A stretch of DNA of 45,106 nt, from positions 1 to 45,106 of the forward strand of contig JBFMGX010000036.1 in assembly GCA_040752595.1 (NCBI GenBank), written 5' to 3'. Positions within the stretch are counted from its first letter, which is position 1. The number at the start of each line of letters is the position of its first letter. The position numbers and the translations under genes are program-made. Below, piece by piece: positions 1-45,106 of the stretch. The notes below the pieces were generated by a model, which did no database searches, was not told the origin of the DNA, and was given only the letters and a program-made list of their open reading frames with translations. Source of the stretch: Candidatus Zixiibacteriota bacterium. Its GTDB lineage: Bacteria > Zixibacteria > MSB-5A5 > WJJR01.

Positions 1-176
1 CATACGATGTCCCCACAACCCCCTATCGCCGCCTGCTCGCTTCCCCGCACCTCTCCCCGAGCGCCAAACAGACACTCGCCGCCGTTCACCAAACGCTCAA
101 TCCCTTCCAACTGAAAAAGGAGATTGACCACAGGCTCCGCTCTCTCTTTCATCAACTCCGGTCACATGAAGCATGA
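1..176 (+). CDS. Transposase/integrase, C-terminal fragment (cut by window edge)
   Basis: An open frame runs in from the left edge (codons begin at base 3) and stops at TGA 174-176, giving 57 residues. The peptide contains TPYRRLLASPHLS and LNPFQLKKEID. This is the tail pattern I know from DDE integrase-core transposases (IS481/ISNCY-like), which end with 'TPYQRLL-SP...LNP--L+++ID'. The catalytic domain lies outside the window, so activity cannot be judged. The sequence around 204-236 (GGTTACCTTTT...GAGGCATCACGACA) may be the right terminal repeat of the element, but the left end is not visible. The family call rests on the tail alone. Confidence 0.6.
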   Translation, partial: YDVPTTPYRRLLASPHLSPSAKQTLAAVHQTLNPFQLKKEIDHRLRSLFHQLRSHEA

Positions 177-248
177 ACCCAACCCCGCAAACCCCACTCA
201 CCTTCGGTTACCTTTTCTCATGAGGCATCACGACACGCACAGGGTGCC

Positions 249-292
249 ATGCACAAAGGGCCCGATCCCTTGGGATCGGGCCCCTTGTGCAT
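249..292. terminator. Strong hairpin between convergent genes
   Basis: Two 21-base arms (249-269 and 272-292) pair fully apart from one G-U position and are separated by only 2 bases. No T-run follows on either strand, so it is not a textbook intrinsic terminator. It lies between the plus-strand transposase tail and the minus-strand lipoprotein, where a bidirectional terminator would be expected. It could also belong to the end of the insertion element. Confidence 0.5.
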
Positions 293-370
293 GCCCTGTC
301 GACTGCCACACGCGCACAAACAGCCTGTGTGTGGCTCACGAAGTTCAGATGCGGTCGGAGTGAAATCCGG

Positions 371-901
371 TCAGTGCCCGCGATGGTAAACGGAGTCAGT
401 CAGAATGGTGAAGTGCCGCTCCAAAGGGGTGAGGCGGATCAGCGTGTCGTCAATGTGGACGTGGTAGCGGTCGAGGAATCCCTGATAGGAGATCGTGACG
501 TCGTACTCGAGGGGAATCTGCGGCAGGGGAAATGTGCCCTCTGCAGGATGGTTGCAGCCCTCGAACACCATGTCGCAACTAACGCCCAAAACGCGACAAT
601 GCAGCGTCCCCTGCGAGCGACGTCGGTAAGACAGGACAATCTCACAATCGCATCCGGAGTACGCCCACACGGTTGTCAATTGGATGATCGGATCAAGTAC
701 TCCCGAGTGATACGGTTTGTCAACCTCCGCGACTCGAACGCGAAGAGGGCAGCCTAGCGGTGCAGGGGAATTGCTGCCATCTGATGTCCCGCACCCCGTG
801 AGCGTAACTGCGATGAACTGGGCCGCAACACATTTCTTGATGATCTGGTCTCTGCGCCTTTGCACGAGAACACTACCCGTAGGACAGCAGAGTATTCCCA
901 C
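371..901 (-). CDS. Small hypothetical lipoprotein
   Basis: The protein has up to 176 residues and a probable lipoprotein signal: a basic stretch (QRRRDQIIKK) followed by a hydrophobic segment ending in LTGC, with Cys37 as the likely lipidated residue. The first GTG (901) has no spaced Shine-Dalgarno. A second in-frame GTG at codon 13 would give a more normal signal peptide of about 25 residues. The mature part is Cys-containing and probably beta-rich. I recognise no family. It is followed on its own strand by the hairpin at 249-292. Its coding quality is moderate, and the lipobox is the main argument that it is real. Confidence 0.55.
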   Translation of the reverse strand: MGILCCPTGSVLVQRRRDQIIKKCVAAQFIAVTLTGCGTSDGSNSPAPLGCPLRVRVAEVDKPYHSGVLDPIIQLTTVWAYSGCDCEIVLSYRRRSQGTLHCRVLGVSCDMVFEGCNHPAEGTFPLPQIPLEYDVTISYQGFLDRYHVHIDDTLIRLTPLERHFTILTDSVYHRGH

Positions 902-925
902 CTCTCTGACATGTTGGGAAAGCCC

Positions 926-959
926 AAAAACACAAGGGGCAGTCCTGCAGCCGCCCCTT
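926..959 (-). terminator. Rho-independent terminator of the DUF4175-like gene
   Basis: On the minus strand a 7-bp stem (AAGGGGC/GCCCCTT, bases 934-940 and 953-959, loop of 12) is followed after GTG by five T residues. It starts about 25 bases beyond the stop codon of the large gene at 985. The stem is short, and three bases separate it from the T-run. Confidence 0.55.
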
Positions 960-984
960 CATCGAACTTCGTTGAGGTTGTTGT

Positions 985-3900
985 CTATTTCCCCCGCGCC
1001 TCCACCAGCGCGCGGAAATACGCCTTGATCGTCTCTTCGTACTCCTTGGGGTAACCCTCTTCCTGGTAGCGGGTCAGGAGGCGTTCGTATTCTTCGTCGG
1101 TGAGACCGGCGGCCTCTTCCAGCACCGCGGGCGAAGCGTGACGGATGTCGGTGCCGAACTGCGCCTTGCGTTCCTCTTTGTAGTCCTGCCGTTCCAGCGA
1201 GTTCTGGAAGTCGAGCATGCGCGTGTAGATGCGCCGCTGCCGATCGAGCGTCTGGTTGGTGACCTCGGAGCGCTCCATGTCCTCGATCACCTTCTGCATC
1301 TCCTCCGCCAGCTTGTCGAGTCGTCCGAGGGTCTTCTCCTTGCTGCCGATCTCGGAGTTGAGGTCCTCGACGCCGCGCTTGATCGCCTCCTGCTCCCCAC
1401 GGAGACGTTTGAGGGTTTCCCGCTCCGATTCGGACATGCCGCCATCCTGGTCATTCGGCCCCGGCATCTGCTGGTTCAACCGTCCCTGCTTCTGGCTCAA
1501 CTGCATCATCTTCTCGCCGCCGGAGCCGCCGGGGTTGTCGCACGAGCCGGGGTTCTTGCACTGCCCGGAGTTCTTCTCCATCCCCTCGGCCAGTTGCCCG
1601 GCGACCTGATTGAGACTGAACATAGCGTCGCGCTGGTTCCCCCCGGCCGCCGAACCGCGACGATCCGAGAGGCACTGCCCCGAGCTTTGCATCTTGTCCA
1701 TCGCCGCATCGAGCATCTGCCCCGCCTTGCTCGACATGCAGGTCGACTTCTTGGCCATCTCCGCCATCTGCTTGGCGACATTATCGGTGGCGGTGCGCAG
1801 CGCCTCCTGCTCGGCGGCCATGTCGCGCAACGACAGCGAATTCGGATCGAGCTCATCGGTGCGCTTGATCATGTCCTCCTGCTTGTCCGACAGATAGAGC
1901 ACCTTGTCGAGCGCCTCGCGCAGCTCCTTGGCCATCTCCTCGCGTTGACGCGAGTCCATCTGCTCCTGCATCTTCTTCATTTGTTCCAGGAGCGCTTTCA
2001 GCGAGGCGGCGCATTGCTCGCCACCCTCTTTGGAACCGCGCTCATTGCGTTGCTTCATGCTCGTGGCGGTCTTATCCATCTGGTCCGGTGCGGGGGATTT
2101 CTGCGCCGACCGGCAGAACTCGGAGACCTGCTCGGGCGGGGCGATCTGCGCCGTCGTCAACAGCGACTCGGCGGCGGCCAGATCAGCGGCGAACTGCTCA
2201 AAGTCCGACTTCAGCTTCTCCTGAGTGGGGGCCAGATCGGGAAGCTCGTCCTTCTTGCTCTCGGCGGCCTCTTTGTTGATCTGTTCCTGCTGGGCCAGCA
2301 TCTGCTCCAGCCGCTTGATCATCGCATCGACCTTCTGCTCCGCCTGCAGCTTCTTCAGGTAGGCGATGGTGCGATCCAGGCGTTTGATCATCTCTTCCTG
2401 TGAGAGATTCATGTTCGCCAGCGCCTGCTCGATCTCCTTGGGATCGAGCTTCTGCATCGCCTCCGCCAGCTTGCGCATTGCCTCCTTCATCTCGTCGGTG
2501 GCGACTTCATTGAAGAGCTGCTGCGCCTCCATCATCTTCTGGATCATTTCGATGGAGGCCAGCTTTTTCTGCTGCGCCTCGGCGACCTGCTTCTGCATGT
2601 TCTGTGCGATCTGATCGAGTTGCTTTTCCAATTCCTGCCCCTGATGGGCCAAATCGCCGAGCTTCTGCTGTTTGTCCCAGTCGACCTCGGGCTTGGCGGC
2701 CAACTCGCGGCGCAACTCCTCGATCCGGCGCGCCATCTCCCGCTCGCCTTCCATCACCCGGTCGAGGGTATTGATGTCGGCCTCACGCTCGGCCTCGAAC
2801 TCGGCCATCATCTCATCGAGCGAGGGGAGCCGCACGGCGAACATCTTGCTCGAGGCGGTCTTGGGCCCGGCGATCGCATCGTTGTCGGCGACCTCCACGT
2901 AATAGTAGACGACATCCTCCGGCATCAATCCCCATCCCGCCAGATCCCAGAAGTACGCCGACTCCAACCGTTCCCCCTGCACCCGGCTGTTGGGAATCGC
3001 GAAGTCCCGCACCGCGCGTTCGCGCCCCTCCGAGACCCACCGCGTGTGCAACGTCAGCCGCGAGAACCCATAGTCGTCGCGCGCGACGATCTTGAGATTG
3101 ACCGCCATGTTGTCGTTCAGGTCGCTGTTGTGCCCCGGCAGGACGATCTCGACCGCCGGGTCGCGATCGGGAATCGCCGTGATCATGTACTCGATCGGAT
3201 GCGGATTGGTGCGCCCGGATTCATCGACCAAGGCCAGATGGTAGGAGCGGTTCTGCTCCACTTTGAGCTCGGCCGTTGCCGACATCCCGCGCACCTCCAT
3301 CGGCCGCGCGGCGCTGCCGGAGAAGACGATCTGCGCTGAACTCAAATCGCGGTTCGACTCGACGCGCATCTTGACCGTTGTCCCAACGGGGGCCGTGACC
3401 GCCCCGTCATTCTCATCGATGGCGCTGGCGGCCAATCCCGTGTAGGCGGGAGGAAAGATCTCCAGACGCAGTCGGTTGACGCGTGGTCGATCAACCGCTG
3501 TGACCGTGTATACCGGTGATGTCCGCTCACCGGCGATCACATAGTACTCGAAGTCGCGCTTCACCTGGGGGATCGTGTGGCGGAACTCGCGGAACGAAGG
3601 CGCACTCGCGCCGGTGGGAGTCTCCGAAACCGCCGCAGTCAGCGGGCCATATGTCCGCCACTGACCGCCCTCGGAACGCTGCAGGATGCGAACGTCGTGC
3701 GGCAGATCGGTGCCGGTCACCCGCGCCGCGATACGGAAATCATCGAACTTGACCGCTTCGGCTGATCCCGGCTCCACGGTCAGCGTGTACGGGATCGGTG
3801 CCGAGTAATCGGTCAGTGGACGGGAGTATGCCTCCCATGACCGTTGTGCCAAGCCGGGAAACAGGATCGCCAACAGCAGCGCCGCACCCAGACTGACTCC

Positions 3901-4377
3901 CGCCCAACGCGCCGAACGGCGTAGGCGGGACCGATCCAAAGCCGCCGCGAAATCGATGGCGTCGCCCATCTGTGTCGCCTGACGGATGGTCAAATCGATC
4001 AACGCCAGCGAGTACTGCTCAGGATTGGAGCGCACCCGGTCGGCCAATTGCAGGGAGGCGATGAGCCGGTTGGCCAATTCGGGATGCTGCTTTTCAACGA
4101 CCAGCGCCAGCCGCTCATGCCGTGGCGACCAGATTGTCGCTTTCGCCGCCGCCCAGAGAATCAGAGCGGCGATACAACCCAGAAAACCGACAACAACGGT
4201 GACACGGATCGCCGACGGCGGAATCAGGACCGCCGCCGTCAGCGCCAGGAGCACGAACACGACCGAAGCCAGGGCGACGACCCAGCCCAGGTGTGTCAGC
4301 CACTCAAAGGCAATCGCTGTACGGCGCATTCGCCGCAACCGTGTCAACAGCGCATCCAAACCCGGCATCGGTGTCAT
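985..4377 (-). CDS. DUF4175-like large membrane-anchored coiled-coil protein
   Basis: This 1130-residue protein starts with two hydrophobic membrane segments (about 28-51 and 57-76) and has a third at about 153-172. A beta-rich extracytoplasmic region follows to about residue 510. The next several hundred residues are rich in E, K, Q and M (for example KLAEAMQKLDPKEIEQAL) and are predicted coiled coil. A Gly/Ser/Asn/Cys-rich stretch lies around 940-1000 (KNPGSCDNPGGSGGEKM), before a charged C-terminal tail. This architecture matches the DUF4175 family, whose members are large cell-envelope proteins of unknown role, often encoded near AAA/vWA gene sets. No such genes are adjacent here. It appears monocistronic, with its own terminator at 926-959. 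Confidence 0.75.
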   Translation of the reverse strand: MTPMPGLDALLTRLRRMRRTAIAFEWLTHLGWVVALASVVFVLLALTAAVLIPPSAIRVTVVVGFLGCIAALILWAAAKATIWSPRHERLALVVEKQHPELANRLIASLQLADRVRSNPEQYSLALIDLTIRQATQMGDAIDFAAALDRSRLRRSARWAGVSLGAALLLAILFPGLAQRSWEAYSRPLTDYSAPIPYTLTVEPGSAEAVKFDDFRIAARVTGTDLPHDVRILQRSEGGQWRTYGPLTAAVSETPTGASAPSFREFRHTIPQVKRDFEYYVIAGERTSPVYTVTAVDRPRVNRLRLEIFPPAYTGLAASAIDENDGAVTAPVGTTVKMRVESNRDLSSAQIVFSGSAARPMEVRGMSATAELKVEQNRSYHLALVDESGRTNPHPIEYMITAIPDRDPAVEIVLPGHNSDLNDNMAVNLKIVARDDYGFSRLTLHTRWVSEGRERAVRDFAIPNSRVQGERLESAYFWDLAGWGLMPEDVVYYYVEVADNDAIAGPKTASSKMFAVRLPSLDEMMAEFEAEREADINTLDRVMEGEREMARRIEELRRELAAKPEVDWDKQQKLGDLAHQGQELEKQLDQIAQNMQKQVAEAQQKKLASIEMIQKMMEAQQLFNEVATDEMKEAMRKLAEAMQKLDPKEIEQALANMNLSQEEMIKRLDRTIAYLKKLQAEQKVDAMIKRLEQMLAQQEQINKEAAESKKDELPDLAPTQEKLKSDFEQFAADLAAAESLLTTAQIAPPEQVSEFCRSAQKSPAPDQMDKTATSMKQRNERGSKEGGEQCAASLKALLEQMKKMQEQMDSRQREEMAKELREALDKVLYLSDKQEDMIKRTDELDPNSLSLRDMAAEQEALRTATDNVAKQMAEMAKKSTCMSSKAGQMLDAAMDKMQSSGQCLSDRRGSAAGGNQRDAMFSLNQVAGQLAEGMEKNSGQCKNPGSCDNPGGSGGEKMMQLSQKQGRLNQQMPGPNDQDGGMSESERETLKRLRGEQEAIKRGVEDLNSEIGSKEKTLGRLDKLAEEMQKVIEDMERSEVTNQTLDRQRRIYTRMLDFQNSLERQDYKEERKAQFGTDIRHASPAVLEEAAGLTDEEYERLLTRYQEEGYPKEYEETIKAYFRALVEARGK

Positions 4378-4563
4378 CGTCTGTCGGCTCCTCGAAACGG
4401 CTCAGGTGACTGCAGATACGTACAAGCGGCCAGCTGGCCGCGACAACTCAACACTTTCTACGCAGAAACCGCGCAATCGACGGCACCGAAATCTGCCGCC
4501 TGATCTCGTTTTCGGCATTGTACTTCTGTGCCCCACCCGAAGGGCGGGAGGGACATCGATGTC

Positions 4564-4950
4564 TCAGTCTGGCTGAACCAGACTGATGAGATTCCCGCAG
4601 GTGTCCTCAAAGAGCACCAAGGTGACGGGACCCATGCTCTGTGGCTCCCCCCGGAAACGGACACCACGTTCCTTCAGACCCCGGTACTCGGCCTGGATGT
4701 CGCTGGTGATGAACGCGGTCGCCGGAATCCCGGCATCATACAGCGCCTTCTGATAGACCTGTGCCGGAGGGAAAGCCGACGGCTCCAGGACCAGCTCGGC
4801 ACCCGCGATACCTTCCGGCGACGAGACCGTCAGCCATCGGTATTCACCCATCGGGATATCGGCCATCTTGACGAATCCCAGCATGGTCGTGTAGAAACGC
4901 AGCGCCGCTTCTTGATCATTGACCAAGAGGCTGACAAACGTGATCTGCAT
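4564..4950 (-). CDS. VOC-superfamily (glyoxalase/bleomycin-resistance fold) protein
   Basis: The 128-residue, single-domain protein has the paired beta-alpha-beta-beta-beta units of the vicinal oxygen chelate fold. The first unit begins ITFVSLLVNDQEAALRFY with the usual FYxxxLGF helix end. The second ends FEDTCGNLISLVQ, matching the family's 'DPDGN' region in a variant form. VOC proteins act as lyases, dioxygenases or binding proteins for small molecules, and the substrate cannot be told here. Its length is typical. The neighbours are unrelated, and a palindromic repeat lies just upstream of its start. Confidence 0.85.
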   Translation of the reverse strand: MQITFVSLLVNDQEAALRFYTTMLGFVKMADIPMGEYRWLTVSSPEGIAGAELVLEPSAFPPAQVYQKALYDAGIPATAFITSDIQAEYRGLKERGVRFRGEPQSMGPVTLVLFEDTCGNLISLVQPD

Positions 4951-4978
4951 GGATACCCCCTGCTGTGTCCAGACAATT

Positions 4979-5050
4979 GGGCAGGCACACAGGCCTGCCC
5001 CTACGGAATCACGCTTTGTCTTGTAGGGGCGGCCCGATGTGGCCGCCCTC
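4979..5050. repeat. REP-like palindromic pair (GTAGGGGC family)
   Basis: Two hairpins face each other. The first is GGGCAGG...CCTGCCC followed by CTAC (4979-5004). The second is GTAGGGGCGGCC...GGCCGCC (5023-5047). The shared GTAGGGGC/GCCCCTAC ends recur at 29780 and five times or more in 35350-35711. The element fills the gap between the VOC gene and the DUF4159 gene. Confidence 0.75.
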
Positions 5051-5055
5051 CCTTT

Positions 5056-5748
5056 TCAATGCGTCAGCGCATACACGGCGATGTTGGTTCCCATGCGCAG
5101 GGCGGCCAGGCGCTTTTCCGGTGGGTCTTTGTGGACTTGCGGATCTTCCCAGCCGTCGCCAATGTCGCACTCGACCACATAGTAGACCACGACGCGATCG
5201 CCATCGAGAATCGCATACCCGCGCGCCGGTTTGCCGTCATGGAGGTGGATCTTCGGCGGACCATCGGGAAACTGATAGGGCGTCTGGTAGATCGGATGCG
5301 AATAGGGGAGTTCCACCAATTCGCGATCGGGGAAGATGCGCTTGAGTTCGCGACGCACCGCCGCATCCATCCCATACGAATCATTGATCAACCAGAAGCC
5401 GCCGCCGGTCAGATAGCGGCGCATCGTGACCAGTTCATCATCGGAGAACCGGATATTCCCGTGTCCCGTGCTGAAGATGAACGGCTGGAAGAACAACATG
5501 TCATCAGAGACCTTGACTCGGACTTCATCGTGATCGATCAGGATGTCAGTGTTGTCATCGATGAAGTCGAGCAAATTGGGAATCGCCGACGATCCCCAGT
5601 ACCAGTCCCCGCCGCCGGGATACTGCAATCGTGCGACCGTGAAATGCGAAGGATCGACCGGCGCGGTCTCTGCCTGAGCCGGACGCCGCAAGGGTTGGGC
5701 GGTGACCGAGGAAGAACCGATTGCCGGCGCAATCAGAATCAGCAGCAT
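5056..5748 (-). CDS. DUF4159 domain protein with signal peptide
   Basis: Starting at the ATG at 5748 the protein has 230 residues and begins with a signal peptide (MLLILIAPAIGSSSVTAQ). A longer in-frame start at 5841 would translate a REP-like repeat (residues such as VGGAHPTTRVGWALPT), so I reject it. The mature part contains the LQYPGGGDWYWG and TGHGNIRFSDDEL segments and GGFWLINDSYG. These are characteristic of DUF4159, a family with a flavodoxin/GATase-like fold and unknown function, common in FCB and related phyla. It is the second gene after a cupin gene, with a repeat inserted between them. Confidence 0.8.
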   Translation of the reverse strand: MLLILIAPAIGSSSVTAQPLRRPAQAETAPVDPSHFTVARLQYPGGGDWYWGSSAIPNLLDFIDDNTDILIDHDEVRVKVSDDMLFFQPFIFSTGHGNIRFSDDELVTMRRYLTGGGFWLINDSYGMDAAVRRELKRIFPDRELVELPYSHPIYQTPYQFPDGPPKIHLHDGKPARGYAILDGDRVVVYYVVECDIGDGWEDPQVHKDPPEKRLAALRMGTNIAVYALTH

Positions 5749-5797
5749 GGTGGGCAAAGCCCACCCTACGCGCGTTGTAGGGTGGGCTCCGCCCACC
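5749..5797. repeat. REP-like inverted repeat (GTAGGGTGGGC family)
   Basis: Two 21-base arms (5749-5769 and 5777-5797) differ at two positions and flank a 7-base loop. The outer edge touches the ATG of the DUF4159 gene on the minus strand, so the repeat occupies the place where the ribosome binding site should be. A half copy of the same motif occurs at about 21251-21274. Confidence 0.8.
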
Positions 5798-5841
5798 GTC
5801 GTTCTAGAACCGCGGCTTCGCGACCACAACATCAACAGCAC

Positions 5842-6330
5842 TCATTTCACCGGCGCAGAGCCATCCGTCTTCGGTGTGGTGTCGTACACGCGGTCCTTCC
5901 CGTCGAAGGCCGGCGCAAAGACCGAGATCACGACCGCCGGTGACGATCCCAGATTGGCAAACGCGTGCGGCGTATTGCGGGGAATGTGGATCACCTGCCC
6001 CGCCATCACGCGGATTTTCTCTGTGCCCAACGTCAGCCGTCCGGCGCCGCGGATGATCCAGACATTCTCTTCATGGTTCAAGTGGCGATGGCTCTCCATC
6101 ACCCCTTGCACTTGGGTCAAGTGCATGCTGGACGCCGAATCCCAAGCAATCACATCGGAACGGTACGGCTGGTCGCTTCCGAGCGGGTTCATCGCCAACA
6201 GCGAATCGATATCCACAACCGCCGCCCCCGGGCTCCCGACCGTGACAGTCGCCGCCTGGGAATACGACCCGAGCAAGGCGGACACTACGCCCGACAACAC
6301 GACAGCCGCACACAATGCCTGTCTACGCAT
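5842..6330 (-). CDS. Secreted cupin-domain protein
   Basis: The ATG at 6330 is preceded by a clear AGGAGG four bases upstream, so I prefer it to the in-frame ATG at 6363. The 162-residue product starts with a signal peptide (MRRQALCAAVVLSG...). A single cupin_2 domain follows, with the first motif SHRHLNHEENVWIIRGAG (His81, His83, Glu87/88) and the second GQVIHIPRNTPHAF (His122). The metal-ligand set is therefore intact. Export and the intact site suggest a periplasmic metal-binding or small-molecule-binding protein; the substrate is unknown. It is probably cotranscribed with the DUF4159 gene 93 bases downstream. Confidence 0.85.
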   Translation of the reverse strand: MRRQALCAAVVLSGVVSALLGSYSQAATVTVGSPGAAVVDIDSLLAMNPLGSDQPYRSDVIAWDSASSMHLTQVQGVMESHRHLNHEENVWIIRGAGRLTLGTEKIRVMAGQVIHIPRNTPHAFANLGSSPAVVISVFAPAFDGKDRVYDTTPKTDGSAPVK

Positions 6331-6392
6331 TCGACCTCCTTTCCTCACGGGCGGCCCGGCCATTCAATCGCCGCTCCACAGGCGCTTATACC

Positions 6393-6410
6393 CCGCCGGA
6401 TTCCCGGCGG
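6393..6410 (-). terminator. Possible terminator hairpin after secF
   Basis: A 7-bp GC-rich stem (CCGCCGG/CCGGCGG) with a 4-base loop lies about 30 bases beyond the secF stop codon. It has no T-run. It may end the secDF message or may be just another palindrome of this repeat-rich genome. Confidence 0.35.
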
Positions 6411-6440
6411 CAAGAGAAATCAACGGGGGTCATAGCCCGA

Positions 6441-7367
6441 TCAGGAGCGGAAGCGCTTCGGGCTGCGGTTCTCCCACTCCACGTAGATCGGCGAGGCCAC
6501 GAAGATCGAAGAATAGGTGCCGACCAGAATCCCGAGGATCAGCGCCATCGCAAAATCACGCAACACGGGGCCGCCGACCAGCCACAGGATGATCAGCACC
6601 GCCAGCACCGTGGTTCCGGTCATGATGGTGCGCGACAACACCTCGTTGATCGACCGGTTGATCATCGGCACGAAATCGGCCTTACGGTGGAACTTCTTGA
6701 GATTCTCGCGGATGCGGTCGTACACCGTGACCTTATCGGTCAGCGAGTAGCCCGCCAAAGTCAGGATGGCGGAGATCAAGAGGATGTTGAACTCGATGTT
6801 CATCAGGTAGAAGACCCCGATCACAACCAGCACATCATGGAACGTGGCGATCGTGGCGCCGACGCCGAACCGAAAATCAAAGCGCAGGGTGATATAGAGG
6901 AGGATGCCCACAAGCGAAATCAGCACCGCCCAACGGGTCTGCGCCTGCAGGGTCTTGCCGACCGCGGGTCCAACCTCGTGGACGGAATCCATGGTGAATG
7001 CGTTGTCGGGGAAGTACTGGCGGATCAGATCGAGCACCGTCTGGGCCTTGCGGGCCGTGCCCTCCTCCGCCTTGCAACGGATCAGAAACGTGTGCGGCTG
7101 GGGCCGCCCTGTGATCTGCACGATCTCCACGTCGGAAATGCCGCCCCGCGACAACGCCTCCCGCAGATCCCCGATGTCGACGGCCTGCGCGAAGTACCCC
7201 TCGACCATCGTCCCACCGGTGAATTGAATCCCGAGATTGGCCCGGCCCATCGTGATCATCACGATCGCAAACACGCCCAGGAGCGCCAGCAACGCGGAGA
7301 TCGTGAGCGCAATCTTGCGCTTGCCGATGAAATCGATATTCGTCTCACCAATGATCTGGATGGGCAT
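6441..7367 (-). CDS. secF: Protein translocase subunit SecF
   Basis: This 308-residue inner-membrane protein partners SecD. Together they use the proton gradient to pull exported proteins through SecYEG to the periplasmic side. The N-terminal transmembrane helix (about 18-40) is followed by the diagnostic GIQFTGGT motif (46-53), a periplasmic P4 domain, and five further membrane segments including SLVGILLYITLRFDFRFG and the TVYDRIRENLKK loop. The length is normal. It lies 29 bases after secD in the same operon. Confidence 0.97.
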   Translation of the reverse strand: MPIQIIGETNIDFIGKRKIALTISALLALLGVFAIVMITMGRANLGIQFTGGTMVEGYFAQAVDIGDLREALSRGGISDVEIVQITGRPQPHTFLIRCKAEEGTARKAQTVLDLIRQYFPDNAFTMDSVHEVGPAVGKTLQAQTRWAVLISLVGILLYITLRFDFRFGVGATIATFHDVLVVIGVFYLMNIEFNILLISAILTLAGYSLTDKVTVYDRIRENLKKFHRKADFVPMINRSINEVLSRTIMTGTTVLAVLIILWLVGGPVLRDFAMALILGILVGTYSSIFVASPIYVEWENRSPKRFRS

Positions 7368-7396
7368 GGCCCGCTATCCTTTCCCGCGCGACGATG

Positions 7397-9094
7397 TCAG
7401 ATCGACAGCGTCTGGTAGTTCTTGCGAAAATCAAACACCGTCCGGGTCACGACCACGGCGGTGTACAGACTGATCGCCACGCCCCAGAAGAGCGTCACGG
7501 CGAATCCCTTGACCGGCCCGGTGCCGAAGATGAACAACGCCAGAGAGGTGATCAACGTGGTGACATGCGAGTCGATGATCGCCGACATCGCGCGCGCATA
7601 CCCGGCATCGATCGAATGCCGGATCGACTTCCCCGCCCGCATTTCCTCGCGGATGCGCTCGAAGATCAGCACGTTGGCATCGACCGACATTCCCAGCGAC
7701 AGGATGAACCCCGCGATCCCCGGCATCGTCAGCGTGGCATGGAGGACCGCCATCACGCCGAGCAGAAACACGCCGTTCAACATCAGGCCCAGATTGGCAA
7801 TCAGTCCGGAGAGCTTGTAGTAGACCACCATGATCAGGAAGACCGCGATCAGGCCGAACAGTGAGGCCGACATGCCGCGGTTGATCGAGTCCTGCCCCAG
7901 CGAGGGCCCGATGACATTGTTCTCGATGATCGTGACCGGTGCCGGCAACGCTCCCGCCCGCAACACGATCGACAGGTCGTTGGCGTCTTCGTAGGATGAA
8001 CCGGTCCCCATCGTGATCTGACCGCGATCCTGAATCCGCGACTGAATCTCGGGGGCCGATTCGACCCGTCCGTCGAGGACGATCGCCAACGGCTTCTTGA
8101 GATTGGCGCCGGTGACCCGGGCGAAGATTCGCCCCCCTTCACGTGTCAATTGGAAGTTGACGATCGGCTTGCGGAACTGGTCGAACGACGGCTTGGCATC
8201 GGTGAGGTATTTCCCCGACATCTCCACCTGGCGTTTGAGGATGTAGAGATGCTCCACCTCACTGCCGCCCATGTAAGACGTCCGGGTTCCCCACGCAAAC
8301 TCGACGTCGGGCGGAATCAGCTTGGTGACGTCGGAGCGGGCGAGAATGTTCTGCACCAGCGGCACTTCATCCTTCAGGACGGTCCACCCCATCCCGCCCG
8401 CCGGGTCCAACAGGGAACTCAGCGGACTCTCCCTGGGAATCTGCGGCGGCAGGATCTCGCCGGTGTCCTTCCCGGCCTCCGCGGTCTGAGGTGACTCGGT
8501 GCTCTTACGGGTCGTGTCGGCCTTGAAGAGCTCCTCGAGGACATCCTTTTTCTCCCCCGCCGTATCGGTCATGAGAGCGGGCTCCGTTGTCGTGTCGACA
8601 CCGGCAGCGGCCTCCAGCGTGCGGTCGATACGATCCAGAATCAACTGCGCCTGCTCCGGCGACTCGGTGAGTTTGAACTCGAGTTGGGCGGTGCGCCCGA
8701 TCAGCTCCTGGGCGCGCTCGACATCACTGATCCCCGGCAACTCGACGACAATCCGATCCTGCCCCTGCACTTGGATCACCGGCTCTGTCACGCCGAATTG
8801 GTCGACCCGGTTGCGCAGGATCTCTTTGGCCCGATCGACCGCGTCCTTCGCCTCATCGGGGTTCAACTTCGAGCGATCGACCTGGAGGACAACGCGCATG
8901 CCGCCCTTGAGGTCGAGCCCCAGCTTCATGACCTTCTTCTGAAGATTGACCCATCCCTTCGGGTCGTACCGGGCCATCTCGTCACGTTCCGACGGAGCCA
9001 TCTGCCAGAAACGAATGGTGGGGTACATGTACCAGAGCGACCCCACCATGAGAAACGCCGTCAGACCGATCTTCCAGGCTTGTCCTCGTGCCAT
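7397..9094 (-). CDS. secD: Protein translocase subunit SecD
   Basis: The 565-residue protein has an N-terminal membrane helix (about 9-30), the GLDLKGGMRVVLQVD motif at 59-73, and the ELPGISDVERAQELIGRT segment at 118-135. The P1 head contains a poorly conserved Thr/Glu-rich insertion (about 165-220). The C-terminal half carries five membrane helices with the VDANVLIFERIREE motif typical of the SecD/RND family. It works with SecF, encoded immediately downstream, in late steps of Sec export. A good promoter lies 90 bases upstream (9185-9212). Confidence 0.97.
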   Translation of the reverse strand: MARGQAWKIGLTAFLMVGSLWYMYPTIRFWQMAPSERDEMARYDPKGWVNLQKKVMKLGLDLKGGMRVVLQVDRSKLNPDEAKDAVDRAKEILRNRVDQFGVTEPVIQVQGQDRIVVELPGISDVERAQELIGRTAQLEFKLTESPEQAQLILDRIDRTLEAAAGVDTTTEPALMTDTAGEKKDVLEELFKADTTRKSTESPQTAEAGKDTGEILPPQIPRESPLSSLLDPAGGMGWTVLKDEVPLVQNILARSDVTKLIPPDVEFAWGTRTSYMGGSEVEHLYILKRQVEMSGKYLTDAKPSFDQFRKPIVNFQLTREGGRIFARVTGANLKKPLAIVLDGRVESAPEIQSRIQDRGQITMGTGSSYEDANDLSIVLRAGALPAPVTIIENNVIGPSLGQDSINRGMSASLFGLIAVFLIMVVYYKLSGLIANLGLMLNGVFLLGVMAVLHATLTMPGIAGFILSLGMSVDANVLIFERIREEMRAGKSIRHSIDAGYARAMSAIIDSHVTTLITSLALFIFGTGPVKGFAVTLFWGVAISLYTAVVVTRTVFDFRKNYQTLSI

Positions 9095-9184
9095 CGCCGT
9101 ATCCTGTCTTCCTTCAACTCTTGTAGAGTGAGACGCTTCCGGCTGGCGGCTCCACGGTCGCTTCTGCCGGAAAAACAGACGCGC

Positions 9185-9212
9185 AATATACGACCGATTC
9201 CCACATTGTCAA
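9185..9212 (-). promoter_or_regulatory. Sigma-70-type promoter of secDF
   Basis: On the minus strand a perfect TTGACA (-35, bases 9207-9212) is followed after 16 bases by TATATT (-10, bases 9185-9190). The start site would fall near 9177, giving an untranslated leader of about 80 bases before secD. The 9095-9432 gap is the divergent control region between secD and the M16 peptidase gene. I found no equally convincing plus-strand promoter in it. Confidence 0.75.
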
Positions 9213-9432
9213 ACCTTTAGGCCCGATGGCCGAGCGGCCACACCGGCCTACCGCAGTCGACCGCGAGCCGCTTGGGACGGACCCCAACTGCTTATCTGAC
9301 AATGAACTGGCGCTTGGTCAAGAGGGTCTATAGAATCGCGTTCCCCGTCCGTCAAAGCGCTTCAACGACCCGCCGTCCCGGCGTATATTCCTTCCCTGCT
9401 AATTGGGACCCGATGCTTCCCAAGGAGGACCA

Positions 9433-12072
9433 ATGCCGAATGTCTGTCACCGTGTGAGGGGCTTGTGGGTGTCGCTGGCAATGCTCGTGGGATCGATATG
9501 GACAATCCCAACGATGGCGACCAGTCCGCCGGTAGCGCCGACCACCGGCTACCGCATGCCCAACGGACTGGAAGTGATCCTCAAGGAGAACCACTCCAGC
9601 CCGATGATCGCTTCGATCGTCTTCGTGCGCTCCGGTGCGAAGTATGAGACCGAATTCAACAACGGCGTCACGCATTTCCTCGAGCACCTGTTGTTCGACG
9701 GTACCGCGCGCCGCACCCAGGAGGAGATCTCCGACCGCATCAAGAACCTCGGCGGCTACATCAACGCCTTCACGCGCAAGGAGGTGACCGCCTACATGTC
9801 GCTAATCCCGGCCGAGTACATCGCCGAGGCGCTCGACATCCAGCAGGACATGCTGTTCCATTCGATCTTTCCGGAAGACCGCTTTCCCAAGGAACGCAAC
9901 ATCGTCATCGAGGAGATGCGCAAGGACAACGACTCCCCCGACAACATCGTGGAGGCGTTCTACGACCGCTGGGCCTACGCCGGCAGTCCCTACGCCCGTC
10001 CGGTGATCGGCTACGAGAATCTCATCGCCACCATTCCCCGCGCGGAAGTGATCGACTATTACCATACGTACTACCAGCCGGGGAACATGATCCTTCTGGT
10101 GATCGGCGACTTCGACACCCCGGCGATGCAGACGCTGTTGGAGCAGACATACGGTCAACACCCGGCTCGACAGATTCCGCCGCGGGCGGCGATCACCGTC
10201 CCGCCGATCGTGGGACGCACCGTCCAGCGCACGACCGCCGATGTCGGCGAAACGCGGGTCGACGTGCACCTGCGGCTCCCGGTCTATTCCGATCCGGCCT
10301 ACTGTCCTCTGGCACTCTGGACCGAAATCCTCAATGACCGGACGCTCTCGCCCCTGCAAAAGGCCCTCGTCGAGGGGAAAGATGCGCCGGCGACCAGCGT
10401 CAGTACCGCCTTGGAGACACAAGCCGAGTTCTCGGCGCTGCGCATCAGCGTCGCCACCGACCAACCGGCCAATGCCGACCGCATCGTCTCCGCAATCGAT
10501 GAGACCATGCGCCGTCTCCCGCAGTTCGCCATCACAGCCGATGATATCCACGTGTTGACGACCCGTCTGGTGGTCGAGGACGTCTTCCTGCGGGAGAAAC
10601 TGCACTACTACGCGATCATGAAGGCACCGATGCTGGCGGTCACGGGCTATGATTTCATGGACCAGTTGCCCACGCGCATGGCCCAGGTCACGCCAGCGGC
10701 GCTGCAGCAGGCCGCCGCCAAGCACCTCACCGGCGACAACTCGGTGATCACCATCGTGACGCCGCCGGACACGACCGCCGCCAGAACGGACGCACAGAAA
10801 CCATCACAACGCTCGATCTACGAGAAACGCGTATTGGGCAACGGCCTGACCGCCATCGTGAAGAGCAATCCCGACTCGCGTGTCTTCGCCGTCAACATCC
10901 TGGGCCAGTATCGGTCGGCGTTGGAGCCGGAAGGGGAGACGGGGATCTCGGACTTCGTCAACCGCATGCTGGTCAGCGGAACCCCGACGATGAGCAAGGA
11001 TCAGATCGGACGCGCGCTCACCGCCATCGGCGCGGAGTTGACCACGAACGACAACCCGTACATCCCGTACGATGACCGCTACACGACGCCGCAGTTCACT
11101 TTCATCAAGTTTGCCACGATCGATGATTACGCCGCCAAGGGGGCGGCGTTGCTGGCCGACCTCGTCGGACATGCATCGTTCCCGCCCGAAGAAGTCGAAC
11201 TGACCAAGCGCCAGGTGATGGGGATTCTGGGCATGGAACAGGGGTCGACCGGCCAGAGCTGCCGGGCGTTGTTCTACAAGACGTTGTTTGGCGATGGCCC
11301 GTATGGGCACACGATCCTCGGCTCCCCGCAGACGGTCGGCACGTTCACTTCCGAGGACTTGCAGCAGCATCGCGGCACTCTGTACGCACCGGCGAACATC
11401 CTTTTGACATGCGCAACCAACCTGACTCCCACCGCCGCGTTCGCACTCCTGGACTCGACATTTGGCCGGCTCCCGGCGGGGACACCGCCATCCATCAGCG
11501 GCATTCCCGCGCCGACACCGCCGACCGGTGTCGTCAAGCAGCACAAACCGATGCAGAAGGAGCAGGTTTACATCTACATGGGCGGCCCCCTGCCGGGCGC
11601 GGCCGATCCGGATGCCGCGGCGATCATGGTCGCGGCTCAGATTCTCTCGGCCCGCCTGGGGGATGAACTGCGGGAAAAGAAGGGGTGGGCGTACTCCGTG
11701 GGCGCCGCCGTCGGCTTCGATCGCGACTTCGGCTGGTATGTCTGCACGATGGGCACAGGGAAAGCCAACTACGACTCTGCTCAAGCCGGGATTGTGGCAC
11801 AGATTCGCCGCCTGCAAACTGAGCCGGTCAGCACCGCCGAGCTGGAGACCGCACAGAACACGCTGTGGGGGTCATCGCTGACGGCGCGGCTGTCGCGCGT
11901 CAATCAGGCGTATTATATGGGCGTCGATGAGTTTCTCGGTCGCGGCTACGACGACAGCGACTACATGGCCGAGCATGTGCGCCAAGTGACGGTCCCGGAT
12001 GTGCTGCGCGTGGCCAAGAACCACTTCAGCACCGAGAACCACATCTTGGCCACCGTGGGGAAGTTGGAGTAG
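9433..12072 (+). CDS. Secreted M16-family zinc peptidase (two-repeat, pitrilysin/MPP type)
   Basis: AAGGAGG at 9422-9428 fixes the start at the ATG at 9433, giving 879 residues with an N-terminal signal or anchor. The first M16 repeat has the inverted zinc motif HFLEH (His81, Glu84, His85) and a downstream EEMRKD glutamate pair (160-161) for the third ligand. The second repeat (from about residue 460, YEKRVLGNGLTAIVKSN) lacks HxxEH, as is usual for the inactive half. It retains the ELREKKGWAYSVGA segment, which matches the R/Y substrate-binding motif of the family. It probably degrades peptides in the envelope. The SDR gene follows after 26 bases, so the two may be cotranscribed. Confidence 0.93.
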   Translation: MPNVCHRVRGLWVSLAMLVGSIWTIPTMATSPPVAPTTGYRMPNGLEVILKENHSSPMIASIVFVRSGAKYETEFNNGVTHFLEHLLFDGTARRTQEEISDRIKNLGGYINAFTRKEVTAYMSLIPAEYIAEALDIQQDMLFHSIFPEDRFPKERNIVIEEMRKDNDSPDNIVEAFYDRWAYAGSPYARPVIGYENLIATIPRAEVIDYYHTYYQPGNMILLVIGDFDTPAMQTLLEQTYGQHPARQIPPRAAITVPPIVGRTVQRTTADVGETRVDVHLRLPVYSDPAYCPLALWTEILNDRTLSPLQKALVEGKDAPATSVSTALETQAEFSALRISVATDQPANADRIVSAIDETMRRLPQFAITADDIHVLTTRLVVEDVFLREKLHYYAIMKAPMLAVTGYDFMDQLPTRMAQVTPAALQQAAAKHLTGDNSVITIVTPPDTTAARTDAQKPSQRSIYEKRVLGNGLTAIVKSNPDSRVFAVNILGQYRSALEPEGETGISDFVNRMLVSGTPTMSKDQIGRALTAIGAELTTNDNPYIPYDDRYTTPQFTFIKFATIDDYAAKGAALLADLVGHASFPPEEVELTKRQVMGILGMEQGSTGQSCRALFYKTLFGDGPYGHTILGSPQTVGTFTSEDLQQHRGTLYAPANILLTCATNLTPTAAFALLDSTFGRLPAGTPPSISGIPAPTPPTGVVKQHKPMQKEQVYIYMGGPLPGAADPDAAAIMVAAQILSARLGDELREKKGWAYSVGAAVGFDRDFGWYVCTMGTGKANYDSAQAGIVAQIRRLQTEPVSTAELETAQNTLWGSSLTARLSRVNQAYYMGVDEFLGRGYDDSDYMAEHVRQVTVPDVLRVAKNHFSTENHILATVGKLE

Positions 12073-12098
12073 AGCACAGATTCGGGAGCGCCCAGACA

Positions 12099-12872
12099 AT
12101 GACACCGCTCAAAGACAAGACCATCCTCATTACCGGCGCCTCGGCGGGCATCGGTGCGGCGACCGCACATGCCTTCGCGCGCGAGGGAGCGCGTCTGATC
12201 CTGGCCGCAAGACGCATGGATCGATTACAGGGACTCGCCGAGGAATTGAAACAGTCCCACGACACGGAGGCCATCTGCTTGCGTCTCGATTTGCGGCAGC
12301 ACAAGTCGGTCGGAAGCGAGCTGGACAAGCTACCGGACAATTGGCGCGGCATCGATATCCTGGTCAACAACGGCGGCCTGTCGCGCGGGTTGGACAAGTT
12401 GCACGGAGGGAATCCGGACGATTGGGATGAGATGATCGACGTGAACATCCGGGGGCTCCTGGCGGTCAGCCGCGCGGTGATTCCCTGGATGGTCAAGCGC
12501 GGCAGCGGGCACGTGATCAACCTCGGCTCGATCGCCGGGCACGAAGTCTATCCCAACGGCAATGTCTATTGTGCCACCAAGTTCGCCGTCCGGGCACTGA
12601 CCAAGGGGATGATGCTCGATCTGTTTGGGACGCCGATCCGTGTGACATCGATCGATCCGGGGATGGTGGAGACGGAGTTCAGTCTGGTCCGCTTTCACGG
12701 CGACCGCGAGCGCGCTGCCAAGGTCTACAAAGGGACGACACCGTTGACCGGCGACGATGTTGCCGAAGCCATTGTCTGGGCCGCCAATCGACCGGCGCAC
12801 GTCAACATCGCCGAGATGCTCATCCTGCCGACCGTGCAGCGTTCGACCGGGCTGCTGTATCGGGAGACATGA
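12099..12872 (+). CDS. Short-chain dehydrogenase/reductase (YdfG-like classical SDR)
   Basis: The 257-residue Rossmann-fold oxidoreductase has the cofactor motif TGASAGIG (12-19), the catalytic Ser144, and the YCATK motif with Tyr157 and Lys161. The structural NNAG motif reads NNGG (90-93), a mild variant. ARRMDRL after the second strand suggests NADP(H) preference, because of the Arg pair. Its closest known style is the YdfG group that oxidises 3-hydroxy acids such as serine or 3-hydroxypropionate, but the substrate is not determined by the sequence. It lies 26 bases after the M16 gene. Confidence 0.9.
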   Translation: MTPLKDKTILITGASAGIGAATAHAFAREGARLILAARRMDRLQGLAEELKQSHDTEAICLRLDLRQHKSVGSELDKLPDNWRGIDILVNNGGLSRGLDKLHGGNPDDWDEMIDVNIRGLLAVSRAVIPWMVKRGSGHVINLGSIAGHEVYPNGNVYCATKFAVRALTKGMMLDLFGTPIRVTSIDPGMVETEFSLVRFHGDRERAAKVYKGTTPLTGDDVAEAIVWAANRPAHVNIAEMLILPTVQRSTGLLYRET

Positions 12873-12902
12873 GTACCTGTAGTCGAACGCAAGCGTGGTG
12901 AT

Positions 12903-13012
12903 GTCATGTCGAGCGACTTGTCCCGAGCGAAGCCGAGGGAAGCGAGACATCTGCTTTTTCCCCCACCGGGACCTGCAAAACAGCAGACCCCTCACTTCGT
13001 TCGGGGTGACAG
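12903..13012. repeat. Dispersed palindromic repeat, family A (TGTCAT..GAGCGAAG..)
   Basis: The left part reads GTCATGTCGAGCG...GAGACATCTGCTTTT. The right part is an inverted relative, CAGCAGACCCCTC...GGGGTGACAGG. Related left/right pairs occur at 29138, 33326, 37338 and 40859, always between genes. No protein is encoded. Confidence 0.75.
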
Positions 13013-13030
13013 GCAAGAGACGCCAAGCGT

Positions 13031-13109
13031 GGCAGGGCGAAGCTCCTGCTGAGCCGTTGTTCGTCTTCGTAGACAGGACACGGCGGCTCGGCGGGAGCCT
13101 CGCCCTCCC
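13031..13109. repeat. 26-base imperfect inverted repeat upstream of the selenoprotein gene
   Basis: Arms 13031-13056 and 13084-13109 pair with four mismatches or G-U-type differences and flank a 27-base loop. The element ends 46 bases before the selenoprotein start codon. It may be a repeat-family member or part of the leader; the sequence does not decide. Confidence 0.6.
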
Positions 13110-13155
13110 GATACCATGAAAGGTTGAACCGTCACACGTCCATAGGAGGAACCGC

Positions 13156-13377
13156 ATGGCCAAGAAGATCACCATAAAGTACTGCAACGAGTGAAACTAT
13201 CAGCCCCGGGCTGCCAGTCTGGCGGCCGAGATCAAGGACCGGCTCCAGATCGATCCCGAGTTGATTCCCGGTTCCGGAGGGGTTTTTGACGTCAAAGTCG
13301 ACGGCCGGCTGATCTTCTCCAAGGCCGTGGCCGGACGATTCCCGGAAACGGCGGAGATTCTGGACGCTATCAAATGA
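13156..13377 (+). CDS. SelW/Rdx-type selenoprotein with in-frame TGA (Sec13)
   Basis: AGGAGGA (13144-13150) precedes the ATG at 13156 by five bases. The frame reads MAKKITIKYCNE, then TGA (13192-13194), then NYQPRAASLAAEIKDRL, and continues to a normal TGA at 13375-13377: 73 residues in all. This is the complete Rdx/SelW family pattern: strand, Tyr-Cys-x-x-Sec redox motif (Cys10, Sec13), NYxPRAxxL helix, a GGVFDVKVDG-LIFSK hairpin and a short C-terminal helix. SelW proteins have a thioredoxin-like fold and are thought to act as small thiol oxidoreductases. An SECIS-like hairpin follows the TGA. A nonsense mutation is the alternative, but the perfect motif position argues for selenocysteine. 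The squalene/phytoene synthase gene follows after 16 bases. Confidence 0.88.
13209..13227 (+). promoter_or_regulatory. Bacterial SECIS-like stem-loop
   Basis: An 8-bp stem (13209-13216 with 13220-13227, one G-U pair) closes a 3-base loop GTC at 13217-13219. The loop begins 22 bases after the TGA codon and its first base is G. Published bacterial SECIS models ask for a hairpin inside the coding region about 16-37 bases after UGA with a G near the start of the loop, and this fits. It would recruit SelB with Sec-tRNA during translation. Confidence 0.7.
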
Positions 13378-13393
13378 GGGTGCGCCCATCAGC

Positions 13394-14314
13394 ATGCCGA
13401 CCGTGAGTACCAACGCGCAACTCGTCGACGCCTACAATCTGTGCGAGGAGGTTGCAGGCCGCGACAAGCCGCACCTGTACGCGGCGGCCCAGTCGTTCGC
13501 CTGGCCCGAGACACGCCGCGCCTTCGCCGCCACCTATGCCTCGATGCGCGTCATTGACGACTTCATCGATGACATCCCGCACCGTGCCACAATCGCCGCA
13601 TCCTCACGTGCTGGGGCCGCCCGGTACCTCGATGATTGGCTGGCGCGGGTCCGGCAGGCCCAATCCGGGACGCACGACTCTCCGGGCATTTGGGCGGCGC
13701 TCGCTGACACATTCGGGCGCTTCGAATTGCCGATGACACCGTGGGAGGAACTCGGCCGGGCGATGCGCAGCGACCTGACAACACCGGCGTTTCGTGACTG
13801 GGACCATCTGCGCGGATACATGGCCGGAGCCTCGGTGGCACCGGCCGTCGTATTCATGCACCTGGTGCTCATGCAGCCGCAGATCGATCACACCGATGGC
13901 CGCTTTCGCTCCCCCTGGCCCTACGAGCGCGTCGTCGACGCCGCTGAGGACCTGGCCATCTTCTGTTACTGGGTCCACATCCTGCGCGATGTCGCCACCG
14001 ATCTGACACAAGGCGGCAGCGGCCTGGTGTATCTCCCACAAGATGACCTCCGACGATTCGGCCTGTCGGTTGCCGATCTGCATCGCATGCGCGCCGCCAA
14101 CGCGGCGACCGAATCGTACCGACAACTGGCCCGGTATGAGGCGGAGCGAGCCAGAGACCACCTCCGACGGGGTCGCGCCCATTTACCCGAGCTTCTCGCA
14201 GTCGCCCCTGCAGGCAACGCACAGGCGCTGACCCGGCTCGTGGACACCTATGTCGCTGTCTTGCAGGGCCTTGTCGACATCGACTTCGATGTCTTCGCCA
14301 CCGCTACGACCTGA
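13394..14314 (+). CDS. Squalene/phytoene synthase family protein
   Basis: The 306-residue all-helical prenyl-condensing enzyme has both Asp-rich metal sites: DDFIDD (55-60) and RDVATD (198-203). It also has the GYMAGASVAP segment (141-150) and the YLPQDDLRRFG motif (213-223) that follow them in squalene and phytoene synthases. Members join two farnesyl or geranylgeranyl diphosphates head to head, or make presqualene/hydroxysqualene in the HpnC/HpnD hopanoid route. The product cannot be fixed without a tree. No other carotenoid or hopanoid gene is in view. It probably shares a transcript with the selenoprotein gene 16 bases upstream. Confidence 0.88.
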   Translation: MPTVSTNAQLVDAYNLCEEVAGRDKPHLYAAAQSFAWPETRRAFAATYASMRVIDDFIDDIPHRATIAASSRAGAARYLDDWLARVRQAQSGTHDSPGIWAALADTFGRFELPMTPWEELGRAMRSDLTTPAFRDWDHLRGYMAGASVAPAVVFMHLVLMQPQIDHTDGRFRSPWPYERVVDAAEDLAIFCYWVHILRDVATDLTQGGSGLVYLPQDDLRRFGLSVADLHRMRAANAATESYRQLARYEAERARDHLRRGRAHLPELLAVAPAGNAQALTRLVDTYVAVLQGLVDIDFDVFATATT

Positions 14315-14398
14315 CGATCCCCCAAATCGACGGAATCCTCGCTGGGTGTCGCAGTTCGGCTAATCAAAGCCGCACTTCGTTGCCGACATAACATGTAG

Positions 14399-15235
14399 AT
14401 GCCGACAGAGATCGCGACAGCGCCATGGCCGGTGCGGGAAACTGAGTTCGACGCAGCCGATGATCGCGTTTCCCGCGTGACGCACACCCCGGGAGCCGCC
14501 CTTCAGTTGCACGACATCAGAGCCCGGCTCGCCGTGACCATGCAGTCGGCCGACCTTCGTTGCCGGTCCGGTTTGGGTGCAGTCATTGATGTCGTGCGCC
14601 AATGCGTGCAATGCCGGGCCGTCGCCATTCGACTCATCGATCAGGAAGGGCACGCGCCCTTCGAGGTCGATCTCGGATTCCCGGAGCACTTCTGCTCACG
14701 TCGCAATCTCCTCAGTCTCTCCCGCGACCGGTGTCTGTGCACCCAAGTCCTGACGGAGACGGTCGATCCGGAGTGCCCCGGGAGGACTCCCAGCGGTTCG
14801 CTGGTCTTCGGCACCGCCGCTGAACTCCGATTCGCGCACAGTCACCTTCCCGATCAGCCCGCGCACCTGTTCTGCCCCGATCCCGATTTCGCCTCGATGG
14901 CGTTGGTTCCGGTTCGTGGCGCCGGATTCCCACTCGGTCTGATTCACTGCGCCGATCCCCGGCCCCACCACTTCCATCCTGCGCGCATCGCGATCCTGGA
15001 AGCGATGGCCGGGGAAATCGGTCGCGCCCTGTTCTTCGACTCGATTTGGCCATCACCGTGGACACCATCGGGCGCAGCGGAATCACCGGCATCCTGCCCG
15101 ATGTGCGGACGGCTTCGCGTCCGCGGCGGCTGGGAAGATCGAGCACACCGGGACTTACAGGGGACCTCCTGGTCAGTTCGACCCGCGCGACATGTCCTCT
15201 GTCCCCACTGCCTGGCCAGCCAGGTCCCCATCTAA
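14399..15235 (+). CDS. GAF-domain protein with C-terminal Cys4 motif
   Basis: The 278-residue soluble protein has a GAF-like domain (about 50-215) with the RCLCTQVL (111-118) and FASMALVPVR (164-173) segments. These occur in GAF sensor domains of the 'CVCGxVL ... ESVALIPLR' group. The C-terminus carries CPMCGRLR (233-240) and CPHC (268-271), resembling the small zinc-type tail 'CSxCKxIR...SHxICPxC' found at the end of many PAS/GAF sensors. No output domain such as a kinase or cyclase is present. The start is uncertain because no Shine-Dalgarno is evident. It probably senses a ligand or redox state and acts through partners. Confidence 0.7.
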   Translation: MPTEIATAPWPVRETEFDAADDRVSRVTHTPGAALQLHDIRARLAVTMQSADLRCRSGLGAVIDVVRQCVQCRAVAIRLIDQEGHAPFEVDLGFPEHFCSRRNLLSLSRDRCLCTQVLTETVDPECPGRTPSGSLVFGTAAELRFAHSHLPDQPAHLFCPDPDFASMALVPVRGAGFPLGLIHCADPRPHHFHPARIAILEAMAGEIGRALFFDSIWPSPWTPSGAAESPASCPMCGRLRVRGGWEDRAHRDLQGTSWSVRPARHVLCPHCLASQVPI

Positions 15236-15397
15236 GGCAATATCGACCTCCGATACCGGCCGCACGGGCGGCGGCTCTACGCGCGCGGCGAGCGCGGAGA
15301 CATCTCACCGCGTCTTTTTTCCATTGACGCTTTCCACCTCCCTGTCCTCATTGGGAATGGGAAGGTCTGCTTTCAGCCAACACGCAAAGGAGCGGGA

Positions 15398-15949
15398 ATG
15401 AAACAGGCGAGGATGATCGCGACGGTAGCCGTCTTGATCCTGGGAACGGCTGGCGTCGCCAATGCGACCGGATGGGGCGTGGGTGGGTTCGGCGGTGTCA
15501 CGATCCCGCTGGTTCAGGACGATGCCACGCGCGGGACCCTGTATGGCGCCCACCTGCGGCTCTCCATCGGTGGAATGCTCGGGATCGAACCCAACTTCAT
15601 CTATTTCAAGAACGGCGATTGGGAGATCGATGATGCCCCCGGTGAGACATTCGACGGCTCGAAGTTCACGTCGGTCGGCGTCAACCTGATCCTCGGCGCC
15701 GCTGGACCGGTTACCGGGTTCCGGTTTTTCCCATTCGCCGGTGCCAAGTACTACAATGAGAAGAACGACTTCCGCGACTTCAGCGACTCGCACATCGGCT
15801 GGTGTGCCGGCATGGGGCTGGAAATCGGCGCCGGATCGCTCGGCATCGACATCCGTGCCTCCGGTGAGGTCCTGCCTCTCGACGGCGGCGGTTCCCGCAA
15901 GTGGGCACACATTCGTGGCGGTCTGAACTACTACTTCGGCATCCGATAG
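15398..15949 (+). CDS. Outer-membrane beta-barrel-like protein
   Basis: AAAGGAG just upstream supports the ATG at 15398. The 183-residue protein has a clear signal peptide (MKQARMIATVAVLILGTAGVANA) and then alternating amphipathic strands rich in Gly and aromatic residues. It ends in LNYYFGIR, close to the aromatic C-terminal signature of outer-membrane barrels. The size fits a small eight-stranded barrel of the OmpA/OmpW type. Function is unknown. A lipoprotein gene follows after 12 bases, so the two probably form an operon and may act together in the envelope. Confidence 0.75.
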   Translation: MKQARMIATVAVLILGTAGVANATGWGVGGFGGVTIPLVQDDATRGTLYGAHLRLSIGGMLGIEPNFIYFKNGDWEIDDAPGETFDGSKFTSVGVNLILGAAGPVTGFRFFPFAGAKYYNEKNDFRDFSDSHIGWCAGMGLEIGAGSLGIDIRASGEVLPLDGGGSRKWAHIRGGLNYYFGIR

Positions 15950-15961
15950 GCGGAGGGAATC

Positions 15962-16495
15962 ATGAAGACAAGACCAGGGATCATCCGCCTCTCCGCTCTG
16001 CCGGCGGTTCTGGCGGTCATCGTCACCGGTTGCATCGTCTCCGGCCAGTTCATCATCGTTCTCAACATCGACAATGCCATTGTGTCGACGCATCAGGCAT
16101 TGAATTCGGCGTACATTGATCTGACCGACAACGACACCTGGAAGGACCACGAAGAGGACATCCAGAACATCGTCGATGTGAAGTTCGAAGCGACGATTCT
16201 CAACAACCTCGAAGACTCGGCCTACGGCGAAGTCTTCTTTGCCGCGCGGGAGTACACGACGCCGCAGGAAGTCCGCGACAGCGCCTTCCGCGTGCTCAGC
16301 GGAATTCTCATCCCCGGCAACGACAGCGTCCAGATCACCTTCACGGAATCGGCCGATTACATGCCGGAACTCAGTCCGGGCGTCCTCGATCTGCTTGAGA
16401 CCGGGACGTTCTACGTCTACGGGATTGCGGAGACCCCCTTCTCGATCACGATCCGTCCCGGTGCCCGGCTGATGGTCACCTTCTCCGCCGGTTGA
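15962..16495 (+). CDS. Hypothetical lipoprotein
   Basis: GGAGG precedes the ATG at 15962. The 177-residue protein has a lipoprotein signal with lipobox VTGC (Cys24) and a beta-rich mature part without Cys. It includes TFTESADYMPEL and ends in a strand-like RLMVTFSAG. I do not recognise a family. The close spacing to the beta-barrel gene suggests a shared envelope role. A hairpin follows the stop codon. Confidence 0.75.
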   Translation: MKTRPGIIRLSALPAVLAVIVTGCIVSGQFIIVLNIDNAIVSTHQALNSAYIDLTDNDTWKDHEEDIQNIVDVKFEATILNNLEDSAYGEVFFAAREYTTPQEVRDSAFRVLSGILIPGNDSVQITFTESADYMPELSPGVLDLLETGTFYVYGIAETPFSITIRPGARLMVTFSAG

Positions 16496-16523
16496 CCGGC
16501 GCGAGACAGAGTCGAGACGACAA

Positions 16524-16549
16524 CGGCCCCGTGCGCGTTTACGGGGCCG
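16524..16549 (+). terminator. Hairpin terminator after the barrel/lipoprotein operon
   Basis: A 9-bp perfect stem (CGGCCCCGT/ACGGGGCCG) with an 8-base loop lies 29 bases after the lipoprotein stop codon and is followed by GTCTTCT. The T content after the stem is weak, but the stem and position are as expected. Confidence 0.6.
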
Positions 16550-16594
16550 GTCTTCTGTGGAGGTCATTACGGGAACACCTCCCCCGTAAGAGGA

Positions 16595-16749
16595 CAAGGG
16601 GCTTAAGGGCTTGTTGAAGAACCTCCCAATTCCGCACATGTGCGGTCGGATGCCCACACCCGACCGTTGATGTACAGCCACTTGCGCCGGGTGTGGGCAC
16701 CCGGCGCCACGGAAACGGTGGCTTTTTCAACACGCCCTTAAGCCCCTTG
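16595..16749. repeat. MITE-like element with 24-bp terminal inverted repeats
   Basis: The 155-base unit has 24-base ends (16595-16618 and 16726-16749) that are inverted copies with one mismatch, beginning CAAGGGGCTTAAGGGC. Inside are a 12-base inverted pair (TGCCCACACCCG at 16651, CGGGTGTGGGCA at 16688), the palindrome CCGCACATGTGCGG (16632-16645) and a GCCAC/GTGGC hairpin. No protein is encoded. The CAAGGGGCTTAAG end motif also appears alone at 27124 and, in altered form, at 21185. It sits between convergent genes, so it may also stop transcription. Confidence 0.7.
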
Positions 16750-16784
16750 TTTTCCCAGCGGTCAGGACACGATGACGCAAGTGC

Positions 16785-17618
16785 CTATCTGCGCTGGCAC
16801 CCCGGACAGTAGTGCGTCCCCCGGCCGACGATGACCATGCGCTTGATCGAATGGCCACAGACTCGGCACGGCTCACCCGTCCGCCCATAGACCATGAGCT
16901 TCGGCGCAAATCCCCCCGCCTGCCCCGTCAGATCGGAGAATGTGTCGAATGTCGTCCCGCAGGCCGCAATCGCCGCGGCCAGAATCCGCTCCATCTCAGT
17001 CCGCAGCCGGATCAGGCGCGTTCGGCCCAGCCGATGGCACAACGCGGCGGGGTGTATCCCGGCGGCAAAGAGTGCCTCGTCTGCATAGATGTTCCCCAAC
17101 CCCGCCATCACATGTTGATCGAGAAGAAGCGCCTTGATCGAGCGCCGTGAACGCGCCGCGATGCCGTGGAGCTCCTCGTCGCCGATGTCGGTCGCCTCCG
17201 GTCCCAGTCTCGACAGACCTTGGTGCTGCAACAGTCCTCCCGGGGGACAGTAGTCGGCACGGGCAAACTGCCGGGTGTCAACCAGCACCAGTTGCCGTGA
17301 TCTCCGTGAACCGGGGCCACGCAGCGTCAGGATCAGCCGGTCGTGCGGGCCACGACCGATCCGGTTCGAACGCAATCGCAGATGCCCGGTCATACGCAGG
17401 TGAATGACCAGGTGGCATCCGCCGGTCATTCGGATGATGATGTACTTGCCGCGACGCGAGACCGCTGCGATTGTCCGCGCGACGATCTGTCGTCGCCAGC
17501 CGGGACGATTGCCGAGCGCGACACGACGGGAGGCATGGACAATCCCTTCGATCCGCGCTCCGGTGGCCGCCGCGCGCAAGGCCCGGACGACGGTTTCGAC
17601 TTCGGGGAGTTCCGGCAT
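16785..17618 (-). CDS. mutM: Formamidopyrimidine-DNA glycosylase (Fpg/MutM)
   Basis: This base-excision-repair enzyme removes 8-oxoguanine and ring-opened purines and cuts the strand. The true start is the ATG at 17618, because the catalytic N-terminus must read (M)PELPEVE, with Pro2 the nucleophile and Glu3 acid/base. An upstream ATG at 17663 would block it. Lys58 (RRGKYI), the H2TH segment GLGNIYADEALF (173-184) and the zinc finger with Cys251, Cys254, Cys271 and Cys274 are all present. The 277-residue length is normal. It is the second gene after an ABC ATPase gene, 41 bases away on the same strand, a combination without an obvious functional link. Confidence 0.97.
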   Translation of the reverse strand: MPELPEVETVVRALRAAATGARIEGIVHASRRVALGNRPGWRRQIVARTIAAVSRRGKYIIIRMTGGCHLVIHLRMTGHLRLRSNRIGRGPHDRLILTLRGPGSRRSRQLVLVDTRQFARADYCPPGGLLQHQGLSRLGPEATDIGDEELHGIAARSRRSIKALLLDQHVMAGLGNIYADEALFAAGIHPAALCHRLGRTRLIRLRTEMERILAAAIAACGTTFDTFSDLTGQAGGFAPKLMVYGRTGEPCRVCGHSIKRMVIVGRGTHYCPGCQRR

Positions 17619-17659
17619 CGGGAGATTCAAGGGTGGGTGCTCTTCGCCCACCAAAAACA

Positions 17660-18736
17660 TCACGCCAACCGTCGCCCGTCGACGGGATCAAAGAACAACA
17701 TGCGCCCGCGCGCTATGTCGAGTCGAACCGGTGTGTCGATGGGAATAACGGCCTCCCGGCTGCCGGTCGCCGTCAGCGTGAAGCGACCATCGCCTACGCT
17801 GTAGTGCGTCCGGTCACCGAGGAACTCGTGCGCGAGAACCCGCCATGGCGATTCGGGGGCCACGCTGACGAGTCGAACGTGCTCGGGACGGATGCCCACT
17901 TCCACATGGCGCGAATCACTCGATCCGAGCTTCGCCGTCAACTCCGGGGGAACAGCCGATCCCAGCGGAGCAAACACCAACGCGTCGCCCTCGGACTGCA
18001 GTCCACCGGCCAGCAGGTTGATCGTCGGACGTCCCAGGAATGCAGCGACAAAGCGATTCGGAGGATCATCATAGAGCTGCGTCGGCGTGCCGCACCCCAT
18101 CGTGATCCCGCCATTCAGGACAAGGACCCGATCCCCCATGGTCAGCGCCTCGGTCTGATCATGCGTGACGTACAGCGCGGTCCGGCCCAGCGCCTTCTGT
18201 CGGGCGACGATCTCTTGTCGCATCTCGGCGCGCAGAGGCGCATCGAGATTCGAGAGCGGCTCATCAAAAAGAAGGATGCGTGGATCGGCGGCGATGGCGC
18301 GTCCCAGGGCGATGCGTTGCCGCTGGCCGCCCGAGAGCGCCCTAGGACGCTTGGCCAGTTGATCGGTCAGGCGCAGCGACGCGGCGATCTCGCGCACCCG
18401 GCGCGCAATCTCCGACCTTCCCACGCGGCGAATTCTCAGGGGAAACGCCAGATTGTCGAACACGCTCCAATGGGGATACAATGCGTAAGACTGAAACACC
18501 ATGGCGCACCCACGGGCCCTGGGCGGTCGCCCCGCCACATCCTCGCCGTCAATGAGAATGCTCCCCGAATCCGGGATCTCCAGCCCGGCGATCAGACGCA
18601 GAATCGTCGATTTCCCGCATCCCGAGGGTCCGACAATCACCAGAAACTCCCCCTCGGCAGCCCGGAAACTGACCGCGAGCAGCGCCGCGACGCCGTCGAA
18701 TGATTTGTCTACTGAGATGAACTCCACGGCCGCCAT
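17660..18736 (-). CDS. ABC transporter ATPase of the MalK/UgpC/MsmX type (orphan)
   Basis: Starting at the ATG at 18736 the protein has 358 residues, the usual size for this family. The longer open frame upstream would overlap the divergent mutase gene and is rejected. It shows Walker A GPSGCGKST (36-44), the LSGGQ signature (134-138), Walker B ILLFDEP (154-160) and the switch His192. A C-terminal TOBE/MOP domain (about 235-355) contains VGIRPEHV. Such ATPases energise carbohydrate or glycerol-phosphate importers and can be shared between systems. No permease or binding-protein gene is in the window, so this is probably a shared or orphan component. mutM follows 41 bases downstream. Confidence 0.9.
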   Translation of the reverse strand: MAAVEFISVDKSFDGVAALLAVSFRAAEGEFLVIVGPSGCGKSTILRLIAGLEIPDSGSILIDGEDVAGRPPRARGCAMVFQSYALYPHWSVFDNLAFPLRIRRVGRSEIARRVREIAASLRLTDQLAKRPRALSGGQRQRIALGRAIAADPRILLFDEPLSNLDAPLRAEMRQEIVARQKALGRTALYVTHDQTEALTMGDRVLVLNGGITMGCGTPTQLYDDPPNRFVAAFLGRPTINLLAGGLQSEGDALVFAPLGSAVPPELTAKLGSSDSRHVEVGIRPEHVRLVSVAPESPWRVLAHEFLGDRTHYSVGDGRFTLTATGSREAVIPIDTPVRLDIARGRMLFFDPVDGRRLA

Positions 18737-18913
18737 GACATGATCCCGATCGGTGACACCGACCGCCGCCAAGGTCGCCCGAAAAGCGGCGAGGGTCAAG
18801 GCGCGGCCCCGTCGGCGCGAAAAATCGCAATAGTCTTTGATTTCTCCCCCGTCGACTGACGATTTTGAGGACTTGCCGGGGTCGGATGCCCGGGCAGATG
18901 GAGCGACGAACTG

Positions 18914-20323
18914 ATGCAAACCGTGAAGAAGCGCGCCCCGGTGGGAACACCGGTCGATCCCGATATCTTCAAGAGTTACGACATAAGGGGCATCACGCCC
19001 GAACAGATCAACGCCGATGTCGCCTACCGCGTCGGCCGGGCCTTCGCGCACGAGGTGCCGGGGTCGGCCGTGGCCGTCGGACGCGACATGCGGCTGTCAT
19101 CCGATGAACTGACGTCGGCCCTGTGTGATGGTCTCGTCGACAGCGGCCGCCGCGTGATCGATGTCGGACAGGTCCCGACCGATGCCCTGTACTTCACGGT
19201 CGGACATCTGGCGACCGATGGCGGCATTATGGTCACCGCCTCGCACAACCCGCCCGAATACAACGGTTTCAAGCTGTGCCGCAAGAACGCGGAGCCGTTG
19301 TCGCGCGCCGATGGCATCGCGCGGATGCAGGAGACGATCGCCCTCGGCGATTTCGACGCCGCGGAAGCTCCCGGCTCACGCGAGGGCCAGTCGATCCTCC
19401 CCGCCTTCGCCGAACACGTTCTCTCGTTTGTCGACGTAACCAAACTGCGGAACTTCACGGTCGTCGTCGATGCGGGCAACGGCATGGCGGGAACGGTGCT
19501 ACCCCTTGTCTTTGAGCATCTCCCTTGCCGTCTGATTCCCATGTACTTCGACCCCGATGGCAGTTTTCCGAATCATCCACCCAATCCGATCGAGCCGGAG
19601 AATCTCAAGGATCTGCAACAACGCATCCTGGTGGAGAAGGCGGACTTCGGTGTCGCCTTCGACGGTGACGCCGATCGGATGTTCCTGGTCGATGAGCAGG
19701 GTCGGGCCCTGGGAGGCGACATCGTCACCCTGCTGGTGGCTCGCAGCATCCTGGCGAAGAACCCTGGGGCGACGATTCTGTACAACCTGATCTGCTCCCG
19801 GGCGGTACCTCAGGCCATCGCGGCTGCCGGCGGACGGGCGGTCCGCACTCCGGTCGGTCATGCGATCATCAAGCCCCTGATGAAGAAAGACAACGCCCTC
19901 TTCGGCGGTGAACATTCCGGACACTTCTATTTCCAGAGAAACTGGTATGCCGACTCCGGGCTGATCGCCATGTTGATGGCCATGGAGGTCCTGTCTGAAT
20001 CCCAAGCCCCTCTCTCGGAGCTCGTGCGCTCCGTTGACCCGTACGTCCGCTCCGGCGAGATCAACACGAAGGTCGCCAGCATCCCCAAGACGCTGGAGAG
20101 AATCAGTGCGGCCTTTCCTGACCGGGTGATCGACCGCACCGATGGACTGACCGTGACCTATGAAGACTGGTGGTTCAATGCCCGCCCCTCCAACACCGAA
20201 CCGCTGTTGCGGCTTAATGTTGAGGCCGATTCCGCCGAACTACTGGAAGAGAAGACCGCGGAGCTCCTGCGGGTGATCCGCGGCCGGAAGCGCACAGCAT
20301 CAGCCAAGCCCAAATCGCGCTGA
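18914..20323 (+). CDS. Phosphomannomutase/phosphoglucomutase
   Basis: The 469-residue alpha-D-phosphohexomutase interconverts hexose 6- and 1-phosphates for sugar-nucleotide and polysaccharide synthesis. All four signature loops are present: the phosphoserine loop TASHNP (108-113, Ser110), the metal loop DGDADR (250-255), the sugar-binding loop GEHSGH (332-337) and the phosphate-binding loop RPSNTEP (424-430). The N-terminal FKSYDIRG is typical of the AlgC/ManB-type dual mutase. GGAG ten bases upstream supports the start. The double-receiver gene follows after 14 bases, a likely operon. It diverges from the ABC ATPase gene. Confidence 0.95.
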   Translation: MQTVKKRAPVGTPVDPDIFKSYDIRGITPEQINADVAYRVGRAFAHEVPGSAVAVGRDMRLSSDELTSALCDGLVDSGRRVIDVGQVPTDALYFTVGHLATDGGIMVTASHNPPEYNGFKLCRKNAEPLSRADGIARMQETIALGDFDAAEAPGSREGQSILPAFAEHVLSFVDVTKLRNFTVVVDAGNGMAGTVLPLVFEHLPCRLIPMYFDPDGSFPNHPPNPIEPENLKDLQQRILVEKADFGVAFDGDADRMFLVDEQGRALGGDIVTLLVARSILAKNPGATILYNLICSRAVPQAIAAAGGRAVRTPVGHAIIKPLMKKDNALFGGEHSGHFYFQRNWYADSGLIAMLMAMEVLSESQAPLSELVRSVDPYVRSGEINTKVASIPKTLERISAAFPDRVIDRTDGLTVTYEDWWFNARPSNTEPLLRLNVEADSAELLEEKTAELLRVIRGRKRTASAKPKSR

Positions 20324-20337
20324 TCACCCTGGGCCTG

Positions 20338-21153
20338 ATGCCGGACGCGTCGTTTTCCATTCTGCCGGGGGGACCGGAAGTGGACGCTGGCATCAAGACA
20401 CTGTTGATCGTCGATGACGATCCCCGCATCCGCGGGCTGTTGACCCAGGCGCTCGACGCACTGGGCTACCACACAATCGAGGCCGCCAATGGCCGCGAGG
20501 CCCTCGGTATTGCCCGCCGCGAGAACGTCGACTGCGTGATCGCCGACATCAAGATGCCGGAGATCGATGGGCTCACCCTCCTGCACCATCTCAAATCCGA
20601 GCGTCCCCAACTCCCGGTCGTCATGATCACCGGCTTTGCCTTCCAGCAGCACAAGGCCGAGGCCGCCGACGCCGGCGCCGATGGCTTCCTGATGAAACCG
20701 TTCCGTCTGGCAAAGATCGAGGACGTCCTCACGCGTGTCCTCGCTCGACCCGCCGACGACAGTGCGACCCCTGCGCCGCGCGCCATCCGCAATGTACTCA
20801 TCGTCGACGACGACGCCGAGTTTCGCGTCATCATGGAAGAGGTCATGCAGGCGATGGGTTACAACGTCCAAAGTGTCGCCACGGCGGAAACCGCGCTGGA
20901 GCGAATCGCGCAACACCGCCCCGACGCCGTGATCGCCGACTACAAACTCCCGGGTATGAGCGGGGAAGACCTTCTGCAGACCATCAAGTCCACCCGTCCC
21001 GACCTCCCCGTGATTCTGATTACCGGCTATGCCCCTTCGCTGTCCGGGAAGGAGTTTGCCGACGGTGCCGCCGATGCCTTTCTCATGAAGCCGTTCCGCA
21101 TCGACCGCATCGGCGATATCCTCAAGTCGCTGGAAGCCCCGCCGACGGCGTAG
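20338..21153 (+). CDS. Double response-regulator receiver protein (REC-REC)
   Basis: The 271-residue protein consists only of two CheY-like receiver domains. In REC1 the acidic cluster is Asp26-28, the phospho-acceptor Asp70, with Thr98 and Lys120. In REC2 these are Asp157-159, Asp201, Thr229 and Lys251. Both sites are complete, so both can probably be phosphorylated. There is no output domain, so it would signal by protein contact or act in a phosphorelay. No histidine kinase is adjacent. The start is not certain: an in-frame GTG at 20380 has a purine-rich stretch upstream. It lies 14 bases behind the mutase gene. Confidence 0.9.
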   Translation: MPDASFSILPGGPEVDAGIKTLLIVDDDPRIRGLLTQALDALGYHTIEAANGREALGIARRENVDCVIADIKMPEIDGLTLLHHLKSERPQLPVVMITGFAFQQHKAEAADAGADGFLMKPFRLAKIEDVLTRVLARPADDSATPAPRAIRNVLIVDDDAEFRVIMEEVMQAMGYNVQSVATAETALERIAQHRPDAVIADYKLPGMSGEDLLQTIKSTRPDLPVILITGYAPSLSGKEFADGAADAFLMKPFRIDRIGDILKSLEAPPTA

Positions 21154-21184
21154 CTCCATCTCCACTCCAACTCCATGTGGTAAA

Positions 21185-21275
21185 CAAGGGGGTTCAGCCC
21201 CTTGCTGCATGCAGCCGAACCTATTGAGAACAGGGGGCTTTCAGCCCCATGGGGGGGCAAAGCCCGCCCTACGCG
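21185..21275. repeat. Cluster of short palindromes (CAAGGGG and GTAGGGTGGGC families)
   Basis: Three motifs follow each other. CAAGGGGGTTCAGCCCCTTG at 21185-21204 is a near-palindrome. CAGGGGGCTTTCAGCCCC at 21231-21248 is related to it. The third, GGGGGGCAAAGCCCGCCCTAC at about 21251-21271, is a half unit of the element at 5749. They fill the gap before the dockerin gene. Confidence 0.65.
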
Positions 21276-21372
21276 CCTTGTTTCCCGCTTCTCAAACTCT
21301 GCCGGAGGACTATATTGTGATTGGAGGCGCTATCCCGTTGTATGGCGATGGCTGTCCATTGTGGAGTGCGCG

Positions 21373-22443
21373 ATGCCTGCGGACACCCACAATACCCACC
21401 CTTGCGGACGAATCATTCTCACTTCCGCACACGTCTGCTGCCTCGTGTTGCTTCTCCCGCCAGCGTCGTGGGCAACAACTGATCCCGATCCGTCGCCTCT
21501 GTTCAAGCAATCGCTCACGGCCTCGATTCAGGGCTTCGAGCAGCGGAATGGCGCTCAGGCACCAGCGGTACCCAATAGTCATGTCGTGATGCCGGCCGTG
21601 GTGACGGAAAGCCAAGAAGGCGACACATGCGTCTGCTGCATATATGAATTGATCTGCGCCTCAGGCGACCCAGATACACTGGCCAGCTTGGGTTTCCAAG
21701 TCGGCATGCGCCGGAGAGGCTTGAACTGCAACTTCGACTACTACGACTGCGTCAGGCATTGGGAAGTCAAGCTGGCGTCAGTATGCCTAATCTGGCAGTA
21801 CGTTGAATGTGGACAAACGGACCTTCCCCGGATACCGGTCGGAGAGAGCTCTGGGTTCTGCAACGATTCGGTGTGTACAATGCCCGGCATGGCAACGTGC
21901 AACGCAGCCACCTGCCGGAACTCGACCTGCGCGGGTGGAATCTCGTGTCCGGGTTACTGGCAGCCGACAATGTCGTGCGGCACCCCAACCTGCTCCCCTC
22001 AAGAGACATGTTGGGGCAACACTTGCCCACCGGCACCAACCTGCTATCCCACGTGTTCCTATGCTCCGACCTGCAATTGGACAACGTGTACAGGACTCTC
22101 CACCTGCGGCTCCGGACCCACCTGCGCGTACGCTGCGACGTGCGGTCGACCCACCTGTTCCCCCTGGGAGACGTGCTACGGGACGGCCACTTGCCCCGCC
22201 TGCGACTGTTCCCATCAAGGGGACATCAACAGCGATGGGAACATCACGACGGCAGATGTGCGGGGACTCGTGAACTACCTGTACCGGGGCGGGTCCTCGC
22301 TTCCTGCGGATTCCACCTGTTTTCACTACTCACGCGGCGATGTGGATTGCGATGGACGTGAGACAATTGTCGACATCGTGATTCTGGCATTCCATGTCCA
22401 GACCGGCTATCCGGTGCTGTGCAATCCGTGCGTAACGCAATGA
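21373..22443 (+). CDS. Secreted Cys-rich protein with C-terminal dockerin-type repeats
   Basis: GGAG six bases upstream supports the ATG at 21373; the open frame before it is repeat sequence. The 356-residue product has a signal peptide (about 12-34) and a Cys-containing N-domain. Residues 163-279 hold 22 cysteines spaced about every five to six residues, mostly as Thr-Cys (SCGTPTC, APTCYPTC, TATCPACDC). A dockerin type I module follows (283-345): GDINSDGNITTADVRGLVNYL and GDVDCDGRETIVDIVILAFH, both with the calcium-loop Asp pattern. Dockerin-like tails are common on secreted proteins of FCB-type uncultured phyla and need not mean a cellulosome. The function of the Cys array is unknown. Confidence 0.8.
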   Translation: MPADTHNTHPCGRIILTSAHVCCLVLLLPPASWATTDPDPSPLFKQSLTASIQGFEQRNGAQAPAVPNSHVVMPAVVTESQEGDTCVCCIYELICASGDPDTLASLGFQVGMRRRGLNCNFDYYDCVRHWEVKLASVCLIWQYVECGQTDLPRIPVGESSGFCNDSVCTMPGMATCNAATCRNSTCAGGISCPGYWQPTMSCGTPTCSPQETCWGNTCPPAPTCYPTCSYAPTCNWTTCTGLSTCGSGPTCAYAATCGRPTCSPWETCYGTATCPACDCSHQGDINSDGNITTADVRGLVNYLYRGGSSLPADSTCFHYSRGDVDCDGRETIVDIVILAFHVQTGYPVLCNPCVTQ

Positions 22444-22561
22444 CATGAGATCGGAAGGTGGGTCACCTGCCCGTTCGCCTTCTCAGTACCTCACGTGTCG
22501 ACGTGCCCCCTGCGGGCGGGAGTTTCCAGCCCCCTGCGGCTGATGGTATCCACAAGACAGA

Positions 22562-24289
22562 TTACGCCTTTTCTCCGCCGTTCGGGGCGCACTCGTTGTC
22601 TTCGCGGCGGCAACGGATGCGTGCGCGCTCATCGGCGATCACGCGCGTATCCGCGCCACAAGCGGACAAGACACGCGCGGCCACTTCGACCGCCGCCTCG
22701 AGTTCCGCGGGGACAACATCGGTCGCCCCCGCCTGCAAAAGCGCATCGATCTCAGCCAGATAGCGCGTGCGCACCAGAATGGGCAGCGTGGGGGTCGCTT
22801 GCCGTGCCCGACGGATGGCTGTGGCCGCCGCCGCCGGGTCATTGACAAGCAAGACCATCATGCGCGCCGAGTGAATCCCCAGATGTTCCAGAAGCTCCAG
22901 GCTGGTGACGTCCCCGTAGATAATCGGCTCGCCGGCCGGCGCGGCCGTGCGCACGGTCTGCGGATTCAGATCGGCGACGACATATGGAATGCCGGCGGCC
23001 TTCAATGCGGCACCGAGTTCCTGGCCGGCGACACCCCATCCGGCAATGATGATGTGGTCGTGGCGCGCATCCGCTGCCCCAGAGGACCCCGGTATCTGCG
23101 TGCCACGAAACATCCGGCGGAGAAGACCAACACGTGCGGCAGACTCCGCCAAACGCGGTGCCAGTCGCATCAGGAACGGCGTCACGATCATCGACAGGAT
23201 GATGGCCATCAGAAACGGCTCCCGGAACCTGAGCGCCACCAGGTCGGTGCCTTCCGCCGCCCGGTAGAGGACAAAGGAGAATTCGCCCACTTGGGCCAGC
23301 GTGATTCCGGCCATCACGGACGTGCGCAAAGGCAGACGCATCACCCACGATGTGAGCATCACGATCACGAACTTCCCGCAGAGGATCATCGCCAGTAGGG
23401 CGACGATCGCCCCAAAATCACGGGCGGCCAGACGGGGATCCAACAACATCCCGACGGAGATGAAGAAGACACTGGACAGCACGTCACGAAACGGGACGAG
23501 TTCGGCCATGGCCTGATGGCGATAGTCGCTCCCGGCGACGATCAGCCCCGCCAGAAACGCCCCGAGCGCGAGTGACACTCCCGCCAGCGTGGCCAGCCAA
23601 GCGGTGCCGATGCAAACCAGAAGCGCGGTCAGAATGAACAACTCACGCTGACGCGTCCCGGCGACCCAGTGCAGTAAGCGCGGCACAACCAGGTGCGCGG
23701 CCGCCAGGATCAGAAGCAGGGCGCCGATGCTGATGACGGCGGCCATCCAAAACCACGATCCGGCCGCCGTCGTCCCGGCTAGAAACGGGATCGCCAGCAT
23801 CACCGGTACCAACAACAGGTCCTGGAAGAAGCAGATGCCGATGGCCAGACGCCCATGGGGAGCATCCAACTCATCCTGTTGCTGCAGTCCGCGCAGGATG
23901 ATCGCCGTGCTGGACAGAGAAACGATGATGCCCAGCAAGAATGCCTGCTGGAAGGAGATTCCCTGCAGCGGGGCGGAAAGCAGGACGGCGACGACCGTGA
24001 TCCCGACTTGCAGCGTTCCCCCGATGAGAATCACCCGCCACAACCGGCGAAACCGGTCCAACGACAACTCCAGACCGATCCCAAACAGCAGGAGCGCGAC
24101 CCCGATGTCGGCCATCAGAGTCACCTGGTCTACGTCTCCGATCAGGCCCAGACCGCGCGGACCGACCAGAGTCCCCACGAGAATGAACCCGGCGATCGCC
24201 GGGATGCCAAGATGGCGCAGCAAAGAGACGACGAGGACCGCGGCCGTCAGAATGACCGCCAAGTCACGGAGAATGACGAGGTCGTGCAT
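22562..24289 (-). CDS. CPA2-family monovalent cation/proton antiporter with RCK domain (KefB/KefC-like)
   Basis: This 575-residue inner-membrane protein has about 12 transmembrane helices (1-380) of the Na+/H+ exchanger fold. The FFQD segment carries the ion-binding Asp157. A cytosolic TrkA-N/RCK domain follows with the nucleotide-binding GWGVAGQE (417-424). It probably exports K+ or Na+ in exchange for protons under nucleotide control. No ancillary KefF/KefG gene is adjacent. It starts 12 bases after the inositol-monophosphatase-like gene, so they are probably cotranscribed, possibly with coupling to a phosphatase that is itself cation-sensitive (inference). Confidence 0.93.
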   Translation of the reverse strand: MHDLVILRDLAVILTAAVLVVSLLRHLGIPAIAGFILVGTLVGPRGLGLIGDVDQVTLMADIGVALLLFGIGLELSLDRFRRLWRVILIGGTLQVGITVVAVLLSAPLQGISFQQAFLLGIIVSLSSTAIILRGLQQQDELDAPHGRLAIGICFFQDLLLVPVMLAIPFLAGTTAAGSWFWMAAVISIGALLLILAAAHLVVPRLLHWVAGTRQRELFILTALLVCIGTAWLATLAGVSLALGAFLAGLIVAGSDYRHQAMAELVPFRDVLSSVFFISVGMLLDPRLAARDFGAIVALLAMILCGKFVIVMLTSWVMRLPLRTSVMAGITLAQVGEFSFVLYRAAEGTDLVALRFREPFLMAIILSMIVTPFLMRLAPRLAESAARVGLLRRMFRGTQIPGSSGAADARHDHIIIAGWGVAGQELGAALKAAGIPYVVADLNPQTVRTAAPAGEPIIYGDVTSLELLEHLGIHSARMMVLLVNDPAAAATAIRRARQATPTLPILVRTRYLAEIDALLQAGATDVVPAELEAAVEVAARVLSACGADTRVIADERARIRCRREDNECAPNGGEKA

Positions 24290-24301
24290 CAGCCGCCCCG
24301 C

Positions 24302-25120
24302 TTAGGTAGGGCATCGGCCTGCGCGGATGACCGCCAGCATCTGCCGATGCAAAGCCGCATTGGCCGCGACCGCCTGCCCATGCTTCAGTGTGAACGGCGC
24401 CCCGGTGAAATCGGTCACCAGTGCACCCGCCTCCAGACACAACAGCGTTGCGGCGGCAAAGTCCCACGGCGAGAGCTTCATCTCCCAGAAGCCATCGAAC
24501 CGCCCGGCGGCGGTCCAGGCCAGATCGAGCGCGGCCGCGCCCATGCGGCGAATCGCACGCGCCGACTTGGCGAAGCGGGCGAAATGATCGAGATTGTCGA
24601 TATTGGTTTCACGAATGTCGTAGGGGAACCCGGTCGCCAGGATCGCCGAGCCGAGCTCGGCGGTCGTCGAGACCGACAGTTTCTTCTCCCCAAGGTATGC
24701 CCCGGCGCCGCGCACGGCGGTGAACATCTCCCCGCCCAGCGGATGATGGACGATCCCGCAGATCGGCTCGTCGCCGCGCCACAGGCCCAACGAGACACAG
24801 AAGATCGGCAGCCCGTGGGCATAGTTCGTCGTGCCATCGAGCGGGTCGACATACCAGGCATACTCGCCGGACGCATTCTGCCGCGATCCCTCCTCGGCGA
24901 TAATGGCGAATTCAGGGAATGCCGCCGCCAGCCGTGAAACGATCAACTCCTCGGCCCGCCGATCCATCTCCGTGACCAGATTGATCTGGCCCTTGAGTTC
25001 CACGGTGCGCCGACGTCCAAAGTGCTCGGCCAACAGATCGCCCGCAGCGCGGGCAATCGGCAGCGCGGCCTGCAGATATTCATGCCAGACCGGATCGGAT
25101 GTCATCGGACCGTCGCGCAT
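24302..25120 (-). CDS. Inositol monophosphatase family protein
   Basis: I choose the ATG at 25120 (272 residues), which has AAGG about nine bases upstream. The longer frame from 25231 translates a palindromic repeat. The metal-dependent sugar-phosphatase fold is shown by AEEGSR (75-80), the WYVDPLDGTTNY motif (89-100, Asp92 and Asp95) and the C-terminal SPWDFAAATLL segment with the last metal Asp. The family includes SuhB inositol-1-phosphatase, histidinol-phosphate phosphatase and FBPase/PAP phosphatases, and the exact substrate is open. The antiporter gene follows 12 bases downstream. Confidence 0.93.
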   Translation of the reverse strand: MRDGPMTSDPVWHEYLQAALPIARAAGDLLAEHFGRRRTVELKGQINLVTEMDRRAEELIVSRLAAAFPEFAIIAEEGSRQNASGEYAWYVDPLDGTTNYAHGLPIFCVSLGLWRGDEPICGIVHHPLGGEMFTAVRGAGAYLGEKKLSVSTTAELGSAILATGFPYDIRETNIDNLDHFARFAKSARAIRRMGAAALDLAWTAAGRFDGFWEMKLSPWDFAAATLLCLEAGALVTDFTGAPFTLKHGQAVAANAALHRQMLAVIRAGRCPT

Positions 25121-25158
25121 CAACTCAACCTTCCCCTTGAACAGAGACGATAACCTCC

Positions 25159-25232
25159 GGTGCCCCACGGCTTGCCGTGGGGTACGTTGCATGGCGGCGA
25201 TTCCCACAGCAAGCTGTGGGGCACCATGCAAC
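25159..25232. repeat. REP-like compound palindrome (CCCCACGGCTTGCCGTGGGG)
   Basis: Two small hairpins (25163-25182 and 25203-25220) are nested in a larger one formed by GGTGCCCCAC/GTGGGGCACC (25159-25168 and 25216-25225), with GTTGCATGG/CCATGCAAC further pairing. It lies between the ABC exporter gene and the phosphatase gene on the same strand and could attenuate read-through. Confidence 0.75.
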
Positions 25233-25243
25233 GCACCCCGAAT

Positions 25244-27085
25244 TCACACCGTCACGCGCGGGGCAGCAGTTTCAACTGCCTCCTCCGGCTCTTCCTGCAG
25301 ACGATACAACCGCGCGTAGATCCCGTCAAGGGCCAGCAACTCATCGTGGCTGCCGATCTCCCGCACGCGCCCATGGTGCAGAACGATGATCCGGTCGGCG
25401 GCACGGATCGTGGAGAGACGGTGCGCGACCACGATGTTGGTCCGTCCGGCAAACACGGCGGAGAGTGCCGCCTGAATCCGCGCCTCAGTTTCATGGTCCA
25501 CCGAAGAAGTGGCCTCGTCGAGAATGAGAATCCCCGGATCGAATGCCACCGCCCGGGCGAACGCCACCAGTTGCTTCTCCCCGACCGAGAGACCGGAGCC
25601 GCGCTCGCCCACGGCACGCGCAAGCGCGCTGCCGCCGTTTCCCGCCAGACGTCCCAGTCCCACCCGCTGCGCTGCCGCCGCGATTGTCTCATCGTCGTGA
25701 GTGGCGACGTCCAGTCGGATGTTGTCCTTCACATCACCGGAGAACAGGAAGACATCTTGAGCAATGAGACCGACTCGCCGCCGCAACGCCCGGATGTCCC
25801 AGGCGCGGATGTCGACGCCATCGACGCTGATCGACCCGCGCTGGAACTCATAGAGTCGCGTCATCAGTCCGGCGATCGATGACTTTCCCGCCCCGGTGGC
25901 GCCGACCAATGCCAGCATCTCCCCCGGCGCGACCGTGAATGAAACATCCTCCAGCACCCAATCTTCGTGATTATAGGCAAACCACACATGGTCGAAGACA
26001 ACCGTTCCCTCACCCGCGGACGGACGAACCACCGCAGGACCGGAGGGCACCGGCCCCGGATGCGCATTCGCCGGGCTACCGATCGCCGGAGTCGTGTCGA
26101 GCAGTTTGAATACGCGTTCCGCCGACGCCATCGCGCCTTGCAGGATGTTGTATTTCTCCGCCAGGTCGCGGATGGGAGAATAGAACCGCTCCGCGTATTG
26201 AATGAACGCGGCGAGCGCGCCGAACGTCATCGCCCCGGTCACGACCTTACCGCCGCCGTACCAGATGATCAGCGCCAGCGAGATCGCCCCGATCAACTCC
26301 ACCACCGGGAAGAAGACCGCATACTGCAAGACCGAACGTTGGTGCGCCCCGCGCAGTTCGGCGTTGATCGCCTGGTGTTTGGCCTGGGTGGCCTCCTCCT
26401 GATTGAATCCCTGCACGACCGCCACTCCGGTCACGCGTTCCTGCCAGTAGGCGTTCATGCGGGCCACGAGACGGCGCACCTCGCGATAGGTGAGGCGGAC
26501 ATGCTGCTTGAAGATCCAGGTGGCGGCGAAGAGCAGCGGCAGCACGATGAATGTCACCAATGCCATCTTCGCGTTCAGGAGAATCATCGCCACGACAATG
26601 GCCAGAAGCGTGAAGACATCGCCGAAGATCGTCACGACGCCGGAGGCGAAGAGCTCATTGAGCGCGTTGACGTCTCCGGTCACACGGGTCAAGAGCCGCC
26701 CTACCGGATTGCGGTCGTAGAACCGCATATCCATGCGCATGAGATGATCAAACACCTGGGTTCGCAGGTCGAGCATCCCCTTCTGCCCGATCCACTGCGT
26801 CATGACCATATGCGCATACTGCACCGCGAACTCGAGGGCGAGAATGCCGACATAGACGGCGATCCAGACCACCAGCCCATGCAGGTCGCGCTGCGCAATC
26901 GGACCGTCGATGACCCGCTTGATCACCCACGGCCCGGCGATCTGCAGCGCCGACATGACCAAAAGCAGCAGAAACGCGGACGCCACCACGGCACGGTAGG
27001 GACGCAGATACCCCAGCAACCGGCGCATCAGCCGGTGGTCGTACGCCTTCCCGAGGGCTTCGTCTTCGAAGAACTGCTCAGTCAT
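25244..27085 (-). CDS. ABC exporter half-transporter, catalytic subunit of a heterodimer
   Basis: The 613-residue MsbA-type protein has six transmembrane helices (about 32-310) fused to an ATPase domain. Walker A is GATGAGKSS (395-403), and Walker B ends ILDEATSS with catalytic Glu524. The H-loop His is 555. The signature reads LSVGEKQ (499-505) rather than LSGGQ, which is typical of the partner bearing the catalytic glutamate in asymmetric exporters such as TM287/288. It follows the second half-transporter gene by 82 bases, so both are likely made together. Substrate may be lipid or drug; nothing local decides. No clear Shine-Dalgarno was seen. Confidence 0.93.
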   Translation of the reverse strand: MTEQFFEDEALGKAYDHRLMRRLLGYLRPYRAVVASAFLLLLVMSALQIAGPWVIKRVIDGPIAQRDLHGLVVWIAVYVGILALEFAVQYAHMVMTQWIGQKGMLDLRTQVFDHLMRMDMRFYDRNPVGRLLTRVTGDVNALNELFASGVVTIFGDVFTLLAIVVAMILLNAKMALVTFIVLPLLFAATWIFKQHVRLTYREVRRLVARMNAYWQERVTGVAVVQGFNQEEATQAKHQAINAELRGAHQRSVLQYAVFFPVVELIGAISLALIIWYGGGKVVTGAMTFGALAAFIQYAERFYSPIRDLAEKYNILQGAMASAERVFKLLDTTPAIGSPANAHPGPVPSGPAVVRPSAGEGTVVFDHVWFAYNHEDWVLEDVSFTVAPGEMLALVGATGAGKSSIAGLMTRLYEFQRGSISVDGVDIRAWDIRALRRRVGLIAQDVFLFSGDVKDNIRLDVATHDDETIAAAAQRVGLGRLAGNGGSALARAVGERGSGLSVGEKQLVAFARAVAFDPGILILDEATSSVDHETEARIQAALSAVFAGRTNIVVAHRLSTIRAADRIIVLHHGRVREIGSHDELLALDGIYARLYRLQEEPEEAVETAAPRVTV

Positions 27086-27123
27086 TGTATCTGTTCGTAT
27101 GCCTTTCGCTCAAGGCCCGCTGG

Positions 27124-27143
27124 CAAGGGGCTTAAGCTCCTTG
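27124..27143. repeat. CAAGGGGCTTAAG palindrome between the two ABC genes
   Basis: The 20-base near-palindrome CAAGGGGCTTAAGCTCCTTG, further flanked by GGC/GCC-type pairing, repeats the end motif of the 16595-16749 element. It lies in the intergenic gap of the exporter operon. Confidence 0.6.
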
Positions 27144-27167
27144 TTTGCCGGTACGAGACGCGACGTG

Positions 27168-28973
27168 CTACAACCGCTCCAGCTCCTCCCGCAGCGCCTC
27201 CTTCGCCACCCAGCGGGCATAGGCGCCGCCGCGCGCCAGCATCTCCTCATGCGTCCCCGAATCAACCAACTCACCCCGGTCGAAGAACAGGATCCGGTCG
27301 ACCCGCCGCAGGGTGGATAGGCGATGCGTGATCAGAATGAGAATCCTGGTACCGAAGAGTGCGCCGACGCGCGCGGTGATTTCCTGCTCCGTCTCCGCAT
27401 CGACCGCACTGAAGGCGTCATCGAGGATGAGGATCGGGGCATCGGAGGCCAAGGCCCGAGCGAGCGTCACACGCTGCTTCTGCCCCCCCGAAAGGGTGAT
27501 GCCGCGCTCACCGACGATCGTCTCATAGGTCTCCGGGAACTCCGTCACATCCTTCGCCAGTGCCGCCCGCTCCGCGATCTCGTGCAGCCCTTCCGAAGAC
27601 AGCCCGGCTTTCCCCACGGCGATGTTGGCACGCAACGTGTCGGAGAAGAGGAACGGCTCCTGCCCCACCAGCGCGACTTGGGAGCGCCAGACACTCACGG
27701 GAACGGTGTTGGCATCCACGCCGCCCATGATCAGGGTGCCATCGGGCACCGGATAGCGTCGCCATATCAAGTGCGCGACCGTCGACTTGCCGCTACCCGT
27801 GGGCCCTGCCAAAGCCACCGTCTCGCCTGGGACAATGGCAAACGAAATATCGGCCAAGGTCACGCGCCCGGCGCCACTGTCGGTTCCGGCGGCGACGTCC
27901 CCGGAACCGTTGCCGTTTCCCCTGCCGTTCCCCGAATACGTGAACGACAAATGCCGGAATTCCAATGATCCACGCGGAATCGTGGTGACGGCACGGTCAG
28001 CGGTCGGGTCGGCTACAGCGGGCTTGGTCTCGAAGATCGTCGCCAGCCGCCGCAATGAGACCAAACCGCGCTGATAGAGCGACACCACCCAGCCAAGGGC
28101 GATCATCGGCCAGATCAACATCCCCATGTAGACCGTGAACGCCACCAGCGTGCCGAGATCGATGCGACCGTCGATGACGGAGCGGCCGCCGATGTAGAGC
28201 ACCACGATAATCGCCGAGCCGGAGATCAAGCTCATCAGCGGCAGAAAGGCGCCCCACATCTGGATCAGGCGCATGTTGCTGCGGAAGTAATCGCGGTTCT
28301 CGTCGCGAAAGCGCCGACTGCGGTCCGGCTCGGTGGCAAAGGCCTTGATGACGCGAATCCCCGCCAGCGACTCCTGCGCCGAGGCCGACAATCGGGAAAA
28401 CGACTCCTGGATCGCCAGGTAGCGACGGTGCGCCACGCCCCCGAGAAGGTTCGTCAGGATCGCCAGTATGGGCAGGGGCAGAAGGGCCCAGAGCGCCAGG
28501 TGGACATCCAGGTGTAACAAGAGCGGCACCGCGACCAGCGCCACCATGATCGTGTTCGCCCCCTGCATCACGCCGGGGCCGACCAGCATCCTCACCTGCT
28601 CGACGTCCGAGGTCGCCCGCGTGATGATGTCGCCGGTCGGCGTGCGGTCGAAAAAGCCGCCATCCTGCTTCAGGATGTGTGCGAAGAGATCGCCGCGCAG
28701 ATCATACTCGATCTTACGCGAGGCCCAAATCACCGTGCGTCGCATCAGGAAGCGAAAGATGCCCGCCACGACCGCCAGCGCCACGACCAGCGCGGCGTCC
28801 CAGACCAGAAGACGAGCGTCGCCGCCATGTTCGATCCGATTAATGGCCCGGCGCAAGATCAACGGCGCCACCATCGTCAGGGCATTGGTGATGGCAATCG
28901 ATACCAGACCCCACCAGAAATATCTCTGGTAACGGACCAGATACGGCCGGATCAGATACAAGTAGCGGTACAT
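27168..28973 (-). CDS. ABC exporter half-transporter with degenerate ATP site
   Basis: The ATG at 28973 has AGGAGT five bases upstream, giving 601 residues; a start at 29024 lacks support. Six transmembrane helices (about 17-305) precede an ATPase domain with Walker A GPTGSGKST (390-398) and a normal LSGGQ (494-498). Walker B reads ILILDDAFS: Asp519 replaces the catalytic glutamate. With the partner's LSVGE signature this predicts one consensus and one degenerate site, as in known heterodimeric exporters. A Gly/Asn-rich insertion (about 348-369) lies between the first ATPase strands. It is the first gene of the pair. Confidence 0.93.
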   Translation of the reverse strand: MYRYLYLIRPYLVRYQRYFWWGLVSIAITNALTMVAPLILRRAINRIEHGGDARLLVWDAALVVALAVVAGIFRFLMRRTVIWASRKIEYDLRGDLFAHILKQDGGFFDRTPTGDIITRATSDVEQVRMLVGPGVMQGANTIMVALVAVPLLLHLDVHLALWALLPLPILAILTNLLGGVAHRRYLAIQESFSRLSASAQESLAGIRVIKAFATEPDRSRRFRDENRDYFRSNMRLIQMWGAFLPLMSLISGSAIIVVLYIGGRSVIDGRIDLGTLVAFTVYMGMLIWPMIALGWVVSLYQRGLVSLRRLATIFETKPAVADPTADRAVTTIPRGSLEFRHLSFTYSGNGRGNGNGSGDVAAGTDSGAGRVTLADISFAIVPGETVALAGPTGSGKSTVAHLIWRRYPVPDGTLIMGGVDANTVPVSVWRSQVALVGQEPFLFSDTLRANIAVGKAGLSSEGLHEIAERAALAKDVTEFPETYETIVGERGITLSGGQKQRVTLARALASDAPILILDDAFSAVDAETEQEITARVGALFGTRILILITHRLSTLRRVDRILFFDRGELVDSGTHEEMLARGGAYARWVAKEALREELERL

Positions 28974-29137
28974 GCGACTCCTGCCCACGCCCGGGCTGCC
29001 GTGTGTCTGTCTTGTGACATCCACGTGGCAGAATGAATTTAACGTGGCGGGACGCTCATCGTTGGAGGTATTTCATACCAGTCTCATCCCATCGACGTGC
29101 GTCAGCGTCACCCCAACGCCCCGCATGACCGTACCCA

Positions 29138-29264
29138 TGTCATCCCGAGCGAATTCTGCCGCCTTTGGCGGCAGGGTGACGAGAGGGATCTGCTGTTGTC
29201 GTTCGTCCTCCGGATCTCGGATACAGCAGATTCCTCATCCGCCGCGGCGGATTCGGAATGACGG
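29138..29264. repeat. Dispersed palindromic repeat, family A
   Basis: TGTCATCCCGAGCG...GGGATCTGCTG is followed by an inverted relative CAGCAGATTCC...GGAATGACGGA. It occupies most of the 28974-29303 gap between the divergent ABC and Mut7-C genes. I saw no convincing promoter in this gap. Confidence 0.75.
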
Positions 29265-29303
29265 ACGTATGTAGTTTGACAGACTCGTGTGGAGAGCTGT
29301 CCC

Positions 29304-29783
29304 ATGGGCTCGGAACCGAAATTCGCCTGCGATGACCATTGCGGTCGCCTGGCGCGCTGGCTGCGCATCCTCGGCTTCGACTGCACCCACGATCAGACGA
29401 TCACCGATGCCGCCTTGTTGACGGCGGCGCTGGCCGAAGAGCGCATCATTCTCACACGGGACGCTCGCCTCGCGGAACGGACGTTGGCCCGCCGTCGCAT
29501 TCTACTGGATTCCCCCGACCCTCTGAAGCAGGTGGTCCAGGTCCTGCAAGACACGCGAACCACTGTCGATGACGGCCGTCTCTTTACCCGCTGCACCCTC
29601 TGCAACCAGCCAACCGATCCGACCGAACTCGCCGCGGTCATCGACCGTGTTCCACCCTACGTCCAGAAGACGCAGACGACGTTCCGCCTGTGCCCATCTT
29701 GTGGCCGCGTCTTCTGGCGCGGCACCCACGTGCAGCGAATGCTCAAGCGGTTACAGGCGACGGGGATCATCCCCTGGGCGTAG
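29304..29783 (+). CDS. Mut7-C RNase-domain protein with zinc-binding Cys pairs
   Basis: The ATG at 29304 has GGAGAG seven bases upstream, giving 159 residues. The N-terminal half is a PIN-like Mut7-C domain: FACDDHCGRLARWLRILGFD (7-26) and RIILTRDARL (47-56) carry the conserved acidic and basic residues of the predicted RNase fold. The C-terminal half has CTLC (97-100) and CPSC (130-133), probably binding zinc. The family is predicted, not proven, to cleave RNA. Its length matches stand-alone bacterial members. A REP-like repeat overlaps its stop codon. Confidence 0.88.
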   Translation: MGSEPKFACDDHCGRLARWLRILGFDCTHDQTITDAALLTAALAEERIILTRDARLAERTLARRRILLDSPDPLKQVVQVLQDTRTTVDDGRLFTRCTLCNQPTDPTELAAVIDRVPPYVQKTQTTFRLCPSCGRVFWRGTHVQRMLKRLQATGIIPWA

Positions 29784-29805
29784 GGGCGTATTGCAATGCC
29801 CCCCT
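29780..29805. repeat. REP-like palindrome (GTAGGGGC family) overlapping a stop codon
   Basis: GTAGGGGCGTATTGCAATGCCCCCC begins within the TAG stop codon of the Mut7-C gene. It belongs to the same family as the cluster at 35350-35711 and may help end transcription between this gene and the convergent mlaD-like gene. Confidence 0.65.
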
Positions 29806-29850
29806 CCCCGCGAGGGACATCACAACAATGGCAACGATTGTAAGCTGCCT

Positions 29851-30753
29851 TCAGAACAGCGAGACGTGCACAGAGAGGTATTTGCGCGGATTGGCGCGGA
29901 TGTCACTCACCAAGGCATCGATCTCACTGGCGGTTTCTTCCCAACGACGCAGCAGTTGATCGTCGTGGATCAGCCGGGGCAATGAGCCCGCGCCGGTGCG
30001 CATCTCGGTGACGACGTGCTGCACATCATCGGAAATCGAGTCCAGGCGATTGGCAAAGGCCATGATCACCGTGGCGGCGGAGTCGACCCGCTCGACGGCG
30101 CGGGCGGCGGTCGCTTCGTTTTGTTCCACGGTGCGCCGCAATCCGGCGGCCGCCGCGCCGAGATCGGTCACAGCCTGCGAGACATCGCCGCGCTGCTGTT
30201 CCACCAGGTCGGCAGTCTGCGCCGAGACCTTTTCGAGACTGGCGGCAATGGCATTCAGACGCGCCAGCGCCGAGTCGGAGCCGACGGAAGTACGGACGGC
30301 GCGCACGAGATCACGGACCTCCTGCGTCATCCGCCCCATCAAACCCATCACTTCGGGAATGCCCGTGTCGTACTCGCCGCGGGCCGGCGAATCGCGCGGC
30401 AGAAACTCCGCCGCCGTGCCCGTCTGCACGTCGACAAACCGCTCCCCCATGAGGCCGACGTTCTTGATCGTGAACAAGGCGTCGCGCCGTAAGGCCACGT
30501 CGTTGGCCAGATACAGCCCGACGCGTACGCCGCCGCCATCCAAGGCGATCGAGGCCACCTTCCCCTTGGTGACTCCGGAGACCGAGACCGGATCGCCGAC
30601 ATTGAGGGCACCGACATTCGGGAACCAGACATCCTGACGGTAGCGGCTCTTCTCCAACCGGAACCCCTTGAGCCAGAAGAGTCCCGCCACCAAGACGACC
30701 AACGCCACGAGGACCGTGGCGCCCACTTTCAACTCGGCCCGGGAGCTGTCCAT
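29851..30753 (-). CDS. Mce/MlaD-domain lipid-transport protein
   Basis: The 300-residue protein has one N-terminal membrane anchor (about 10-29). An Mce domain (about 36-115) follows, with the GDPVSVSGVTKGKV signature (53-66). A long alpha-helical tail contains repeated ALARLNAIAASLEKV-type heptads. Mce proteins sit in the periplasm, form hexameric rings or tubes, and move phospholipids between membranes with MlaE permease and MlaF ATPase. No such partners lie in the window, so they must be elsewhere, or just not linked. It follows hprK by 119 bases on the same strand. Confidence 0.88.
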   Translation of the reverse strand: MDSSRAELKVGATVLVALVVLVAGLFWLKGFRLEKSRYRQDVWFPNVGALNVGDPVSVSGVTKGKVASIALDGGGVRVGLYLANDVALRRDALFTIKNVGLMGERFVDVQTGTAAEFLPRDSPARGEYDTGIPEVMGLMGRMTQEVRDLVRAVRTSVGSDSALARLNAIAASLEKVSAQTADLVEQQRGDVSQAVTDLGAAAAGLRRTVEQNEATAARAVERVDSAATVIMAFANRLDSISDDVQHVVTEMRTGAGSLPRLIHDDQLLRRWEETASEIDALVSDIRANPRKYLSVHVSLF

Positions 30754-30872
30754 GTGCGGTCTTCTACCCGCCCCGACTACTCCATCCCGCGGCAGTCGGG
30801 GGGGTCACGTCATGTTCTTTGTATCGACAGGATGGGCCCCGTGCCGCAAGGGATCGTGCCGGTCCCCGCCCG

Positions 30873-31841
30873 CTACTCGGTATCCGATTCGAGGTACTGC
30901 GACGTGGCATGACGGCGCATCATCTCCTCGGCCAGGGAACGGGAGAACTCCCGCGGCGTGTGCACGCCGTAGATCTTGAGCATGTGATTCATGGCGATCA
31001 CTTCCGAGATGACCGTGATGTTCTTGCCGGGCGACAACGGGATCGTCACCAGGGGAATCTCCGCGCCGAGAATCGTCGTGAACTTATCCTCCAACCCAAG
31101 GCGTTCATACTCGGCGTCCTCGCGCCACAACTCCAGGCGCACCTCCACCTCGACGCGCTTCTGCAGCCGCACGGAGCGGATGCCGAAGAGCTTCTCAATG
31201 TTGATGATCCCGACGCCGCGAATCTCCATGTGATGTCCGAGATGCTCGCCGGGCGAGCCGATAATCACTCGCGGCGCCCGCCGCGTGATCTTGACGACGT
31301 CATCGGCGACCAACCGGTGGCCGCGCTCCACCAGATCGAGCGCCACCTCCGACTTGCCGACTCCCGACTTCCCCGTGTAGAGCAGGCCAACACCATAGAC
31401 GTCGACCAGCGTGCCGTGGAGCTGCGTCGTGGGTGCAAAACGGACGTCGAGGTAGACGGCCAGACGGTTGATGAACTCCGTCGTTGACAGGCGCGTGCTG
31501 AGAAGCGGCGTCTGGTACTGATCGGCCAGCGCTTCCATCTCGGGAGGGGCGGGGAGATTCTTGGTGATGACGACCATCGGCAGCCCCAGCCGGTAGATCG
31601 ACTCCAGAACGATGCGCCGGCGCTCAGGAGACAGCGAATTGAGATAGGTCATCTCGGTTTCGCCGATGACCTGGGTCCGCTCGTGCGGGTAGCGGTCCAC
31701 ATAGCCGGAGAGCGCCAGACCGGGCCGGTGGATCTCGGTGTTCTGGAGGCGCCGCTTGATGCCGGCACGACCCCCGACGACATGGAGCTCGAACTGCTGT
31801 CGTCGATCCTCCAGGAGTTTCTCGACGGTCACGACTTCCAT
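30873..31841 (-). CDS. hprK: HPr kinase/phosphorylase
   Basis: From the ATG at 31841 (GGAGGT ten bases upstream) the protein has 322 residues, the normal length. The frame extends to 31964 but would overlap hpf. The C-terminal kinase domain has Walker A GKSGVGKS (157-164), the DD pair at 180-181 and the HprK signature HHMEIRGVGIINIEKLFG (203-220). HprK phosphorylates and dephosphorylates a serine of HPr in response to metabolite levels. In Gram-negative bacteria it is often found near rpoN and hpf, as here, and may control non-transport functions. No ptsH gene is in this window. Confidence 0.95.
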   Translation of the reverse strand: MEVVTVEKLLEDRRQQFELHVVGGRAGIKRRLQNTEIHRPGLALSGYVDRYPHERTQVIGETEMTYLNSLSPERRRIVLESIYRLGLPMVVITKNLPAPPEMEALADQYQTPLLSTRLSTTEFINRLAVYLDVRFAPTTQLHGTLVDVYGVGLLYTGKSGVGKSEVALDLVERGHRLVADDVVKITRRAPRVIIGSPGEHLGHHMEIRGVGIINIEKLFGIRSVRLQKRVEVEVRLELWREDAEYERLGLEDKFTTILGAEIPLVTIPLSPGKNITVISEVIAMNHMLKIYGVHTPREFSRSLAEEMMRRHATSQYLESDTE

Positions 31842-31890
31842 GGCGTTGCTGACCTCCGGTCGTCGACCACGGGTCGTCTGGGTCGACGAC

Positions 31891-32250
31891 TCAATACTCC
31901 TCGTCGGAAGAAACCGTCTCCGGCCGGGAAACGGTGCCCTTCGCGCCCGCGATCGCACGGGCATCCTTACTCTTCAATCGGTCCTTATATTTCTTCAGTT
32001 GCGCCTCCATCCGGCCGGCCGCCTCATCGATGGCGGAACGCATGTCTGTCGCCTCGCCGCGTCCGGTCAGCACGGTGCCATGCACCTTGGCCGAGGTCTC
32101 GGCCACATGGCGATGCTTGTCCACTTCCAGAACCCAATGGAGGTCGATGATGTTGTCGAAGAATCGCTCGAACTGCCGGGAGCGGGTCTCGACCTGGCGC
32201 TTGTCATCGCTGGTCAGCTCGCAGTGACGGGCGGTCATCCGTACGGGCAT
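31891..32250 (-). CDS. hpf: Ribosome hibernation promoting factor (short HPF/RaiA type)
   Basis: AAAGGA seven to eight bases upstream marks the ATG at 32250, giving 119 residues. The beta-alpha-beta fold is shown by MTARHCELTSDDKRQVETR and the basic helix EAAGRMEAQLKKYKDRLK. Short HPF binds the 30S decoding region in resting cells and protects or dimerises ribosomes. The extra C-terminal tail is short and acidic, not the dimerisation domain of long HPF. It sits between glpX (66 bases) and hprK (49 bases) in what looks like one operon. Confidence 0.93.
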   Translation of the reverse strand: MPVRMTARHCELTSDDKRQVETRSRQFERFFDNIIDLHWVLEVDKHRHVAETSAKVHGTVLTGRGEATDMRSAIDEAAGRMEAQLKKYKDRLKSKDARAIAGAKGTVSRPETVSSDEEY

Positions 32251-32316
32251 CGCTGGGTCCTTTCCCACTGTCGTCCCGCGAAGGGACAGGTTCATTCGCC
32301 TCTTGGAGCCGTGGGT

Positions 32317-33282
32317 TCATGACGGCGCGAAGGCCGTCTGGTTGACGAAGGAATGGTGTGTCTCAATGAAGCGCACCGTGCGCGTCAAGGAACGCATCAC
32401 GATCGAGTGCGTGACCGCGCCGTCGTGTGTGAACTGCACGCCGCGCAGCATGTCGCCGTTGGTCACCCCGGTGGCGGCGAACATGATGTTCTCGCCCCGG
32501 GCCAGATCCTGTTCCGTGTAGATGTGGTCGAGATCGCGGATCCCCATGGCGTGCGCGCGATCGATCTCCTGCTGGTTGCGCGGCCGCAGTCGGGCCTGCA
32601 TCGCGCCGCCGACACAGCGCAGGGCCGCGGCGGCCAAGACACCCTCCGGCGCGCCGCCGGTCCCCATCAGGACGTCGACGCCGGTGTTCGGCAGCGCCGT
32701 GGCGATCGCCGCCGACACGTCGCCGTCGGGGATCAGCTGGATCCGGCACCCGGTTTGCCGCACCTCGTCGATCAACGACTCATGCCGCTCGCGGTCGAGA
32801 ATCACTACGGTCAGGTTTTCCAGCGACCGCCCCAGGGTCTTGGCGATGCGACGGAGGTTTTCGGCTGGAGACACTCGCAGATCGATGGCCTCCCGCGCCG
32901 CCTCACCGACCGCGATCTTCTCCATGTAGGTGTCTGGGGCATGCAGGAAATGCCCCCGCCGACCCACCGCGATCACCGCCAGCGCGTTCGGCCGTGCATA
33001 CGCGACCGAGTTGGTGCATTCGAGCGGATCGAGGGCGATGTCGATCTCCGGTGGGTGACCCGTTCCCACCCGTTCGCCGATGTAGAGCATCGGCGCCTCA
33101 TCCCGTTCCCCCTCACCGATCACGACCGTGCCGTCCACGTCCACATCGTTGAAGACCGAGCGCATGGCGCGTACCGCCGCCAGGTCGGCGGCATTCTTGT
33201 CACCCTTGCCCAGCCACTGCGCGCTGGCCAGCGCCGCGGCCTCCGTCACTCGGACCATTTCCAGGGCCAGGTTGCGATCCAT
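32317..33282 (-). CDS. glpX: Class II fructose-1,6-bisphosphatase (GlpX)
   Basis: The 321-residue enzyme of gluconeogenesis converts fructose 1,6-bisphosphate to fructose 6-phosphate. Family segments include GEGERDEAPMLYIGE (56-70), DPLECTN (85-91), PDTYMEKI and GTGGAPEGVLAAAALRC. In almost all relatives I recall, the metal loop reads DP(L/I)EGT; here Gly is replaced by Cys89. All acidic ligands remain, so it may still be active. It lies between rpoN and hpf, an addition to that conserved cluster. Confidence 0.94.
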   Translation of the reverse strand: MDRNLALEMVRVTEAAALASAQWLGKGDKNAADLAAVRAMRSVFNDVDVDGTVVIGEGERDEAPMLYIGERVGTGHPPEIDIALDPLECTNSVAYARPNALAVIAVGRRGHFLHAPDTYMEKIAVGEAAREAIDLRVSPAENLRRIAKTLGRSLENLTVVILDRERHESLIDEVRQTGCRIQLIPDGDVSAAIATALPNTGVDVLMGTGGAPEGVLAAAALRCVGGAMQARLRPRNQQEIDRAHAMGIRDLDHIYTEQDLARGENIMFAATGVTNGDMLRGVQFTHDGAVTHSIVMRSLTRTVRFIETHHSFVNQTAFAPS

Positions 33283-33325
33283 CGCTGTGTCCTTGTGGCA
33301 TCGATTACACTTCGTTCATCCCAAG

Positions 33326-33420
33326 AAAAGCAGACCCCTCGCTCCGCTCGGGGTGACAGGAGGTCCCCCCGACTTTCAAGGTGGAGTTGTCGTTCCGAGC
33401 GAAGCGAGGAACCTGCTTTT
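33326..33420. repeat. Dispersed palindromic repeat, family A, in the rpoN-glpX gap
   Basis: GAAAAGCAGACCCCTC...GGGGTGACAGG is followed by GTCGTTCCGAGCGAAGCGAG...CCTGCTTTT. These are inverted relatives that can pair over about 30 bases. The 33283-33574 gap contains this and nothing else I can recognise. Confidence 0.75.
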
Positions 33421-33574
33421 CCACGACCGCGGCCCATCCCCTCGTTCTGCTGGCAGATGCTGTCGTCATGTGATCAGCAAACCCGAAAAGCAACGGGACG
33501 AACGCCATGATACGTCCGTCCCGTGTACCGCGCCATCCCCGCGCGCAGACATGGCCATACCGCCTCGATAACTC

Positions 33575-35077
33575 TCAACTCCAGAGCCCCGTCGCCGCCG
33601 GCGCGGGGGAATTCGATGGGGACTCGGCGGAATCCCGGTCGGTGGCAGCCGGCTTGGCCGGCTTGTCAAAGACGCGCTTGCGGAATCGAGCCGCGGGAAG
33701 ATGCAGCTCCTCGCGGTACTTCGTCACGGTCCGCCGGGCCAACTTGATCCCTTCCGCTTGGAGTCTCTGGTAGATTTCCTGATCCGACAGCGGGCGGCCC
33801 GGATCCTCCCCATCAATGATCGCGCTGATGCGTTGCTTCACCGTCGGCTTGGTCATCTGCTCACCGTCGGTACGCGCCACCCCGGAGTTGAAGAAGAACT
33901 TGATCTCGCGGACTCCCTGCGGGGTCTGCACATACTTGTCGTTGGCCACACGCGAGACCGTCGCGACATTGACACCGACCTTCCGGGCCACGTCCTCCAT
34001 GATCAACGGTTTCAAAAACGCCGGCCCCTTCTCGAAGAAGTCCTTTTGCTCCTCGACGATCGCTTCCATGACCCGGATCATCGTCGAGCGCCTCTGATTG
34101 ATCGCATTGAGCAGCCAGCGCGCTTGCTCGAGCTTCTCGCGGACATATTGTTTGGTCTCGGTCGGCACGCTCTGCCCGCGTCGGAGCAGGTCCTTGTATG
34201 CGTTGTTGATCCGTAGACGGGGAACATTCCGGTCATTGTGATAGACGGCATATTCCTCGTCGATCCGGTCCACGATCAGATCAGGGACAACGGGACGGGC
34301 TCCGACGGTGAACCGCCCCTGTGCCGGACGCGGGGAGAGTGTCCGCAAGTCCTCCATCGCCTGCTGAATCCGTTCGTGCGGGACCCCCAGCGCCTGCGCC
34401 AGTTGCATGTGCGTCTTGCGGTCCAGCTCATGCCAGTGCTCACGCACGATCCGCGCCGCCAGCGACTCGCCCTGATCCTTCTGGGACAGTTGGATGAGAA
34501 GCGATTCCTTCAGGTCACGCGCGCCGACACCGGGCGGGTCGAACGTCTGCACAAGCTTCAGGACAGTCGCCACCTTCTCGATCGGAACCTTGAGATCGGC
34601 CGCCATTTCCTCGACGCTGATCGGCAGCAAACCGTCGTCGTTGATGTTCCCAATGATGTACTCGCCGATTTCCAGCTCGTCGTCGGGCATCTTGGCCAAC
34701 TGCAACTGCTCAATCAGGTGATCGTAGAGCGAGGTTTCCGCCACCGGGGTCCGCTCCAGCGTCTCGTCCGTCTGCTCGGTGACGCGTCGGGGGACGAACT
34801 CCGAGCCCTCCTCGAAATACGACTCCCAGTCGAACTGCTGCTCGGCGGCCGCCTCAGTCTTCGGCGTCTCGCCAGCCGTGCTCTCGTCGATGAGCTCCCG
34901 CTCTTCCGACATCTCCTCGGTCTCGACCGCTTCGATCTCCTCCAGCAGAGGATTGGTCGCCAACTCCTGCCGGAGGGTCTGCTCCAGCTTGAGCACCGGC
35001 ATCTGCAGCATCTTCAGCGATTGAATAAGCTGCGGTGCCAGAACCTGACGGAGACCCAATCGGAGCTCAAGCTTCAA
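33575..35077 (-). CDS. rpoN: RNA polymerase sigma-54 factor
   Basis: The start is TTG (35077) with GAGG about seven bases upstream, giving 500 residues. Region I at the N-terminus is Gln/Leu-rich (LGLRQVLAPQLIQSLKMLQM), followed by an acidic linker (about 45-105). The core-binding domain contains FDPPGVGARDLKESL. The DNA-binding part has a helix-turn-helix (MEDVARKVGVNVATVSRV) and the diagnostic RpoN box ARRTVTKYRE (447-456). Sigma-54 transcribes genes that need AAA+ activators. It leads the rpoN-glpX-hpf-hprK cluster. Confidence 0.97.
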   Translation of the reverse strand: MKLELRLGLRQVLAPQLIQSLKMLQMPVLKLEQTLRQELATNPLLEEIEAVETEEMSEERELIDESTAGETPKTEAAAEQQFDWESYFEEGSEFVPRRVTEQTDETLERTPVAETSLYDHLIEQLQLAKMPDDELEIGEYIIGNINDDGLLPISVEEMAADLKVPIEKVATVLKLVQTFDPPGVGARDLKESLLIQLSQKDQGESLAARIVREHWHELDRKTHMQLAQALGVPHERIQQAMEDLRTLSPRPAQGRFTVGARPVVPDLIVDRIDEEYAVYHNDRNVPRLRINNAYKDLLRRGQSVPTETKQYVREKLEQARWLLNAINQRRSTMIRVMEAIVEEQKDFFEKGPAFLKPLIMEDVARKVGVNVATVSRVANDKYVQTPQGVREIKFFFNSGVARTDGEQMTKPTVKQRISAIIDGEDPGRPLSDQEIYQRLQAEGIKLARRTVTKYREELHLPAARFRKRVFDKPAKPAATDRDSAESPSNSPAPAATGLWS

Positions 35078-35176
35078 GGCATCATCCTCTGCCGGGCCGG
35101 ACTCTTGACCCTATACCGCTGGCAGCCAGCAAGTTGGCCGCAAGCATCGGAAACCGCCACAACGGGTTTCCACAAA

Positions 35177-35204
35177 AATATACCCTCTGTGCCGTCGCGG
35201 GCAA
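35177..35204 (-). promoter_or_regulatory. Possible sigma-70-type promoter of rpoN
   Basis: On the minus strand TTGCCC (35199-35204) and TATATT (35177-35182) are separated by 16 bases, about 100 bases before the rpoN start. The -10 box is good and the -35 box matches in four of six positions. Confidence 0.4.
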
Positions 35205-35349
35205 GACAAAAGAGCGTCGCTCCAACTCCATCCCAATCAATGCGTTATATCCCCCGTGGCTGGTCCGGCGCAAACGCCTCACAGCGGCGTCCACCCAAAG
35301 GTAGTATCGGAAGAAACGCGACTGTGTTTGACCGCGCTGCGAACCTGTT

Positions 35350-35711
35350 GTAGGGGCCGTTCGCGAACAGCCCGCTGTCGATTCCCAAGCCGACGCCGCC
35401 GTCCCAAGAACCCCCTGTCAGGTTTTGTTGGCTCCCTGTGGCGCCGGGTTTGTCCTGATCGGCCGTGCCCAAGGTCACGGGCACACAACAGCGGGTGTAG
35501 GGGCCGTTCGCGAACGGCCCGACCTGTGACGAGACAGACGGACGCATCGCGATGCGCCCCTACGTCGGTGCAGAATGGCCACGTTTGGTATAGGGGTGAG
35601 GCGGCGCCTCGCCCTTCGCTTGCATGTGGAAAGGGCGACCCGGCGGGTCGCCCCTACAGGATGGCGGATGGCGGGATTAGACGGTAGGGGCGTATGGCCA
35701 TACGCCCCTAC
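35350..35711. repeat. Tandem cluster of REP-like palindromes (GTAGGGGC...GCCCCTAC)
   Basis: At least six units lie in this gene-free stretch (gap 35078-35750): GTAGGGGC at 35350, 35497-35520, 35543-35562, about 35590-35618, 35633-35657 and the perfect 28-base palindrome 35684-35711. All share the GTAGGGGC/GCCCCTAC ends, but the cores differ (GTTCGCGAAC, CATCGCGATG, GACCCGGCGGGTC, GTATGGCCATAC). Nothing in it looks coding. It separates rpoN from the TlpA-like gene. Confidence 0.85.
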
Positions 35712-35750
35712 GTTCGTCACAGAAATCGAATGCCATGTGGATTACGGTGC

Positions 35751-37283
35751 CTATGCGCCCTTGGCCTTGAGGGCGCCCTCGACCAGCTTCGCGAGGTTGT
35801 CACCGCGGCAATCATCACCGGAGGCCACGAGACTGCCGTCGCGTCCAACGAGGAAGGGACTCGGTATTCCCTGCACCATGAAGGCGCTCACCAACGGCCC
35901 CTCCCAGTTCTGCTGGTCGTAGATGTGCCGCCAGTTCATGCCCTTCTCAGCGATCCACTTGCGATAGTCATCGGTCGTGGTCTTGTCGGCGTAGTCGAGC
36001 GAGATCGACAGAACGTCAAATCCGTCCGGATGGTACTTCTCATAGGCCGCGAGAATGTGCGGCAACTCGCCCCGGCACGGACCGCACCAAGTCGCCCAGA
36101 AATCCACGAGAACGACTCTGCCCTTGTAGTCGGCCAGCGACACCGGCTTGTTATCCAGATCGACGCCATCCACCGGGATCGGCCACATCGCCGCGACCAT
36201 CTCGCCCTGGAAAAAGGAGCCGGCAATTGATTTGGCCTTCTCATCAGAACCGAAGGCCTCGGCAAAGTGGCGGACGCGTGGCAACAGCGCAGTCTTGTTG
36301 TCGCCCGCTTCGGCGAGGTCCATCATCAAGAGCCATGCCTGCGCGGCGCCGTAGTATGTCGTGGCGCTGTCGACCTGACGGAAGTCCGGTCGCGCCGCCC
36401 CGACCGCCGCCGCCCAGAGTGAATCCTCCGCTCCTTCGGGCCTGGTCCGGCAGAACCCCGCCACGGCCGCCCAGTAGTGTGCCTCGCTCCGGCCCTCCGG
36501 GGATGGATTGGCCGCCAGGTAATCCTGCGCCTCCCGGTGGACGCCGTCGGCGACCGAACCCCACGGACCCCAGATCGATTTGACTTTCGCCAAAGCGCGG
36601 ACACGTTCCAGACCGTAGTCGAAGGTGGGATCGTCCCGCTTCAATTCACGCAAAGCCGCCAGACGTTGGCCTTCGAACTCGATGCGCACGGCGGTCGCCT
36701 GCCAGCCATACCAGATGCCCCGGTTCTTTCGCATCGCATCCAGGCGGGACTTGCTCCAATCATCCAGACTGTCCAAGCTTAAGAAAGTCACCGGCGCTTT
36801 GTCATAACGAGGCAAACCCTGGGCAAAAGGCGCCTCCTGGCGATCACGCGACGCCCGGGTCCGCTGCACCAGCGGGGCAAAGCGCGGGTCGCCCCGCAAT
36901 GAATCGAGGTCGGTATCATAGAGAAGCTGGTCGGGATCATCCCAGCCCGCATCGACGACTCTTGTCAGCCACGCCCAGGCGGAATCATCCTCTTGCGCCC
37001 GCGCCAGTGCACAGGCCACGTTGTAGGCACCCCACTTCCCCGCCGGGATTAGTTCCATTTGTCGACGGAAGTAGGGGACCGCCTCCAGGTTTTTCCCGTC
37101 AACGCACCGCGCATGCCCCGAGTCACCCACCGCCGTGTACAAACCTACAAGTTGGGGGTCATAGAACGTCACCGCGGGGATACTCACCGCCGACACGGCC
37201 GGCGTCTCGACCTTCTGCGCGCAACCGGCGGCACCGAGCACCACCAGCAACAATGCCGAACCGGTCACTCTCCGAATGATCAT
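35751..37283 (-). CDS. TlpA-type thioredoxin-fold lipoprotein with helical repeat region
   Basis: AAGGAGG six bases upstream supports the ATG. The 510-residue protein has a lipoprotein signal with lipobox AAGC (Cys21). An alpha-helical, TPR-like part follows (about 60-380, for example VPYFRRQMELIPAGKWGAYNVACALARA). The C-terminal redoxin domain carries WATWCGPC with the active pair Cys400/Cys403 and a cis-Pro region GIPSPFLV (about 472-479). It probably reduces disulfides or delivers reductant in the periplasm. Two more Cys near the end (SGDDCRGD) are unusual. The neighbours give no partner. Confidence 0.88.
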   Translation of the reverse strand: MIIRRVTGSALLLVVLGAAGCAQKVETPAVSAVSIPAVTFYDPQLVGLYTAVGDSGHARCVDGKNLEAVPYFRRQMELIPAGKWGAYNVACALARAQEDDSAWAWLTRVVDAGWDDPDQLLYDTDLDSLRGDPRFAPLVQRTRASRDRQEAPFAQGLPRYDKAPVTFLSLDSLDDWSKSRLDAMRKNRGIWYGWQATAVRIEFEGQRLAALRELKRDDPTFDYGLERVRALAKVKSIWGPWGSVADGVHREAQDYLAANPSPEGRSEAHYWAAVAGFCRTRPEGAEDSLWAAAVGAARPDFRQVDSATTYYGAAQAWLLMMDLAEAGDNKTALLPRVRHFAEAFGSDEKAKSIAGSFFQGEMVAAMWPIPVDGVDLDNKPVSLADYKGRVVLVDFWATWCGPCRGELPHILAAYEKYHPDGFDVLSISLDYADKTTTDDYRKWIAEKGMNWRHIYDQQNWEGPLVSAFMVQGIPSPFLVGRDGSLVASGDDCRGDNLAKLVEGALKAKGA

Positions 37284-37337
37284 CGCAGATCCTCCTTGGG
37301 GCTTCGAACAACTCCAGACTGAGCACTATCATATGCG

Positions 37338-37435
37338 AAGAAGCGGTTTCCTCGCTCCGCTCGGAAGGGCAACTTCGCAGTGAGAATCAGACATACCCCT
37401 GTCACCCCGAGCGCAGCGAGGGGTCTGCCTCTTCT
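37338..37435. repeat. Dispersed palindromic repeat, family A
   Basis: GAAGAAGCGGTTTCCTCGCTCC is followed by CTGTCACCCCGAGCGCAGCGAGGGGTCTG, a related pair with the family's GAGCGCAGCGAGG core. It lies between the TlpA-like gene and the propeller gene. No coding signal was seen here. Confidence 0.65.
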
Positions 37436-37486
37436 GACCAAATCCCATTTGTTACAGACTCTCAGCCGTGGCATTCGACCCGCGCG

Positions 37487-38968
37487 TCAGTCGATGCGCT
37501 CAGGGTTGTTCCACCGGAACCGACTGGCCCCGTGTTCGGTCCCCAGCCAGAGGTAATCCCCATCGACGACGATCGTCTGTACCAGCGGGTCCAACAGTCC
37601 ATCGGCGGCGGTGATCACCCGTCGTTCACGGGTGGCCGGGACGAAGCGCACGAGTCCGCTCCGCGTCGCCGCCCACAGTATGCTGTCTGTCACCGCCAGA
37701 TCAAAGACATTGTCATCCGGGAGTCCTTCGCTCCGATCATATCCCACCGGCAGGTGCGTGCCGAGCCGATCGATCACGACGATGCCGCGTTCGGTCCCGA
37801 CATACACCTGGTGATCGTCGTGGCGGATCGCCCGGACCCGTCCCGAGAGCGGCCCGGTCGGCAACGAGAAGAACTGCCATTCCGGGACCGGCTTGACGAG
37901 GCGAAACAACCCCCGGTCAGTGCCCAGCCAGACAACGTCGCCGGTGACATCGATCGCCGCCACACGCGCGTTGACCACCGGGGCGGTCGTGGCAAAGAAG
38001 ACGGAATCGGAGGGAATGTAGATCCCCTCGACGCCGGTTTCCGTCCCCACCCAGACGATGTCGCCGTCGACGCAGAGGGACCAGACGCGCTCGTCTGTCA
38101 ACCCTTCACGCTGCCCAAAGGTGCGAAATTGCATGGTGCGCCGGTCCAGGCGCACGACACCGGCATCGGTCGCCATCCAAAGAAACCGCCCGTTGGGTTC
38201 ACCCGCGAACTGGTGGATGTGATCGGAGGTGAAACCCGACGTGAACCGTGCTTCGGCATATGTCCAGCGCGACGCCACGGTGTCATAGATGCTCAACGCG
38301 CCCTCGTTGGCGTAGTAGTTGGTTCCCCCGAAATACACGCGACTGGAATCGACGAAGATCGCCTCGACGTTGTCGTGAAACAGACCCCAGGACTGCGGCT
38401 CGACCGTGATAACGCCCCAGGGGAGCTTCCAGACAAACTCCCCCCAGGTCCCCAGCCACAGCGTCCCGCGCGAGTCCTCTTCCCCGCCGATGATCCGATA
38501 GGCGCGCAGATGCGGATCGGTGAGGTACCCCGGATCGAGGGCGTCGAAGCCGACGGGCAATTGATAGCGCGTCAGGTCGACCGACTGCCAGCCCTGCACC
38601 AGCGAATCGGGGAACGTTGAGACGTCGCGCCATTCATGCCAGATCGGACTGAGCCGCGAGTATCCGCGCGTGGTCTCGGCGTACAATTCATCCGTGAGCG
38701 GATCATAGGCCAAGCGGACAACGGCGTTGGCGGGAAGTCCCTCTGAGATCGTAAACGGCACCACCCAGCGGTCGAGGTTGCGATCGTAGCGGGCGATGCC
38801 GCCGCGGGTACCGAAGTAGAGCCAGTCGGGTGTGAAGGCCACCGACGTGACATAGCGCACCGTGGTGTAGCCCCGCCAATCCCCGGGCCGGTAGCGGGGA
38901 TCAGGATCGGCCAGAGCGTGATGCGTCCACACCGAGAAGACCAGACATGTCACGGCGCCACAGACCAC
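37487..38968 (-). CDS. Secreted two-component-regulator-type beta-propeller protein
   Basis: The open frame extends upstream inside the aminotransferase gene, so the real start is near its end. I propose the GTG at 38968 (493 residues), giving a hydrophobic leader (AVTCLVFSVWTHHALA), but it lacks a strong Shine-Dalgarno. The mature protein is made of Reg_prop repeats: LWLGTWGEFV, LWMATDAGVVRLD, VWVGTETGVEGIY, VWLGTDRGLFRLV, VYVGTERGIVVID, LWAATRSGLVRFV and LWLGTEHGASRF. There is no histidine kinase or other output domain. It starts about 20 bases after the aminotransferase stop codon, so the two are probably cotranscribed. Confidence 0.8.
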   Translation of the reverse strand: MVCGAVTCLVFSVWTHHALADPDPRYRPGDWRGYTTVRYVTSVAFTPDWLYFGTRGGIARYDRNLDRWVVPFTISEGLPANAVVRLAYDPLTDELYAETTRGYSRLSPIWHEWRDVSTFPDSLVQGWQSVDLTRYQLPVGFDALDPGYLTDPHLRAYRIIGGEEDSRGTLWLGTWGEFVWKLPWGVITVEPQSWGLFHDNVEAIFVDSSRVYFGGTNYYANEGALSIYDTVASRWTYAEARFTSGFTSDHIHQFAGEPNGRFLWMATDAGVVRLDRRTMQFRTFGQREGLTDERVWSLCVDGDIVWVGTETGVEGIYIPSDSVFFATTAPVVNARVAAIDVTGDVVWLGTDRGLFRLVKPVPEWQFFSLPTGPLSGRVRAIRHDDHQVYVGTERGIVVIDRLGTHLPVGYDRSEGLPDDNVFDLAVTDSILWAATRSGLVRFVPATRERRVITAADGLLDPLVQTIVVDGDYLWLGTEHGASRFRWNNPERID

Positions 38969-38988
38969 CGACGCAGTCCGCCCCGGAC

Positions 38989-40161
38989 CTATCGCGCGCG
39001 ATCGTATCGTCGGATCTCCTCCACGAGTCTGTCGATCTCCGCCCTCGTGTTGTATAGGTGTGGTGACACGCGGATGTTCCCCTCGCGCAGGGAAACATAA
39101 ATCCGGCGCCCCCACAAGTGCCGGTACAGTCCCGCCGTCTGTGGACCGCCGACCGCCACGATGGCGGAGCGATGAATCGGCTCGGGGAACCGCCTTGCCT
39201 CGTAACGGGTCCCGGACAGCCCCTCGGCCAACCGCCCGATCAAATCCTGGAGGTGCCGCCACACATTCTCGATCCCGCAGCGGTTGATCAGCGCCACACC
39301 GGCCTCGGCCAGACGCACCGAATAGAAGGGATAGGTGCCGACCTCCCATTGGCGTCCATCGTCGTATGCGGGCCGGTCCCAGTGCTGCAGATCCTCGAAC
39401 CGATATCCCCAATCGTACGCCAACCATCCGGAGTAGAGCGGCTCGACTCGGCGCACCGGATCGGGAGCGATGGCAAAGAACCCGGCACCGGTCTGACCGA
39501 ATAGCCACTTCTGTGCGCCGCAGACAACAGCATCGAATCCGTCACGGCGCATGTGCATCGGAATCGCGCCGATCCCCTGCGTCCCATCGACGAGAACCAG
39601 GCACCCGTGCGCATGGCAGAGTCCAGTGAGCTCCCTCAGATCATAGCGGTACCCATTGAAGTACTGCACCCAGGAACAGGCCAGGATCGCCGACTTCCGT
39701 CGCAGTTGCCGCCGCAACGCCCCTGCCGTGAAGTACCCGTCCGGGCAGGGAATCGGAACGACTGTGAGGTCCAATCGCTCGGCCAGATGACGCACGGTAT
39801 ATACGACCGCGGGGAATTCACTCTCCGGAACCAGTATGCGTTCCCCGCGCTTCAGTCTGGTACCCCACAGGACGGCGTTGAGCCCATACGAGGCATTGGG
39901 CGCAAACGACACCCGTGCGGTTTGCTCACCGACAAGCCGCGCGAAGCCTCTCTTGGCGGCCGCCACAGTGGCAAAGGTCTCGTCGTCAACGTTGGGGTCG
40001 CGGGGAATGCACCCCTGCCGATGGAGGAGCCGCTCCACTGCCTGACGTCCCCTACGCGGCACCGGCCCGAAAGAGGCGTGGTTCAGGAACGTGACGCCGC
40101 GGGTGATCTCAAACTCGCGACGCCAGGAGCGCACAGTGGAATCGGGGATAGCCGATGGCAT
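38989..40161 (-). CDS. PLP-dependent class V aminotransferase (cysteine-desulfurase/isopenicillin-N-epimerase-like)
   Basis: The 390-residue fold-type I PLP enzyme begins with TFLNHASFGPVP (24-35) and has the cofactor Asp192 in VDGTQGIGAIP. The Schiff-base Lys218 lies in CGAQKWLFG, and a C-terminal RVSPHLYNT motif contacts substrate carboxylates. The active-site loop Cys of true SufS/IscS desulfurases is not evident, so an epimerase, kynureninase-like or other amino-acid lyase activity is equally possible. It is followed closely by the propeller gene, which does not explain its role. Confidence 0.88.
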   Translation of the reverse strand: MPSAIPDSTVRSWRREFEITRGVTFLNHASFGPVPRRGRQAVERLLHRQGCIPRDPNVDDETFATVAAAKRGFARLVGEQTARVSFAPNASYGLNAVLWGTRLKRGERILVPESEFPAVVYTVRHLAERLDLTVVPIPCPDGYFTAGALRRQLRRKSAILACSWVQYFNGYRYDLRELTGLCHAHGCLVLVDGTQGIGAIPMHMRRDGFDAVVCGAQKWLFGQTGAGFFAIAPDPVRRVEPLYSGWLAYDWGYRFEDLQHWDRPAYDDGRQWEVGTYPFYSVRLAEAGVALINRCGIENVWRHLQDLIGRLAEGLSGTRYEARRFPEPIHRSAIVAVGGPQTAGLYRHLWGRRIYVSLREGNIRVSPHLYNTRAEIDRLVEEIRRYDRAR

Positions 40162-40274
40162 GCTTCACTTGCGCCGTTTGCTGGCCGGAACGGTATCGTC
40201 GTCAGCGGCTTGTGGCAAGGCACGGAGCACCTGACTCACTATCCCTTTGAATGGATGGAATGATGGCTCCGGTA

Positions 40275-40361
40275 TCACCCTCACCCCAACCCTCACCCTG
40301 ATGAGGGAGGGGGGCGCGTTCTTCCCCTCTCCCCTCTGGGGAGAGGGTAGGGTGAGGGGAC
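40275..40361. repeat. CCCTCACCC-type palindromic repeat
   Basis: CACCCTCACCCC near 40276 pairs with GGGTGAGGGG near 40350, and an inner CCCTCTCCCC/GGGGAGAGGG hairpin is contained. A similar unit with CCCTCCCCGT ends lies at 45022-45099. It fills the gap between the aminotransferase gene and the small membrane-protein gene. Confidence 0.65.
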
Positions 40362-40382
40362 CGGAATTCGACACCGCTCCCC

Positions 40383-40799
40383 TCACGGCGCCACCAGCCA
40401 TCCGACCAGCATCAGCGCCCCGCCGACCCGCAGCAGATCCACCAGCAGGCGCCACGCCGTCCGATCCCAGCCGATCTCAATGCGGTCGATCAACCGCACC
40501 GGTGCAATCCCGAACACGAACGCCGCGATCCCGACCGCCAGCCCGGCACGGGCTCCCTCGAAGGGCAGCATGAACTGAAAGAACGACAAGACCAGTGTCG
40601 GCAGAAGCGACAGAAACACGAGGTTCGTGATCAACACACTCCACCACGGGTTGCCGGGCGCATCGGCAATCGGCACCCGATCACGAGAGAGAAGACGTGA
40701 CAGGCGCCCCTCACCCCATCGCCCCAGAGCGGTGATGACGACCGCCCAAATCCATGGAGGGAGGATGACCCAGATACCGTGGAGGAAGCCGTCGGACAT
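40383..40799 (-). CDS. Small hypothetical membrane protein
   Basis: The 138-residue product has four hydrophobic segments (about 8-25, 54-76, 82-100 and 115-136). Its amphipathic loop GRWGEGRLSRLLSRDRVP carries positive charges on the cytosolic side. I recognise no family. The reading frame is clean and codon use looks like its neighbours. Repeats flank it on both sides. Confidence 0.65.
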   Translation of the reverse strand: MSDGFLHGIWVILPPWIWAVVITALGRWGEGRLSRLLSRDRVPIADAPGNPWWSVLITNLVFLSLLPTLVLSFFQFMLPFEGARAGLAVGIAAFVFGIAPVRLIDRIEIGWDRTAWRLLVDLLRVGGALMLVGWLVAP

Positions 40800-40858
40800 T
40801 GTCTCATCCTACCGAGAAGTCGGTGTTGCAACACCTGGACGTGATCATCTGCCTACGT

Positions 40859-40952
40859 CCGTCATCCCGAACGACTTGAGGGATCTGCTGTTGTTCCTGT
40901 CGGGGGACCACAGATTCCCCGCCCGCCCAAGAGCGGCGGGACCCGGAATGAC
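40859..40952. repeat. Dispersed palindromic repeat, family A
   Basis: CCGTCATCCCGAACGACTTGAG...CTGCTGTT is followed by CACAGATTCCCC...CCGGAATGACAT, an inverted pair matching the unit at 29138. It lies between the epimerase gene and the small membrane-protein gene. Confidence 0.75.
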
Positions 40953-40979
40953 ATCGGTCAATCCTTCCCAGCAAACCCC

Positions 40980-41993
40980 TCAGAGCCACCCGTTCGTGCG
41001 GTACCACGCCGCCGTCTCGCGGGCGCCGCGCTCGAATGGAATCTGCGATCGGTATCTCAAAATCCGATTGGCCTTCGCGGTGGAGCACGTCCAGTCCGTC
41101 ACGAGAAAGTCACGCGCCTTATCAGGATTCAGTCTCGGCGTGAAACCGGCGATCGTCCCGGCCCACCGGGCACACCAGGCGATCGGCAAGAGCACGCTGC
41201 GAGGTATGCGCACCCGCAACGCCCATGTCCCCAGTCCCGCCTGGATCATGTCCTCCAGCTCCGCCAACGTGTAGTGACGGTCCTCGGCGATATAGAATGT
41301 GTGGCCCACGGACTCCGGTGACTCACACGCCAGGAGAATTCCCCGCACCAGATCGCCGACGTGGACGAGCGAGACCCGCTGCATGCGCCGACCGAACTGC
41401 GGCTTGATATGCCAGCGCACCGCCTGGAAGAATCCCAGCACCTCCGTGTCTCCGGGACCATATACCGCCGGCGGTCGGACCGACACGACGGGCAATTCAC
41501 CGGCGGTTTCCATCACCTTCTGCTCGCCGGCCAGCTTGCTTTTTCCATATGGCGTCAGCGGTGCATCCGGATCGTCTTCCGTGCGCGGTCGGCCATCGCG
41601 CGCCGGTCCGCCTGCAGCCAATGAGGAGACATAGACGAAGCGCTCCAGCTTCGGGCTGCTTTCGCGCACTGCCTCAAGGAGGTTGGCCGTCCCCGTGCAA
41701 TTGGCATGCATGTACGATTCGGGATCGGGCGCTTTCACCCGCCCAGCGCAGTGAATCACCCAGGAAGCACCTTCGCATCCACGCCGCAAAGCGGCGTGAT
41801 CATTCAGATCGCCCTCGATCCACGCGATGTCCAAGTCTCGGACACGGCTCCGATCGGCATTCCGACGCACCAGCGCTCGCACGCGATGCCCCTGTGCCAA
41901 CAGCGCCGCCGCCAAGTGCGATCCCACGAATCCATTGGCCCCCGTCAAGAAGACGACGCGTGAGGACTTCTGTGCCGGCGGGACCGTGTTCAT
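40980..41993 (-). CDS. NAD-dependent epimerase/dehydratase (extended SDR), candidate sphingolipid reductase
   Basis: The ATG at 41993 gives 337 residues; an open frame to 42140 would precede the Rossmann motif with a non-homologous tail. The nucleotide motif is TGANGFVG (17-24), and the catalytic residues are Ser123/124, Tyr149 and Lys153 (TPYGKSK). This is the extended-SDR group that includes 3-beta-HSD-like and CerR-type reductases. It diverges from the serine-palmitoyltransferase-like gene with a 167-base gap. Bacterial ceramide pathways pair such genes (spt with an epimerase-like reductase), so reduction of a 3-keto-sphingoid is a reasonable inference. No convincing Shine-Dalgarno was seen at the ATG. 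Confidence 0.88.
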   Translation of the reverse strand: MNTVPPAQKSSRVVFLTGANGFVGSHLAAALLAQGHRVRALVRRNADRSRVRDLDIAWIEGDLNDHAALRRGCEGASWVIHCAGRVKAPDPESYMHANCTGTANLLEAVRESSPKLERFVYVSSLAAGGPARDGRPRTEDDPDAPLTPYGKSKLAGEQKVMETAGELPVVSVRPPAVYGPGDTEVLGFFQAVRWHIKPQFGRRMQRVSLVHVGDLVRGILLACESPESVGHTFYIAEDRHYTLAELEDMIQAGLGTWALRVRIPRSVLLPIAWCARWAGTIAGFTPRLNPDKARDFLVTDWTCSTAKANRILRYRSQIPFERGARETAAWYRTNGWL

Positions 41994-42160
41994 GGGAAGG
42001 AATCGGGAAAAGGGCTTGACTCGATTGCGCGGCAGAGGTTCTTTCGACCGGACTGCTTTCCGAGTGGAATGGGTCCAAATTCTGATGTTGGGCGCGGCTG
42101 GGCCGGCGCCCGCCGACCGGAGCAGCGATAGCGGCCGCAATCAACAGACGGATACGCCCT

Positions 42161-43381
42161 TTGGCAACGTTGAAGACCGAAACCCAGGTCTCTCCCGCCG
42201 ACCTTTTTGCCAAGTGCCGTGAATTCACCGCCGCGCGGGAATTCATGGCGATGGGGATCTACCCCTATTTCCGCGTCATCACCTCGGCTCCCGGCACCGT
42301 CGTGACCGTCGGCGGCCAGCAATTGCTGATGATCGGCTCGAACAACTATCTCGGGTTGACCAATCATCCGAAGGTGGTCGAAGCCGCCGCCGAGGCAACC
42401 CACCGCTATGGCTCCGGTTGCACCGGGTCGCGCTTCCTCAACGGCACGCTCGATCTGCATGTCGAACTGGAGAACCGGCTCGCCCGGTTCATGAAACGAC
42501 CGGCCGCGCTCGTCTTCTCGACCGGGTTTCAGACCAATCTCGGCACAATCTCGGCGTTGGTCGGGCGCAACGATACGATCTTTGCCGACCGGTCCAACCA
42601 TGCCTCCATCGTCGACGGCTGCCGGTTGTCATTCGGCCGCACGATCAAGTTCGCCCACAACGATATGGCCGACTTGGACCGGGCGCTGTCGACCACAAGC
42701 AACGGCGGCGGGCGGCTGGTCGTCGTGGACGGCGTCTTCTCAATGGAAGGGGATATCTCGAACCTGCCGGAGATCATTCGGCTGGCGCGTCAAAGCAGTG
42801 CCCGGGTGATGGTCGATGACGCCCACTCGATCGGCGTTCTCGGCCCCGGCGGGCGCGGCACCGCCGAGCATTTCGATCTGATCGATCAGACCGACATCAC
42901 GATGGGGACCTTCTCGAAGTCGTTCGCCTCACTCGGCGGGTTCATCGTCGGCGATGAGGATGTGCTGCACTATGTCCAGCATTTCTCGCGCGAGTTGATC
43001 TTCTCGGCCTCGATGCCGCCGGCGTCGGTGGCGGCCTGCCTGGCGGCGCTCGACATCATCGAGAACGAGCCGGAACGGCGTGCGCGGCTTTGGGAAATCA
43101 CCCACTACATGCACCGCGGGTTCAAAGACCTCGGCTTCGACATCGGCGTCACCCAGACACCGATCATTCCGATCCTCATCGGCGAGGATGTCCTCACCTT
43201 CCAATTCTGGAAGGAACTCACCGACCGCGGCATCTTCGCCAATCCGATCGTCTCCCCCGCCGTTCCCAAGGGCCAGGCCCTGATCCGCACCTCCTACACC
43301 GCCACCCACACCGACGAGCAGCTCGAGTTCGTGCTCGACACCTTCGCCAAAGTCGGCAAGAAACTCGGCGTGATCGGCTGA
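42161..43381 (+). CDS. Serine palmitoyltransferase-like alpha-oxoamine synthase
   Basis: The 406-residue PLP enzyme condenses an acyl-CoA with an amino acid and releases CO2. The start is a TTG (42161); the N-terminal LFAKCREFTAAREF...YPYFR matches family members, so a start near here is needed. Conserved features are SNNYLGLTNHP, GSGCTGSRFLNGTLDLHVELE (in part), the PLP-stacking His147, Asp220 with His222 (VDDAHS), and Lys253 in TFSKSFASLGG. The match is especially close to my memory of Sphingobacterium serine palmitoyltransferase. AONS or glycine C-acetyltransferase are alternatives, but neither pathway is adjacent. It is divergent from an epimerase gene. Confidence 0.85.
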   Translation: MATLKTETQVSPADLFAKCREFTAAREFMAMGIYPYFRVITSAPGTVVTVGGQQLLMIGSNNYLGLTNHPKVVEAAAEATHRYGSGCTGSRFLNGTLDLHVELENRLARFMKRPAALVFSTGFQTNLGTISALVGRNDTIFADRSNHASIVDGCRLSFGRTIKFAHNDMADLDRALSTTSNGGGRLVVVDGVFSMEGDISNLPEIIRLARQSSARVMVDDAHSIGVLGPGGRGTAEHFDLIDQTDITMGTFSKSFASLGGFIVGDEDVLHYVQHFSRELIFSASMPPASVAACLAALDIIENEPERRARLWEITHYMHRGFKDLGFDIGVTQTPIIPILIGEDVLTFQFWKELTDRGIFANPIVSPAVPKGQALIRTSYTATHTDEQLEFVLDTFAKVGKKLGVIG

Positions 43382-43385
43382 AGTG

Positions 43386-43856
43386 TCACGCCGGACTCGG
43401 AATCGTCACAGTCCGCAGATCGCGGATTAGGCGTTCGAGTGCCTTCGTGTAGGCTTTGGGTTCGTGCCAGTGAGTGAAATCACCGATGTACTTTCGGGCA
43501 ACATCGGCTTGAAGCTCATGTTTCCACGAGAAGACTGCATCGTCTACGCGAATGGGGAAGAGGACTTCCTTGTTCTCTCTCTGCTCCTTCTGCAACGCCC
43601 GCTCGATCTCACGAACAACCGGCTCCGCCTTCAGCGAATGCTCGCTGCAAATGACGATCAGCTTATCGTAGAGCCGAATCGCTTCGTCCACGGACCGCAT
43701 CAACGTCTTGCCCCACGGCGCATCTTCCTTCCACCGCCAGCAGCGTACGCCTTTGGCCTGGAGGTCATCGTACAGCCGTTCGCTGAAGGTATCGTCTGCG
43801 TCATTGAATGAGATGAAGCAGGTGTATGAAGGTCGTTGAGTGACAATCACTCTCAC
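43386..43856 (-). CDS. TIR-domain protein (likely C-terminal half of a split pentapeptide-TIR protein)
   Basis: The 156-residue product, starting at GTG 43856 right after a TGA in the same frame, is a TIR domain. It has the entry strand YTCFISFNDADDTFSERLYDDL, the RCWRWKEDAPWG turn, and EHSLKAEPVVREIERAL. Glu83 occupies the position of the NADase catalytic glutamate, four residues after the usual Trp, which here is Pro79. In the family I know, an N-terminal pentapeptide region and a linker precede TIR in one chain. Here the pentapeptide ORF (43801-44202) overlaps in another frame, so it is a split gene, pseudogene or frameshifted protein. Confidence 0.8.
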   Translation of the reverse strand: MRVIVTQRPSYTCFISFNDADDTFSERLYDDLQAKGVRCWRWKEDAPWGKTLMRSVDEAIRLYDKLIVICSEHSLKAEPVVREIERALQKEQRENKEVLFPIRVDDAVFSWKHELQADVARKYIGDFTHWHEPKAYTKALERLIRDLRTVTIPSPA

Positions 43857-44202
43857 TCAAATCGGAGTCGACGAAGTCCGCGTACTCGAAGCGGGCACCA
43901 CCCAAGTGGGCACCTCGAAGATTGGCACGGTCTAGAGCACAATCATAGACGCGGGCGTAGTCGAGAGATGCCCCGCGTAGATCTGCCCCGGTCATGTACG
44001 TGGTTCCCAAGAAGACGTCACGCAGCACTGCATTTCGGAGGTCAGCTTTGACAAACGCCGGGCAGGAACCCAAGTCGGCAATTTGGATTCCGGACAGCTC
44101 TGCACCGGATAGATCGAACAGCACGTCGGGGTTTTGTCTTTTCCACTTCTCAATCGCCTCCTCCCCCTGCTTCACAATCCTTACATGCTCTGGATTCGCC
44201 AT
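43801..44202 (-). CDS. Pentapeptide-repeat protein (N-terminal half of a split pentapeptide-TIR protein)
   Basis: GAGG eight bases upstream supports the ATG. The 133-residue protein starts MANPEHVRIVKQGEEAIEKW, a recognisable beginning of TIR-linked pentapeptide proteins. It then runs through A(D/N)LxG-type repeats (DLSGAELSGI, ADLRNAVL, ADLRGASL, ANLRGAHL, ARFEYADF), forming a right-handed beta-helix. Its stop lies 56 bases inside the TIR frame. It begins nine bases after the Hint/DUF559 gene, so the three are probably cotranscribed. As a scaffold it would bind proteins or DNA; a free-standing role is not excluded. Confidence 0.75.
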   Translation of the reverse strand: MANPEHVRIVKQGEEAIEKWKRQNPDVLFDLSGAELSGIQIADLGSCPAFVKADLRNAVLRDVFLGTTYMTGADLRGASLDYARVYDCALDRANLRGAHLGGARFEYADFVDSDLSESDCHSTTFIHLLHLIQ

Positions 44203-44211
44203 GGCCTGACC

Positions 44212-45015
44212 TCACACTCTTCCGGGGTGCTTCGGCTCAACACCCGCCTGCACCGCGCACACTTCCGTCGACAGTGAATCGCGATTCTCAACCACAACTT
44301 CAGACACTTCGGCTTCGACCTGCTTCGACTCCACAACACTCAGAACCACTGCTGTTCGGTCAATCCCGAATAGTACGACATCGCCTTCACGGACATCCGC
44401 CGCTTTGATCCACTGCATCTGATCCGGCGCGACCGGCGGACAAGTGCACGCTGCACGGATCGCCTCGGCGACGGCATTGGCATCAGTGACGACTTGTGAC
44501 GCACTGAATCGTATCACCGTCAAGCCGATGGCGCGCATGAATTCATCACGGGCACGATCGTACCCCTGCTGACCAACCCCGGAATGCACGGCTGCGCCAT
44601 CAACTTCGACCACAAGGTTCGCCGCACGGCTGTAGAAATCGGCGATGTACGGACCGACCGAATGCTGCCGCCGGAACTTGACACCGAGTTGCTCACTACG
44701 CAGGCGCTTCCAGAGAATCCGTTCGGGCGGCGTCATCTCGCGACGGAGTCGTTGACGTCTCTCCAGACTGGACAACGGCGAGCCGCTCCAATCCATCTGG
44801 CCGCCCATTGTCCGTGGCGCCGGACGGCAGAGAACCTGATGGTCTGGCGTAAGCCAGAGCGTGGTCGGAGAGAGAGTGTGGCGAAGACCGATGACAGGAC
44901 CCTGGTAGCGTCGCTTCGTCACGCGAGCGACGGTCGCGGCCGTGCCAGCGGCGGTGCAGACGAAACCACCTGGGGCGAGGTCTTGGACGGGGATCAGGCG
45001 CGGTCTCTCGTGCAT
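44212..45015 (-). CDS. Intein-derived Hint domain with inserted DUF559 endonuclease, splice sites lost
   Basis: I take the ATG at 45015 (267 residues); a TTG start at 45048 would translate a repeat. Residues 8-63 resemble intein/Hint block A-B (IPVQDLAPGGFVCTAAG, RRYQGPVIGLRH and LTPDHQVL, 55-62). Residues 93-190 are a DUF559/Vsr-like endonuclease: MTPPERILWKRLR, IADFYSR (Asp126) and VVEVDGAAVH (Glu137). The Hint part resumes with WIKAADVREGDVV (202-214) and ends VSEVVVEN...STEVCAVQAG. There the intein C-terminus usually reads EVCAVHN; His-Asn is replaced by Gln256-Ala257. The N-terminal Cys is absent as well, and no extein is encoded upstream. It therefore should not splice. It may be a relic, or a nuclease in a module with the next two genes. 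Confidence 0.75.
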   Translation of the reverse strand: MHERPRLIPVQDLAPGGFVCTAAGTAATVARVTKRRYQGPVIGLRHTLSPTTLWLTPDHQVLCRPAPRTMGGQMDWSGSPLSSLERRQRLRREMTPPERILWKRLRSEQLGVKFRRQHSVGPYIADFYSRAANLVVEVDGAAVHSGVGQQGYDRARDEFMRAIGLTVIRFSASQVVTDANAVAEAIRAACTCPPVAPDQMQWIKAADVREGDVVLFGIDRTAVVLSVVESKQVEAEVSEVVVENRDSLSTEVCAVQAGVEPKHPGRV

Positions 45016-45021
45016 CGGCTT

Positions 45022-45099
45022 GTCCCCCACCCCGGCCCTCCCCGTCAACGGGGAGGGAGCATGGTTCTCCCCCCGTGGACGGGGGAGTTAGAGGGGGGG
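45022..45099. repeat. CCCTCCCCGT-type palindromic repeat at right edge
   Basis: CCCTCCCCGT pairs with ACGGGGAGGG around 45037-45058, followed by CTCCCCCCGTGGACGGGGGAG. It is related to the unit at 40275. It lies upstream of the Hint/DUF559 gene and leaves no room for an N-extein in this window. Confidence 0.65.
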
Positions 45100-45106
45100 C
45101 CTTCTC

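Follow-up and report, generated by a model that had tools for sequence, protein, structure and literature searches.

Bacterial SelW-like selenoproteins with a CxxU motif were recognized about 20 years ago. In the Sargasso Sea they outnumbered every other selenoprotein family, with 48 genes (PMC1088965); they are also present in sequenced bacteria (PMC1794560) and were again the top family in the GOS metagenomes, with 427 sequences (PMC2398784). The CxxU motif of SelW and an interaction with glutathione have also been noted (PMC1088965). The DNA analyzed here, a stretch of 45,106 nucleotides from a Candidatus Zixiibacteriota bacterium (the window), had been proposed in a sequence-only reading to carry a SelW-type gene interrupted by an in-frame TGA. 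The identity of the gene was borne out, and the surprise attached to it was overstated, since such proteins have long been described in bacteria (PMC1088965, PMC1794560, PMC2398784). The gene comprises the following features.

13144..13149, + strand: Shine-Dalgarno sequence AGGAGG, 6 nt upstream of the ATG, recognized from the sequence
13156..13377, + strand: coding sequence of a SelW/Rdx-family selenoprotein of 73 residues, above the curated cut-offs of PF10262 and NF041051
13192..13194, + strand: in-frame TGA assigned to selenocysteine from TGA conservation in homologues; codon and residue 13, the second of the two redox positions in CxxU

The translation of 13156-13377 is MAKKITIKYCNE-U-NYQPRAASLAAEIKDRLQIDPELIPGSGGVFDVKVDGRLIFSKAVAGRFPETAEILDAIK, where U is the TGA. 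The Shine-Dalgarno sequence, the TGA, the motif YCNE-U-NYQPRA and the 60 further residues all lie where the sequence-only reading had placed them, and its claim that standard gene callers overlook the gene also stands: reading the TGA as a stop would truncate or miss it. For profile matching the selenocysteine was replaced by cysteine. The protein scored 74.3 bits against Pfam Rdx (PF10262, cut-off 22.6), 95.3 bits against the NCBIfam model SelTWH_Campy (NF041051, cut-off 88) and 58.8 bits against TIGR02174 (cut-off 34.2), confirming the proposed membership of the Rdx/SelW family above curated cut-offs and passing a curated NCBI (seleno)protein model. By sequence similarity it matched the solved Rdx/SelW-type structures 2FA8, 3DEX, 2OJL and 2P0G, and weakly the SelW structure 2NPB. 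The CxxU motif lies near the N terminus as YCNEU; in an alignment of 15 homologues both positions are invariantly Cys or Sec, and residue 13 corresponds in it to the redox Cys found in CxxC homologues.

The genome containing the window (2.94 Mb, 50 contigs) is estimated to be 100% complete, and the selenocysteine genes named in the sequence-only reading as the ones to look for were all found in it.

Contig C40, 59330-61189: selB, 299 bits, over the cut-off
Contig C40, 61345-62673: selA, 466 bits, over the cut-off
Contig C40, 62738-62831: tRNA-Sec (selC), 70.7 bits, over the cut-off; anticodon TCA according to ARAGORN
Contig C34 of the same genome (G000), 22644-23567: selD (L010), 322 bits, over the cut-off, with an in-frame TGA of its own

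The selB, selA and tRNA-Sec genes lie side by side, forming one cluster on contig C40. Absence of selB and tRNA-Sec from a complete genome, which had been named as evidence against a selenoprotein, is thus not what was observed. Across the phylum selB scored over its cut-off in 113 of 132 genomes. The selD gene of this genome is itself a selenoprotein gene, with TGA in a GG-U-AGK context followed by the hairpin GGTCC-GGT-GGACC (loop GGT), and TGA-containing selD is conserved in the genus and family.

A phylum-wide search for the Rdx family gave 26 matches in 25 of the 132 genomes. Exactly one in-frame TGA was present in 25 of these matches, in every case at the CxxU position, and none in the remaining one, which is a second copy in the close relative G128. 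Other groups contributed 11 named homologues, and 10 of these likewise carry the TGA at the CxxU position; the exception (L032, from a Gemmatimonas MAG) has a Cys codon instead. Nine of the genomes of these ten TGA-type homologues contained selA over the cut-off and one (G141) a partial selA, and selA gave no match in the genome of the Cys-type L032 (G142). When the codons after the TGA were compared with those of six relatives by the Nei-Gojobori method, dN was 0.15-0.41 and dS at least 1.05, with one comparison saturated. Since nonsynonymous change is so far below synonymous change, the frame beyond the TGA is translated and evolves under purifying selection.

These data bear on whether the locus is a decaying pseudogene, that is, a former CxxC Rdx gene that acquired a TGC-to-TGA nonsense mutation. 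The TGA does interrupt the frame, and CxxC homologues exist (L032 and L058), for which the sequence-only reading had suggested looking. On the other hand, 25 homologues in the phylum and 10 from other groups have their TGA at this very codon, and this, the strong purifying selection after it and the complete selenocysteine machinery of the genome all oppose decay. This explanation, refuted by the conserved TGA and the conserved downstream frame, has a negligible probability. The CxxC-type L058 (G128:C74), the second Rdx copy of the close relative, is nearer to the Atu0228 type (TQCRWLLRA). In another homologue (L053, G012:C26), the TGA-type Rdx frame starting at locus position 1501 is open for 344 residues and includes a hydrophobic stretch and, toward the C terminus, a Cys-rich part, the Pfam match being confined to the Rdx part; its product is possibly a membrane-anchored fusion.

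One relative of the same genus, G128, appeared exceptional: it has a TGA-type Rdx gene and a selD with TGA, and neither selA nor selB scored over the cut-off. The glycosyltransferase gene beside selABC has counterparts with 63-83% identity in four other relatives, always on the contig of selB, and G128 has no close match to it (best at most 35% identity). Since this syntenic neighbor is missing as well, the selABC region is probably absent from the G128 assembly, indicating that an assembly gap is likely rather than gene loss. Loss of selenocysteine decoding in G128 was set aside on these grounds and because its selD retains a TGA.

The sequence-only reading had also described a hairpin after the TGA.

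13209..13227, + strand: predicted bacterial SECIS hairpin, arms 13209-13216 and 13220-13227, apical loop GTC at 13217-13219

The sequence does contain the claimed 8-bp hairpin with its GTC loop; the 22 nt given for its start is the distance from the TGA to the loop, and the stem starts 14 nt after the TGA. The 30-nt stretch folds at -15.0 kcal/mol, which is ordinary (z -0.75): 22% of synonymous recodings fold no less stably, and 2% retain all eight pairs. Because this energy is unremarkable, the lone window hairpin is not evidence by itself, and it was compared in a gapless alignment of 35 sequences. RNAalifold by itself retained just four pairs close to the loop; the named 8-bp stem was therefore counted instead. 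In this alignment 81.8% of cells were paired, the covariation score was 0.250 and five of the eight pairs showed changes on both sides. None of 500 shuffles reached the observed value on any of the five measures, counts that are not probabilities, the alignment cells being drawn from related sequences. Sliding the partner by 1-3 columns lowered both pairing and covariation score, which peak at zero slide.

Nucleotide conservation is among the highest in the loop and upper stem although the encoded residue changes. The loop codon is AGT, GGT, AGG or CGT, so that the middle G is invariant and the encoded residue varies between Ser, Gly and Arg; all 22 serines at this position are encoded by AGT, a codon used for 11 of the 131 serines at other positions of these genes. 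With the 22-nt spacing, the geometry agrees with all four published constraints on bacterial SECIS elements (PMC13188914). It could still be supposed that the gene is real and that some other element or a longer structure directs insertion, given that pairs 18-36, 19-35 and 22-32 fail to form in many sequences, leaving only the upper stem and loop consistently kept, and that the single-sequence energy is ordinary. Conservation of the loop and upper stem despite residue change and the agreement in geometry make this very unlikely. By sequence comparison the 13209-13227 hairpin, which fits the bacterial constraints and covaries, is a predicted bacterial SECIS, the evidence across the 35 sequences being decisive. 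A SECIS model scored 61.3 bits at the window hairpin, whose sequence is part of the model, and 19.2 bits at the next best site in the genome. This whole-genome scan found no further convincing element and missed that of the genome's own selD, the model being too short and too Rdx-specific for the whole selenoproteome. No Rfam family scored above its cut-off over 13100-13400.

An in-frame UGA would likewise be open under readthrough or under reassignment to a different amino acid such as Trp. Against such a code stand the tRNA-Sec with anticodon TCA together with selA, selB and selD, the covarying hairpin and the alignment of the UGA with the redox Cys of CxxC homologues. In addition, the terminal stop of the window gene is also TGA (13375-13377), and TGA, TAA and TAG all occur as terminal stops among the homologues. 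Codon reassignment was rejected on conservation and machinery, and we regard it as scarcely credible. It is close to certain that 13156-13377 is a true selenoprotein gene of the bacterial SelW-like type (Rdx family), with selenocysteine insertion itself presumed from family knowledge.

On that knowledge, SelB bound to Sec-tRNA-Sec would recognize the SECIS hairpin just 3' of the in-frame UGA, and this complex would insert selenocysteine at the second position of CxxU. The product, judging from similarity to solved Rdx structures, would be a small thioredoxin-like redox protein. From family knowledge, including the CxxU motif and glutathione interaction of SelW (PMC1088965), it would most likely act as a thiol/selenol oxidoreductase through selenenylsulfide exchange with a low-molecular-weight thiol, plausibly bacillithiol here. 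Near the selABC cluster lie a BshC gene (PF10079), a PIG-L deacetylase gene and a glycosyltransferase gene, and because of this context bacillithiol is likely a cellular thiol of the organism and may be the partner of the protein.

The selenoprotein gene is followed by another gene on the same strand.

13394..14314, + strand: squalene/phytoene synthase-family gene (PF00494, 117.6 bits), 16 nt downstream of the selenoprotein gene

Its product scored below the HpnC, HpnD and CrtB cut-offs. Six relatives from the same family and order (G125, G126, G127, G128, G130 and G131) likewise have a gene of this kind after their Rdx gene. The 16-nt spacing and this synteny suggest that the two genes are probably co-transcribed; neither a promoter nor a terminator pattern was detected around the selenoprotein gene. 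A functional link between the two is speculation, and it is unlikely that, in this order, the SelW-like protein serves the neighboring squalene/phytoene synthase-family pathway as a dedicated redox partner, or shares its regulation, using bacillithiol as thiol co-substrate. Between an SDR gene and the selenoprotein gene there is a long, strong inverted repeat (13035-13107); the 95-nt stretch 13021-13115 folds at -62.4 kcal/mol. Since parts of this intergenic region recur in the window at 33326, 37398 and 40861 and on other contigs of the genome, it looks like a dispersed repeat family. Elsewhere in the window, on the - strand, a TIR-domain protein gene (PF13676, weak ThsB-like match) overlaps one for a pentapeptide-repeat protein at 43386-44202, possibly a defense or signaling pair, and a DUF559 (Vsr-like nuclease) domain was confirmed within the protein encoded at 44212-45048, whose flanks look intein/Hint-like by eye.

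The biology of SelW-like selenoproteins is already known, and the finding is correct but ordinary. It confirms a gene liable to be shortened or overlooked by callers that treat TGA as a stop, in a phylum with selB this widespread, and the 35-sequence SECIS alignment and conserved UGA are of value for annotation, revealing where such genes get lost. Compared with eukaryotic SelW, SelT and SelH, the protein belongs to the same Rdx/thioredoxin-like family and shares CxxU, with its weak match to 2NPB; the eukaryotic SECIS lies in the 3' UTR, whereas the window hairpin is inside the coding region just after the UGA. The CxxC Rdx proteins (2FA8 Atu0228, L032 and L058) are of the same family, with Cys where the window protein has Sec. 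Described bacterial SelW-like proteins (PF10262, NF041051, TIGR02174) agree with the window protein in size, CxxU motif, Rdx profile, a SECIS shortly after the UGA and Sec-decoding hosts, and the gene differs from them only in its lineage and its neighborhood, with a squalene/phytoene synthase-like gene downstream in its order.
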